34,014 nt of DNA from a virus, in the IMG/VR virus record IMGVR_UViG_3300023103_000010, positions 1-34,014 of that record; one strand, given 5' to 3'. Under the pieces are notes generated by a model, which saw nothing but the letters and a program-made list of their open reading frames with translations, was not told the origin of the DNA and made no database searches. Of this stretch, positions 1-34,014 are shown piece after piece (positions within the stretch are counted from its first letter, which is position 1; each line of letters opens with the position of its first letter). The position numbers were made by a program, and so were the translations under genes.

Positions 1-369
1 AACGGTATCAAAATCACTTTGTGCTTTTACTCCCGCTTTAATTTGAACACTACCCTGATTATGTACAGGTAAATCTTTCTTTTTGGAATTACCTGTACTA
101 TTACCTGTACTTATTACCTGTACATTTTGATTTCCGTCTCTTTCAATAATACTAGTCTTCGAAATGTCCGTCAAAATCAAATCCTGCATTGAAATTCCAT
201 AAATATTGGAAAAAGTAATTAAGGTCTTCAAATCAGGTTCATTCGCATTAGTCTCATAATTAGCGAGCATACTTTTCCCTATTCCAACTTTCTCGGAAAG
301 CTGAACTAATGTATATCCAAAACCCTTACGCAAAAACCTTAAATTAATACCTAGAAATATATTTTCCAT
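1..369 (-). CDS. XRE-family phage repressor (C-terminus cut off by window edge)
   Basis: Translating the minus strand from ATG at 369 gives an open frame of 123 codons that runs off base 1, so this is the N-terminal part only. Residues about 8-60 form a lambda-repressor/XRE helix-turn-helix (YTLVQLSEKVGIGKSMLANYE, then EPDLKTLITFSNIYGIS). The position, divergent from the Ner-like gene and transposase, is that of the Mu c repressor, which would hold the early promoter off in the lysogen. The segment after the HTH is polar (ISTGNSTGNSKKK) and is encoded by a cluster of TTACCTGTAC repeats. A host regulator is less likely given the divergent layout. Family is clear; the role as the prophage repressor is inferred. 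Confidence 0.82.
   Translation of the reverse strand, partial: MENIFLGINLRFLRKGFGYTLVQLSEKVGIGKSMLANYETNANEPDLKTLITFSNIYGISMQDLILTDISKTSIIERDGNQNVQVISTGNSTGNSKKKDLPVHNQGSVQIKAGVKAQSDFDTV
63..123. repeat. Four copies of TTACCTGTAC inside the repressor gene
   Basis: Direct copies lie at 89-98, 101-110 and 114-123, and an inverted copy (GTACAGGTAA) lies at 63-72. The copies fall in different codon phases and in both orientations, so a repeated peptide alone does not explain them. They may be binding sites or a local slippage expansion. Confidence 0.6.
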
Positions 370-472
370 ATAAGTTGGAAATTCCGATTTTATTGGAAAC
401 CTTTGCAAACGTACCACAAGAACGGTACAAAATACGAGTTTTTTTAATAATAATTTATTAATCGGTAAGGAC
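370..472. promoter_or_regulatory. Early control region between repressor and Ner-like gene
   Basis: This is the divergent intergenic region, in the position of the Mu operator/internal activation sequence. It contains the palindrome GGAAATTCC (377-385) inside a pair of TTGGAAA repeats (375-381, 393-399), and an inverted repeat GTACC-N8-GGTAC at 411-428. A TTTG at 402-405 lies 20 bases before TACAAAAT at 426, which only partly resembles the Bacteroidota -33/-7 promoter (TTTG...TAnnTTTG). The inverted repeat would overlap that promoter, as expected of an operator. Promoter placement is tentative. Confidence 0.5.
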
Positions 473-670
473 ATGGATATACGTGAAAAGCTTAAATACG
501 GGGATCTGAGGCAGATTGCGGAAATATCCGGCATGAGCTATGAGATGACCAGAAGTGTACTTGCTGGCCGCCGTGGTAAAAAAGGCAAGTCTGAAATCAT
601 AAGAATTGCAGGTGAGTTAATCGCCAGCCGTGAAGAATTAGCTGTAAAAAATCGTAAACAAATAGCTTAG
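473..670 (+). CDS. Small HTH DNA-binding protein, Ner-like
   Basis: A 65-residue basic protein whose first half reads as a helix-turn-helix (DLRQIAEISGMSYEMTRSVL), followed by a basic segment (GRRGKKGKS). It is the first gene of the early operon, facing away from the repressor and seven bases before the transposase, exactly where Mu carries ner, the early-transcription down-regulator. No clear Shine-Dalgarno sequence is present, as is usual in Bacteroidota. The DNA-binding fold is well supported; the Ner-like role is inferred from position. Confidence 0.65.
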   Translation: MDIREKLKYGDLRQIAEISGMSYEMTRSVLAGRRGKKGKSEIIRIAGELIASREELAVKNRKQIA

Positions 671-677
671 ATAATCA

Positions 678-2747
678 GTGCGTATCCTCCAAAGTGAAAT
701 ATGGCTTGAATTCAAAAACCTGCTCGATGCAGGCGTGGAGGAGAATACCATGTGGAAAGGTGTTCAGAGAAATTCCCCAAAATGGCAGGCGATTAAAGAT
801 CCTTCCGATGGAAGGAAACGGCTAATCCGCTACGCTACTCTTGGCGAATCATACAAAGAAGCTGTTCGGGCAGAATTGTGTGGTGGTTTGGAGCCTGACG
901 AATGGCTTACGATGCTGGAACAGCAAGGTAAGCAAGATGAAAAGCTTGGTAACCGTGCGGCTTTGATTGATAAGGTTGAGACGATTTGCAAAGAGGATTA
1001 TAAACAATACCTGCACCATTATCGCGGTGCAGAACCAAGGCAACAAAGATGCCTTAGCCGTGCAGCCGGGATAATTGAAGTAACGGCAGCGTGGTATAAG
1101 TCTAATGATATTGCCTGGAAGAATTACGAGCCAATTAAGCAGGTAGCGGAATGGGTTGAGGCGCATATTGATGAATATTTCTATAAGAAATACCTTCCTA
1201 CCAACCCAACCAGGCTAAAAGAAAAGGTGATTGCTTTCGCTGTTGACGGTTTGCCATTGAATGAGGTCATTTCCCTTCCTCGTGCAGGAAATGAAAACCG
1301 GGCAAGCAAAAAGAATGAAATGTGGTGGCAGGCTTCGGCTGTAACACTTAGTACAAGTGGCCGGAACATGACACAAAGTAACATCGTCCGTAAGCTCCGG
1401 GAACTGGCTGATATTTTGGGCAAAGAGGCTCCATCTGAGTCTACGGTCCGGAACAAATTGAGAGAAACGAATTTTTTAACTGCCGATAAACGCATGGATT
1501 TGAACAACAGACATTTGAACAGGCACCGGGCAAGTATGCCGATTGCTGACGCAATGTTTGCGGGTGCATGCTGGGAAATGGACGGTACGCGGGTACAGCT
1601 TGCGCCCCATTTGGCAAAGGATGGTTTGAAATTCCTTTACGTAGTCGTTTGTCGTGACGTATATTCAGGTGCGTATTTGGGTTGGCACTTTGCCACTTCG
1701 GAAAGTGGTCACTCTTACCGTATGGCTCTTAAAATGGCTGTAAACCTAACAGGTAGAGTTCCTTACGAGCTTCGCCATGATAAGTTTCCAGGCCATAACA
1801 CGGACGAAATAGAACATTTGTTTGGTGAGCTGGATAAAATGGGGGTAAAACGGACTGTAACCAGTTCGGCAGTAGGAAAAGCAAGAACGGAACGTGCATT
1901 CTATACTTTGCAACAAGTATTTGAAAGTGAGCACTTAGCATACTGGGGCCAGGGTATAAGATCCACCACTGCAACGGCGCATCCTACGGAAGCTTACCGT
2001 TATCAGGTAAGCCGGGAGTTGAAGAATTCAGGATGGGATTTTGACGCGGCTTGGATGGCTGAATGTGGCGTAATTGCTGCTTATAATCATACTCCGCTTA
2101 GCAAATACAGCCGGAAGCATGCGAATTTGAATCAATCGCCTTGGCAGTTGTACCAAAATGCTGAGAATGAGGCAGAAGGCCGCAAACTGGAAGTATACGA
2201 GATAGCAGAGATATTTTGGGCAACTCGTCAGGAAGGAATCCGGAACCGGTGCATTAAGATGGTTATCAAAGGAGAAACTTACCGGTATGATCTGTTGGGA
2301 AATGAGCATTATGATATTTTAAGCCGCTATCAGGCTCCAAATAAGAAGCTTACAGTTAAATATCAAGCGCATGACCTAAGTAAAATCATGCTTTTTGATG
2401 AGGCTGGTAACTTCCTTGCTGAGGTGACCGAACAGGAAAGTATTCAGCTGTATGGTCCTGATGCAGAATGGAATAAGGCGGCTGAATGGAAAGAGAAAAA
2501 CAAAGCGGTTGACGTTCGCCGTAAAGGTGACTTGGATACTTATTTGAATCAGTTGCCAGAGGAGGCAGCGGCTATGTTTCCAACAAAACTTGGCAAGCAT
2601 GTGAGCGAAGATGCCCAAACCGCTTATCTGCTTAATACTGTGGGTGATTGGGATGTGAAAAAAGAGGCTAAGAGCAAAAAAGCGGTAAAGGTTACCATGA
2701 TTGATGATGATTTTGACCTTGAAAAATTTACGCGTGAAATGTACTGA
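678..2747 (+). CDS. Mu-type DDE transposase A subunit
   Basis: A 689-aa protein in the size range of MuA (663 aa). The N-terminal part (1-290) is helical and DNA-binding in style. The catalytic RNase H-like core carries D302 in WEMDGT, D368 in ELRHDKFPGH and E405 in GKARTERAFYTLQ, the DDE triad. The acidic/basic C-terminal tail resembles MuA domain III, which contacts MuB. It would bind the phage ends and carry out strand transfer for integration and replicative transposition. The start is GTG at 678; an in-frame stop lies two codons upstream, and the next ATG (750) would remove conserved-looking N-terminal sequence. The downstream ATPase is its expected partner. Confidence 0.93.
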   Translation: MRILQSEIWLEFKNLLDAGVEENTMWKGVQRNSPKWQAIKDPSDGRKRLIRYATLGESYKEAVRAELCGGLEPDEWLTMLEQQGKQDEKLGNRAALIDKVETICKEDYKQYLHHYRGAEPRQQRCLSRAAGIIEVTAAWYKSNDIAWKNYEPIKQVAEWVEAHIDEYFYKKYLPTNPTRLKEKVIAFAVDGLPLNEVISLPRAGNENRASKKNEMWWQASAVTLSTSGRNMTQSNIVRKLRELADILGKEAPSESTVRNKLRETNFLTADKRMDLNNRHLNRHRASMPIADAMFAGACWEMDGTRVQLAPHLAKDGLKFLYVVVCRDVYSGAYLGWHFATSESGHSYRMALKMAVNLTGRVPYELRHDKFPGHNTDEIEHLFGELDKMGVKRTVTSSAVGKARTERAFYTLQQVFESEHLAYWGQGIRSTTATAHPTEAYRYQVSRELKNSGWDFDAAWMAECGVIAAYNHTPLSKYSRKHANLNQSPWQLYQNAENEAEGRKLEVYEIAEIFWATRQEGIRNRCIKMVIKGETYRYDLLGNEHYDILSRYQAPNKKLTVKYQAHDLSKIMLFDEAGNFLAEVTEQESIQLYGPDAEWNKAAEWKEKNKAVDVRRKGDLDTYLNQLPEEAAAMFPTKLGKHVSEDAQTAYLLNTVGDWDVKKEAKSKKAVKVTMIDDDFDLEKFTREMY

Positions 2748-2772
2748 TTAGTAAACTATTAAACCTCTATAT

Positions 2773-3057
2773 ATGAGCATTTCAGAATCAGTTTTCCATT
2801 ACAAATCAGGCACATTAATGACACTGCCTGACAACAAATTGAGTTTAGGATTATCTTATTTGGATAATAAGATTAGTTACCTCGAAATGGTCATAAAAGA
2901 AGGAGGTTCAGCGCCTGGAACTGTAACAGATTTAAGAAGTTACAAGGAAGCCAGAGAAGAAATTGCCCGGTTACTGGAAAAAAGAGAAAGTATGTGGAAG
3001 GTCGCAATAGAGCAAATTGCCATACCGGTGAAACGAGAATTGAACAATATCCACTAA
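2773..3057 (+). CDS. Hypothetical protein between transposase and ATPase
   Basis: A 94-residue protein that I do not recognise. The second half is charged and helical, with a likely short coiled coil (residues about 50-75, rich in K, E and R). It has no membrane segment or cysteine motif. It sits between the transposase and its ATPase, 25 bases after the former, and shares the early transcript. The start ATG at 2773 follows an AT-rich leader without a Shine-Dalgarno sequence. A role in transposition is possible from position only. Confidence 0.65.
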   Translation: MSISESVFHYKSGTLMTLPDNKLSLGLSYLDNKISYLEMVIKEGGSAPGTVTDLRSYKEAREEIARLLEKRESMWKVAIEQIAIPVKRELNNIH

Positions 3058-3120
3058 AAAAGAAAGCCCAAACAAATGTCCGGGCCTGCATTGAATTACC
3101 AACGATTAACAAATATAACG

Positions 3121-4062
3121 ATGATTAGCGAGGAAAAGAAAAACGAGATCGTTAGCGCGATCTTCCGTGAAAGAGATTTGCTTGGAAGCATGAATAAAGT
3201 AGCTACCAAGCTGGGAATTAACGCCGGAACGATCAGCAATAACCTGACAAAAGCGGAAAACTGGGGTAATGTTTCAGAGTCGATGTGGGCAAATGTGGCT
3301 TCATCATTGGGTGTAACCCTTGTGAGCCGTGTATGGCACCTGGCAAAAACTACCAATGTACGGATCATGCACACAACCTTGGCAGATGCCCAAAAAGAAG
3401 CGCTTTTTATGGCTGTGTCTGAGAAAGCCGGTAGCGGAAAAACGGCAAGCATTACGGACTTTGTGGAGCGAGATAAACAGCACGCTGTATATTCCTTACA
3501 ATGCCAGGAATGGAGCCGTAAAGGGTTTTTAGTCGCTCTTTGCCGTTCCCTGGGTGTGACTGTTGGCCGGTACGATTCGGCAGATGATATGGTTGATGCA
3601 GTTGTTGGCTTTTTCAAGCAACGGTCCAAAGATGTTAATCCGCTCCTGATCCTGGATGAAGCTGATAAGCTTCGGCCAGCCGCCAAACGTTTGATCATTC
3701 CATTTTACAACATGCTTGAAGGTGAAATTGGACTGGTTTGCGTAGGTACCGAAAATCTTGAAAAAGAGATCAAAACAGGCGTCCGAAAACATGATAAAGG
3801 CTACGATGAGATTGATAGCCGTCTTGGCCGGAACTTCGTTCATTTGATCGGCTACACCAAGGACGATGTAAAGGAAATATGCAGGGAAAACGGGGTAACT
3901 GATCCGGATATAATTAACCAGATCTGGAATGATTGCAGTCCGGTACAAAAACGCATCATGAAGGCATTTAACCAGGAAGGTTTCACGATGATCGTGGAAG
4001 ATGGACGGTTGATACAGCGGAAAATCACCAGGGCAAAACTGAGGCTTGCCAAAGCAGCTTAA
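3121..4062 (+). CDS. MuB-like AAA+ transposition ATPase with N-terminal HTH
   Basis: From ATG 3121 the protein has 313 aa, close to MuB (312 aa). Residues about 10-45 form an HTH (MNKVATKLGINAGTISNNL) as in MuB. Walker A is SEKAGSGKT with K107 and T108; Walker B is LLILDEADKL at about 175-184; a sensor-1-like segment follows (VCVGTENL). It would coat target DNA, deliver it to the transposase and confer target immunity. The P-loop has Glu where the first Gly of GxxGxGKT is usual. An alternative in-frame ATG at 3076 adds 15 residues that do not look like part of the HTH domain, so I prefer 3121; the choice is not certain. Confidence 0.9.
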   Translation: MISEEKKNEIVSAIFRERDLLGSMNKVATKLGINAGTISNNLTKAENWGNVSESMWANVASSLGVTLVSRVWHLAKTTNVRIMHTTLADAQKEALFMAVSEKAGSGKTASITDFVERDKQHAVYSLQCQEWSRKGFLVALCRSLGVTVGRYDSADDMVDAVVGFFKQRSKDVNPLLILDEADKLRPAAKRLIIPFYNMLEGEIGLVCVGTENLEKEIKTGVRKHDKGYDEIDSRLGRNFVHLIGYTKDDVKEICRENGVTDPDIINQIWNDCSPVQKRIMKAFNQEGFTMIVEDGRLIQRKITRAKLRLAKAA

Positions 4063-4078
4063 AGGCTTTAAAAATCAC

Positions 4079-4101
4079 TTAAACACCATTTAAACACTTA
4101 A
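4079..4101. repeat. TTAAACACC/TTTAAACAC intergenic motif, copy a
   Basis: The gap before the 4106 gene reads TTAAACACC followed by TTTAAACACTT, a near-direct repeat with about 11-12 base spacing. Similar motifs occur at 15477-15493, 23018-23045 and, inverted, at 33743-33765, all in the rare intergenic gaps of this phage. Confidence 0.5.
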
Positions 4102-4105
4102 TAAT

Positions 4106-4318
4106 ATGGACGGATTTAAAATAGAAACAACAGAACGCATTGCCAGTCAAGATATGGACGCTTTAATGACAAGCATTAAAGAATCTGATAGTTACGTGGT
4201 AATAAATCTAAAGAGCAATCTGGATGGTGAAGGCGGATTTACAACAGAGCTTAAAACTAATGTAACTAAGGAAATGGTGAAGGGAATATTAGCATTTGTT
4301 CAGCAAAACATCAATTGA
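4106..4318 (+). CDS. Hypothetical early protein, 70 aa
   Basis: A small protein I do not recognise. Its pattern is a beta-alpha-beta-like alternation (SYVVINLKS, then GGFTTELKTNVTKEMVKGILAF) without cysteines or membrane segments. It follows the ATPase after a 43-base gap that holds the TTTAAACAC repeat motif, so a new transcript could begin here. The next gene starts 8 bases after its stop. Confidence 0.65.
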   Translation: MDGFKIETTERIASQDMDALMTSIKESDSYVVINLKSNLDGEGGFTTELKTNVTKEMVKGILAFVQQNIN

Positions 4319-4326
4319 CATTTATC

Positions 4327-4671
4327 ATGGAAAATTTAGGAATCTTAGAAATGGCTGAAATGGAGTCTCAAATTAAAGGATTGGAGTTGCCAAAAGCATC
4401 AGATAAACAGCATGCCGTGCTGACGATTTTAGGGAACGATTTCCAGATAATCCCGGAAGGGTTCACCGCTGTTTACCTGCGGGATGAGGAGTGCCAAATT
4501 GTGCCAAATGATCTACTTCCAAAGATCAAACAAATGAGCACTGACGGCTTTGACGATGTGCCGGAAGACCACGAATTGCACCTGTTTACAAACTGGCGGA
4601 CGGCAAAAGGTTTTTGGCTGAATGCCCGGATTATCGAACTGGTGATTGATTGGATGTACCCAAACCTGTAA
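4327..4671 (+). CDS. Hypothetical protein, 114 aa
   Basis: An acidic soluble protein of unknown function with no recognised motif. I place the start at ATG 4327. A TTG four codons upstream overlaps the previous stop and is less likely. It lies in the early operon, and its end abuts a clear AAGGAG ribosome site for the next gene. Confidence 0.65.
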   Translation: MENLGILEMAEMESQIKGLELPKASDKQHAVLTILGNDFQIIPEGFTAVYLRDEECQIVPNDLLPKIKQMSTDGFDDVPEDHELHLFTNWRTAKGFWLNARIIELVIDWMYPNL

Positions 4672-4677
4672 GGAGCT

Positions 4678-4944
4678 ATGCCAGAGTTAAATGGTGATTA
4701 TTTCGTCAGTGCCGGTTTTGAGCGGGAAACGTCTAAAAAATACAGTGACCTATCCAAAGTAGTTGAGAATGTGCCAACCGGCAGATTTTTGAACCATAAC
4801 TGGGAGCCCGCTCCGGTGGTGGAAATGAGTATCGGCGGGTTGATTACTGCCAAAATTGGCAGCCTCCGGTGGGAGGTTACGACTATCACCGGATTTGAGA
4901 AGTTTTTAAGTGTAATGATACCAACATTTTGTGATTTAAAATAG
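4678..4944 (+). CDS. Hypothetical protein, 88 aa
   Basis: Unrecognised small protein with a mixed beta pattern (VVEMSIGGLITAKIGSLRW). It is one of the few genes here with a textbook Shine-Dalgarno sequence: AAGGAG lies just before ATG 4678 and overlaps the previous stop. It is followed after three bases by the DUF3164 gene, so the two are probably translated together. Confidence 0.65.
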   Translation: MPELNGDYFVSAGFERETSKKYSDLSKVVENVPTGRFLNHNWEPAPVVEMSIGGLITAKIGSLRWEVTTITGFEKFLSVMIPTFCDLK

Positions 4945-4947
4945 ATT

Positions 4948-5577
4948 ATGACAACTCCAAGATTTCAGAAAAAGACAGACAAGGCATGGATTGACGAACA
5001 GGGTGTTCTTATGCCAATTGGCCGGTTAACAAAAGGTGAAAAGCTGGCAGAAACAACTGCTGAAAAGCTATACAAACAAGCTTTAAAGGTGAGCAATTCC
5101 CTGGAAAAGTTAAAGGCCGCAATGATCGAAGAATGCCGGGCTGTGATGGAACAAGTGTATGCCGATAATGATCAGGACCCGGACAAATCGAAAGGTAATT
5201 TCACCTGGTATAATTTCGACCGGTCACTGAAAGTAATGACCAAAATTAACGAAAGAATTGATTTTGATCAGACGCTTATTGAGTTGTGCCAAAACAAGCT
5301 TAATGAGTTCCTTGACGAGGCAGTTGAGACCAAAGAGGACTTCATCAAACAATTTGTTACGGACGCTTTCAGCCAGTCAAAAGGCCAGTTGGACGCTAAA
5401 AAGGTCATGAGCCTTTTAAAGTATCGTTCTAAGATCACTAATCCATTATTTCAAGAGGCATTGAAGCTGCTGGAACAAAGTATCCGTCATCCGGATTCGA
5501 AACGTTATTTCGTGCTTTATGTGCGAAATGAGGAAGGTGCTTACGACAATATAGACCTTAATTTCAGCAATATATGA
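4948..5577 (+). CDS. DUF3164 family protein (Mu-like early gene)
   Basis: The 209-aa protein has the hallmarks of DUF3164, a family nearly confined to Mu-like phages: an N-terminal DEQGVLMPIGRLTKGEK segment, a long helical middle, and the central FDRSLKVMTKINERIDFDQ motif followed by helices. Family members lie in the early region near the Gam-like genes; their biochemical role is not established. The stop overlaps the start of the next small gene (ATGA), showing translational coupling. Confidence 0.88.
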   Translation: MTTPRFQKKTDKAWIDEQGVLMPIGRLTKGEKLAETTAEKLYKQALKVSNSLEKLKAAMIEECRAVMEQVYADNDQDPDKSKGNFTWYNFDRSLKVMTKINERIDFDQTLIELCQNKLNEFLDEAVETKEDFIKQFVTDAFSQSKGQLDAKKVMSLLKYRSKITNPLFQEALKLLEQSIRHPDSKRYFVLYVRNEEGAYDNIDLNFSNI

Positions 5578-5711
5578 TCCGGTTTTTAGAAGTAACATAC
5601 GGCCTGCTACTGGGTTTTTCACTTGTGGCCACTCTTTTAACTTTCATCATTGCCCTTGCCGGAATCATTCTGGCAGGGTTTAAACTCCTCGGATTATGGA
5701 TATCTGCATAG
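5574..5711 (+). CDS. 45-aa single-pass membrane protein
   Basis: Starts with ATG 5574 inside the stop of the DUF3164 gene (ATGA) and ends at TAG 5709-5711, overlapping the HAD gene by 16 bases. After a short MIRFLEVTYG head almost the whole product is hydrophobic (LLLGFSLVATLLTFIIALAG and on), giving one long or two short membrane segments. Coupling on both sides argues that it is translated. Function unknown; membrane-acting middle gene products in phages can affect superinfection or host physiology, but nothing here shows that. Confidence 0.6.
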   Translation: MIRFLEVTYGLLLGFSLVATLLTFIIALAGIILAGFKLLGLWISA

Positions 5712-6121
5712 ACTTCGACGGGACTTGTGTGACACACGAGTTCCCAAAGGTTGGGCGCGACATTGGCGCTGTCCCTGTATTGAAAGCCCTGGTAGCAAAA
5801 GGGCATAGATTGATCCTTTTTACGATGCGTAGCAATAAGGTAGAATGTGAACCTGCTGATCCTGCACATCCAGAGATCATACCAGTGCCTGGCTGTTACC
5901 TAAATGATGCTATTAAATGGTTTAAGGATAACGAAATTCCTCTTTATGGAATCCAAAGCAATCCAACTCAATTACGTTGGACAGGTTCTCCCAAAGCTTA
6001 CGGTCACTTATATATTGATGATGCTGCTTTGGGCTGTCCGTTGGTTCAATATATGATAGGAAAACCTCATGTTGATTGGCCACGGGTGCAGGTTTGGTTG
6101 AGAGGAAACGGGATTTTATGA
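5696..6121 (+). CDS. HAD-superfamily hydrolase, small phosphatase type
   Basis: A 141-aa protein with HAD motif I DFDGT (D6, D8), motif II Thr in LFTMRSN (T43), K100 in SPKAYGH and an acidic motif YIDDAALG (D108, D109). The small size with little cap resembles the compact Bacteroidota HAD proteins often found in phages. It would hydrolyse a phosphate ester; the substrate (nucleotide, polynucleotide 3' end or sugar) cannot be read from the sequence. The start at 5696 overlaps the preceding membrane-protein gene, and its TGA overlaps the start of the following zinc-ribbon gene. Confidence 0.85.
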   Translation: MDICIDFDGTCVTHEFPKVGRDIGAVPVLKALVAKGHRLILFTMRSNKVECEPADPAHPEIIPVPGCYLNDAIKWFKDNEIPLYGIQSNPTQLRWTGSPKAYGHLYIDDAALGCPLVQYMIGKPHVDWPRVQVWLRGNGIL

Positions 6122-6225
6122 AGTGGGTTTTCAATCACGAGGTATGGTGGACGTGTACAAACTGCGGTCACACATTTGATATGAGAAGAGGCATTTGTTT
6201 AAACTGTAAAACGGTATATTATTAA
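6118..6225 (+). CDS. 35-aa zinc-ribbon microprotein
   Basis: ATG 6118 overlaps the stop of the HAD gene (ATGA) and TAA 6223-6225 overlaps the next ATG (TAATG). The product contains two CxxC knuckles, WTCTNCGHTF (C13, C16) and GICLNCKT (C27, C30), a complete zinc ribbon with an 10-residue turn between them. It is too small to be an enzyme and probably binds nucleic acid or a partner protein. Precise coupling to both neighbours supports translation. Confidence 0.65.
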   Translation: MKWVFNHEVWWTCTNCGHTFDMRRGICLNCKTVYY

Positions 6226-6488
6226 TGGAAACTTACACCTTCAAGCCTGCCAAAACAAGACAATGGTTTGCGCTATCGCAGGCTTTAACGCTACTGAAAG
6301 ATGAAAAATTAATTGAATCAGTTTCTGAAACAATACCAGGCGATTTAGTTAAAACAGGTCTTGAAGTATATGCAGATCCGGACAAGTTGCCGGAAGTAAT
6401 AAAGCGACTCACTGCCTACAAATTAGACTTTCACTACAAGTTGGAAAAGTGGATTCATGTAGATCAAAGATATTTAAAACCATCTTGA
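6225..6488 (+). CDS. Hypothetical protein, 87 aa
   Basis: Unrecognised soluble, mostly helical protein (LSQALTLLKDEKLIESVSE; LPEVIKRLTAYKLDFHYKLE). Its start overlaps the preceding zinc-ribbon stop as TAATG and the next gene begins three bases after its end, so it is part of the tightly packed middle operon. No motif suggests a function. Confidence 0.65.
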   Translation: METYTFKPAKTRQWFALSQALTLLKDEKLIESVSETIPGDLVKTGLEVYADPDKLPEVIKRLTAYKLDFHYKLEKWIHVDQRYLKPS

Positions 6489-6491
6489 ATT

Positions 6492-6692
6492 ATGCAAAAA
6501 ACACTAGAAGAGGCAGCGGAAGAATTTGCTTGTTCAGCTATCAATAACAAAACTGATCAAATGTCAAAGCGCCTAAAAATTATCATAAAAAATAGCTTTA
6601 TCGGTGGTGCTGAATTTCAAAAAATTGCTTCATCATCACCAGATTTCCCATTATCAGGAATGATTAAACTGAAAAGAAATGCAACGACTTAA
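6492..6692 (+). CDS. Hypothetical protein, 66 aa
   Basis: A small helical protein (TLEEAAEEFACSAINN; SFIGGAEFQ) of a type frequent in phage middle operons, where the pattern 'EEAAxxYA...F..GAxFQ' recurs in unknown proteins. Its sequence is more AT-rich than its neighbours. The 3' end overlaps the GemA-like gene by 14 bases. Confidence 0.6.
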   Translation: MQKTLEEAAEEFACSAINNKTDQMSKRLKIIIKNSFIGGAEFQKIASSSPDFPLSGMIKLKRNATT

Positions 6693-7098
6693 ATCACAAA
6701 ACGAAAGATTTCACGGGTTAATAGGTAGATTGAATCTGGACCCGGACGAAAAAAAAGCCCTGGTTAAAGAGGTATCAGCCGGGCGCTGCACATCCTCCAA
6801 GGACCTGTCAGCGCACGAAATGCAAAGAGCAATTGATATGCTGGCCGGGAACTTTGACAGCCGTATAGCCAAGATGCAAGCCAAGGCCCGCGCTATTGCT
6901 TCCGACCTGGGAATATTGAAGCCGGTGGACGGTAAAATTGACTACAAATCACTGAATGCATTCTGCCTCCGTACGTTCAAGAAACCGAACATGTTCCAGC
7001 TTGATTATGACGAGCTGAGGGACCTGATAACTGCCCTGGAAAGATGGCGAAATGGTAAGACTAAAAAGATGGTTAATGACGCTTTAAAAACTGTTTAA
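6679..7098 (+). CDS. GemA/gp16-like regulatory protein (DUF1018)
   Basis: A 139-aa protein matching the Mu gp16/GemA family: an N-terminal helical segment ending in LSAHEMQRAIDMLAG, a basic middle, and the C-terminal NAFCLRTFKKPNMFQLDYDELRDLITALERW block. In Mu, GemA influences host gene expression and DNA topology during the early to middle phase. The start at ATG 6679 lies within the preceding gene. Family assignment is firm, function by analogy. Confidence 0.82.
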   Translation: MQRLKSQNERFHGLIGRLNLDPDEKKALVKEVSAGRCTSSKDLSAHEMQRAIDMLAGNFDSRIAKMQAKARAIASDLGILKPVDGKIDYKSLNAFCLRTFKKPNMFQLDYDELRDLITALERWRNGKTKKMVNDALKTV

Positions 7099-7101
7099 AT
7101 C

Positions 7102-7479
7102 ATGATGGAAATATTAAATAAAGTGACCTTGAAAGAGGCAATGGTTAAACCGGCGAAAGTTAAGCCGGTGTTTATAGCCGCTCGGAAAGGTGGTAATTTC
7201 GGTATTTCGGAAGCCTTGTTTCAACTGTTGGCATGTCCCTTTTATGTCGAGTTCAATTACGATCCAAAAACAAAGACTTTATATATCTTAAAGTCAACTG
7301 AGGAAACAGGTTTTAAGGTTACCGTCAGTGAGGCAGCCAGGAACTTTTCCTTTTCGTGTAAACCTGTAAGTGATCGTTTTTTTGCTCCATCACAAAGGTA
7401 TACTGTTTTTACGGACCCTTTGAATGGTTGGGCTGCAAGTGTTGAACCTCATTTATTTGAGATTAAACTGCCGAAATAA
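7102..7479 (+). CDS. Hypothetical protein, 125 aa
   Basis: No family recognised. The sequence has beta-rich stretches (PFYVEFNYDPKTKTLYILKS; FKVTVSEAA) and no membrane segment. Two adjacent ATG codons (7102, 7105) are possible starts. The stop overlaps the next gene as TAATG. The gap before it carries TTTAAAAACTGTTTAAATC, similar to but weaker than the recurring intergenic motif. Confidence 0.65.
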   Translation: MMEILNKVTLKEAMVKPAKVKPVFIAARKGGNFGISEALFQLLACPFYVEFNYDPKTKTLYILKSTEETGFKVTVSEAARNFSFSCKPVSDRFFAPSQRYTVFTDPLNGWAASVEPHLFEIKLPK

Positions 7480-7841
7480 TGAACAAACTTACTTTGAGCC
7501 TGGGTGCCGCCGATGTGAAGGTATTGGCCTCTGTATTAGGTCACATTCTTGTTGGAACGGATGTGAAACAGCTAAAACAGGAACTGCGCGTTGACTACCT
7601 TTTGTTTGCTTGCGTTCACAAGTTTTTTAATAAACTGGATGCGAAAAACAAAGAAATAATGTCGTTCGGCATTACACCTGGTAAGCTTGTCAAAATCAGT
7701 ATGGAGCGACATGAGGCACTTGCTTTTTTCTTCCTGACTGAGGAAAGTGATGAAGTAAGCTATTTGCCCTCGATCCCGGATTCCACCGCTAATTTGATCC
7801 GTGAAATTCGGACTGGTGTACATAAACAATTTTTGATATAG
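7479..7841 (+). CDS. Hypothetical protein, 120 aa
   Basis: Unrecognised soluble protein with alternating helices (AADVKVLASVLGHILVGTDV; LFACVHKFFNKLDAK) and a short C-terminal tail. It is translationally coupled to the gene before it and followed after two bases by the next. Nothing in it points to a specific activity. Confidence 0.65.
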   Translation: MNKLTLSLGAADVKVLASVLGHILVGTDVKQLKQELRVDYLLFACVHKFFNKLDAKNKEIMSFGITPGKLVKISMERHEALAFFFLTEESDEVSYLPSIPDSTANLIREIRTGVHKQFLI

Positions 7842-7843
7842 CT

Positions 7844-8275
7844 ATGCATGTTCTCGATCAATGGCACTGGGTCAAAATTCTAATTCTAAATGATCGTCGT
7901 GAAATTATTTATCACAAGTTTTGGGGTAAGCTCCCTTGGAGTACTAGGCTAAAATTCAACTGGTATTTTCGATACCGGGCCGCATTACTCCAAGTACAGT
8001 ACCCTAAATTGGAAGTTGAGTTGAGTTGGGGAAACTTGCCTGTAACTGACGTGAATTTATTGCATAAACGATGGAATGACCGGGTTAGAGCGAAAAGGTC
8101 AAAAATTACAGAGATTAAAAACAAGCTTAACGCCGCCCGGAACACATGGGATTTGATATTCCCTATTGAAGATGATCCATTTTACATAAAGTGCCTGGAA
8201 AAACTTTCCAAAAAAGAAGATGAACTAATTGAGTTCTTACTCGAAGAACCTAAAATCACAGAATCAAATGAGTAA
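7844..8275 (+). CDS. Hypothetical protein with C-terminal coiled coil, 143 aa
   Basis: The N-terminal half is rich in Trp, Tyr and Arg (WGKLPWSTRLKFNWYFRYR) and the C-terminal half contains charged helices (RSKITEIKNKLNAARN; KCLEKLSKKEDELIEFLL) that probably form a coiled coil. No family was recognised. Its end overlaps the following gene by 8 bases. Confidence 0.65.
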   Translation: MHVLDQWHWVKILILNDRREIIYHKFWGKLPWSTRLKFNWYFRYRAALLQVQYPKLEVELSWGNLPVTDVNLLHKRWNDRVRAKRSKITEIKNKLNAARNTWDLIFPIEDDPFYIKCLEKLSKKEDELIEFLLEEPKITESNE

Positions 8276-8717
8276 ATATTTAGTGACCCGCAAGGATGAT
8301 GATGGTAAGGCTATTACAATGACTTTCGAATTTGGAGACGATCAGTTTAAGTTCTTGATCAGCTGGAAAGTACAAGGTGAATGGCCGCTTTGGTTTTGGC
8401 GGGATATATGGAAGTATCCGCCATTGGCCGAGGCCGAACTATTGAAATGGGGACAGCCAAATACGACGATTGAAAAAGTAGCTGACGATCTTTCTTTTGC
8501 AGCATTTTGGGCAGCGTATAAAAATAGCCTGGGAGACAAAAAGAAAGCCCAAAAATTGTGGGAACTGATGCCAGACGAGGATAAGATTGCTGCTTTAATA
8601 TCATTACCAAAATATCATTACTGGCTGGCTTGCAAGAATGGAATTGAACAATTGCATGCAACTACTTACTTGAATCAACGGCGTTGGGAGAACGATTATA
8701 CAATTAAAAAGAATTGA
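8268..8717 (+). CDS. Protein with phage replication-protein-like C-terminal domain
   Basis: From ATG 8268 the product has 149 aa; a TTG 13 codons upstream is less likely. Residues about 78-143 read FAAFWAAYKNSLGDKKKAQKLW ... LPKYHYWLACK ... ATTYLNQRRWEND. The pattern FWxxY...K.A...W, then a run of helices, then a (T/S)TxLNxRRWExE end is shared by the C-termini of many phage replication/helicase-loader proteins (O-like, DnaD-like). It may recruit the host replisome to transposition intermediates. The N-terminal half is unlike any loader I know, so the role is inferred. Confidence 0.6.
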   Translation: MSKYLVTRKDDDGKAITMTFEFGDDQFKFLISWKVQGEWPLWFWRDIWKYPPLAEAELLKWGQPNTTIEKVADDLSFAAFWAAYKNSLGDKKKAQKLWELMPDEDKIAALISLPKYHYWLACKNGIEQLHATTYLNQRRWENDYTIKKN

Positions 8718-8719
8718 TT

Positions 8720-9280
8720 ATGGCAAAGAAAACAAAGGCCGTAGAAGGCGAAGTAAAGAAAAATAGTTTGCCAGCCGAGGTGTTGGCAATGACTCCAAAA
8801 AAGGTTTTAACCAGGTTCAATCCGGTTATGAAGGATTTAGAAAGCCTAATGAAAAACCGTAGTTATATTGATTGTAGAACTATGAAGCAAAAACAAGTTT
8901 ATTATAGTCAAATCGTTAAGATTATAAATTTCTTTCATGGTGAAATGTGCAAATTTTTTATTGATTTTTATTTAGAAACCACTACAAATACGCATCATGA
9001 AAATTTTGAATTGAGCCTCTCTATTTACAATTATGCAGAGTTCACCGTATCTGATAAAAAGACCTATATTGAAATTTGGGGAAGTTCGAAAAAGTGGATT
9101 AAAACCAGCAATCTTGATTCAGATAGTGATATTTTCACGTTACAGGAAGTAAAGAAACGCCTTGAACTACTGCTCGAATGGCATGCTGTATTACATTATT
9201 ATGCCGCCAGGGTTGAAAGTAAGGAAAAGCCTGTTGATTTGCTATGGTATGAGATTAACGGTGCGGAGGTTGTTTTTTAA
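8720..9280 (+). CDS. Hypothetical protein, 186 aa
   Basis: Unrecognised. It begins with a lysine-rich tail (MAKKTKAVEGEVKKN), followed by an aromatic and strand-rich region (IINFFHGEMCKFFIDFYLE; ELSLSIYNYAEFTVS) and a C-terminal helix. The middle of the gene is clearly more AT-rich than its neighbours, which may mark recent acquisition. The start is set at ATG 8720, just after the previous stop; a TTG at 8714 is possible. Confidence 0.65.
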   Translation: MAKKTKAVEGEVKKNSLPAEVLAMTPKKVLTRFNPVMKDLESLMKNRSYIDCRTMKQKQVYYSQIVKIINFFHGEMCKFFIDFYLETTTNTHHENFELSLSIYNYAEFTVSDKKTYIEIWGSSKKWIKTSNLDSDSDIFTLQEVKKRLELLLEWHAVLHYYAARVESKEKPVDLLWYEINGAEVVF

Positions 9281-9290
9281 TAAAATATGA

Positions 9291-9530
9291 ATGAATTTTA
9301 CGATTACCAAAACCCCTGATTATCAGTATATGCCGCGTGTTAAAAAACAAGAGGAAAGACGAGAGAGATTAAACCAAAGAAATGAAAAGATTCGTACTGC
9401 TTATATGAAAGCCTGGGGCCGTGGCTTCCGGACTGAAAAGATCATATCTGATCTGGTTGGGGAATTTTCTTTGGACTCTTATACGCTGGAAGCGATTGTG
9501 TTTAAAAAAGGGGTTTATAAAGAATTTTAG
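9291..9530 (+). CDS. Small basic HTH-like protein, candidate middle/late regulator
   Basis: A 79-aa basic protein, last gene of the early/middle operon. The N-terminal half is an Arg/Lys/Glu-rich helix (KKQEERRERLNQRNEKIR) and the C-terminal half reads like a helix-turn-helix ending in a recognition helix (FRTEKIISDLVGEFSLDSYTLEAIVF). In Mu this location carries Mor and C, the activators of middle and late transcription. The end of the operon just before a terminator fits such a role, but I could not match it to Mor itself. ATG 9291 is chosen because the ATG at 9286 leads to an immediate short frame. Confidence 0.5.
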   Translation: MNFTITKTPDYQYMPRVKKQEERRERLNQRNEKIRTAYMKAWGRGFRTEKIISDLVGEFSLDSYTLEAIVFKKGVYKEF

Positions 9531-9552
9531 TTAAATAGAGGAGGGTAAGTTT

Positions 9553-9585
9553 AAAGGCTCTGGCGGATCGTCAGAGCCTTTTTTT
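9553..9585 (+). terminator. Rho-independent terminator of early/middle operon
   Basis: Perfect 10-bp stem AAAGGCTCTG (9553-9562) with CAGAGCCTTT (9572-9581), extended inside by GCG/CGT pairs, followed by a run of T to 9585. It lies 22 bases after the last gene of the operon. Confidence 0.9.
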
Positions 9586-9640
9586 ATGAACTTTTTAAAT
9601 AAAAAATATGTAACACTAGGAATAATAAACTAAAATTAAT

Positions 9641-9880
9641 ATGGATGAAGCAATAGGTTTACTTATGATGGATGGGGGAATAGTATTTATTGACCCTCAA
9701 AGCCCGAGACAAGTTGTACCATTTCAAAATGGAAGTATAATTTATCTTGACTGTGGTGTTTGTACTTTGAGTTATGCTGTAAGAAGCAAGCCTAGGACCG
9801 TTGATACCTATTTAAATAATAGGATTCATCAGTTGTCCTATCCCACTCTGTATTCGCATCCTTCGCAGTATGAAAATTAA
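9641..9880 (+). CDS. Moron-like hypothetical protein between two terminators
   Basis: A 79-residue protein of unknown function, with a beta-rich N-terminal half (GGIVFIDPQS; GSIIYLDCGVCTLSYAV). It has no HTH or membrane segment. It stands alone: a strong terminator ends upstream at 9585 and another begins two bases after its stop, so it must have its own promoter in the AT-rich 9586-9640 leader. That organisation is typical of a moron expressed independently of the lytic cascade, possibly in the lysogen. Confidence 0.6.
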   Translation: MDEAIGLLMMDGGIVFIDPQSPRQVVPFQNGSIIYLDCGVCTLSYAVRSKPRTVDTYLNNRIHQLSYPTLYSHPSQYEN

Positions 9881-9881
9881 C

Positions 9882-9917
9882 AAAAAAGAGCCTGGGTGAT
9901 TGTCCAGGCTCTTTTTT
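9882..9917. terminator. Bidirectional terminator between convergent units
   Basis: A 14-bp perfect stem AAAAAAGAGCCTGG (9882-9895) with CCAGGCTCTTTTTT (9904-9917) and an 8-base loop. A-run on one side and T-run on the other let it stop the 9641 gene and the minus-strand late operon ending at 9941. Confidence 0.92.
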
Positions 9918-9940
9918 AAGGTGTTTTGAATTTTAGGTTT

Positions 9941-11050
9941 CTATTTTAACAACAATGATAGAAATCGAATCCCGGCAGGAGTTGACAGCCAAGGTGAAAG
10001 CGTGTTATTGAAAATTGCTCCGTGCCCTACTGCATTAGGATGTAACCCAGCACCATCACTGGAAAACATTGCTGCATCAGTTTTCGAAAAGGATGTTGAC
10101 AAATCTATTGCGAACAAATATGGATCATTGATTTCTGCAACAATTTCAGTGAGTGCAATAGCTTGTAAGTCAATGTTGGTAGCCCTTGCAGGATTTCCGC
10201 TTATAGATGTTAAACATGGTGGAGCTCCAAACATTATAACGGGAACTTTGGCTTCTGGCTGACTCAGCATCCTTAAAGCGTTATACTTCATATTAGCTTT
10301 ATAAGTAGCTAGTGCTACGCCTGTTGTGCTTGATGCATCATTTGTACCAAGATTAATTCCGAACATTGCATTATTCGACCATTTGTTCTCGTAATCTCCG
10401 TTCCTAAATTTAGTTTTATGGGTTTCTGTGGTCGAATTATTTTCTCCGTAAATATCACTTCTTACTTTTTTTCCAAGACTTCGTAGTTTATCTACAAATA
10501 GCCAATGATAGCAATCCATTTTGGAAACACCCACCAAATTCGAGATTGAATCCCCTTTAAATTTGCAGATCTTACCTTCGCGAAAATCATCCATGACTAA
10601 GTATGAGTCAGGCGCAGAAAAGGTCACTTCGGCAATATCAGTATCTGCCGCACTCCAACATTTCCTTACATAAGCTGTTATTGCTGCGCCCGACAACTTT
10701 AATATCCAATTATTTGGAATATAAAAAGGCTGATATGCTTCTAAATTATAGTCACCTATAATTGAAGCCCCAAGAGTTATTCGAATTGTAACCCGTTGTG
10801 TAGAACTAACACATAGATTTTTTATCAACCTGCCTTTTCCATCTGTCCCAAACGCTCCTATACTACCAATCAATAACCCATTAGCTGTGGAAGCATTAAT
10901 GAGTGCTTTTGTAGTATTTATAGCGTACGAGCCTGTCAATTGCCCTAGTACATCATATTTCGATGCATCAGGAGTGGGGTCATATAAATTTTTATTAAAA
11001 ACATCAATATTAACACCCGGAGCATTTCCTATTGGAACAAAATTTGCCAT
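9941..11050 (-). CDS. Tail-fibre protein with SGNH/GDSL hydrolase domain
   Basis: 369 aa. The N-terminal about 150 residues are strand-rich and probably attach to the virion. From about 160 an SGNH hydrolase domain follows: block I FKGDSIS (S168), block III GINLGTND (N237), block V SSDGAGLHPN (D332, H337). Such domains in phage fibres deacetylate or de-esterify surface polysaccharide during adsorption. It is the last gene of the minus-strand operon, overlapping the collagen-like gene at its start codon. The D-to-H spacing in block V is two longer than in the common DxxH form, so the exact catalytic Asp is open. Confidence 0.8.
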   Translation of the reverse strand: MANFVPIGNAPGVNIDVFNKNLYDPTPDASKYDVLGQLTGSYAINTTKALINASTANGLLIGSIGAFGTDGKGRLIKNLCVSSTQRVTIRITLGASIIGDYNLEAYQPFYIPNNWILKLSGAAITAYVRKCWSAADTDIAEVTFSAPDSYLVMDDFREGKICKFKGDSISNLVGVSKMDCYHWLFVDKLRSLGKKVRSDIYGENNSTTETHKTKFRNGDYENKWSNNAMFGINLGTNDASSTTGVALATYKANMKYNALRMLSQPEAKVPVIMFGAPPCLTSISGNPARATNIDLQAIALTEIVAEINDPYLFAIDLSTSFSKTDAAMFSSDGAGLHPNAVGHGAIFNNTLSPWLSTPAGIRFLSLLLK

Positions 11051-11412
11051 TAATTAAAAGTTGGTTGCCATTGTGAAGGGGTAATCCCCAAATATCTTAG
11101 TGTTCTCCCATCCCATGTGTATGGTACTTCAATTGCATCGTCTGTATCAAGCTCAACCGTGAAAGATCTCGGTTTGTATTGTTGGAGAAGTGCCGCCATT
11201 GCGGCGAATGTTGACACAATTACTGGTAACGTACTTATTGCCAATTGTGCTGATTGTTGAGCATCGTTCTTTGCTTGAATAAGTTCAGCTGTCAAAGTGC
11301 CAGTTGGCCCAATTGGTCCTGGAACGCCCTGTTCACCTGGTACACCTTGTGGCCCTTGAAAAAGAACTGGTACATCAATCTTGCCCTCATCTACTTCTAT
11401 TACTATGCGCAT
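11050..11412 (-). CDS. Short fibre protein with collagen-like repeat
   Basis: 120 aa. A short beta segment is followed by a collagen-like G-x-y run (residues about 20-37, GPQGVPGEQGVPGPIGPTG), a helix rich in Ala and Gln, and a C-terminal Trp-containing domain. Collagen-like repeats trimerise phage fibres. Its stop overlaps the start of the SGNH fibre gene and its start is two bases after the BppU-like gene, so the three probably form one adsorption apparatus. The repeat is plain; the fibre role follows from context. Confidence 0.75.
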   Translation of the reverse strand: MRIVIEVDEGKIDVPVLFQGPQGVPGEQGVPGPIGPTGTLTAELIQAKNDAQQSAQLAISTLPVIVSTFAAMAALLQQYKPRSFTVELDTDDAIEVPYTWDGRTLRYLGITPSQWQPTFN

Positions 11413-11414
11413 AT

Positions 11415-11759
11415 TTAAATTTGTGTTGAGTCTTTAATTATTTCAAATGGTCCGTAATAAAGGGTGTTGGTATTACCGTCCGTGGTAAACTGAATGTCAT
11501 AAATGAACTTACCAGGCCGTACCAACATCGCACTTGCTGTCTGGTGAAAAGTGACGTCCTGACCTTCAATGTTGATCGTGTCATTATCACTGTTAAAAGT
11601 CAAAATAGCGGCTTCGGGAATGTCACCTGATGGCCGGACTTGCATTGTGATCCGGGTATCAGGTTTGATTTCATAAGCCGGGGAAATTCCAAATGTGATC
11701 AGGAAAGTGTCACCCCGGACCACATCCAAAAAATCAATTCTTTGCGGTCTGTAAATCAT
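11415..11759 (-). CDS. BppU-like baseplate/fibre adaptor domain protein
   Basis: 114 aa, a single beta-sandwich-like domain with the features of the N-terminal domain of BppU-type phage upper-baseplate proteins: a start like DVVRGDTFLITFGI, a conserved-looking strand pattern, and a GKFIYDIQFTTDG ... YYGPFEIIKD ending. It probably links fibres to the tail. The start overlaps the preceding lipoprotein gene by 26 bases. Confidence 0.6.
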   Translation of the reverse strand: MIYRPQRIDFLDVVRGDTFLITFGISPAYEIKPDTRITMQVRPSGDIPEAAILTFNSDNDTINIEGQDVTFHQTASAMLVRPGKFIYDIQFTTDGNTNTLYYGPFEIIKDSTQI

Positions 11760-12180
11760 AGTTGGGCTTGTGAAAGAAAAGGATGGCTAATAATCCTAGG
11801 CACATTAAAAGAAATGAGGCAGTGATCAGGAAGGCCGTTTTATACCAGGGAGCTACGCCCCATTTTATCACTTTCGCTGGCACTTTTACTGGTACAAGCT
11901 TGGTAACTGTGATCGTATCACATTGCGCCTGAACGGTCGTAATGGTGTGGGTACGTTCAAAAATCACCTTGGCTCTGCCTTGCTGTACTTCCTTGTACAG
12001 GTAAGTCGTATCAGTTTTGAAACTGGTAATTACGCTGTCCCTGGGAACGAGTACAGATACCGGAATGGTAACCCGGATTGTATCGCTTACGGTGTTTCCA
12101 AACTTGCGTGCACATTTCTCGTAGGTCACGCAGGAAGTGGCTGCCAGGACTAAAATCAGGAACAGGATCTTGTTTTTCAT
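11734..12180 (-). CDS. Lipoprotein with C-terminal membrane anchor, candidate unimolecular spanin
   Basis: 148 aa. The N-terminus is a lipoprotein signal (hydrophobic ILFLILVLAATS, lipobox ending at C17). Residues about 28-105 are strand-rich with many Thr and Val. Residues 114-136 (TAFLITASFLLMCLGLLAIL) form a clear C-terminal membrane helix with a short tail. An outer-membrane lipid anchor joined by a strand-rich periplasmic domain to an inner-membrane helix is the defining design of unimolecular spanins such as T1 gp11, which fuse the two membranes in the last step of lysis. The start overlaps the neck gene (ATGA). Homologous-looking lipoproteins are usually left as hypothetical in Bacteroidota phages. 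Confidence 0.6.
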   Translation of the reverse strand: MKNKILFLILVLAATSCVTYEKCARKFGNTVSDTIRVTIPVSVLVPRDSVITSFKTDTTYLYKEVQQGRAKVIFERTHTITTVQAQCDTITVTKLVPVKVPAKVIKWGVAPWYKTAFLITASFLLMCLGLLAILFFHKPNYDLQTAKN

Positions 12181-12659
12181 TGTGGAATTTGGATTGTGGT
12201 GGATAATGTGCCGGTGATGTCCGGGGCGGGTTTTGGGATGGTTTTAATTGGTTTAGTCTGGTATAAGTTCAGTTCAAAAGTTTGTTCGGCCACATAAAAA
12301 CTTTCGGTAAAATAGTCCATGCTGCCGCGCCTGTCACCAATGGCCGGGTGCCCTGAAAGTTGTTCGTAAAGTGTGTCTGATAGCTGTTCAAATATTTCGT
12401 ATTCGTTCCAATCGGCTCCTTCGTGCGTGGCCGATGGCAGGCTAAAAATGAGTTTGACAGTTACCAAGGATATTCCAGACTGATTGCCCCTTGATAAACC
12501 TTTCCATTCAATTTTGTCAAAGTCTATAAGAGCGCCAGGCGTTATGATGCTATTGTAGCTTGCGGTATTTTCGAGCTGTCCTTTGTCTCGGTCTATCCAG
12601 GTTAAATCTGGTATGGTATCCCTGATGTGTTTTGCGAGTTGGCGGAAGGTTAAATACAT
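12177..12659 (-). CDS. Mu gp37-like neck/tail-terminator protein
   Basis: 160 aa. It has the size, order and fold pattern of small neck proteins that cap phage tails: an N-terminal helix (FRQLAKHIRDTIPDL), then IDRDKGQLEN and strand-rich segments (GISLVTVKLIFSL), a helix with EYEIFEQLSDTLYEQL, and a final strand. It lies between the gpG-like gene and the spanin candidate. Sequence similarity to Mu gp37 (DUF1834) is weak by eye, so the assignment rests mainly on position and pattern. Confidence 0.6.
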   Translation of the reverse strand: MYLTFRQLAKHIRDTIPDLTWIDRDKGQLENTASYNSIITPGALIDFDKIEWKGLSRGNQSGISLVTVKLIFSLPSATHEGADWNEYEIFEQLSDTLYEQLSGHPAIGDRRGSMDYFTESFYVAEQTFELNLYQTKPIKTIPKPAPDITGTLSTTIQIPQ

Positions 12660-12804
12660 GGTATGTTAGTTGAAATTCTTGGTAATAATCGGCTGTCAAG
12701 GTCTCGATTTTGAAAGACAGTACTGGCGGCGGTGGTTCTGGCGGCTCATCATGAATAAACAAAAACGGAGAGTCGTGACAGATGTAAAGAATATATCTGC
12801 TCAT
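12550..12804 (-). CDS. Possible small overlapping gene, proline-rich
   Basis: An 84-aa frame whose ATG overlaps the gpG stop (ATGA) and whose 3' part overlaps the neck gene by 110 bases in another frame. The first 48 residues, with HDEPPEPPPPV, cover the only otherwise unassigned stretch of the block (12660-12800). The overlapping tail is basic and looks uncoded. It is probably translated by coupling, but I cannot name it. Confidence 0.4.
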   Translation of the reverse strand: MSRYILYICHDSPFLFIHDEPPEPPPPVLSFKIETLTADYYQEFQLTYHVFNLPPTRKTHQGYHTRFNLDRPRQRTARKYRKLQ

Positions 12805-13334
12805 CGGTTCATGAGACGGTCTAAACGTTTGGTAATCTTTTCAACTATCTTTTCTTCAAGCTTTTTCGAAGGTCCCATAAACTGACGTTTAGGCATTTGG
12901 AATGAGCTTTCCTTGAAGCTGAATCCCTTCCCGGCTGTCGTGCCTGGTGCAAAACGGTTGTTTGTGCCACGGTTCCGTACAAATGTTTCTGACCTGGCAC
13001 CTTTTGAAACCGTTCCTCCTTCGTTGTGAACCTGGGCATAAGGCCGGTCATTTTTGAAGGTTACACCATTATAATCTGCATTCCAGTCTACGGCGTCGCC
13101 CAAATGCCCCTGGTTGGTAAGAATTCCAGGGGTGCTGCCGTTTGCCCTGGTTTTATTTTTGATCGTAGACGGCTTTAAATCCTCCCATTTCTGCAAAGTT
13201 TCGTCGGTAAACCCTTCATCCTGAAAACTCTTTTTAAAGTGCTTTGTACCTTCAATCCCCATTATCCTGATAGCGTCATCCTTCATCAGGTTTTCAACCT
13301 GGGCGGCTACCTCCCTCATTTCGTTTGGTGACAT
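12801..13334 (-). CDS. Virion morphogenesis protein, Mu gpG / P2 gpS-like
   Basis: 177 aa. Features of the phage virion morphogenesis family are present: an N-terminal helix (MREVAAQVENLMKDDAIRI), the FQDEGFTDETLQKWEDLKP segment, LTNQGHLGDAV, an AQVHNEGG motif and MPKRQFMGPS near the C-terminus. Members act in tail completion or head-tail joining. Its 5' end overlaps the gpF-like gene by 41 bases, as in Mu-type phages where F and G are adjacent. Confidence 0.85.
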   Translation of the reverse strand: MSPNEMREVAAQVENLMKDDAIRIMGIEGTKHFKKSFQDEGFTDETLQKWEDLKPSTIKNKTRANGSTPGILTNQGHLGDAVDWNADYNGVTFKNDRPYAQVHNEGGTVSKGARSETFVRNRGTNNRFAPGTTAGKGFSFKESSFQMPKRQFMGPSKKLEEKIVEKITKRLDRLMNR

Positions 13335-14151
13335 ATTGTTTGGCTTTTTTCATGACAAATTTTAGTTCTTCCGGCGTCAGTTTTGCGATATACGGATGGC
13401 TATCACTGAACAATTGACCAGTCATTCCAGGGTTATTATCAAGCCCTGGTGACGATTCAATATCTTCCGGCACGCTGCCTTCTGGATCATCATCCGTTGG
13501 CTCTACACCACATTGGCAAGCATAGCGACTTGGAGGGTAATGCTTAATCCAAAATTTATCCTGAATAGGCTTGATGATGCCCCAGAATACTTTGTGCTCC
13601 TCCGATGGTGTGGCAGCCCGTGAAGGCGTATATTTAAGATTTGGGTACAGGTCGGCATTAGCTTCAATCTTTTTCCATTGGACGGCAGCAGTTGCTTTCT
13701 TTATGCCGGTGTTGTACTCTACTTTCAGCCAATTCTGATTATAGTTTTCGTCAATGGATTTACTTAAAGTTTGAAATTCCTCCCAGTTACGTGTTTTGCC
13801 GTCTGGCCGAACTAACAATGAAGCTAGTTCTTTGGCCTGCTGTAAGGACTTCGCCGCTGAAAAAATAGCGGTTGACTGTCTTAGTTGTTCAGCTAGTTCG
13901 TAGTTGGGTTGACCATAGCTAATTTTGCCAGAACCTACATTTACAGCCTCTTCCAAAACCGCGTAAGTGATTTCCATCAGGTCAGGATCAACATCGGGCT
14001 TGCGTGTGTCGAAAATCCGTTTTAAGGCTTTTCCAAACAGTTCTTTAATGTTTAGAAAGCTTGGTAGCTCGTATTCTTTGTTACTTGCTGCCAGGTGCAG
14101 CATGCCGTGATCATGACCAGCATAGTACAGCTTATCCAGTTCAATTGCCAT
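13294..14151 (-). CDS. Head morphogenesis protein, Mu gpF / SPP1 gp7 type
   Basis: 285 aa. The signature of the SPP1 gp7/Mu F family lies in the middle: NWLKVEYNTGIKKATAA, KYTPSRAATPSEEHKVFWG, then DKFWIKHYPPSRYACQCGVE, with the two Cys near the PPSRYxCxC end. These minor capsid proteins bind the portal and are present in a few copies in the head. It follows the portal gene by 29 bases, as expected. Confidence 0.88.
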   Translation of the reverse strand: MAIELDKLYYAGHDHGMLHLAASNKEYELPSFLNIKELFGKALKRIFDTRKPDVDPDLMEITYAVLEEAVNVGSGKISYGQPNYELAEQLRQSTAIFSAAKSLQQAKELASLLVRPDGKTRNWEEFQTLSKSIDENYNQNWLKVEYNTGIKKATAAVQWKKIEANADLYPNLKYTPSRAATPSEEHKVFWGIIKPIQDKFWIKHYPPSRYACQCGVEPTDDDPEGSVPEDIESSPGLDNNPGMTGQLFSDSHPYIAKLTPEELKFVMKKAKQYVTKRNEGGSRPG

Positions 14152-14180
14152 GTTGATTACAGGCCCGTGCGGTGACGGGC

Positions 14181-15419
14181 TCAGGCGAAAAAATCCAGAA
14201 ACCGGGCCATAAGTTTTAATTCTTCCCGCTCTGGTTTTTGACCTGGTATCTTCTTTTCTTCTTTGCCAGGTGCAGGAGCTGGCAACGGTGCAGGTTCGTC
14301 TGAATCATCAGCAAACTCCACATTGTAAGTTTCGGCGTAATACTTCTTTTTAAGTGGTCCTACTGTTTTATGAATGTCGAGATCCATTTTAAGCATATTT
14401 GCTTTGCTTAACTCTTCTTCATCCATAAACTGAAATTCTCCCTGGGCAGCTTCGGAGAATCCCTGGGCAATAAGCATGTCACGCAAAACACCGTTTAAAT
14501 AGCGTATAACATACTTACGGTCTGACATAGCAATCTTACTTGCCACTCGTTCATGAACTTCCGCCTGGCTTCTGCTGCTGCCGTTTTCGGTGGTCATGGT
14601 TTGGCCCATGATCAGCTTACTAATGGCAGACTCCAGCATTTCGTATAACACCTTATATGTGTCAGACGCTCCGGATTTATTTGCTTCTACAAACTTTAAA
14701 GCAGAACCAACAGGAATGACCATGTGAGCCATTGCACCAGCATCTTTTAAAGCCTCCTGCAATTGCTCTTTTTGACCTGGCATATTCGGGTCATATTCTC
14801 CAACCCGGAGCGGTTGCCCAAATATTTCATTGAATTGTGCCCAGTCGGAAAGGTCACCTCGTTTAATCAGTACGAGCGGTGACGCAAGTAGGATCAAACC
14901 TAAATCCTTTGTTTTGCCTGCTGCCAGGTAAAGGTTTTTGTATGGCGGTTTTGTATAATCAATTCCTTCCAGATCGTAAGGACGCTGCACAACAATCCCT
15001 TTGCCTGGTATAACATGCTGACGTGGAACAAGCTCTGTCTTTTCTCCAATAAAATCAGCTTTGATTAAACTATAACCCCAAAAACGTGCATCCAGAATAT
15101 GTTCAAGAATCTCTTCAAACATTTCGGATTCAATGATCTTTTGAATGCTTTCAACTTCCTTTCCATTGTTTTGGAATGCAATGCTGCTGGTTGTAACAGC
15201 CAGGCGGCGCTGGGCCATAACAGAAGTTAGATGATCATCAAGGACGATATCTTCATATAAGTCATAAAGCAGGTTACGGGCAGGCCGCAAAATGTTTTCT
15301 GCTGATTGCAATGCCTGGCGCCATTTGTCCAGATCCTTCCGGCTCCGGTCAACACTCCGGATTTCGATTCGTAAATCGTTAATAACAGGTGAAGCGGGCT
15401 TTGTTGATTTTTTAGCCAT
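14181..15419 (-). CDS. Portal protein (DUF935, Mu gp29-like)
   Basis: 412 aa. Recognisable DUF935 elements are DLYEDIVLDDHLTSVMAQRR (residues about 52-71), FGQPLRVGEYDP, and GQTMTTENGSSRSQAEVH in the central domain, followed by a C-terminal helix with proline-rich (PAPLPAPAPG) tail. It forms the dodecameric ring at the head vertex through which DNA is packaged and to which the neck attaches. The leader before its start carries a copy of the TTAAACACT...TTAAAC motif. Confidence 0.92.
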   Translation of the reverse strand: MAKKSTKPASPVINDLRIEIRSVDRSRKDLDKWRQALQSAENILRPARNLLYDLYEDIVLDDHLTSVMAQRRLAVTTSSIAFQNNGKEVESIQKIIESEMFEEILEHILDARFWGYSLIKADFIGEKTELVPRQHVIPGKGIVVQRPYDLEGIDYTKPPYKNLYLAAGKTKDLGLILLASPLVLIKRGDLSDWAQFNEIFGQPLRVGEYDPNMPGQKEQLQEALKDAGAMAHMVIPVGSALKFVEANKSGASDTYKVLYEMLESAISKLIMGQTMTTENGSSRSQAEVHERVASKIAMSDRKYVIRYLNGVLRDMLIAQGFSEAAQGEFQFMDEEELSKANMLKMDLDIHKTVGPLKKKYYAETYNVEFADDSDEPAPLPAPAPGKEEKKIPGQKPEREELKLMARFLDFFA

Positions 15420-15476
15420 AGGGCGTTTCTTTTCTTAATTACTGGTCTTTGTGTGTAAAATTGGTTTGCGCATTAG

Positions 15477-15493
15477 TTAAACACTACTTAAAC
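15477..15493. repeat. TTAAACACT-TTAAAC intergenic motif, copy c
   Basis: In the 86-base gap between the portal and gp36-like genes the sequence reads TTAAACACTACTTAAAC. It resembles the motifs at 4079, 23018 and (inverted) 33743. The rest of the gap shows nothing further. Confidence 0.45.
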
Positions 15494-15505
15494 GGGATAG
15501 TAGGG

Positions 15506-15928
15506 CTATGTAAAGAGCGGAGCCCGTGGAGCTCTGCCGCCAAAGCTGATTTGGTCACCTGCCGGGGTTCCGGCGCTTGGAGGTAAAGCAGAAGGTACGC
15601 CAGGCATTATAATGGTTCCCTTGGCTATATCCCTCAATAGCCTGATGGCGTCATCATACCTTTTCACCACTTTGTTTGGAATGGTTTCTGTTAGCTGGTA
15701 AAGATTCCAAATTGCTATGCTCCGGGTAATTTGTAAAAGCAGCTTGTGTCTTTCTGTTCCGGTCTTGTCCAGCTCTGGCCGGATGTGGTAACGTTGTGCA
15801 AGATGGCTTTCTACTTCACTTTCAGCCGTCATACAATGCTCTTCAATATTTACGTCTGAATACCTTGCGATCAGGTCCCGAACTTCGGGATACAAGGCTG
15901 GCGACATATCAGCTTTTTCTAAAAACAT
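15506..15928 (-). CDS. DUF1320-like head-tail connector protein (Mu gp36-like)
   Basis: 140 aa, dominated by helices. Features of the DUF1320/gp36 family are seen: SPALYPEVRDLIARYSD near the N-terminus, a DVNIEEHCMTAESEVESHLAQRYHI helix containing the typical 'A..EVesyL..rY', a central ITRSIAIWNLYQ, and KRYDDAIRLLRDIAKGTI. It probably forms the adaptor ring below the portal. Its start is two bases downstream of the large-terminase stop. Confidence 0.8.
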   Translation of the reverse strand: MFLEKADMSPALYPEVRDLIARYSDVNIEEHCMTAESEVESHLAQRYHIRPELDKTGTERHKLLLQITRSIAIWNLYQLTETIPNKVVKRYDDAIRLLRDIAKGTIIMPGVPSALPPSAGTPAGDQISFGGRAPRAPLFT

Positions 15929-15930
15929 AG

Positions 15931-17484
15931 TTATAGTCTTTGTGTCCGGCGTCTTGCTCCGGACGGTGTAGGTATCTGGCTTTGAGTCTTGGTATTGCTA
16001 ATAAAAATGGCACCTTCCAGTGCATCAGGTGCATCGTCGTGGCCGGTTGGAAAGGCAAGTAGCTGTTCTACAAATGTGCCTGTATCCGGATCATTTTTTA
16101 ATGTTTCGTCAATGATGACCAGGCCGCGTTCAAACAGCGCTGTCATGTTTTCAATTCTGCTGTATTTGTTAGGCTTTGTCCTTTTGTCGCCGGATATAGG
16201 CAGCATGTTTCCTCTTGTTTCAGCCTCCTTTGTATATTCGGGCATGTGTGTATCTTCCTGCATGAAATTGGCTTCCATGAAGTGGAAAGGAGTTAAAGCG
16301 CCATTTGCCCGTAAACTTTCATCAATATCATAATGGGCTCTGACCATTGCACCTTTGCTGGTTTGTCGAACCCAGCATTTAAGAATATGATAGAAAATAC
16401 CAATCCGACCGATTACAATAATGGCCTTGTAATCATTTTTCTTAGTGTCCTTATACGATGGATCGAGATAACTAACAATGTGCAGGTACTGGCCAAGATG
16501 TAGCCTTTTACCATACCGTAGCCACTCTCTTTTAAATAGTTTTCCTTCCTCAATATGATGGTGAAAAAATTCTCTTTGTGCTCCACGGTATCCCATTAAC
16601 CGCATACGTTCATCGACATCCGCACGGGAATAGTTTTCTTTCCAGGCTGGTACGCCATCAATACTCTGGTCTTCTTTGTGCGTTTTTGGGTTTTCCAGTG
16701 CAAAAACTTTGGAATGGTGTATATGTGGCTTGGCTTCTGCCCCTTCCTCAATATCACCAACGATATTTGCAAGAATGCTATCCTTATGAATCCGGTTTCC
16801 CACCATTACAAAACGGCCTCCATGCAAATCAAAACAGCCTAGCAAGTCTTCAAGTATCCAGTCACAAGCCTCAATAACGCGGTCATGATTCCGGCATATT
16901 TCTTTATCGTCAATGTCATCGACAATAATCAGGTTAGGCCGTTTTGCTCCTTTTCTGGTTCCCCTGGGAGATTGACCACGGCCATACGCCCAAAACCCTA
17001 TTCCGTCCTGTGTGGCAAAACTTTGGGCTTCCCAGTCACCGTAAGTAACCTGCTTCCCAAAGTCGTTAATGTAGCGTTCATTAGCTTCCAGCTCTGCCTG
17101 ACAGTCAAGCAGCAGCATCATGGCCTTTTCTTTATTGTTGGAAGTTAATATAACACCGTTAAGCTCACCAATTGCTTTTAAAAACAAGGTTAAAAACACA
17201 TCTATGACAACCGATTTTGCATGTGCACGCGGCCATTCTAAAACTGCAAAAATGGTTTTGTTTTTTACAATCGCTTTAACGTCACGCTTATGAAAATAAC
17301 CAAATGGCGCGGACATATAATGCGGAAAATAGTATTGGCAAAATTTCTCAAAATTGCCTTTCAGCTCTGCAATACGAATACGCTGCTGGTAAGCAGGCTC
17401 CAAAACTGGGGCCTTCGTTCCGGACATAATCCGCTTTTTGCTTTCAAGATATAACTGCCAGGCTTTTTGCTCGTTCGGGGTCAT
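15931..17484 (-). CDS. Large terminase subunit (Mu gp28-type packaging motor)
   Basis: 517 aa with an N-terminal ATPase and C-terminal nuclease. The P-loop is the phage-type variant LEWPRAHAKS (84-91, K90). Walker B is NLIIVDDIDD (about 184-193). The RNase H-like nuclease begins with IVSYLDPSYKDT (D341) and ends near DDAPDALEGA. It cuts and translocates DNA into the prohead, in Mu-like phages from the right phage end into host DNA by headful. The P-loop has Ala in place of both usual Gly positions (A87, A89), common in part in this terminase branch (PRGHAKS). Confidence 0.92.
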   Translation of the reverse strand: MTPNEQKAWQLYLESKKRIMSGTKAPVLEPAYQQRIRIAELKGNFEKFCQYYFPHYMSAPFGYFHKRDVKAIVKNKTIFAVLEWPRAHAKSVVIDVFLTLFLKAIGELNGVILTSNNKEKAMMLLLDCQAELEANERYINDFGKQVTYGDWEAQSFATQDGIGFWAYGRGQSPRGTRKGAKRPNLIIVDDIDDKEICRNHDRVIEACDWILEDLLGCFDLHGGRFVMVGNRIHKDSILANIVGDIEEGAEAKPHIHHSKVFALENPKTHKEDQSIDGVPAWKENYSRADVDERMRLMGYRGAQREFFHHHIEEGKLFKREWLRYGKRLHLGQYLHIVSYLDPSYKDTKKNDYKAIIVIGRIGIFYHILKCWVRQTSKGAMVRAHYDIDESLRANGALTPFHFMEANFMQEDTHMPEYTKEAETRGNMLPISGDKRTKPNKYSRIENMTALFERGLVIIDETLKNDPDTGTFVEQLLAFPTGHDDAPDALEGAIFISNTKTQSQIPTPSGARRRTQRL

Positions 17485-17495
17485 AGATGTGTGTG

Positions 17496-17511
17496 CAGCA
17501 TCTTAATGCTG
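17496..17511. other. Hairpin just upstream of the large-terminase start
   Basis: A 6-bp perfect inverted repeat CAGCAT-CTTA-ATGCTG lies 12 bases before the terminase start codon on the minus strand. No T-run follows, so it is not a terminator; it could modulate translation of the terminase. Confidence 0.4.
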
Positions 17512-17519
17512 GTGGGTAT

Positions 17520-17786
17520 TTAAGCTTTGGTCTTGACTTTTTCTTCGGTTTCTGTCTCAATTACCGGCCAGCTCCATTCGCCTTGCTCATTTCCTTCCTT
17601 AGCCGAGTTCACGTAAAGTTCTCCATGTCCGTCAATGAAGACTTTCAGACTAACTGAATCTGATTTAATGCCCACTATAATTGCCGGGGACTGCTCTTGT
17701 GGCGTATTGTGAGGATGCTCATTGATCATGTGCTGTTCCAGGACTGTTGTATTGTAAATTACAGTGCGTCCGATTGTTGGTTTCAT
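17520..17786 (-). CDS. Hypothetical protein, SH3-like small domain
   Basis: 88 aa. The pattern is an initial GRTVIYNTT strand, a HNTPQEQSPAIIVGIKSDSVSLKVFIDG strand pair, and a closing GEWSWP segment. This 'GRxVxY...PAiV..v..d.v.L.vf..g.....WxWP' pattern is frequent in small unnamed phage proteins next to terminases and suggests a small beta barrel. Its role is unknown; packaging-associated by position. Confidence 0.65.
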   Translation of the reverse strand: MKPTIGRTVIYNTTVLEQHMINEHPHNTPQEQSPAIIVGIKSDSVSLKVFIDGHGELYVNSAKEGNEQGEWSWPVIETETEEKVKTKA

Positions 17787-17813
17787 AAGAAAATATTAAA
17801 GTGAAAAAATTGA

Positions 17814-18302
17814 TTACGTTAGTGATTCCCTTTTTTGCATCAGGAAAGTGTCGGTAAATTCCATCAGGGCTTTTGCAAATTCAGGGTCTTTGGTAGAGAT
17901 GTAGTCAGACAGTTCCTTGCATACATTGACATAATGTGTCCAGGTAATGTCTTTTTGTTTGATGGCGGCAAATAGTTTTGAAAGGGCGTCAATCTCACCT
18001 TTGCCGATCAATGGAGTAGGTAGCGGCTTCCCATCCTTTTTTTCAAGGAATTCCTTTTCGTTGTTAAGGTATTCCATATTTGACCGGATAGCTGCTATTT
18101 GATGGTCTATCAGTTCCAGTACCTGGTTACTAATGGAGTCATTTAAGGAATGTTTTTTTGCACGTTCCTGTTTCCATCCTTCTTTATTGACCCAGCTGCT
18201 CATGGTAGTTTCAGTCACGTCCACCGTCCGGGCAATTCTGCCCTGGTCCCAACCGATTAAAAATAATTCCTTGGCGGCGGCGCGCTGTTCTACCTTGTTC
18301 AT
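17814..18302 (-). CDS. Small terminase subunit with HTH
   Basis: 162 aa. The N-terminus is an HTH (AAAKELFLIGWDQGRIARTVDVTETTMSSWVNKEGW) typical of phage small terminases that recognise the packaging site. Central and C-terminal helices (EKDGKPLPTPLIGKGEIDALSKL; YVNVCKELSDYISTKDPEFA) would form the oligomeric ring. It is the first gene of the minus-strand late operon, the usual start of a packaging module. Confidence 0.8.
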   Translation of the reverse strand: MNKVEQRAAAKELFLIGWDQGRIARTVDVTETTMSSWVNKEGWKQERAKKHSLNDSISNQVLELIDHQIAAIRSNMEYLNNEKEFLEKKDGKPLPTPLIGKGEIDALSKLFAAIKQKDITWTHYVNVCKELSDYISTKDPEFAKALMEFTDTFLMQKRESLT

Positions 18303-18468
18303 CCGTGCTTTTTTTTATCAAAATTGCATAGCTGAGATCAATTATTAAGAGGTTAAAAATTACTGTTATCGGCTTACGTACAATCATTATCGTGCACGGT
18401 ACAACCATTCTTTTTTTTGTTGCGGAGCCAGAAAAAAGCCTTCAATTTTGGGTCTCAAACAAGTAACA
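18303..18468. promoter_or_regulatory. Divergent late control region
   Basis: This 166-base region separates the minus-strand packaging operon from the plus-strand capsid/tail operon, so both late promoters should lie here. It contains ACGTACAA (18376-18383) and ACGGTACAA (18396-18404), with GTACAA cores exactly 21 bases apart, two helical turns. ACGGTACAA also occurs in the early control region at 422-430. No clean Bacteroidota -7/-33 pair was found, as expected if a phage activator is needed. Confidence 0.5.
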
Positions 18469-19407
18469 ATGTCGAAATCATTTTGCCTTCTTGACGATTC
18501 AATGACCCTTCACGGGATTCGGTTTAAACCGGAAGGTGGAGACATGAGCCGCTTTAAAGAAAATCCAATCCTGTTGTTTATGCATGCTCGTGGCAATGTC
18601 CTGGGCAGGTGGAACAATATCCGTTTAGAGGCTGGCCGCTGGCTTGCTGATGCTGAATTTGATATGGATGATCCGGAAGCGGCTAAGTTGGCCGGAAAAG
18701 TTGAAAGGGGTTTTATTAAAGCCTGCTCTATGGGTGTGTTCCCATTGGAAATGGAATTGATTGGAGGCGAGCCCTGGGCAATTAAATGGGGAGCGCTGGA
18801 AGGCAGTATTGTGGACGCTGGCAGCAATGCCAATGCCTTGCAATTATGCAGCCCAAACGGTGAAGTGATTGAAGACGCTGCTCTGCACATTCTTAATTTA
18901 ACTATTCCAATAATGGACACAAAAAAGCTTCCGGGCGACGATGCAGCGGCACCTGTGATCGTACCAAAACTGATTGCCCTTGCTGCCGGACTTGCCGAAG
19001 ATGCTACCGAGATCTTAGTAGCGGAAGCAATTCACAAGATTGTGAACGAGAACAAAACACTGAAACTGGCAGCGGAAACGTCGAAAGCAACACAGGTGAA
19101 GGACTTGCTTGATTTGGCGGTTTCATCCGGAAAAATCGCAGCTCCGGAACGCGGCCATTATGAAACTCTGGCGGCTGTCAATTATGAATCTGTCAAGGCG
19201 ATTATAGGGAAAATGACTGCTCCTGTTGATTTGGTAGCCTTAGCAGCTGGTGGGAAAACAGCTTCATTTAATACTGATGAGGATCTTGCTAAACAGTATA
19301 GTGACCTTGACAAGTCTGGCAAACTTTACTCATTAAAGGCAAAAGAACCTGAAACGTTCAAAGCCCTTTATTTAGCCCGTTGGGGTAAGGAATTTAAAGA
19401 AGAATAA
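18469..19407 (+). CDS. Head maturation protease fused to scaffold (Mu gpI-like)
   Basis: 312 aa from ATG 18469; a TTG seven codons upstream is in frame but less likely. Residues about 1-150 form a U35/HK97-type prohead protease, with NPILLFMHARGNVLGRW near residue 30 (catalytic-type His) and KACSMGVFPLEMELIGG. The rest, rich in Ala and Lys, is a scaffold as in Mu gpI, ending in helices (DEDLAKQYSDLDKSGKL; FKALYLARWGKEFK). It assembles the prohead and is cleaved out. It opens the plus-strand late operon. Confidence 0.82.
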   Translation: MSKSFCLLDDSMTLHGIRFKPEGGDMSRFKENPILLFMHARGNVLGRWNNIRLEAGRWLADAEFDMDDPEAAKLAGKVERGFIKACSMGVFPLEMELIGGEPWAIKWGALEGSIVDAGSNANALQLCSPNGEVIEDAALHILNLTIPIMDTKKLPGDDAAAPVIVPKLIALAAGLAEDATEILVAEAIHKIVNENKTLKLAAETSKATQVKDLLDLAVSSGKIAAPERGHYETLAAVNYESVKAIIGKMTAPVDLVALAAGGKTASFNTDEDLAKQYSDLDKSGKLYSLKAKEPETFKALYLARWGKEFKEE

Positions 19408-19417
19408 AAAATAAATC

Positions 19418-19457
19418 GGCCATAATGGGCGGGAGTTAATAGATACACCGCCCGGCC
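19418..19457 (+). other. Imperfect GC-rich hairpin before the capsid gene
   Basis: GGGCGG (19427-19432) pairs with CCGCCC (19448-19453), extended by GGCC at 19418 and 19454 across a bulge; four T follow soon after. It may attenuate transcription or stabilise the capsid mRNA. It occupies most of the 93-base protease-capsid gap. Confidence 0.45.
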
Positions 19458-19500
19458 ATTTTACCCTTCACAATACACACACACATATATTTTATAGCAA

Positions 19501-20415
19501 ATGGGAGTTCAAAAAGAAGTCTGGGTTGACGACATCATTGGCGGCCTTTATAAGGAAAGCCCTTTCCTGGAAAAGTCGGTAAATGATGATGCTTATGTTA
19601 TCAATGGTGCCGTTGTGCACATTCCGCAAGCGGGTGCAGCATCAGGAGTTGTTAAAAATCGTACTTCTTTACCAGCGGCGGTAATTAAGCGTACCGATAC
19701 CGATGTAGTTTATACGCTGGATGAATTCACTACCAACCCGCGTTTGATCCCACACATTGACACTATTCAATTGTCTTATGACAAACGTCAATCTGTTATC
19801 AGTGAGGATCAGGCAACATTGAATGAATTGGTTGCTGACTGGGTACTTCGTTACTGGGCACCTACTGGCGCTGCTCAGCTTCTCCGCACACTTGGTGCTG
19901 CCCGTCCTGGTGAGGCAAATGCCACTGTAACCGGGAATAGAAAGAAGTTCAGCAAAGAATCAATTCTTGCTCTTCAAAAGAAAATGAACAAACAGAAGAT
20001 ATCAAAAACAGGCCGTTGCCTTCTTTTGCCTTCTGAATTTTTGTCTGATTTGGAGGAAGATATTGATTTGATGAAGCGTGACAATTCCAAGGAACTTGAC
20101 CTTGAAAATGGCATTGTAAAACGTCTGTATGGTTTTGAAATCTACGAGCGTGCATCTGTTCTTACTTATAATGCTGCCGGTGTGCCCGTGGTAAAAGATC
20201 CTGGTTCAGCTGAGGCAGCAACTGATAATGCAGCCGCTTTGGCTTGGCATCCTTCGGTTGTGGCACGTGCACTAGGAACCGTAAAAATGTACGACAGCGT
20301 GGATAATCCTCTGTATTTCGGTGATATCTATTCATTCCTACTTATGGCGGGTGGAAGACAGCGCCGGGCTGATGGAGTTGGTATTTTCGCAGTTGTGGAA
20401 GATTCAGCGGCGTAA
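19501..20415 (+). CDS. Major capsid protein
   Basis: 304 aa, the usual size of Mu gpT-type coat proteins (305 aa). It follows the protease/scaffold gene, as in Mu, and contains helical and strand segments of a HK97-like fold: EVWVDDIIGGLYKESPFLEK at the N-terminus, a beta segment (VVYTLDEFTTNPRLI), a long helix (SEDQATLNELVADWVLRYW), and an Ala-rich C-terminal region ending in LMAGGRQRRADGVGIF. The preceding leader (ACACACACACATATATTTT) is AC-rich, and hairpins flank the gene, which suggests separate high-level expression. Name based on order and pattern. Confidence 0.85.
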   Translation: MGVQKEVWVDDIIGGLYKESPFLEKSVNDDAYVINGAVVHIPQAGAASGVVKNRTSLPAAVIKRTDTDVVYTLDEFTTNPRLIPHIDTIQLSYDKRQSVISEDQATLNELVADWVLRYWAPTGAAQLLRTLGAARPGEANATVTGNRKKFSKESILALQKKMNKQKISKTGRCLLLPSEFLSDLEEDIDLMKRDNSKELDLENGIVKRLYGFEIYERASVLTYNAAGVPVVKDPGSAEAATDNAAALAWHPSVVARALGTVKMYDSVDNPLYFGDIYSFLLMAGGRQRRADGVGIFAVVEDSAA

Positions 20416-20434
20416 GAACTGACTAATATTTAAA

Positions 20435-20485
20435 AGGCATATCGCTTCCGCAACTAACGATGTAAAGCGATATGCCTCATTTTTT
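20435..20485 (+). terminator. Terminator/attenuator after the capsid gene
   Basis: A 13-bp perfect stem AGGCATATCGCTT (20435-20447) with AAGCGATATGCCT (20465-20477) and a 17-base loop, followed by CATTTTTT. It probably reduces readthrough from capsid to tail genes, adjusting protein ratios. Confidence 0.82.
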
Positions 20486-20507
20486 AACCTTCTAAAACAC
20501 TGAAAAT

Positions 20508-21671
20508 ATGGCGATGCCAAGTGTTTCGATTGCTGTTGCGGACGGTGCCCTGGGTAGGACAGTCGCGACAGATGATGGCGTTGGAGCTTTACTATTAACA
20601 GGTGTTGCAGCATCCGGGTTGGCTCTGACTACACCAGTAAGAATTTACAGCATAGCCGATGCGGTTACCTTAGGCATTACCCTGGCAACACACCCACACG
20701 CTACTGCCCAAATTACTGATTTTTATAGCCAGGCCGGAACTGGTGCTGAATTGTGGATTATGCTGGTAGCAGAAACCACGACAGCCTATAACTCAATCAC
20801 AGGTTCTTTGCCGGTATTACTTACTGCTGGTGGTGGCCGTATTACAATTGTTGGAACAAGCCTTGGCCGTGCTGCTGGTTATGCTCCAAGTATGACGGGT
20901 TTGGTTGATTTTGATTTGCCTGCCTTGGCTGTTGCTGCACAAACTTTGGCCACTCAATTTGCAGTTGATTTTACGCCAGTTATAATTATCCTGGATGGGA
21001 GTTATTTGCTTACTCCTTTGGCTGGTGTCGTTTCAGTAAAGGGCACCGGGGATCGTGTAGGTGTCTTTTTAGGTGCTACGGAAAGTGGGAAGCGCGTTTC
21101 TTCAATGGGTCGGTTTCTTGGCCGGTTAGCGGCTATTCCTGTTCATCAGTCAATTGCACGTGTAAAAACGGGTTTGTTTTCTGCAAATGGTGCCTTGACT
21201 TCTGGTCTTGCGCTTAGTACTTATTCAAAAGCCCAATTAGATTCACTTCATGATGCTGGCTATATGGTGCTACGCTCATTTTTAGGGCTCGTTGGTGCTT
21301 ATGTTTCTGATGACGTTTCTCTGGCTTCACCAACATCTGACTTTACCAGCATTGCCAGACGACGTGTAATGGATAAGGCAATTCGAATCGCTTATCAAAC
21401 CTACATTAAGGAGTTGAATGATACTGTGGAAATTGGCGCTGATGGCAAATTGCTGCCTACAAAAGTAAGCTATTTGGAGGATGTAATTGATCGCGCTTTA
21501 CGAACCAGAATGGTTGCAGAAGGTAATTGCTCGAATGTGAGTGTCCGGGTTGATCCGGCTCAAAATGTGATTGCCACGGATAAGGTTGAGGTGGTTGTGA
21601 AAATTACCCCTTTGGGCACGCTGAAAAATATTTCCGTTAAACTGGGCTTTTTTAATCCCGCAAATTCTTAA
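20508..21671 (+). CDS. Contractile tail sheath protein (DUF2586-like)
   Basis: 387 aa. Sequence style and position match DUF2586 sheath-like proteins of Bacteroidota phages: an N-terminal SVSIAVADGALGR strand used in sheath-sheath interlocking, a central alpha/beta domain (ITIVGTSLGRAAGYAPS; VDFTPVIIILDGS; GTGDRVGVFLGAT) and a C-terminal domain (DFTSIARRRVMDKAIRIAYQTY ... TDKVEVVVKITPLG) that typically joins the C-terminal strand network. Its presence implies a myovirus tail. It is followed after two bases by the tube gene. Confidence 0.85.
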   Translation: MAMPSVSIAVADGALGRTVATDDGVGALLLTGVAASGLALTTPVRIYSIADAVTLGITLATHPHATAQITDFYSQAGTGAELWIMLVAETTTAYNSITGSLPVLLTAGGGRITIVGTSLGRAAGYAPSMTGLVDFDLPALAVAAQTLATQFAVDFTPVIIILDGSYLLTPLAGVVSVKGTGDRVGVFLGATESGKRVSSMGRFLGRLAAIPVHQSIARVKTGLFSANGALTSGLALSTYSKAQLDSLHDAGYMVLRSFLGLVGAYVSDDVSLASPTSDFTSIARRRVMDKAIRIAYQTYIKELNDTVEIGADGKLLPTKVSYLEDVIDRALRTRMVAEGNCSNVSVRVDPAQNVIATDKVEVVVKITPLGTLKNISVKLGFFNPANS

Positions 21672-21673
21672 TC

Positions 21674-22090
21674 ATGTCAGCAGCAATTAACTCAAGAAAT
21701 TACGATTGGAAGGATATCGAAATCCGGTTTAATGGCCGTTTACTGACATCAATTCAGAACGTTGCCTGGAAAGAGGCCCAGGATAAAAAACCCTATTATG
21801 GGAAGGGTGTAAATGCTCTTGGAATATCCCGTGGAAATATTACTGTTGACGGCTCTATTTCAGTCCTCCAAGACGAATTGGAGACGATGTTAGATGAAGC
21901 TCCTGATGGGAAACTGCTCAACTTCACCAATTTAGATATGCAGGTTGCATTAGCCAAAAACGGTGTCATGGTTCGGTATTCTATCCTTGGGATTGAGTTC
22001 ACAGAACAAGCTCAGGAATGGGCTCAAAACGACCAGGCTAAGGCGGTAAACCTTCCGTTCCTGGCATTGAGTGTTAAACGCATAGGATAA
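21674..22090 (+). CDS. Tail tube protein
   Basis: 138 aa. It follows the sheath as the inner tube gene does in Mu (gpL then gpM). The sequence is strand-rich with DWKDIEIRFNGRLLTSIQ at the N-terminus and a GNITVDGSISVLQDELETMLDEAP helix, matching a small phage tube fold. Its stop overlaps the next start (TAATG). Assignment is by order and fold style. Confidence 0.78.
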   Translation: MSAAINSRNYDWKDIEIRFNGRLLTSIQNVAWKEAQDKKPYYGKGVNALGISRGNITVDGSISVLQDELETMLDEAPDGKLLNFTNLDMQVALAKNGVMVRYSILGIEFTEQAQEWAQNDQAKAVNLPFLALSVKRIG

Positions 22091-22266
22091 TGGACGCATT
22101 AGCCGAAGCTATCAAAATGTACCCGAAATGCCGGTATCTGTACCGGACAACTGACCTAACTATACACACAACGCAGGAAGGAGCGAAGGCGCAAGCGCTT
22201 CACCTTCCTGCACCCTCCATCGAACGAATCACATGCAAGACGCTCCGAATTACGTATCTGAAATAG
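22090..22266 (+). CDS. 58-aa hypothetical protein coupled to tube gene
   Basis: ATG 22090 shares its A with the tube stop TAA, and TAG 22264-22266 lies inside the next gene. The product (start MDALAEAIKMYPKCRYLYRT, then TTDLTIHTTQEGAKAQALHL) resembles a recurring small Bacteroidota phage protein with 'P.v..ly.TsDg..F...e.A..hA..L', of unknown function. A strong hairpin (22173-22211) lies in its coding region. Alternatively the stretch is only a leader for the lysis genes. Confidence 0.55.
   Translation: MDALAEAIKMYPKCRYLYRTTDLTIHTTQEGAKAQALHLPAPSIERITCKTLRITYLK
22173..22211 (+). other. Stable hairpin in the lysis-cassette leader
   Basis: A perfect 9-bp outer stem GCAGGAAGG (22173-22181) with CCTTCCTGC (22203-22211) encloses a second imperfect stem (GAAgGCG-CAAG-CGCTTC). 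No T-run follows. The outer stem hides a purine-rich AGGAAGGAG sequence that resembles a strong Shine-Dalgarno, so it may be regulatory or an mRNA processing site. Confidence 0.6.
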
Positions 22267-22577
22267 TAACAGCTGTGATTAGTGCTGGTTCGGTTTGGAC
22301 TGGTCGATGGCTTTTTGATCGCAATAAAGAGCGTAAGGAAATGCAGAAATCAGAGGTTGAGCTATCTGAGCAAGTTGCTAAAATGTGGCGTGAAATGTCC
22401 CAGGAACTTGAAGTGAAAGTAAAGGACCTGCGAGGAGAAATGGAAAAAATTATTGACGAGATGTCAACTCTTAAATCTGAAAACCAAGACCTGAAAAATG
22501 AGAATGGACGTCTAAAAAAAGAGGTCGAAAAACTTACTACCAGGGTAAAAGAATTTGAAACAAAACATGGGGAATAG
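22233..22577 (+). CDS. Membrane-anchored coiled-coil protein, holin candidate
   Basis: 114 aa. A moderately hydrophobic segment near the N-terminus (residues about 8-28, EIVTAVISAGSVWTGRWLF) is followed by a long heptad-type coiled coil (KWREMSQELEVKVKDLRGEM and on to residue 110). The gene overlaps the M15 endolysin gene, in the place of a holin or membrane lysis partner. One weak membrane segment plus coiled coil is unusual for a holin, so the role is tentative. Confidence 0.55.
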   Translation: MQDAPNYVSEIVTAVISAGSVWTGRWLFDRNKERKEMQKSEVELSEQVAKMWREMSQELEVKVKDLRGEMEKIIDEMSTLKSENQDLKNENGRLKKEVEKLTTRVKEFETKHGE

Positions 22578-23007
22578 AGATATTAAAGATGCGCATCCGC
22601 GCTTACAAAAGCTTTGGGTATTCATTCTGATTGAATGGGTTAAGCGTTACCCGGCTGATCTAATTCCGTTCCTTACGGAGGTTTATAGGTCGCCAGATTT
22701 GCAGCGTGCTTACTATGCCCAGGGGCGCGAACCAATGGCACGGGTTAATAGCCAACGGCGTTTGGTTGGGCTTTCTCCGATTAGTGAGGATGAAAACCGC
22801 CGAACTATTACCAATAGTAAACCAGGCCAAAGCAAACATCAAAAAACGCCCAGTGAAGCCATTGATATTTGGTTTCAGAAGGATAGAAAATTAATTGATG
22901 ATGCCAGGCTTTGGAAACAGCTTTATGATTTGGTTCAGGAGTTTGACCCAGCTATCAGGTGGGGCGGTCATTTCAAGTTCGTTGATAAGCCCCATTTTGA
23001 GATTTAA
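22567..23007 (+). CDS. Endolysin, M15-family peptidase
   Basis: From ATG 22567 the enzyme has 146 aa (a TTG four codons earlier is less likely). The zinc site is visible: SKHQKTPSEAIDIWF (H91, D100) and the C-terminal WGGHFKFVDKPHFEI (D140, H143). The N-terminal helix and EVYRSPDLQRAYYAQGR match M15 peptidases that cut peptide cross-bridges in peptidoglycan. No signal peptide is present, so a holin or similar should release it. It sits between tube and chaperone genes, an unusual place for lysis genes in Mu, but frequent in related Bacteroidota phages. Confidence 0.88.
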   Translation: MGNRDIKDAHPRLQKLWVFILIEWVKRYPADLIPFLTEVYRSPDLQRAYYAQGREPMARVNSQRRLVGLSPISEDENRRTITNSKPGQSKHQKTPSEAIDIWFQKDRKLIDDARLWKQLYDLVQEFDPAIRWGGHFKFVDKPHFEI

Positions 23008-23017
23008 TTAAACCGCA

Positions 23018-23045
23018 TTTAAACACCTTTTAAATAGTATTTAAG
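23018..23045. repeat. TTTAAACACC intergenic motif, copy b
   Basis: The 38-base gap between the endolysin and tail-chaperone genes consists largely of TTTAAACACC-TTTTAAATAG-TATTTAAG, a TTTAAA repeated at about 12-base spacing directly before ATG 23046. Confidence 0.5.
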
Positions 23046-23417
23046 ATGTACAATAAGAAAGAAAACATTTCAGAGGTTACCGAGGAGCAGGTGGAAGCCT
23101 GGAAGAAATTGCATGGTACAGTTTTCAAAATCGAAGTGGCGACGGAACCGGAAAAGTTTGAGGCGTTAACTGTTTCCACAGACCTGGACGACTTGCCAAA
23201 ATTAACGGCATACCTCAAAAAGCCAGATCGTAAGATCATGAATTTTGCACTGGTTACAATGCCTAAAAACATTATTTCGGCTGGCCTCGCAGTGCTTAAA
23301 GATTGCTGGTTAGGTGGTGATGACCTTATTATCAGTAACGAGGATTACGCTGCATCTGCATCCATGCAGGCAATTGAATTAGTTGACATTTACCAGAGCA
23401 GGCTAAAAAAAGTTTAG
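23046..23417 (+). CDS. Tail assembly chaperone, upstream part (G-type)
   Basis: 123 aa. The small acidic/helical protein sits just before the tape measure, where tail assembly chaperones lie in long-tailed phages. The last codons are CTA AAA AAA GTT TAG, giving a run of seven A. A -1 shift there fuses it to a further 62 codons (feature 23411-23599) to make a 184-aa GT-type product. Both forms would coat the tape measure during tail assembly. Confidence 0.82.
   Translation: MYNKKENISEVTEEQVEAWKKLHGTVFKIEVATEPEKFEALTVSTDLDDLPKLTAYLKKPDRKIMNFALVTMPKNIISAGLAVLKDCWLGGDDLIISNEDYAASASMQAIELVDIYQSRLKKV
23405..23411 (+). promoter_or_regulatory. -1 ribosomal frameshift slippery site A AAA AAA
   Basis: In the zero frame the codons read CTA AAA AAA GTT TAG, so A_AAA_AAA forms a canonical slippery heptamer two codons before the stop. 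After slipping, translation continues at AGT TTA GCG for 62 codons and ends in TGA that overlaps the tape-measure ATG. Confidence 0.85.
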
Positions 23418-23599
23418 CGGACGAATCGCAAATCAGTGATTTGTCCGGGGATGATGACGGATTTCGGGTAATGTCTGCCTGGATTCGACATTATTTTAAG
23501 GTTGATCCGTATGAGCTAAAACCCGAAATGTTTGCCCGGCTTTGGCGTGAAGCGGAATATTTAATTAACAGTACAAAGCCTTACCAGAAAGAACAATGA
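23411..23599 (+). CDS. Tail assembly chaperone, frameshift extension (T-type)
   Basis: Read in the -1 frame from the slippery site, the 62 codons have no independent good start and encode an acidic linker (SDLSGDDDGFRV) followed by helices MSAWIRHYFKVDPYELKPEM and FARLWREAEYLIN. The 'VDPY.L.PE.FA.LWREAEYL' pattern is typical of the downstream tail chaperone domain. TGA 23597-23599 overlaps ATG 23596 of the tape-measure gene. Confidence 0.82.
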   Translation, partial: SLADESQISDLSGDDDGFRVMSAWIRHYFKVDPYELKPEMFARLWREAEYLINSTKPYQKEQ

Positions 23600-25500
23600 G
23601 GGTATACGAATTTGCAATGAAATTGCAAGACATGTTTTCTCCTACTATGCAAAGAATCGCTTCGCAGTATGAGCAAAGAACGTCCGTGATGTCCCGTCTT
23701 TGGACACGTTTCACGGGAACGCTCCGAAGTTCAACGCAAACGATTTCGACACTTCGTCAAGGTCTCGCGGGACTGGGTTCTGGTTTTCGTGTCCGTTTGG
23801 ATGCTTCTGCAATTGGTGATGCTATGCGCGGAGTTGGCAGGTTACGTGATAGCCTGGGGCGGCTATGGTCTGGTAGCGGCGGTAGTAGTGGCGGTGGTGG
23901 TACTCCTGGAAGCCGTGGCGGTGGAATGGGTGGTGGTTTTCGTAATGCTTTGCTTGGTGGAATTATTGGCGGTGGGATTAGTGGAATGGCAATGGGTGCT
24001 ATGGATATGGTTAAAAGTCAGATTAGTGAAATTTCTGATAAGACCATAGGAGCAGCGCAACGGAAGCAATCCACCATGTTCACCCTAAACGAGCTGATGG
24101 GTAAGAAAGATGCAGATGGTTTAGTAAAGGATATTAACCGTTACGCTCCGGAGAAACGAACAGATCTTATTACATCTGCTCAAAAATTATCCGGTGCTGG
24201 TGTAGCTCCTGAAAAGATGATGGCTACTATTACAGCTCTTAATAACGTCGCCTCAGTTACTAATACCAAAGTTGACGAGTTAGCAATGATCCAGGCGAAG
24301 ATCAAAGCTACTGGGTATGTGCAGGGAGATGAAATTAACATGTTCAAAGAACGTGGGATTAATCTTAGTCCATACCTGGCTAAAACGATGGGCGTAAAAG
24401 AATCCGATATAGCAAAACAACAAGCTAAGGGCGCTATCACTTATGATATTTTCGATAAGGCAATGCAATCCTACGCCGGAAAGGGTGGGCGATTTGAAGG
24501 TGCTTACGAAAGAAAACGGGATAGCACAACTGAGGGGAAAGAGCAAATGGTTGGCGCTCGATTTGACGCTATTTTGGAAGGTTATGGTGCAAAATTGTTG
24601 CCTTTAAAAGACGGTTTCTTATCAATGCTTAATGATGTAATGAGTGGTACAGGGCCAGTCGTTGCAATATTCCAGAAGTTGTGGAGTACCATATCACCTG
24701 TTTTTGAAGGAATTGGCGGCTTATTACAGCGCCTGGGAATTCTAAATAAAACGGGTGGAATTAGTCAGGGTATAATGGATACTCTTTCGGTTGTATGGGA
24801 ATACTTTGGATACGTAATGCAGGTTGTTGGCGGTGCTGTTTGGGCTGTTTCAGCTGCAATTGGTTGGCTAATTGACAGTCCTTTGGCAATGTTAATAATA
24901 GGGATATACGGTGCTACAAAAGCCTGGGCGCTAATGAATGTGATCATGGCCATGAATCCCTTTGCCCTCATTATTATTGGTATAGCTGCTGTCGTTGCTG
25001 GGGTGATGTATGCATGGGACAAATTTGACGGTTTCCGTAATGGTGTGTTAAAGACCTGGGAGGTTATTAAGTCGGTTTTTGGAAGCATTGGTGGTGTTTT
25101 AGCCGCTATTTTTTCGGGAGATTTTAAAGCAGCGGTGACAATTGTTGGTGGAGCTATTACGCAAGGAATTGCAAACGGCCAGGCCTCAATTAATTCTGAT
25201 AGGCTGGAAAGGTTAAATGAGAAACGTGCAGGTAGAAAAGCCAGAGAAGGTAAAGCCGGGGTTGTTGATCCATTTGCACCGGTCGTACCAGGTAAAGGCA
25301 CTGTGGGTGATGCTGCCGGGCTAAGCTCCACCGTAGGGAACGCAAAAAGTAACAATGTTACGATCAATGTAAAGTCATTGATTGAGAAATCCGAGATTAC
25401 AGTAATGGATTTCCAGGGTGATATTGGGGACTTGGAAAGTAGGTTGATTGATGCATTATTAAGGGTTGTTAACTCCGGCACTCGTGCTGTGACAGCATAA
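23596..25500 (+). CDS. Tail tape measure protein
   Basis: 634 aa, the longest tail gene next to the chaperones. The N-terminal 90 residues are helical (FSPTMQRIASQYEQRTSVMS). A glycine-rich linker spans about 94-130 (GSGGSSGGGGTPGSRGGGMGGG). A conserved middle domain (KDADGLVKDINRYAPEKRTD; TKVDELAMIQAKIKATG) is followed by hydrophobic helices at about 400-480 (IGWLIDSPLAMLIIGIYGAT; FALIIIGIAAVVAGVMYAW) that would insert in the inner membrane at injection. By the usual rule of about 0.15 nm per residue it would set a tail of roughly 95 nm. Confidence 0.92.
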   Translation: MRVYEFAMKLQDMFSPTMQRIASQYEQRTSVMSRLWTRFTGTLRSSTQTISTLRQGLAGLGSGFRVRLDASAIGDAMRGVGRLRDSLGRLWSGSGGSSGGGGTPGSRGGGMGGGFRNALLGGIIGGGISGMAMGAMDMVKSQISEISDKTIGAAQRKQSTMFTLNELMGKKDADGLVKDINRYAPEKRTDLITSAQKLSGAGVAPEKMMATITALNNVASVTNTKVDELAMIQAKIKATGYVQGDEINMFKERGINLSPYLAKTMGVKESDIAKQQAKGAITYDIFDKAMQSYAGKGGRFEGAYERKRDSTTEGKEQMVGARFDAILEGYGAKLLPLKDGFLSMLNDVMSGTGPVVAIFQKLWSTISPVFEGIGGLLQRLGILNKTGGISQGIMDTLSVVWEYFGYVMQVVGGAVWAVSAAIGWLIDSPLAMLIIGIYGATKAWALMNVIMAMNPFALIIIGIAAVVAGVMYAWDKFDGFRNGVLKTWEVIKSVFGSIGGVLAAIFSGDFKAAVTIVGGAITQGIANGQASINSDRLERLNEKRAGRKAREGKAGVVDPFAPVVPGKGTVGDAAGLSSTVGNAKSNNVTINVKSLIEKSEITVMDFQGDIGDLESRLIDALLRVVNSGTRAVTA

Positions 25501-25997
25501 TGGGAGCGCCTTTAATAATACCTGGTGTAGGAAAGCCCATTGATAAGGCAACTGTGGCCGAAAGTGGTGTAATGATGCAGATGCCTATGTGGTTAGGAGA
25601 AACCGAACGGGACCTTTGGTTATTGCCATTTGAACCACAAGTTGCTGTTCGTGGACGCAATGTTATCACCAGGCGGACTATTGCCAAACAAAAAGAGCGA
25701 GGTTTTGGAAGCGTGAAAGAACTCTGGACGAAGGATGATTATGAAATAACAATTTCAGGATTGCTTCGGGATTACACCAAGCCAGGCGTGTTGCCTTCCG
25801 AAATGATAACCAAGCTTGACGGTCTTTGTAGTCTTAAAAAGCCGCTTATTGCTCAATGTGCATTACTGGAAGCTTTGGGCGCTTCACAAGTTGTAATTGA
25901 AAGCTGGGAATTTCCACCGACTGAGGGGATAGAAAACCAGATGTTTACTATTAAAGCATATTCAGACCAAAATTTTCAACTTTTAATCGAAAAATAA
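25500..25997 (+). CDS. DUF6046-like tail protein
   Basis: 165 aa, between tape measure and hub, where LysM- or gp43-type baseplate initiators lie in other myophages. Segments such as LGETERDLWLLPFEPQVAVRG, TRRTIAKQKERGFGSVKELW and DDYEITISGLLRD match, by eye, the DUF6046 family of Bacteroidota phage tail proteins. It overlaps both neighbours by one to two bases. Confidence 0.65.
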   Translation: MGAPLIIPGVGKPIDKATVAESGVMMQMPMWLGETERDLWLLPFEPQVAVRGRNVITRRTIAKQKERGFGSVKELWTKDDYEITISGLLRDYTKPGVLPSEMITKLDGLCSLKKPLIAQCALLEALGASQVVIESWEFPPTEGIENQMFTIKAYSDQNFQLLIEK

Positions 25998-27037
25998 TGA
26001 AGCAAATTAAATCAATCCTTGCACTATGTGTGCTATTATTTATCACCATTCAAACTGAGGCTATGTATAAGTTGGATTATGAAATCACTATCGGTAGTTA
26101 CACCTTGCAGGCTTTGGATAAGGTAAGTATTGAAACCAGTCAGGAGCTGCTCTCTGATGCATGTAAAATTAGTCTGCCTGGTATGATCGCAGGACGTGCT
26201 ATTCAGATTGAGGATCAGATTAAGCGCGGTGATGTGGTCACCGTTCGATTAGGTTATAATAAAGCGTATGTAACTGAATTTTCTGGTTACTTAAAAGCGA
26301 TTTATCCGGATAGTCCAATGGTGCTTGAATGCGAAGACAGTGTGTTTTTGTTCCGTAAGGATATTAAAAGCAAGATTCTGAAAAACGCGACTGTAAAAAC
26401 CATCCTCCAATATGTTTTGGATGACATTAATCCAAAGTTAAAAACACCTTTTAAACTGGTGTCAGACCTTTCCGGGGACAGTTACAAATGGGATTCATTT
26501 ACAATTCATAATGCAACCGGCTTTGAAGTCCTGGATAAGCTAAGACAAGAGTCCGGGTTGATGATTTACGCTAAGGGAAACGAGCTGCATTATCATCTTG
26601 CTTATACCCAAAAAACAGGGGATGTGATATATGATTTTGCTGTCAATATTGAAAGTACAAATGATCTTAAATATGTCAAAGCCCAGGATGCAAAAGTGAA
26701 GGTGAATGTCGTTGGCCGTACTGCCAAAGGTTCGAAAGTTGAAGGGGAGGCGGGCGAGTCAGGAGGTGATTCACGCACTATACAGCGTCCGACTATTAGT
26801 GATAAAGCAACTCTTGAAAACATTGCTAAGGCAGAATTGAAAAAGCTAACGTATGACGGGTACCGTGGGGAAATTGTTGGTTGGCTGGTGCCTTACTGTT
26901 CCACTGGTTATTCGGCGAAAGTGAGAGATGAACTCTATCCAGAACGTGCGGGTACTTATTATGTAGTTGGAACCAAAGTAGAGTTTAGCCAGAACGGCGG
27001 CATTCGAACTGTTAGCCTTGGTGCAAAGCTTTCATGA
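25997..27037 (+). CDS. Baseplate hub protein (gpD / Mu gpP / T4 gp27 type) with signal-peptide-like start
   Basis: 346 aa. From residue 23 the sequence has the hub fold of late-control gene D proteins: YKLDYEITIGSYTL, RGDVVTVRLGYN, VLECEDSVFLFRKD, NATVKTILQYVLDDINP, FEVLDKLRQESGLMIYAKGNEL and VKVNVVGRTAKGS, forming the ring that holds the spike. The first 22 residues (MKQIKSILALCVLLFITIQT-EA) look like a Sec signal peptide, which a hub should not need. ATG 25997 is coupled to the upstream gene (TAATG); an alternative start is ATG 26063 (M23), with a GAGG before it. Confidence 0.82.
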   Translation: MKQIKSILALCVLLFITIQTEAMYKLDYEITIGSYTLQALDKVSIETSQELLSDACKISLPGMIAGRAIQIEDQIKRGDVVTVRLGYNKAYVTEFSGYLKAIYPDSPMVLECEDSVFLFRKDIKSKILKNATVKTILQYVLDDINPKLKTPFKLVSDLSGDSYKWDSFTIHNATGFEVLDKLRQESGLMIYAKGNELHYHLAYTQKTGDVIYDFAVNIESTNDLKYVKAQDAKVKVNVVGRTAKGSKVEGEAGESGGDSRTIQRPTISDKATLENIAKAELKKLTYDGYRGEIVGWLVPYCSTGYSAKVRDELYPERAGTYYVVGTKVEFSQNGGIRTVSLGAKLS

Positions 27038-27627
27038 GCAGAAGACAAGAGCTTATTGATCTTTTGCGGAACCAGGACGCGCCGATTCAGGTATATCAGG
27101 CTATTGTAATAAGTATCGACGCGCGATGGAACCAGTGTACCGTCAGGCTACTTCCGTCAGATTTAGAGGTTGAAGGTGTAGCAATGGTTGCGGAAGAGGA
27201 TGCAGGATCTTGGTTGTGCGTTACACCAAAAATTGATTCTCTTGTCTTAGTGGGCTGTGTTTATAACCAGGTTTCACAAATGTACCTGGTACAGTGCGGA
27301 GAGCCTGACAGTATTGAAATCCTGATTGAAAAATCAAAAGTCAATATTGATAAAGACAGAATTAGCCTGGTAAATAATAATGCCTCCGTTACACTTGATC
27401 AGGAAAAAACTGTTGTTAGCCAGGGTAATCTTTCAATTGAATTAAAGGGTGGAAAAGTCAGAATAAAGAACGATCAAACCGATTTAAAAACGTTGTTCGA
27501 CGATCTTTCAACCCTGTTACAAAACTTTAAGGTTGTCACTGCCCAGGGACCAAGTACCGCTTTGTTTCCCGATACACTGGCAGCATTAACCCAATTTAAA
27601 ACTAAGTATCCATTGCTTTTATCATGA
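27034..27627 (+). CDS. Baseplate spike / assembly protein (gpV, Mu gp45-like)
   Basis: 197 aa, directly after the hub (ATGA overlap), as in Mu gp44-gp45. The N-terminal part is an OB-fold-like domain (AIVISIDARWNQCTVRLLPSD; DSLVLVGCVYNQ), followed by a strand-repeating needle-like region (DKDRISLVNNNASVTLDQEK; GNLSIELKGGKVRIKND) and a final helix. It would form the membrane-piercing trimeric spike. Assignment by order and pattern. Confidence 0.78.
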   Translation: MSRRQELIDLLRNQDAPIQVYQAIVISIDARWNQCTVRLLPSDLEVEGVAMVAEEDAGSWLCVTPKIDSLVLVGCVYNQVSQMYLVQCGEPDSIEILIEKSKVNIDKDRISLVNNNASVTLDQEKTVVSQGNLSIELKGGKVRIKNDQTDLKTLFDDLSTLLQNFKVVTAQGPSTALFPDTLAALTQFKTKYPLLLS

Positions 27628-27914
27628 CAGATTTCACGCTTGATGATTCCGGCGATTTGAAGATTTTAGGGAATAATTTGGTTGCTGCTGACAGCACATT
27701 ACAACACCAGGCTGACATTATTTGGAGCGAAAAAAGTTGGTGGCATTTTGCACCAGCGCTTGGTGTAGGGTTGCAGCAGTGGTTAAACGAATCAGGCACT
27801 TCACCTGGTTTGGTTCGGGTGATCCGGCAGGAGTTGGAACGTGACGGAATGAACGTGGAAACAGTAGGAATTGGAGACGATGGTATTAAAATAAACGCAA
27901 CTTATCCGGAATGA
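27624..27914 (+). CDS. Baseplate wedge protein, Mu gp46 / gp25-like
   Basis: 96 aa. It has the small wedge pattern: DDSGDLKILGNNLVAAD at the N-terminus, a helix after it, and a last segment NVETVGIGDDGIKINATYP like gp25/GPW proteins ('v......d.g.i.v.v.y'). Position between spike and gp47-like genes matches Mu gp46. ATGA overlaps on both sides couple it to spike and Tad2-like genes. Confidence 0.75.
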   Translation: MTDFTLDDSGDLKILGNNLVAADSTLQHQADIIWSEKSWWHFAPALGVGLQQWLNESGTSPGLVRVIRQELERDGMNVETVGIGDDGIKINATYPE

Positions 27915-28204
27915 GCGATTCAAGATTATATTTTAATTATATGTGGGCTGAAATCCACATGAGAACAGCAAAGGTCGTACGACGTGCCGAGTGGCCGGTT
28001 GGCAAAACTATCTATTATGATACGGATGGTGATGGTATTCCGGATGAACTGGATGTTTCTCATCCGGATTTCCTGGCAAATGCCAAGGAAAATTATGCTA
28101 AATATAAAGCAGGTGTTCGCATTGCGCAAGATGGCGAAGTACTGCCAGCTGCGTATGTTACACAGGCCGATTCACTGGCAAATGACTGGTACATCGTAGA
28201 ATGA
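27911..28204 (+). CDS. Tad2-like (DUF2829) protein, putative anti-Thoeris sponge, in baseplate operon
   Basis: 97 aa. The start (FNYMWAEIHMRTAKVVRRAEW) fits the Tad2/DUF2829 pattern 'F..A......gk.V.R..W', and the end (VLPAAYVTQADSLANDWYIVE) fits its closing 'W.pSq.DmLAeDWeiv'. Tad2 proteins bind and sequester the cyclic-ADP-ribose signal of Thoeris defence. A middle insertion contains DTDGDGIPDELD (37-48), a thrombospondin type 3-like calcium motif that I do not know from typical Tad2. ATGA overlaps on both sides tie it to baseplate genes, so a structural role is the alternative. The family match is by eye. Confidence 0.62.
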   Translation: MSDSRLYFNYMWAEIHMRTAKVVRRAEWPVGKTIYYDTDGDGIPDELDVSHPDFLANAKENYAKYKAGVRIAQDGEVLPAAYVTQADSLANDWYIVE

Positions 28205-28773
28205 AAAAGTACACCGTTTTGCCTGGTCAAAGTCTTTTTGATATTGCCGTTTCCGAGTATGGAAACGTATCCGGCATTACCTGGTTAATAACCGATAATG
28301 GTTTAAATGGGCCTACCGACAGGATTTATGAAGGTCAGGTGTTAATGATCAGGCCGGACACTATCAATGTTCGTACTAAGGCGTATTTGGCCGATCATCC
28401 TGTTATTGCTACAATCGGGCCAGAAGACCAACCCGAAGGAATTGGCTTTTGGCGGTTGGATGATTATATAATTGGTGGGCCGGTTGATCCTGATCCTGAC
28501 CCTGACCCTGATCCGGAACCGGAGCCAGACCCAGGACTTGCATTTTTAACGGCATCATCTGAAACCTTTGAGAATGGCTGTGTTTTCACGATTGTGGTGA
28601 ATAAAACGGGTGTTTATTCGGTCACATTCACTAATCTGACTACTAATACTGCCAGCACTTATTCAAACTATCCATTTGAGGCAGGTCAAATTGCAGCGTT
28701 TGGTTATTTTAATGCTGCGACTACTTACGACATTCAAATACTTACTATACACACACAAATTACAACTGCATGA
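28201..28773 (+). CDS. LysM-containing baseplate protein with PD-repeat linker
   Basis: 190 aa. Residues 1-52 are a LysM domain (YTVLPGQSLFDIAVSEYGNV ... IYEGQVLMI), as in P2 gpX-type tail proteins and T4 gp53 that bind baseplate or peptidoglycan. A low-complexity Pro-Asp/Pro-Glu linker spans about 95-112, and a C-terminal strand-rich domain follows (FENGCVFTIVVNKTGVYSVT). It is coupled by ATGA to both neighbours. The tail suggests a surface-exposed decoration attached by a flexible linker. Confidence 0.72.
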   Translation: MKKYTVLPGQSLFDIAVSEYGNVSGITWLITDNGLNGPTDRIYEGQVLMIRPDTINVRTKAYLADHPVIATIGPEDQPEGIGFWRLDDYIIGGPVDPDPDPDPDPEPEPDPGLAFLTASSETFENGCVFTIVVNKTGVYSVTFTNLTTNTASTYSNYPFEAGQIAAFGYFNAATTYDIQILTIHTQITTA

Positions 28774-29582
28774 GAAGCTTAGAAGAAATACAGGCTGAGC
28801 AGGACATTGTTCTTGCAAAATACCCTGTTCTGGCAGCATTAGATAGCACAAGTGATGTTTCATTTTTCGCTTTAATGAGAAAAATGTGGTCACTTTTGGT
28901 GCAAATGTTGGGTGCGGAATGGGATCAATTCAAAAGTGAGATAGAAGTGAAAATTTCTTCTACAAGAGTTGGTTCGTTGTCCTGGTATGTTGACCAGGCT
29001 AAGGCGTTTCAGTATGGTGATATGATCAGTGTGATCGAGGGTCAAGTTGCCTATGATGTAATTGATCCTGCTAAGAAAATTGTTACTCAGGCCGCTATGA
29101 CTGAGGATATGGCCACTGGTCGATTGACATTAAAGGCTGCAAAAATTGGTTCTGATGGACTGGTTCCATTGCTATCCGATGAGCTGCAAGCGCTTACTTC
29201 GTACATAGGAAAAGTGAAGTATGCAGGCGTTACCTGTGATGTGATCAGTATTGAAGCTGACCATCTAAAAATTGTAGCAACCGTAAAGGTAGATCGTCAG
29301 GTAATTGGTAATACTGGAACACTGCTTTCAGACTCTTCAAAGCTTCCCGTTTTAGATGCTATTTCAGCTTATATCGCAGCACTTCCTTACGACTCTATTT
29401 TGTCTAATACAGGTTTGACGGATGCAATCCAAGCGATTAAAGGCGTGAAAGATTTTACTGTTTCTTCAAGTGCGACTCGTCGCCCTGTTTCTGCTGATTG
29501 GGTGCCCTACTTGCGTGAAGTTGTTAGCCAGGCCGGACATCTGAAACTGCATGCAGATTCGGCCATTACATACATTTATTAA
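28770..29582 (+). CDS. Baseplate J-like wedge protein (Mu gp47-like)
   Basis: 270 aa. The N-terminus (LEEIQAEQDIVLAKYPVL) and the helix FALMRKMWSLLVQMLGAEWDQFKSEIE are typical of gp47/gpJ proteins; the C-terminal half with LKIVATVKVDRQVIGNTGTLL, LDAISAYIAALPYDSILSNTGLTDAI and GVKDFTV matches the baseplate J domain. It forms the wedge with gp46- and gp48-like partners. The upstream end of the previous gene holds an AC-rich ACTATACACACA stretch. Confidence 0.8.
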   Translation: MRSLEEIQAEQDIVLAKYPVLAALDSTSDVSFFALMRKMWSLLVQMLGAEWDQFKSEIEVKISSTRVGSLSWYVDQAKAFQYGDMISVIEGQVAYDVIDPAKKIVTQAAMTEDMATGRLTLKAAKIGSDGLVPLLSDELQALTSYIGKVKYAGVTCDVISIEADHLKIVATVKVDRQVIGNTGTLLSDSSKLPVLDAISAYIAALPYDSILSNTGLTDAIQAIKGVKDFTVSSSATRRPVSADWVPYLREVVSQAGHLKLHADSAITYIY

Positions 29583-29591
29583 TCCCCTGAT

Positions 29592-31352
29592 ATGCTCATA
29601 GATATTGAAAAGTATGTGAGGCAATTGCTGCCTCCTAACCGCCGATTGCCTAAGCATATCGGTTTGGTGACCACTTTGTTTAGCCCGATTGAGTCAATTA
29701 TAAAGTCGTTTAATGACTATAAATATGACAGTCAGTTTGATGTAGGAACGCCGGGACAAATGGCAGTGCTGGAATACATCCTGCAAAGCTATGTCCATTA
29801 TAATATTAAGGTACTGGGTGCGGACGGTGTAAGGCTGGATTTTCGCGTTTTGGTTCCGGAAGGTCTTAGCCAGGGAGACCGTGGGGAAGTGGTAAGAATA
29901 GTAGAACGTTACCGGTTACGCTCAAAGCGATATGAGATTAAAGACTCTCTTGACTGGGGAAATGGTGGTGACGATCCGATTACAGGGTTGGCATTTTCCC
30001 CATCTCCGACCATTGTAGAAACTAGTCCAGGCTTTTGGCTTGTAAGTTATGGTGTTAATCAGGCTGGTATTTGGCCGACTAATTTAACTAATGTTACGCA
30101 AGGCATCGGCTACCTTAATAATGATATTGAGTATGCTGCTGGTTCTCAGAAAAACTTTCAGGTTACGACCGCCGGGGAATACGATTTACATGTGGGAAGC
30201 CTTCATTTTAAGCTTGTTGCTACTGCAACTGAAATCGTTTCAATTGCTCCTAATTGGCTTTTAGGTATTGGTTTGACAAATGATGTAAATAGCAGGGATG
30301 CAAGTCTTTGGCTGAACGCTACCACTGACTGTAAGCTTAGGTTAACGGGAACCGATGGGGTGCCAATAAGCGGAATTACCTCAAACAATATGCCATTTTC
30401 GGATGGTGTATGGATTGATGGAACTACGGATTGGGCTGCTCCCTGGTCTGAGGTTTTTCGCTTGAATCCAATGTCTTATGGCGTGGGAGGTTTAATCGCA
30501 GGTAAGCAGTATAAAATTGAAATAGTCAGGACAAGCCAGTCCAGCCCTATTTTTTCAATGTTACTAACGATACCAACGACAAGCCATATATATCCGCCAA
30601 TGGTGGTGGATTTGCCGACCAATAATCTACTTGCTTGCGAGAAAGGCCCAGAGGTTTATGGTATGGCTTCCTATACACAAACAGGGCTTAGCTGGTACAT
30701 GGATGGTAAAAATGTAGATCAGGTAAAAGGTTATCTTAAACGTGTAAGTGATGGAGCAATTATCTTTCAGCCTATCATTGATTTTACCAAGATTGTTGAT
30801 GGTGTAAAGGTTTCTGTTTTCTCTCCTGGTGCACGTGGAATATATACTTTTCCTACACCTGTCGCGCCAGGTATTTATTTATGGGGAACCGAAGGCTCTA
30901 GCTGTTCTTCACCTCAGATTTATTGGAGCCAACCGTTTACAATTACTGCTCCTAACGTTCCCGATCCAGGGCCAGAACCAGAGCCACAAACAGGGGCTTA
31001 CATCTGGAAATACGTTCTCGAGTGTTATCCACCGCACATGACTCTTGATATTGTGGCAAGTCCTGACGGGTTGGGTTTGCTGGTTACCGATTTAATAAAT
31101 TATCCTGTTCAGGGTGATTTTGAGGTCAGCTACGTAATTAATGAACAGCTCCATCGTGGTGTCGGCAGATTGGTTAATCACCTGCATCATTTCCCTGCTC
31201 CCCTTAGCATAAGGAAGGTTAAAAACAGAATAGGAATCCCAGGCCTATACATTACTGGTTCAGGTAATTCGGGAGGGGATTTGTCCGCTATTCAGACATT
31301 TTCGGACAATACATCATACGCACAAATCGACATAATTTGCATTAAACAATGA
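29592..31352 (+). CDS. Large tail protein: gpI/gp48-like N-terminus with added fibre domains
   Basis: 586 aa. Residues 1-120 resemble the tail protein I/gp48 role that ends the wedge: YVRQLLPPNRRLPKHIGLVTTLFSPIESI, TPGQMAVLEYILQSYVHYNI, VRIVERYRLRSKRYEI. The rest is strand-rich, like stacked Ig/beta domains, with a Pro-Glu linker at about 455-463 (VPDPGPEPEPQ) before a final domain of about 120 residues. The extra domains probably make this protein part of the host-contact apparatus. Only the N-terminal assignment follows from gene order. Confidence 0.65.
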   Translation: MLIDIEKYVRQLLPPNRRLPKHIGLVTTLFSPIESIIKSFNDYKYDSQFDVGTPGQMAVLEYILQSYVHYNIKVLGADGVRLDFRVLVPEGLSQGDRGEVVRIVERYRLRSKRYEIKDSLDWGNGGDDPITGLAFSPSPTIVETSPGFWLVSYGVNQAGIWPTNLTNVTQGIGYLNNDIEYAAGSQKNFQVTTAGEYDLHVGSLHFKLVATATEIVSIAPNWLLGIGLTNDVNSRDASLWLNATTDCKLRLTGTDGVPISGITSNNMPFSDGVWIDGTTDWAAPWSEVFRLNPMSYGVGGLIAGKQYKIEIVRTSQSSPIFSMLLTIPTTSHIYPPMVVDLPTNNLLACEKGPEVYGMASYTQTGLSWYMDGKNVDQVKGYLKRVSDGAIIFQPIIDFTKIVDGVKVSVFSPGARGIYTFPTPVAPGIYLWGTEGSSCSSPQIYWSQPFTITAPNVPDPGPEPEPQTGAYIWKYVLECYPPHMTLDIVASPDGLGLLVTDLINYPVQGDFEVSYVINEQLHRGVGRLVNHLHHFPAPLSIRKVKNRIGIPGLYITGSGNSGGDLSAIQTFSDNTSYAQIDIICIKQ

Positions 31353-32836
31353 GTAACATACAACTAGAATTTGTGCCTCAATGGCCGAAAGAATATGACC
31401 CGACTATCAAAAGAAATCAATGGATGGATGTGATTCCTAATTTGGTTAATGTTGATCCTGGATTTTTGTGGGTGATGCCTCGAAATGAGAGTACAATGGC
31501 AGAGCTTATTGCAAAAGGGGTTAACAGGTTCACACGTTCAGATATGGGTGTTCCGGGTTGGACGCAAGAGCAGGTAGTTGCATTTAGAGACCAAGGTTAT
31601 GGTTATGATGATGTTCCGCAAACACCAACACAGTTCGGTTTGGGAGATAGAGGTCCCGGAGCTTCCGAGTGGGTCTCTGCACCAGGTGTACCAACAACAT
31701 GGCCTAACATTTGGAATCGTCGCTTTTTTAATACCCAGGCAGGCGCTACGGAGCCAATGCCAGCAAGTGAAGGTGCAATGAAGGGCAATCAGTATAACAC
31801 TGATCATACACTCGTTATATTTGAAAATACTGAACAGGACCACGCAATCAGCAGCCATTGGTCGTTTGTGAAGGCATGGGCAGCGAATTGGGTACCAAGG
31901 GTAATTAACCGTTGGCCAGGAAAAAAAGTGATTGTTTGCTGGAATTATTTCAGTGGTTTCGGGAAAACAATCAGGTGGGGTAATAAAGAGGAAAAAAAAG
32001 CACTACTCCACTTACCGCTTAGCCAATGGGAGGCTAATCCAATGTTGCCCGGTGGAGATTTAGAGTTGTTTAACGGAGTATGTTTTGGCGTGTACATGGG
32101 CGCTCCCGATGATGTCAATCACGTGCCTTATGACTTTATTTATAACGCCTATATAGCAAGGAAAGCGAATAAGTTTTTGGTTTGTTTTACGCAGGGATTC
32201 CACGAATGGATGCCGAATGTAAAATCACTTTGGACCTTTTCGGATGGAAAATATTATGCTGATGGGAAAATGGCAATTTCTCCCAATATAGGCTTTGCAA
32301 ATATGTTATTCGTAAAAATTTTTGGAGACTGTTTTGCACCATTTTCCATGTCAGGAAAATATGTAATAGATGAAGAACATCCTGTAAGAATTGACAGAGA
32401 GTGGCATCAGGGAGGTATTTGGATTCCGGCTGGTCAAACTGAGCCTGTTAGTTTAGATGAATTTCCTCATTGGGGCAAGCCTGAAAGGTATCCTGGTGGT
32501 GGAATATCTGATTATACTGGGTTTGCTGCTTATTATTTTGACCGCACATTTGGCTACGTTATCGGTGGAACGGAGGAGTGGTGCGACTATCGTGCAGATG
32601 GCGGTGCATGGGTGCCAGCCGTGAATAGTTGGGCTGACGATGTTTGTAATGCCTACTACGGTAGTGGTTATTTTGTTTATTCAAAGCGTAAGAATAATAT
32701 TATTTCCTTCCTTGTATTTAATGGAAAGGCTTCGGATAGCGTTCGGCATAAGGTAGAGTGGAAATATCAGGGTCAAATATTTGAGGGCTGGATTGCTGGC
32801 ACTATTCCTTATTGCGTAAATTATACCCTATCTTAA
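31349..32836 (+). CDS. Unidentified 495-aa tail-tip protein, possible receptor binding or glycosidase-like
   Basis: Starts by ATGA coupling to the preceding tail protein. It is unusually rich in Trp, Tyr and Gly and has alternating strands and helices (HTLVIFENTEQDHAI; KKVIVCWNYFSGF; ANKFLVCFTQGFHEW) like a TIM-barrel glycosidase in its first 300 residues, then a strand-rich C-terminal part. I cannot match it to a named family. Position after the wedge genes and before a fibre gene suggests receptor binding or surface-polysaccharide processing. Confidence 0.6.
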   Translation: MSNIQLEFVPQWPKEYDPTIKRNQWMDVIPNLVNVDPGFLWVMPRNESTMAELIAKGVNRFTRSDMGVPGWTQEQVVAFRDQGYGYDDVPQTPTQFGLGDRGPGASEWVSAPGVPTTWPNIWNRRFFNTQAGATEPMPASEGAMKGNQYNTDHTLVIFENTEQDHAISSHWSFVKAWAANWVPRVINRWPGKKVIVCWNYFSGFGKTIRWGNKEEKKALLHLPLSQWEANPMLPGGDLELFNGVCFGVYMGAPDDVNHVPYDFIYNAYIARKANKFLVCFTQGFHEWMPNVKSLWTFSDGKYYADGKMAISPNIGFANMLFVKIFGDCFAPFSMSGKYVIDEEHPVRIDREWHQGGIWIPAGQTEPVSLDEFPHWGKPERYPGGGISDYTGFAAYYFDRTFGYVIGGTEEWCDYRADGGAWVPAVNSWADDVCNAYYGSGYFVYSKRKNNIISFLVFNGKASDSVRHKVEWKYQGQIFEGWIAGTIPYCVNYTLS

Positions 32837-32838
32837 TC

Positions 32839-33411
32839 ATGGCACAACAAACCATTTTAAATTTAAAAGCCAGGTTTCAGACTGGCAAAAAGCCCGTTCA
32901 AGCGGATTATGAAGCCGTTCTTGATTCTTATGTTCATAAGGATGATGTAGCAGCTATTAATGCCAGCCTAATTGATGCGCGTATCAATAATTATGACGAA
33001 GCGATTAAGGCTGTCACAAATGGCGCTGTTGATACTTTCGGGGATGTGTTGAAAATCCTGAGGGGCTTTGATACGGATGATGATGTTGCTGCTCTGCTTG
33101 AACAAGCGGGGGGATCTGTTTTGTGGTCTAATGTTCAGGGTAAACCTACAAATCTAAATGTGACCTGGGCAGAGCAGACAATTAGTGTTGATCTCTATTA
33201 TAATACACCTTACGGCTCTATTGAGTCTGTTCCTTCTGTTTCAATTGTCCGGGGGATTGGGTTGCTAGCAGCAAATAAGAGAGCACATATTGTAGATATT
33301 TTCATTACTAATGTCCCTGTAAAGTGGCTGGATGGACCATCCCAATATATTGTTCATCGTATCAGGGCGGTAACTATTGCGGTCGATCCAAAAATAACTT
33401 TACCGTCTTGA
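32839..33411 (+). CDS. Tail fibre-like protein, 190 aa
   Basis: I place the start at ATG 32839 (MAQQTILNLKARFQTGKKP), three bases after the upstream stop; a frame from 32812 would add nine residues inside that gene. The opening LKARFQTGKKPVQADYEAVLDSYVHKDDV and AVDTFGDVLKILRGFDTDDDVAALL are a recurring N-terminal module in Bacteroidota phage fibre proteins. The rest is strand-rich. It likely attaches to the tail tip. Confidence 0.68.
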   Translation: MAQQTILNLKARFQTGKKPVQADYEAVLDSYVHKDDVAAINASLIDARINNYDEAIKAVTNGAVDTFGDVLKILRGFDTDDDVAALLEQAGGSVLWSNVQGKPTNLNVTWAEQTISVDLYYNTPYGSIESVPSVSIVRGIGLLAANKRAHIVDIFITNVPVKWLDGPSQYIVHRIRAVTIAVDPKITLPS

Positions 33412-33662
33412 TGAAATGTGTTCTAATTGTTAATCCTTGTGGTATGCTATCTGCAATGCCCACATTGGAAGATTTTAATAAGCTTGGTTTTGAGACTGAT
33501 GGCAAAGTGTTCGGAGAAGTGGAAGTGTCGGAAGCTGACGCGGCCTTAGTGTATCAAGAAAGATCAAGAATTAGAGTGCTTTTGCCAGACTTGCCAGGGC
33601 TGATAACTGAACCTGCTTGGTTATATTTGACCGTGATCCGGGGCGAGGTGCGACTAGTGTAA
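33411..33662 (+). CDS. Hypothetical last gene of late operon, 83 aa
   Basis: Start ATG 33411 overlaps the previous stop (TGATG). The protein is strand-rich (KCVLIVNPCG; RIRVLLPDLPG; LYLTVIRGEVRLV), without a membrane segment. It may be a chaperone or a small fibre component by position; family unknown. Confidence 0.62.
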   Translation: MKCVLIVNPCGMLSAMPTLEDFNKLGFETDGKVFGEVEVSEADAALVYQERSRIRVLLPDLPGLITEPAWLYLTVIRGEVRLV

Positions 33663-33742
33663 TGATACAAATCCTCAGTATAAAGATACAAAAAAACGGC
33701 TAAACCGCAAATAGTTTTGGGTCTTATTTTGGGAATTTAATT

Positions 33743-33765
33743 GGTGTTTAAATAGGGTTTAAATG
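33743..33765. repeat. Inverted copy of TTTAAACACC motif
   Basis: GGTGTTTAAATAGGGTTTAAATG is the reverse complement of the TTTAAACACC...TTTAAA type motif seen at 4079, 15477 and 23018. It lies between the last gene and the operon terminator. The rest of the 33663-33771 gap shows no other feature. Confidence 0.45.
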
Positions 33766-33771
33766 TTGCTC

Positions 33772-33798
33772 AAAGAGGCTCCTTTTAGGGGTCTCTTT
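33772..33798 (+). terminator. Terminator of the plus-strand late operon
   Basis: AAAGAGGCTCC (33772-33782) pairs with GGGGTCTCTTT (33788-33798) over 11 positions, two of them G-T pairs, with loop TTTTA, followed by CTTGTT. It ends the 15-kb tail operon close to the inferred phage end. Confidence 0.82.
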
Positions 33799-33878
33799 CT
33801 TGTTATTCTCCAGTTTTGGGCTGAAAGTAGTTTTTTACATTTGGAATTGCGATTTTTGATTTTTGGTTTTGTGATTCA
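33799..33878. mobile_element. Probable right end of the Mu-like phage
   Basis: These 80 bases after the last terminator have no gene. Read on the minus strand from 33878 inward, they begin TGAATCACAAAACC and continue with AAAAATC twice and GCAATTCC, short A-rich repeats at 7-base spacing. Mu ends also start with TG followed by A-rich transposase sites. A host-like reading frame starts right outside. The exact terminus (33878 with CA on the plus strand) is an inference; the left end is outside the window. Confidence 0.5.
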
Positions 33879-33988
33879 ATAATGGAGGACGTTTTGAAGC
33901 TAAATATTATCCTGAATGGATTGATTTCTTGAAAAAAGTCAGGAAAGCAGACCGGGCGCAGGTTGTATTTGTTGAAAACAAACAGTGA
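33879..33988 (+). pseudogene. 3' remnant of a host gene interrupted by the phage
   Basis: A frame with no start codon, open from 33875 to TGA 33986-33988, encodes a protein-like C-terminus (GGRFEAKYYPEWIDFLKKVR, then KADRAQVVFVENKQ). Its composition is unlike the AT-rich noncoding DNA just before it, and it begins at the inferred phage end. The most likely reading is the tail of a host gene split by integration; the 5' part should lie left of the window. The protein family is not recognised. The last 26 bases of the window (33989-34014) hold only a weak ATGCT/AGCAT repeat. Confidence 0.5.
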
Positions 33989-34014
33989 TTTCATGCTTTG
34001 TTCAGCATAATTAA

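Follow-up and report, generated by a model that had tools for sequence, protein, structure and literature searches.

A divergent Tad2-like gene with a candidate calcium loop in the baseplate operon of a Mu-like phage, likely of Dyadobacter

Introduction

Tad2-family proteins are sponges that sequester bacterial nucleotide immune signals, for example the cyclic-ADP-ribose signal of Thoeris. A Tad2 sponge is a homotetramer that holds gcADPR, His-ADPR or cyclic dinucleotides, leaves them undegraded, and shields phages from Thoeris or CBASS. A gene of 97 codons with Tad2-like ends, embedded between baseplate genes of a phage, raises two questions: whether its product belongs to the Tad2 family at all and, if it does, whether it acts against host defence or has been built into the virion.

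The virus record that forms the window analysed here is 34,014 bases long. It carries genes for a Mu-type transposase and a transposition protein, for portal, terminase and contractile tail sheath, and for the baseplate, and it belongs to a Mu-like, Winoviridae-related myophage. The window's baseplate hub protein shares 75–77% identity with the products of prophage genes in Dyadobacter frigoris and in an uncultured Dyadobacter, and about 26–32% with the hub of Winoviridae phages that infect Flavobacterium and Winogradskyella; Dyadobacter is accordingly the likely host genus. The hub ORF (25997–27037) and its orthologues in the related loci L003 and L004 start with a signal-peptide-like hydrophobic stretch (MKQIKSILALCVLLFITIQTEA), which is missing in more distant relatives; translation could in fact begin at an internal ATG, codon 23. 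An ORF in the early region (5696–6121) matches phrog_1238, annotated as phosphoheptose isomerase in the moron category (E=3e-28).

Results

Family membership and gene neighbourhood

The Tad2-like ORF is intact, and its product, here called P0001, carries V23-x-R25-x-x-W28 near its start and T84-QADSLANDW93 near its end. ATGA overlaps link the gene to both of its neighbours (junctions GGAATGAGCG and GAATGAAAAAG; Table 1), as the first-pass annotation had described. Against the Pfam family PF11195 (Tad2-like, formerly DUF2829), P0001 scores 30 bits (E=7.5e-7) over model positions 2–73 of 73, above the gathering cut-off of 25 bits, and in a search of the whole genome the gene scores 28.9 bits; the resemblance to Tad2 first noticed at the two ends of the protein is therefore real and above chance. 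As a single query against PDB sequences, P0001 finds AcrIIA7 as the best Tad2 chain at E=0.24. When a profile is built from P0001 and one relative, AcrIIA7 and HgmTad2 become the top PDB sequences (E=5e-4 to 7e-4), followed by ModTad2, another Tad2 and SptTad2 at E=0.02–0.05, and only Tad2/AcrIIA7 chains are significant. Searches of viral contigs and of phages with P0001 alone returned zero matches because the protein is too divergent. Judged by its sequence, P0001 is a divergent member of the Tad2 family. The base composition of its gene (GC 0.439, GC3 0.357) resembles that of the neighbours and carries no signature of recent transfer, and no Bacteroidota-type promoter pattern was found near the gene.

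Table 1. Features of the baseplate region of the window and lysis-type genes at the equivalent boundary of related loci.
Feature	Coordinates	Strand	Evidence
gp46-like baseplate wedge protein, upstream neighbour	27624..27914	+	L003/L004 orthologues; weak phrog_120; ATGA overlap
Tad2-like (PF11195) protein, divergent, 97 aa	27911..28204	+	Pfam; two-sequence profile search; structural matches of a modest-confidence model
EF-hand/TSP3-type loop DTDGDGIPDELD, residues 37–48	28019..28054	+	Sequence; sub-threshold TSP3 matches; shared with L031/L033
LysM-domain tail protein, acidic DPDPEP-rich linker, downstream neighbour	28201..28773	+	Pfam LysM; ATGA overlap
gp47-like baseplate protein, conserved right border of slot	28770..29582	+	Orthologues; profile matches
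Tail-fibre-like protein	31349..32836	+	Homologue immediately upstream of the loop-bearing Tad2-like gene in L033
Lysis-type genes between gp46-like and LysM genes	L041 7794-9463; L049 7766-9458; L061 7923-9071; L073 7780-9202		

The names given earlier to the two flanking genes stand with different firmness. The gp46-like protein is 63–68% identical to its orthologues in L003 and L004 and matches the baseplate wedge family phrog_120 weakly (E=0.07), so that this label is weak by profile and rests mainly on synteny, while the LysM label of the downstream gene is moderate, its Pfam match (E=0.0014) falling just short of the cut-off. The gp47-like protein is 57–63% identical to its orthologues and has profile matches in most related operons. 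The LysM protein contains an acidic linker (PDPDPDPDPEPEPDP) and, at its C-terminus, an additional domain absent from the L003 orthologue (190 aa in the window, 92 aa in L003).

Predicted fold and pocket loops

An AlphaFold2 model of P0001 guided by an alignment of 38 Tad2-like sequences reached a pLDDT of 68, with the lowest values (<50) at a DGDG loop. The 24 best matches of this model in the PDB are all Tad2 structures (E from 4e-4 to 0.08; best match E=3.8e-4, TM 0.5–0.75 to the target, from an input alignment that itself contained Tad2s), and the 25th is an unrelated protein at E=1.2. Convincing matches are thus confined to Tad2, in keeping with the proposed fold; since Tad2s were in the alignment, this modest-confidence model is consistent with a Tad2 fold and is not independent of the family assignment. 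A model built with the loop-bearing subfamily alone was uninformative (pLDDT 40).

The gcADPR pocket of Tad2 is formed at loops β1–β2, β3–β4 and β4–α3, and the cyclic-dinucleotide site is the insertion after β2 (reviewed in PMC12043709). When the 27 positions kept in at least 85% of canonical Tad2 sequences are taken as conserved and the pocket is judged by loop, P0001 and its relative in viral contig L033 each retain 9 of the 27. The β1–β2 (WNGKGMF) and β4–α3 (GWLASQTD) loops are largely substituted in both proteins, with Y for the W of GW, so that the ligand-lining loops are not conserved in P0001; R25, W28, Q85, D87, D92 and W93 persist. Because the loops that surround the canonical ligand are largely rewritten, the ligand of P0001 should not be assumed to be an isomer of cyclic ADP-ribose; with 9 of 27 positions kept and both WNGKGMF and GWLAS gone, ligand binding may be lost.

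A calcium-type loop shared with one relative

Directly after the predicted strand β2, at the start of the insertion that binds cyclic dinucleotides in HgmTad2-type proteins, P0001 carries the loop DTDGDGIPDELD, whose residues D37, D39, D41, G42, I43, D45 and D48 follow the pattern D-x-D-x-D-G-x-x-D..[D/E]. Pfam TSP3 models match it at E=0.05–0.08, under the cut-off, and the loop is a candidate calcium site. The insertion, flagged earlier as unfamiliar in Tad2, is real: a set of 72 distinct canonical Tad2s taken from viral contigs contains no DGDG, and the loop recurs in one other Tad2-like protein. PF11195 scores above the cut-off in 10 of 222 genomes of the host family, and among these one (L031) has VYLDIDGDGIPD at the equivalent place; viral contig L033 carries the identical sequence. 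This 114-aa relative scores 34.1 bits for PF11195 and is 29–32% identical to P0001. The two proteins have 8 of 9 motif residues in common and are about 22% identical over the remaining sequence, and the chance of such sharing is about 4e-5 at one fixed position, before allowing for the choice of position. Loop position 12 of P0001 is not retained in L033. A tree pairs P0001 with L031 (SH-aLRT 85), a weak result given a quick search and very long branches. Surveys of the order and the phylum, covering about 390 and 395 genomes respectively, yielded no further loop-bearing member.

L031 falls within the same genus group as D. frigoris, and its prophage belongs to a different lineage from the window phage. 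In L033 the Tad2-like gene lies outside any baseplate module, between an upstream tail gene and a putative lipoprotein/spanin-like gene; the upstream tail protein is 33% identical over 502 columns (E=9e-87) to the tail-fibre-like protein of the window.

Several other candidates were set aside. Three viral-contig DNA-pattern matches (a DGDG loop upstream of DxxAxDW) proved on inspection to contain no Tad2 ORF; the Tad2 fragment at a contig end of a Dyadobacter MAG (L012) is a different, WNG-type copy on another contig and was rejected as the homologue of the window's gene; and L022/L032 and L120 encode weakly matching, different Tad2-like proteins without the loop.

The tail-fibre-like protein is common to three Dyadobacter-associated phages at 30–33% identity (31349–32836 in the window, 6487–7962 in L033 and 11294–14716 in L004), two of which belong to different lineages. 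The L004 copy forms the end of a 1140-aa fusion protein, and the window and L033 copies have no Pfam match.

An accessory gene at a variable boundary

Synteny was examined by a profile search of 80 viral loci with related hubs, together with annotated relatives; the interval was readable, with both borders recognised (the gp46-like gene, and the LysM or gp47-like gene), in 70 loci, some of them near-duplicates. In none of these 70 does the scan detect a Tad2 gene, and the Tad2-free relatives include operons 63–77% identical in the neighbouring proteins. The three loci closest to the window (L003, and L002/L004 from one prophage) join the gp46-like and LysM genes directly by ATGA. Where a LysM match is present (31 loci), these two genes are adjacent in 20 and separated by other genes in 11. 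In the four endolysin candidates that were checked (L041, L049, L061 and L073) the intervening genes match endolysin or amidase families and are accompanied by putative lipoprotein and membrane genes. This gene content indicates that the gp46-like/LysM boundary is a slot for late non-structural genes and that the Tad2-like gene is accessory cargo there: it is absent from 70 relatives, the closest loci join directly and endolysin genes occupy the slot elsewhere. A late placing within the baseplate operon, as first proposed, is supported, whereas the companion suggestion, that the baseplate has recruited a Tad2 fold as one of its parts, is not supported by the comparison, and the gene was rejected as a core component of the baseplate. 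Canonical Tad2 genes have varied neighbours (methyltransferases, terminase small subunits, portal proteins and replication genes), so that the baseplate-operon site is unusual for Tad2 and belongs to no general rule. The window's own endolysin is located elsewhere, at 22555–23007.

Discussion

We lean, by a little, towards reading P0001 as a late-expressed Tad2-type nucleotide sponge of altered ligand specificity, carried as accessory cargo by a temperate Mu-like phage, probably of Dyadobacter. The gene would have been inserted at a late-tail-operon boundary that other members of the group also use for non-structural late genes, and ATGA-coupled translation with baseplate genes would place its production in the late phase of lytic growth. 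Phage capsid protein sets off at least one staphylococcal Thoeris system (PMC12578639). A capsid-sensing Thoeris would start its nucleotide signal once structural proteins appear, the stage at which P0001 would be supplied; a P0001 oligomer could then bind and sequester the signal, and the effector would stay off. One would expect its ligand preference to have changed or its pocket to be metal-assisted, because both pocket-lining loops are altered and the D-x-DGDG loop lies beside the pocket region. A speculative and quite improbable proposal is that the DGDGIPD loop binds a divalent ion at the pocket edge and forms a bridge between the phosphates of an immune nucleotide; these proteins would then be a Tad2 subfamily, with either a new ligand or calcium-gated affinity, that unrelated phages of one host genus carry as late cargo.

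The readings that compete with a late sponge differ in what they ask of the pocket and of the locus. The Tad2 fold may have been kept while nucleotide sequestration was lost or replaced by another host-takeover job, such as the capture of a protein or of some other small molecule; the DGDG loop would then be a calcium-stabilised surface. The loop substitutions are partly alike in P0001 and L033 (AY..QAD for GWLASQTD), which, with the few canonical positions kept and the very long tree branches, favours such a change; the persistence of the six residues listed above, and of an aromatic Y in place of the W of GW in both proteins, as if some binding geometry had been retained, speaks against it and leaves this reading rather unlikely. 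EF-hand and TSP3 loops typically occur in proteins that are exported or extracellular, the gene sits between baseplate genes and the sole other loop-bearing relative likewise adjoins a tail gene, all of which would suit a Tad2-fold protein that is part of the baseplate or travels with it and is stabilised by extracellular calcium. We nevertheless regard a virion component as unlikely: every readable related operon lacks the gene, residence in a slot that holds endolysin genes in relatives implies no virion role, and the L033 gene is not part of a baseplate module. Finally, the likeness to Tad2 might be a chance one at the ends around an unrelated middle, as the marginal single-query match to PDB chains and the uninformative subfamily-only model could suggest; the above-threshold Pfam match along almost the whole model, the independent relative at 34 bits and the significant profile search leave this reading nearly refuted.

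Set beside known systems, the sponge that we favour would combine familiar and new features. Like Tad2 of SPO1 (gp34.65; Thoeris anti-defence 2), P0001 matches PF11195 over almost the entire model, and has the R..W and QxDxxAxDW ends, and its Tad2-guided, modest-confidence model matches PDB 8SME/8SMF/8SMG; it differs from canonical Tad2 in the replacement of WNGKGMF and GWLASQTD, in the added D-x-DGDGIPD loop and in the position of its gene within a baseplate operon. Its best sequence and structure matches, of similar length, are HgmTad2/AcrIIA7 (PDB 8KBI-8KBM, 8WJC, 9KZR) and SptTad2, with which it shares an insertion after β2; in HgmTad2 this region reads RPEDSLP... and binds cyclic dinucleotides, whereas in P0001 it is an EF-hand-like acidic loop. 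ModTad2 from a Myroides odoratus prophage, which binds His-ADPR (PDB 9EIB, 8V3E), likewise comes from a Bacteroidota prophage and has the fold that the model suggests for P0001, but retains REGWNGKGMF and is without the DGDG loop. The Dyadobacter-genus prophage protein of L031/L033 shares with P0001 the D-x-DGDGIPD and AY..QAD segments and a late tail-region site near a homologous tail protein; its gene differs from that of the window in belonging to another phage lineage and in following a tail-fibre gene and preceding a putative lipoprotein gene.

These comparisons extend the Tad2 family to members with rewritten canonical pocket-lining motifs and place a calcium-type loop where HgmTad2-type sponges determine which ligand they bind. 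They also suggest that counter-defence genes can occupy the insertion slots of late operons that otherwise serve lysis genes, in line with the timing of capsid-triggered Thoeris. Thoeris loci occur in the host family, with a full-length ThsA-like match in 7 of 222 genomes.

The SIR2-SLOG ThsA-like genes of loci L201–L207 encode proteins of about 480–490 aa and adjoin TIR/DUF1863-like genes, some having two such neighbours.
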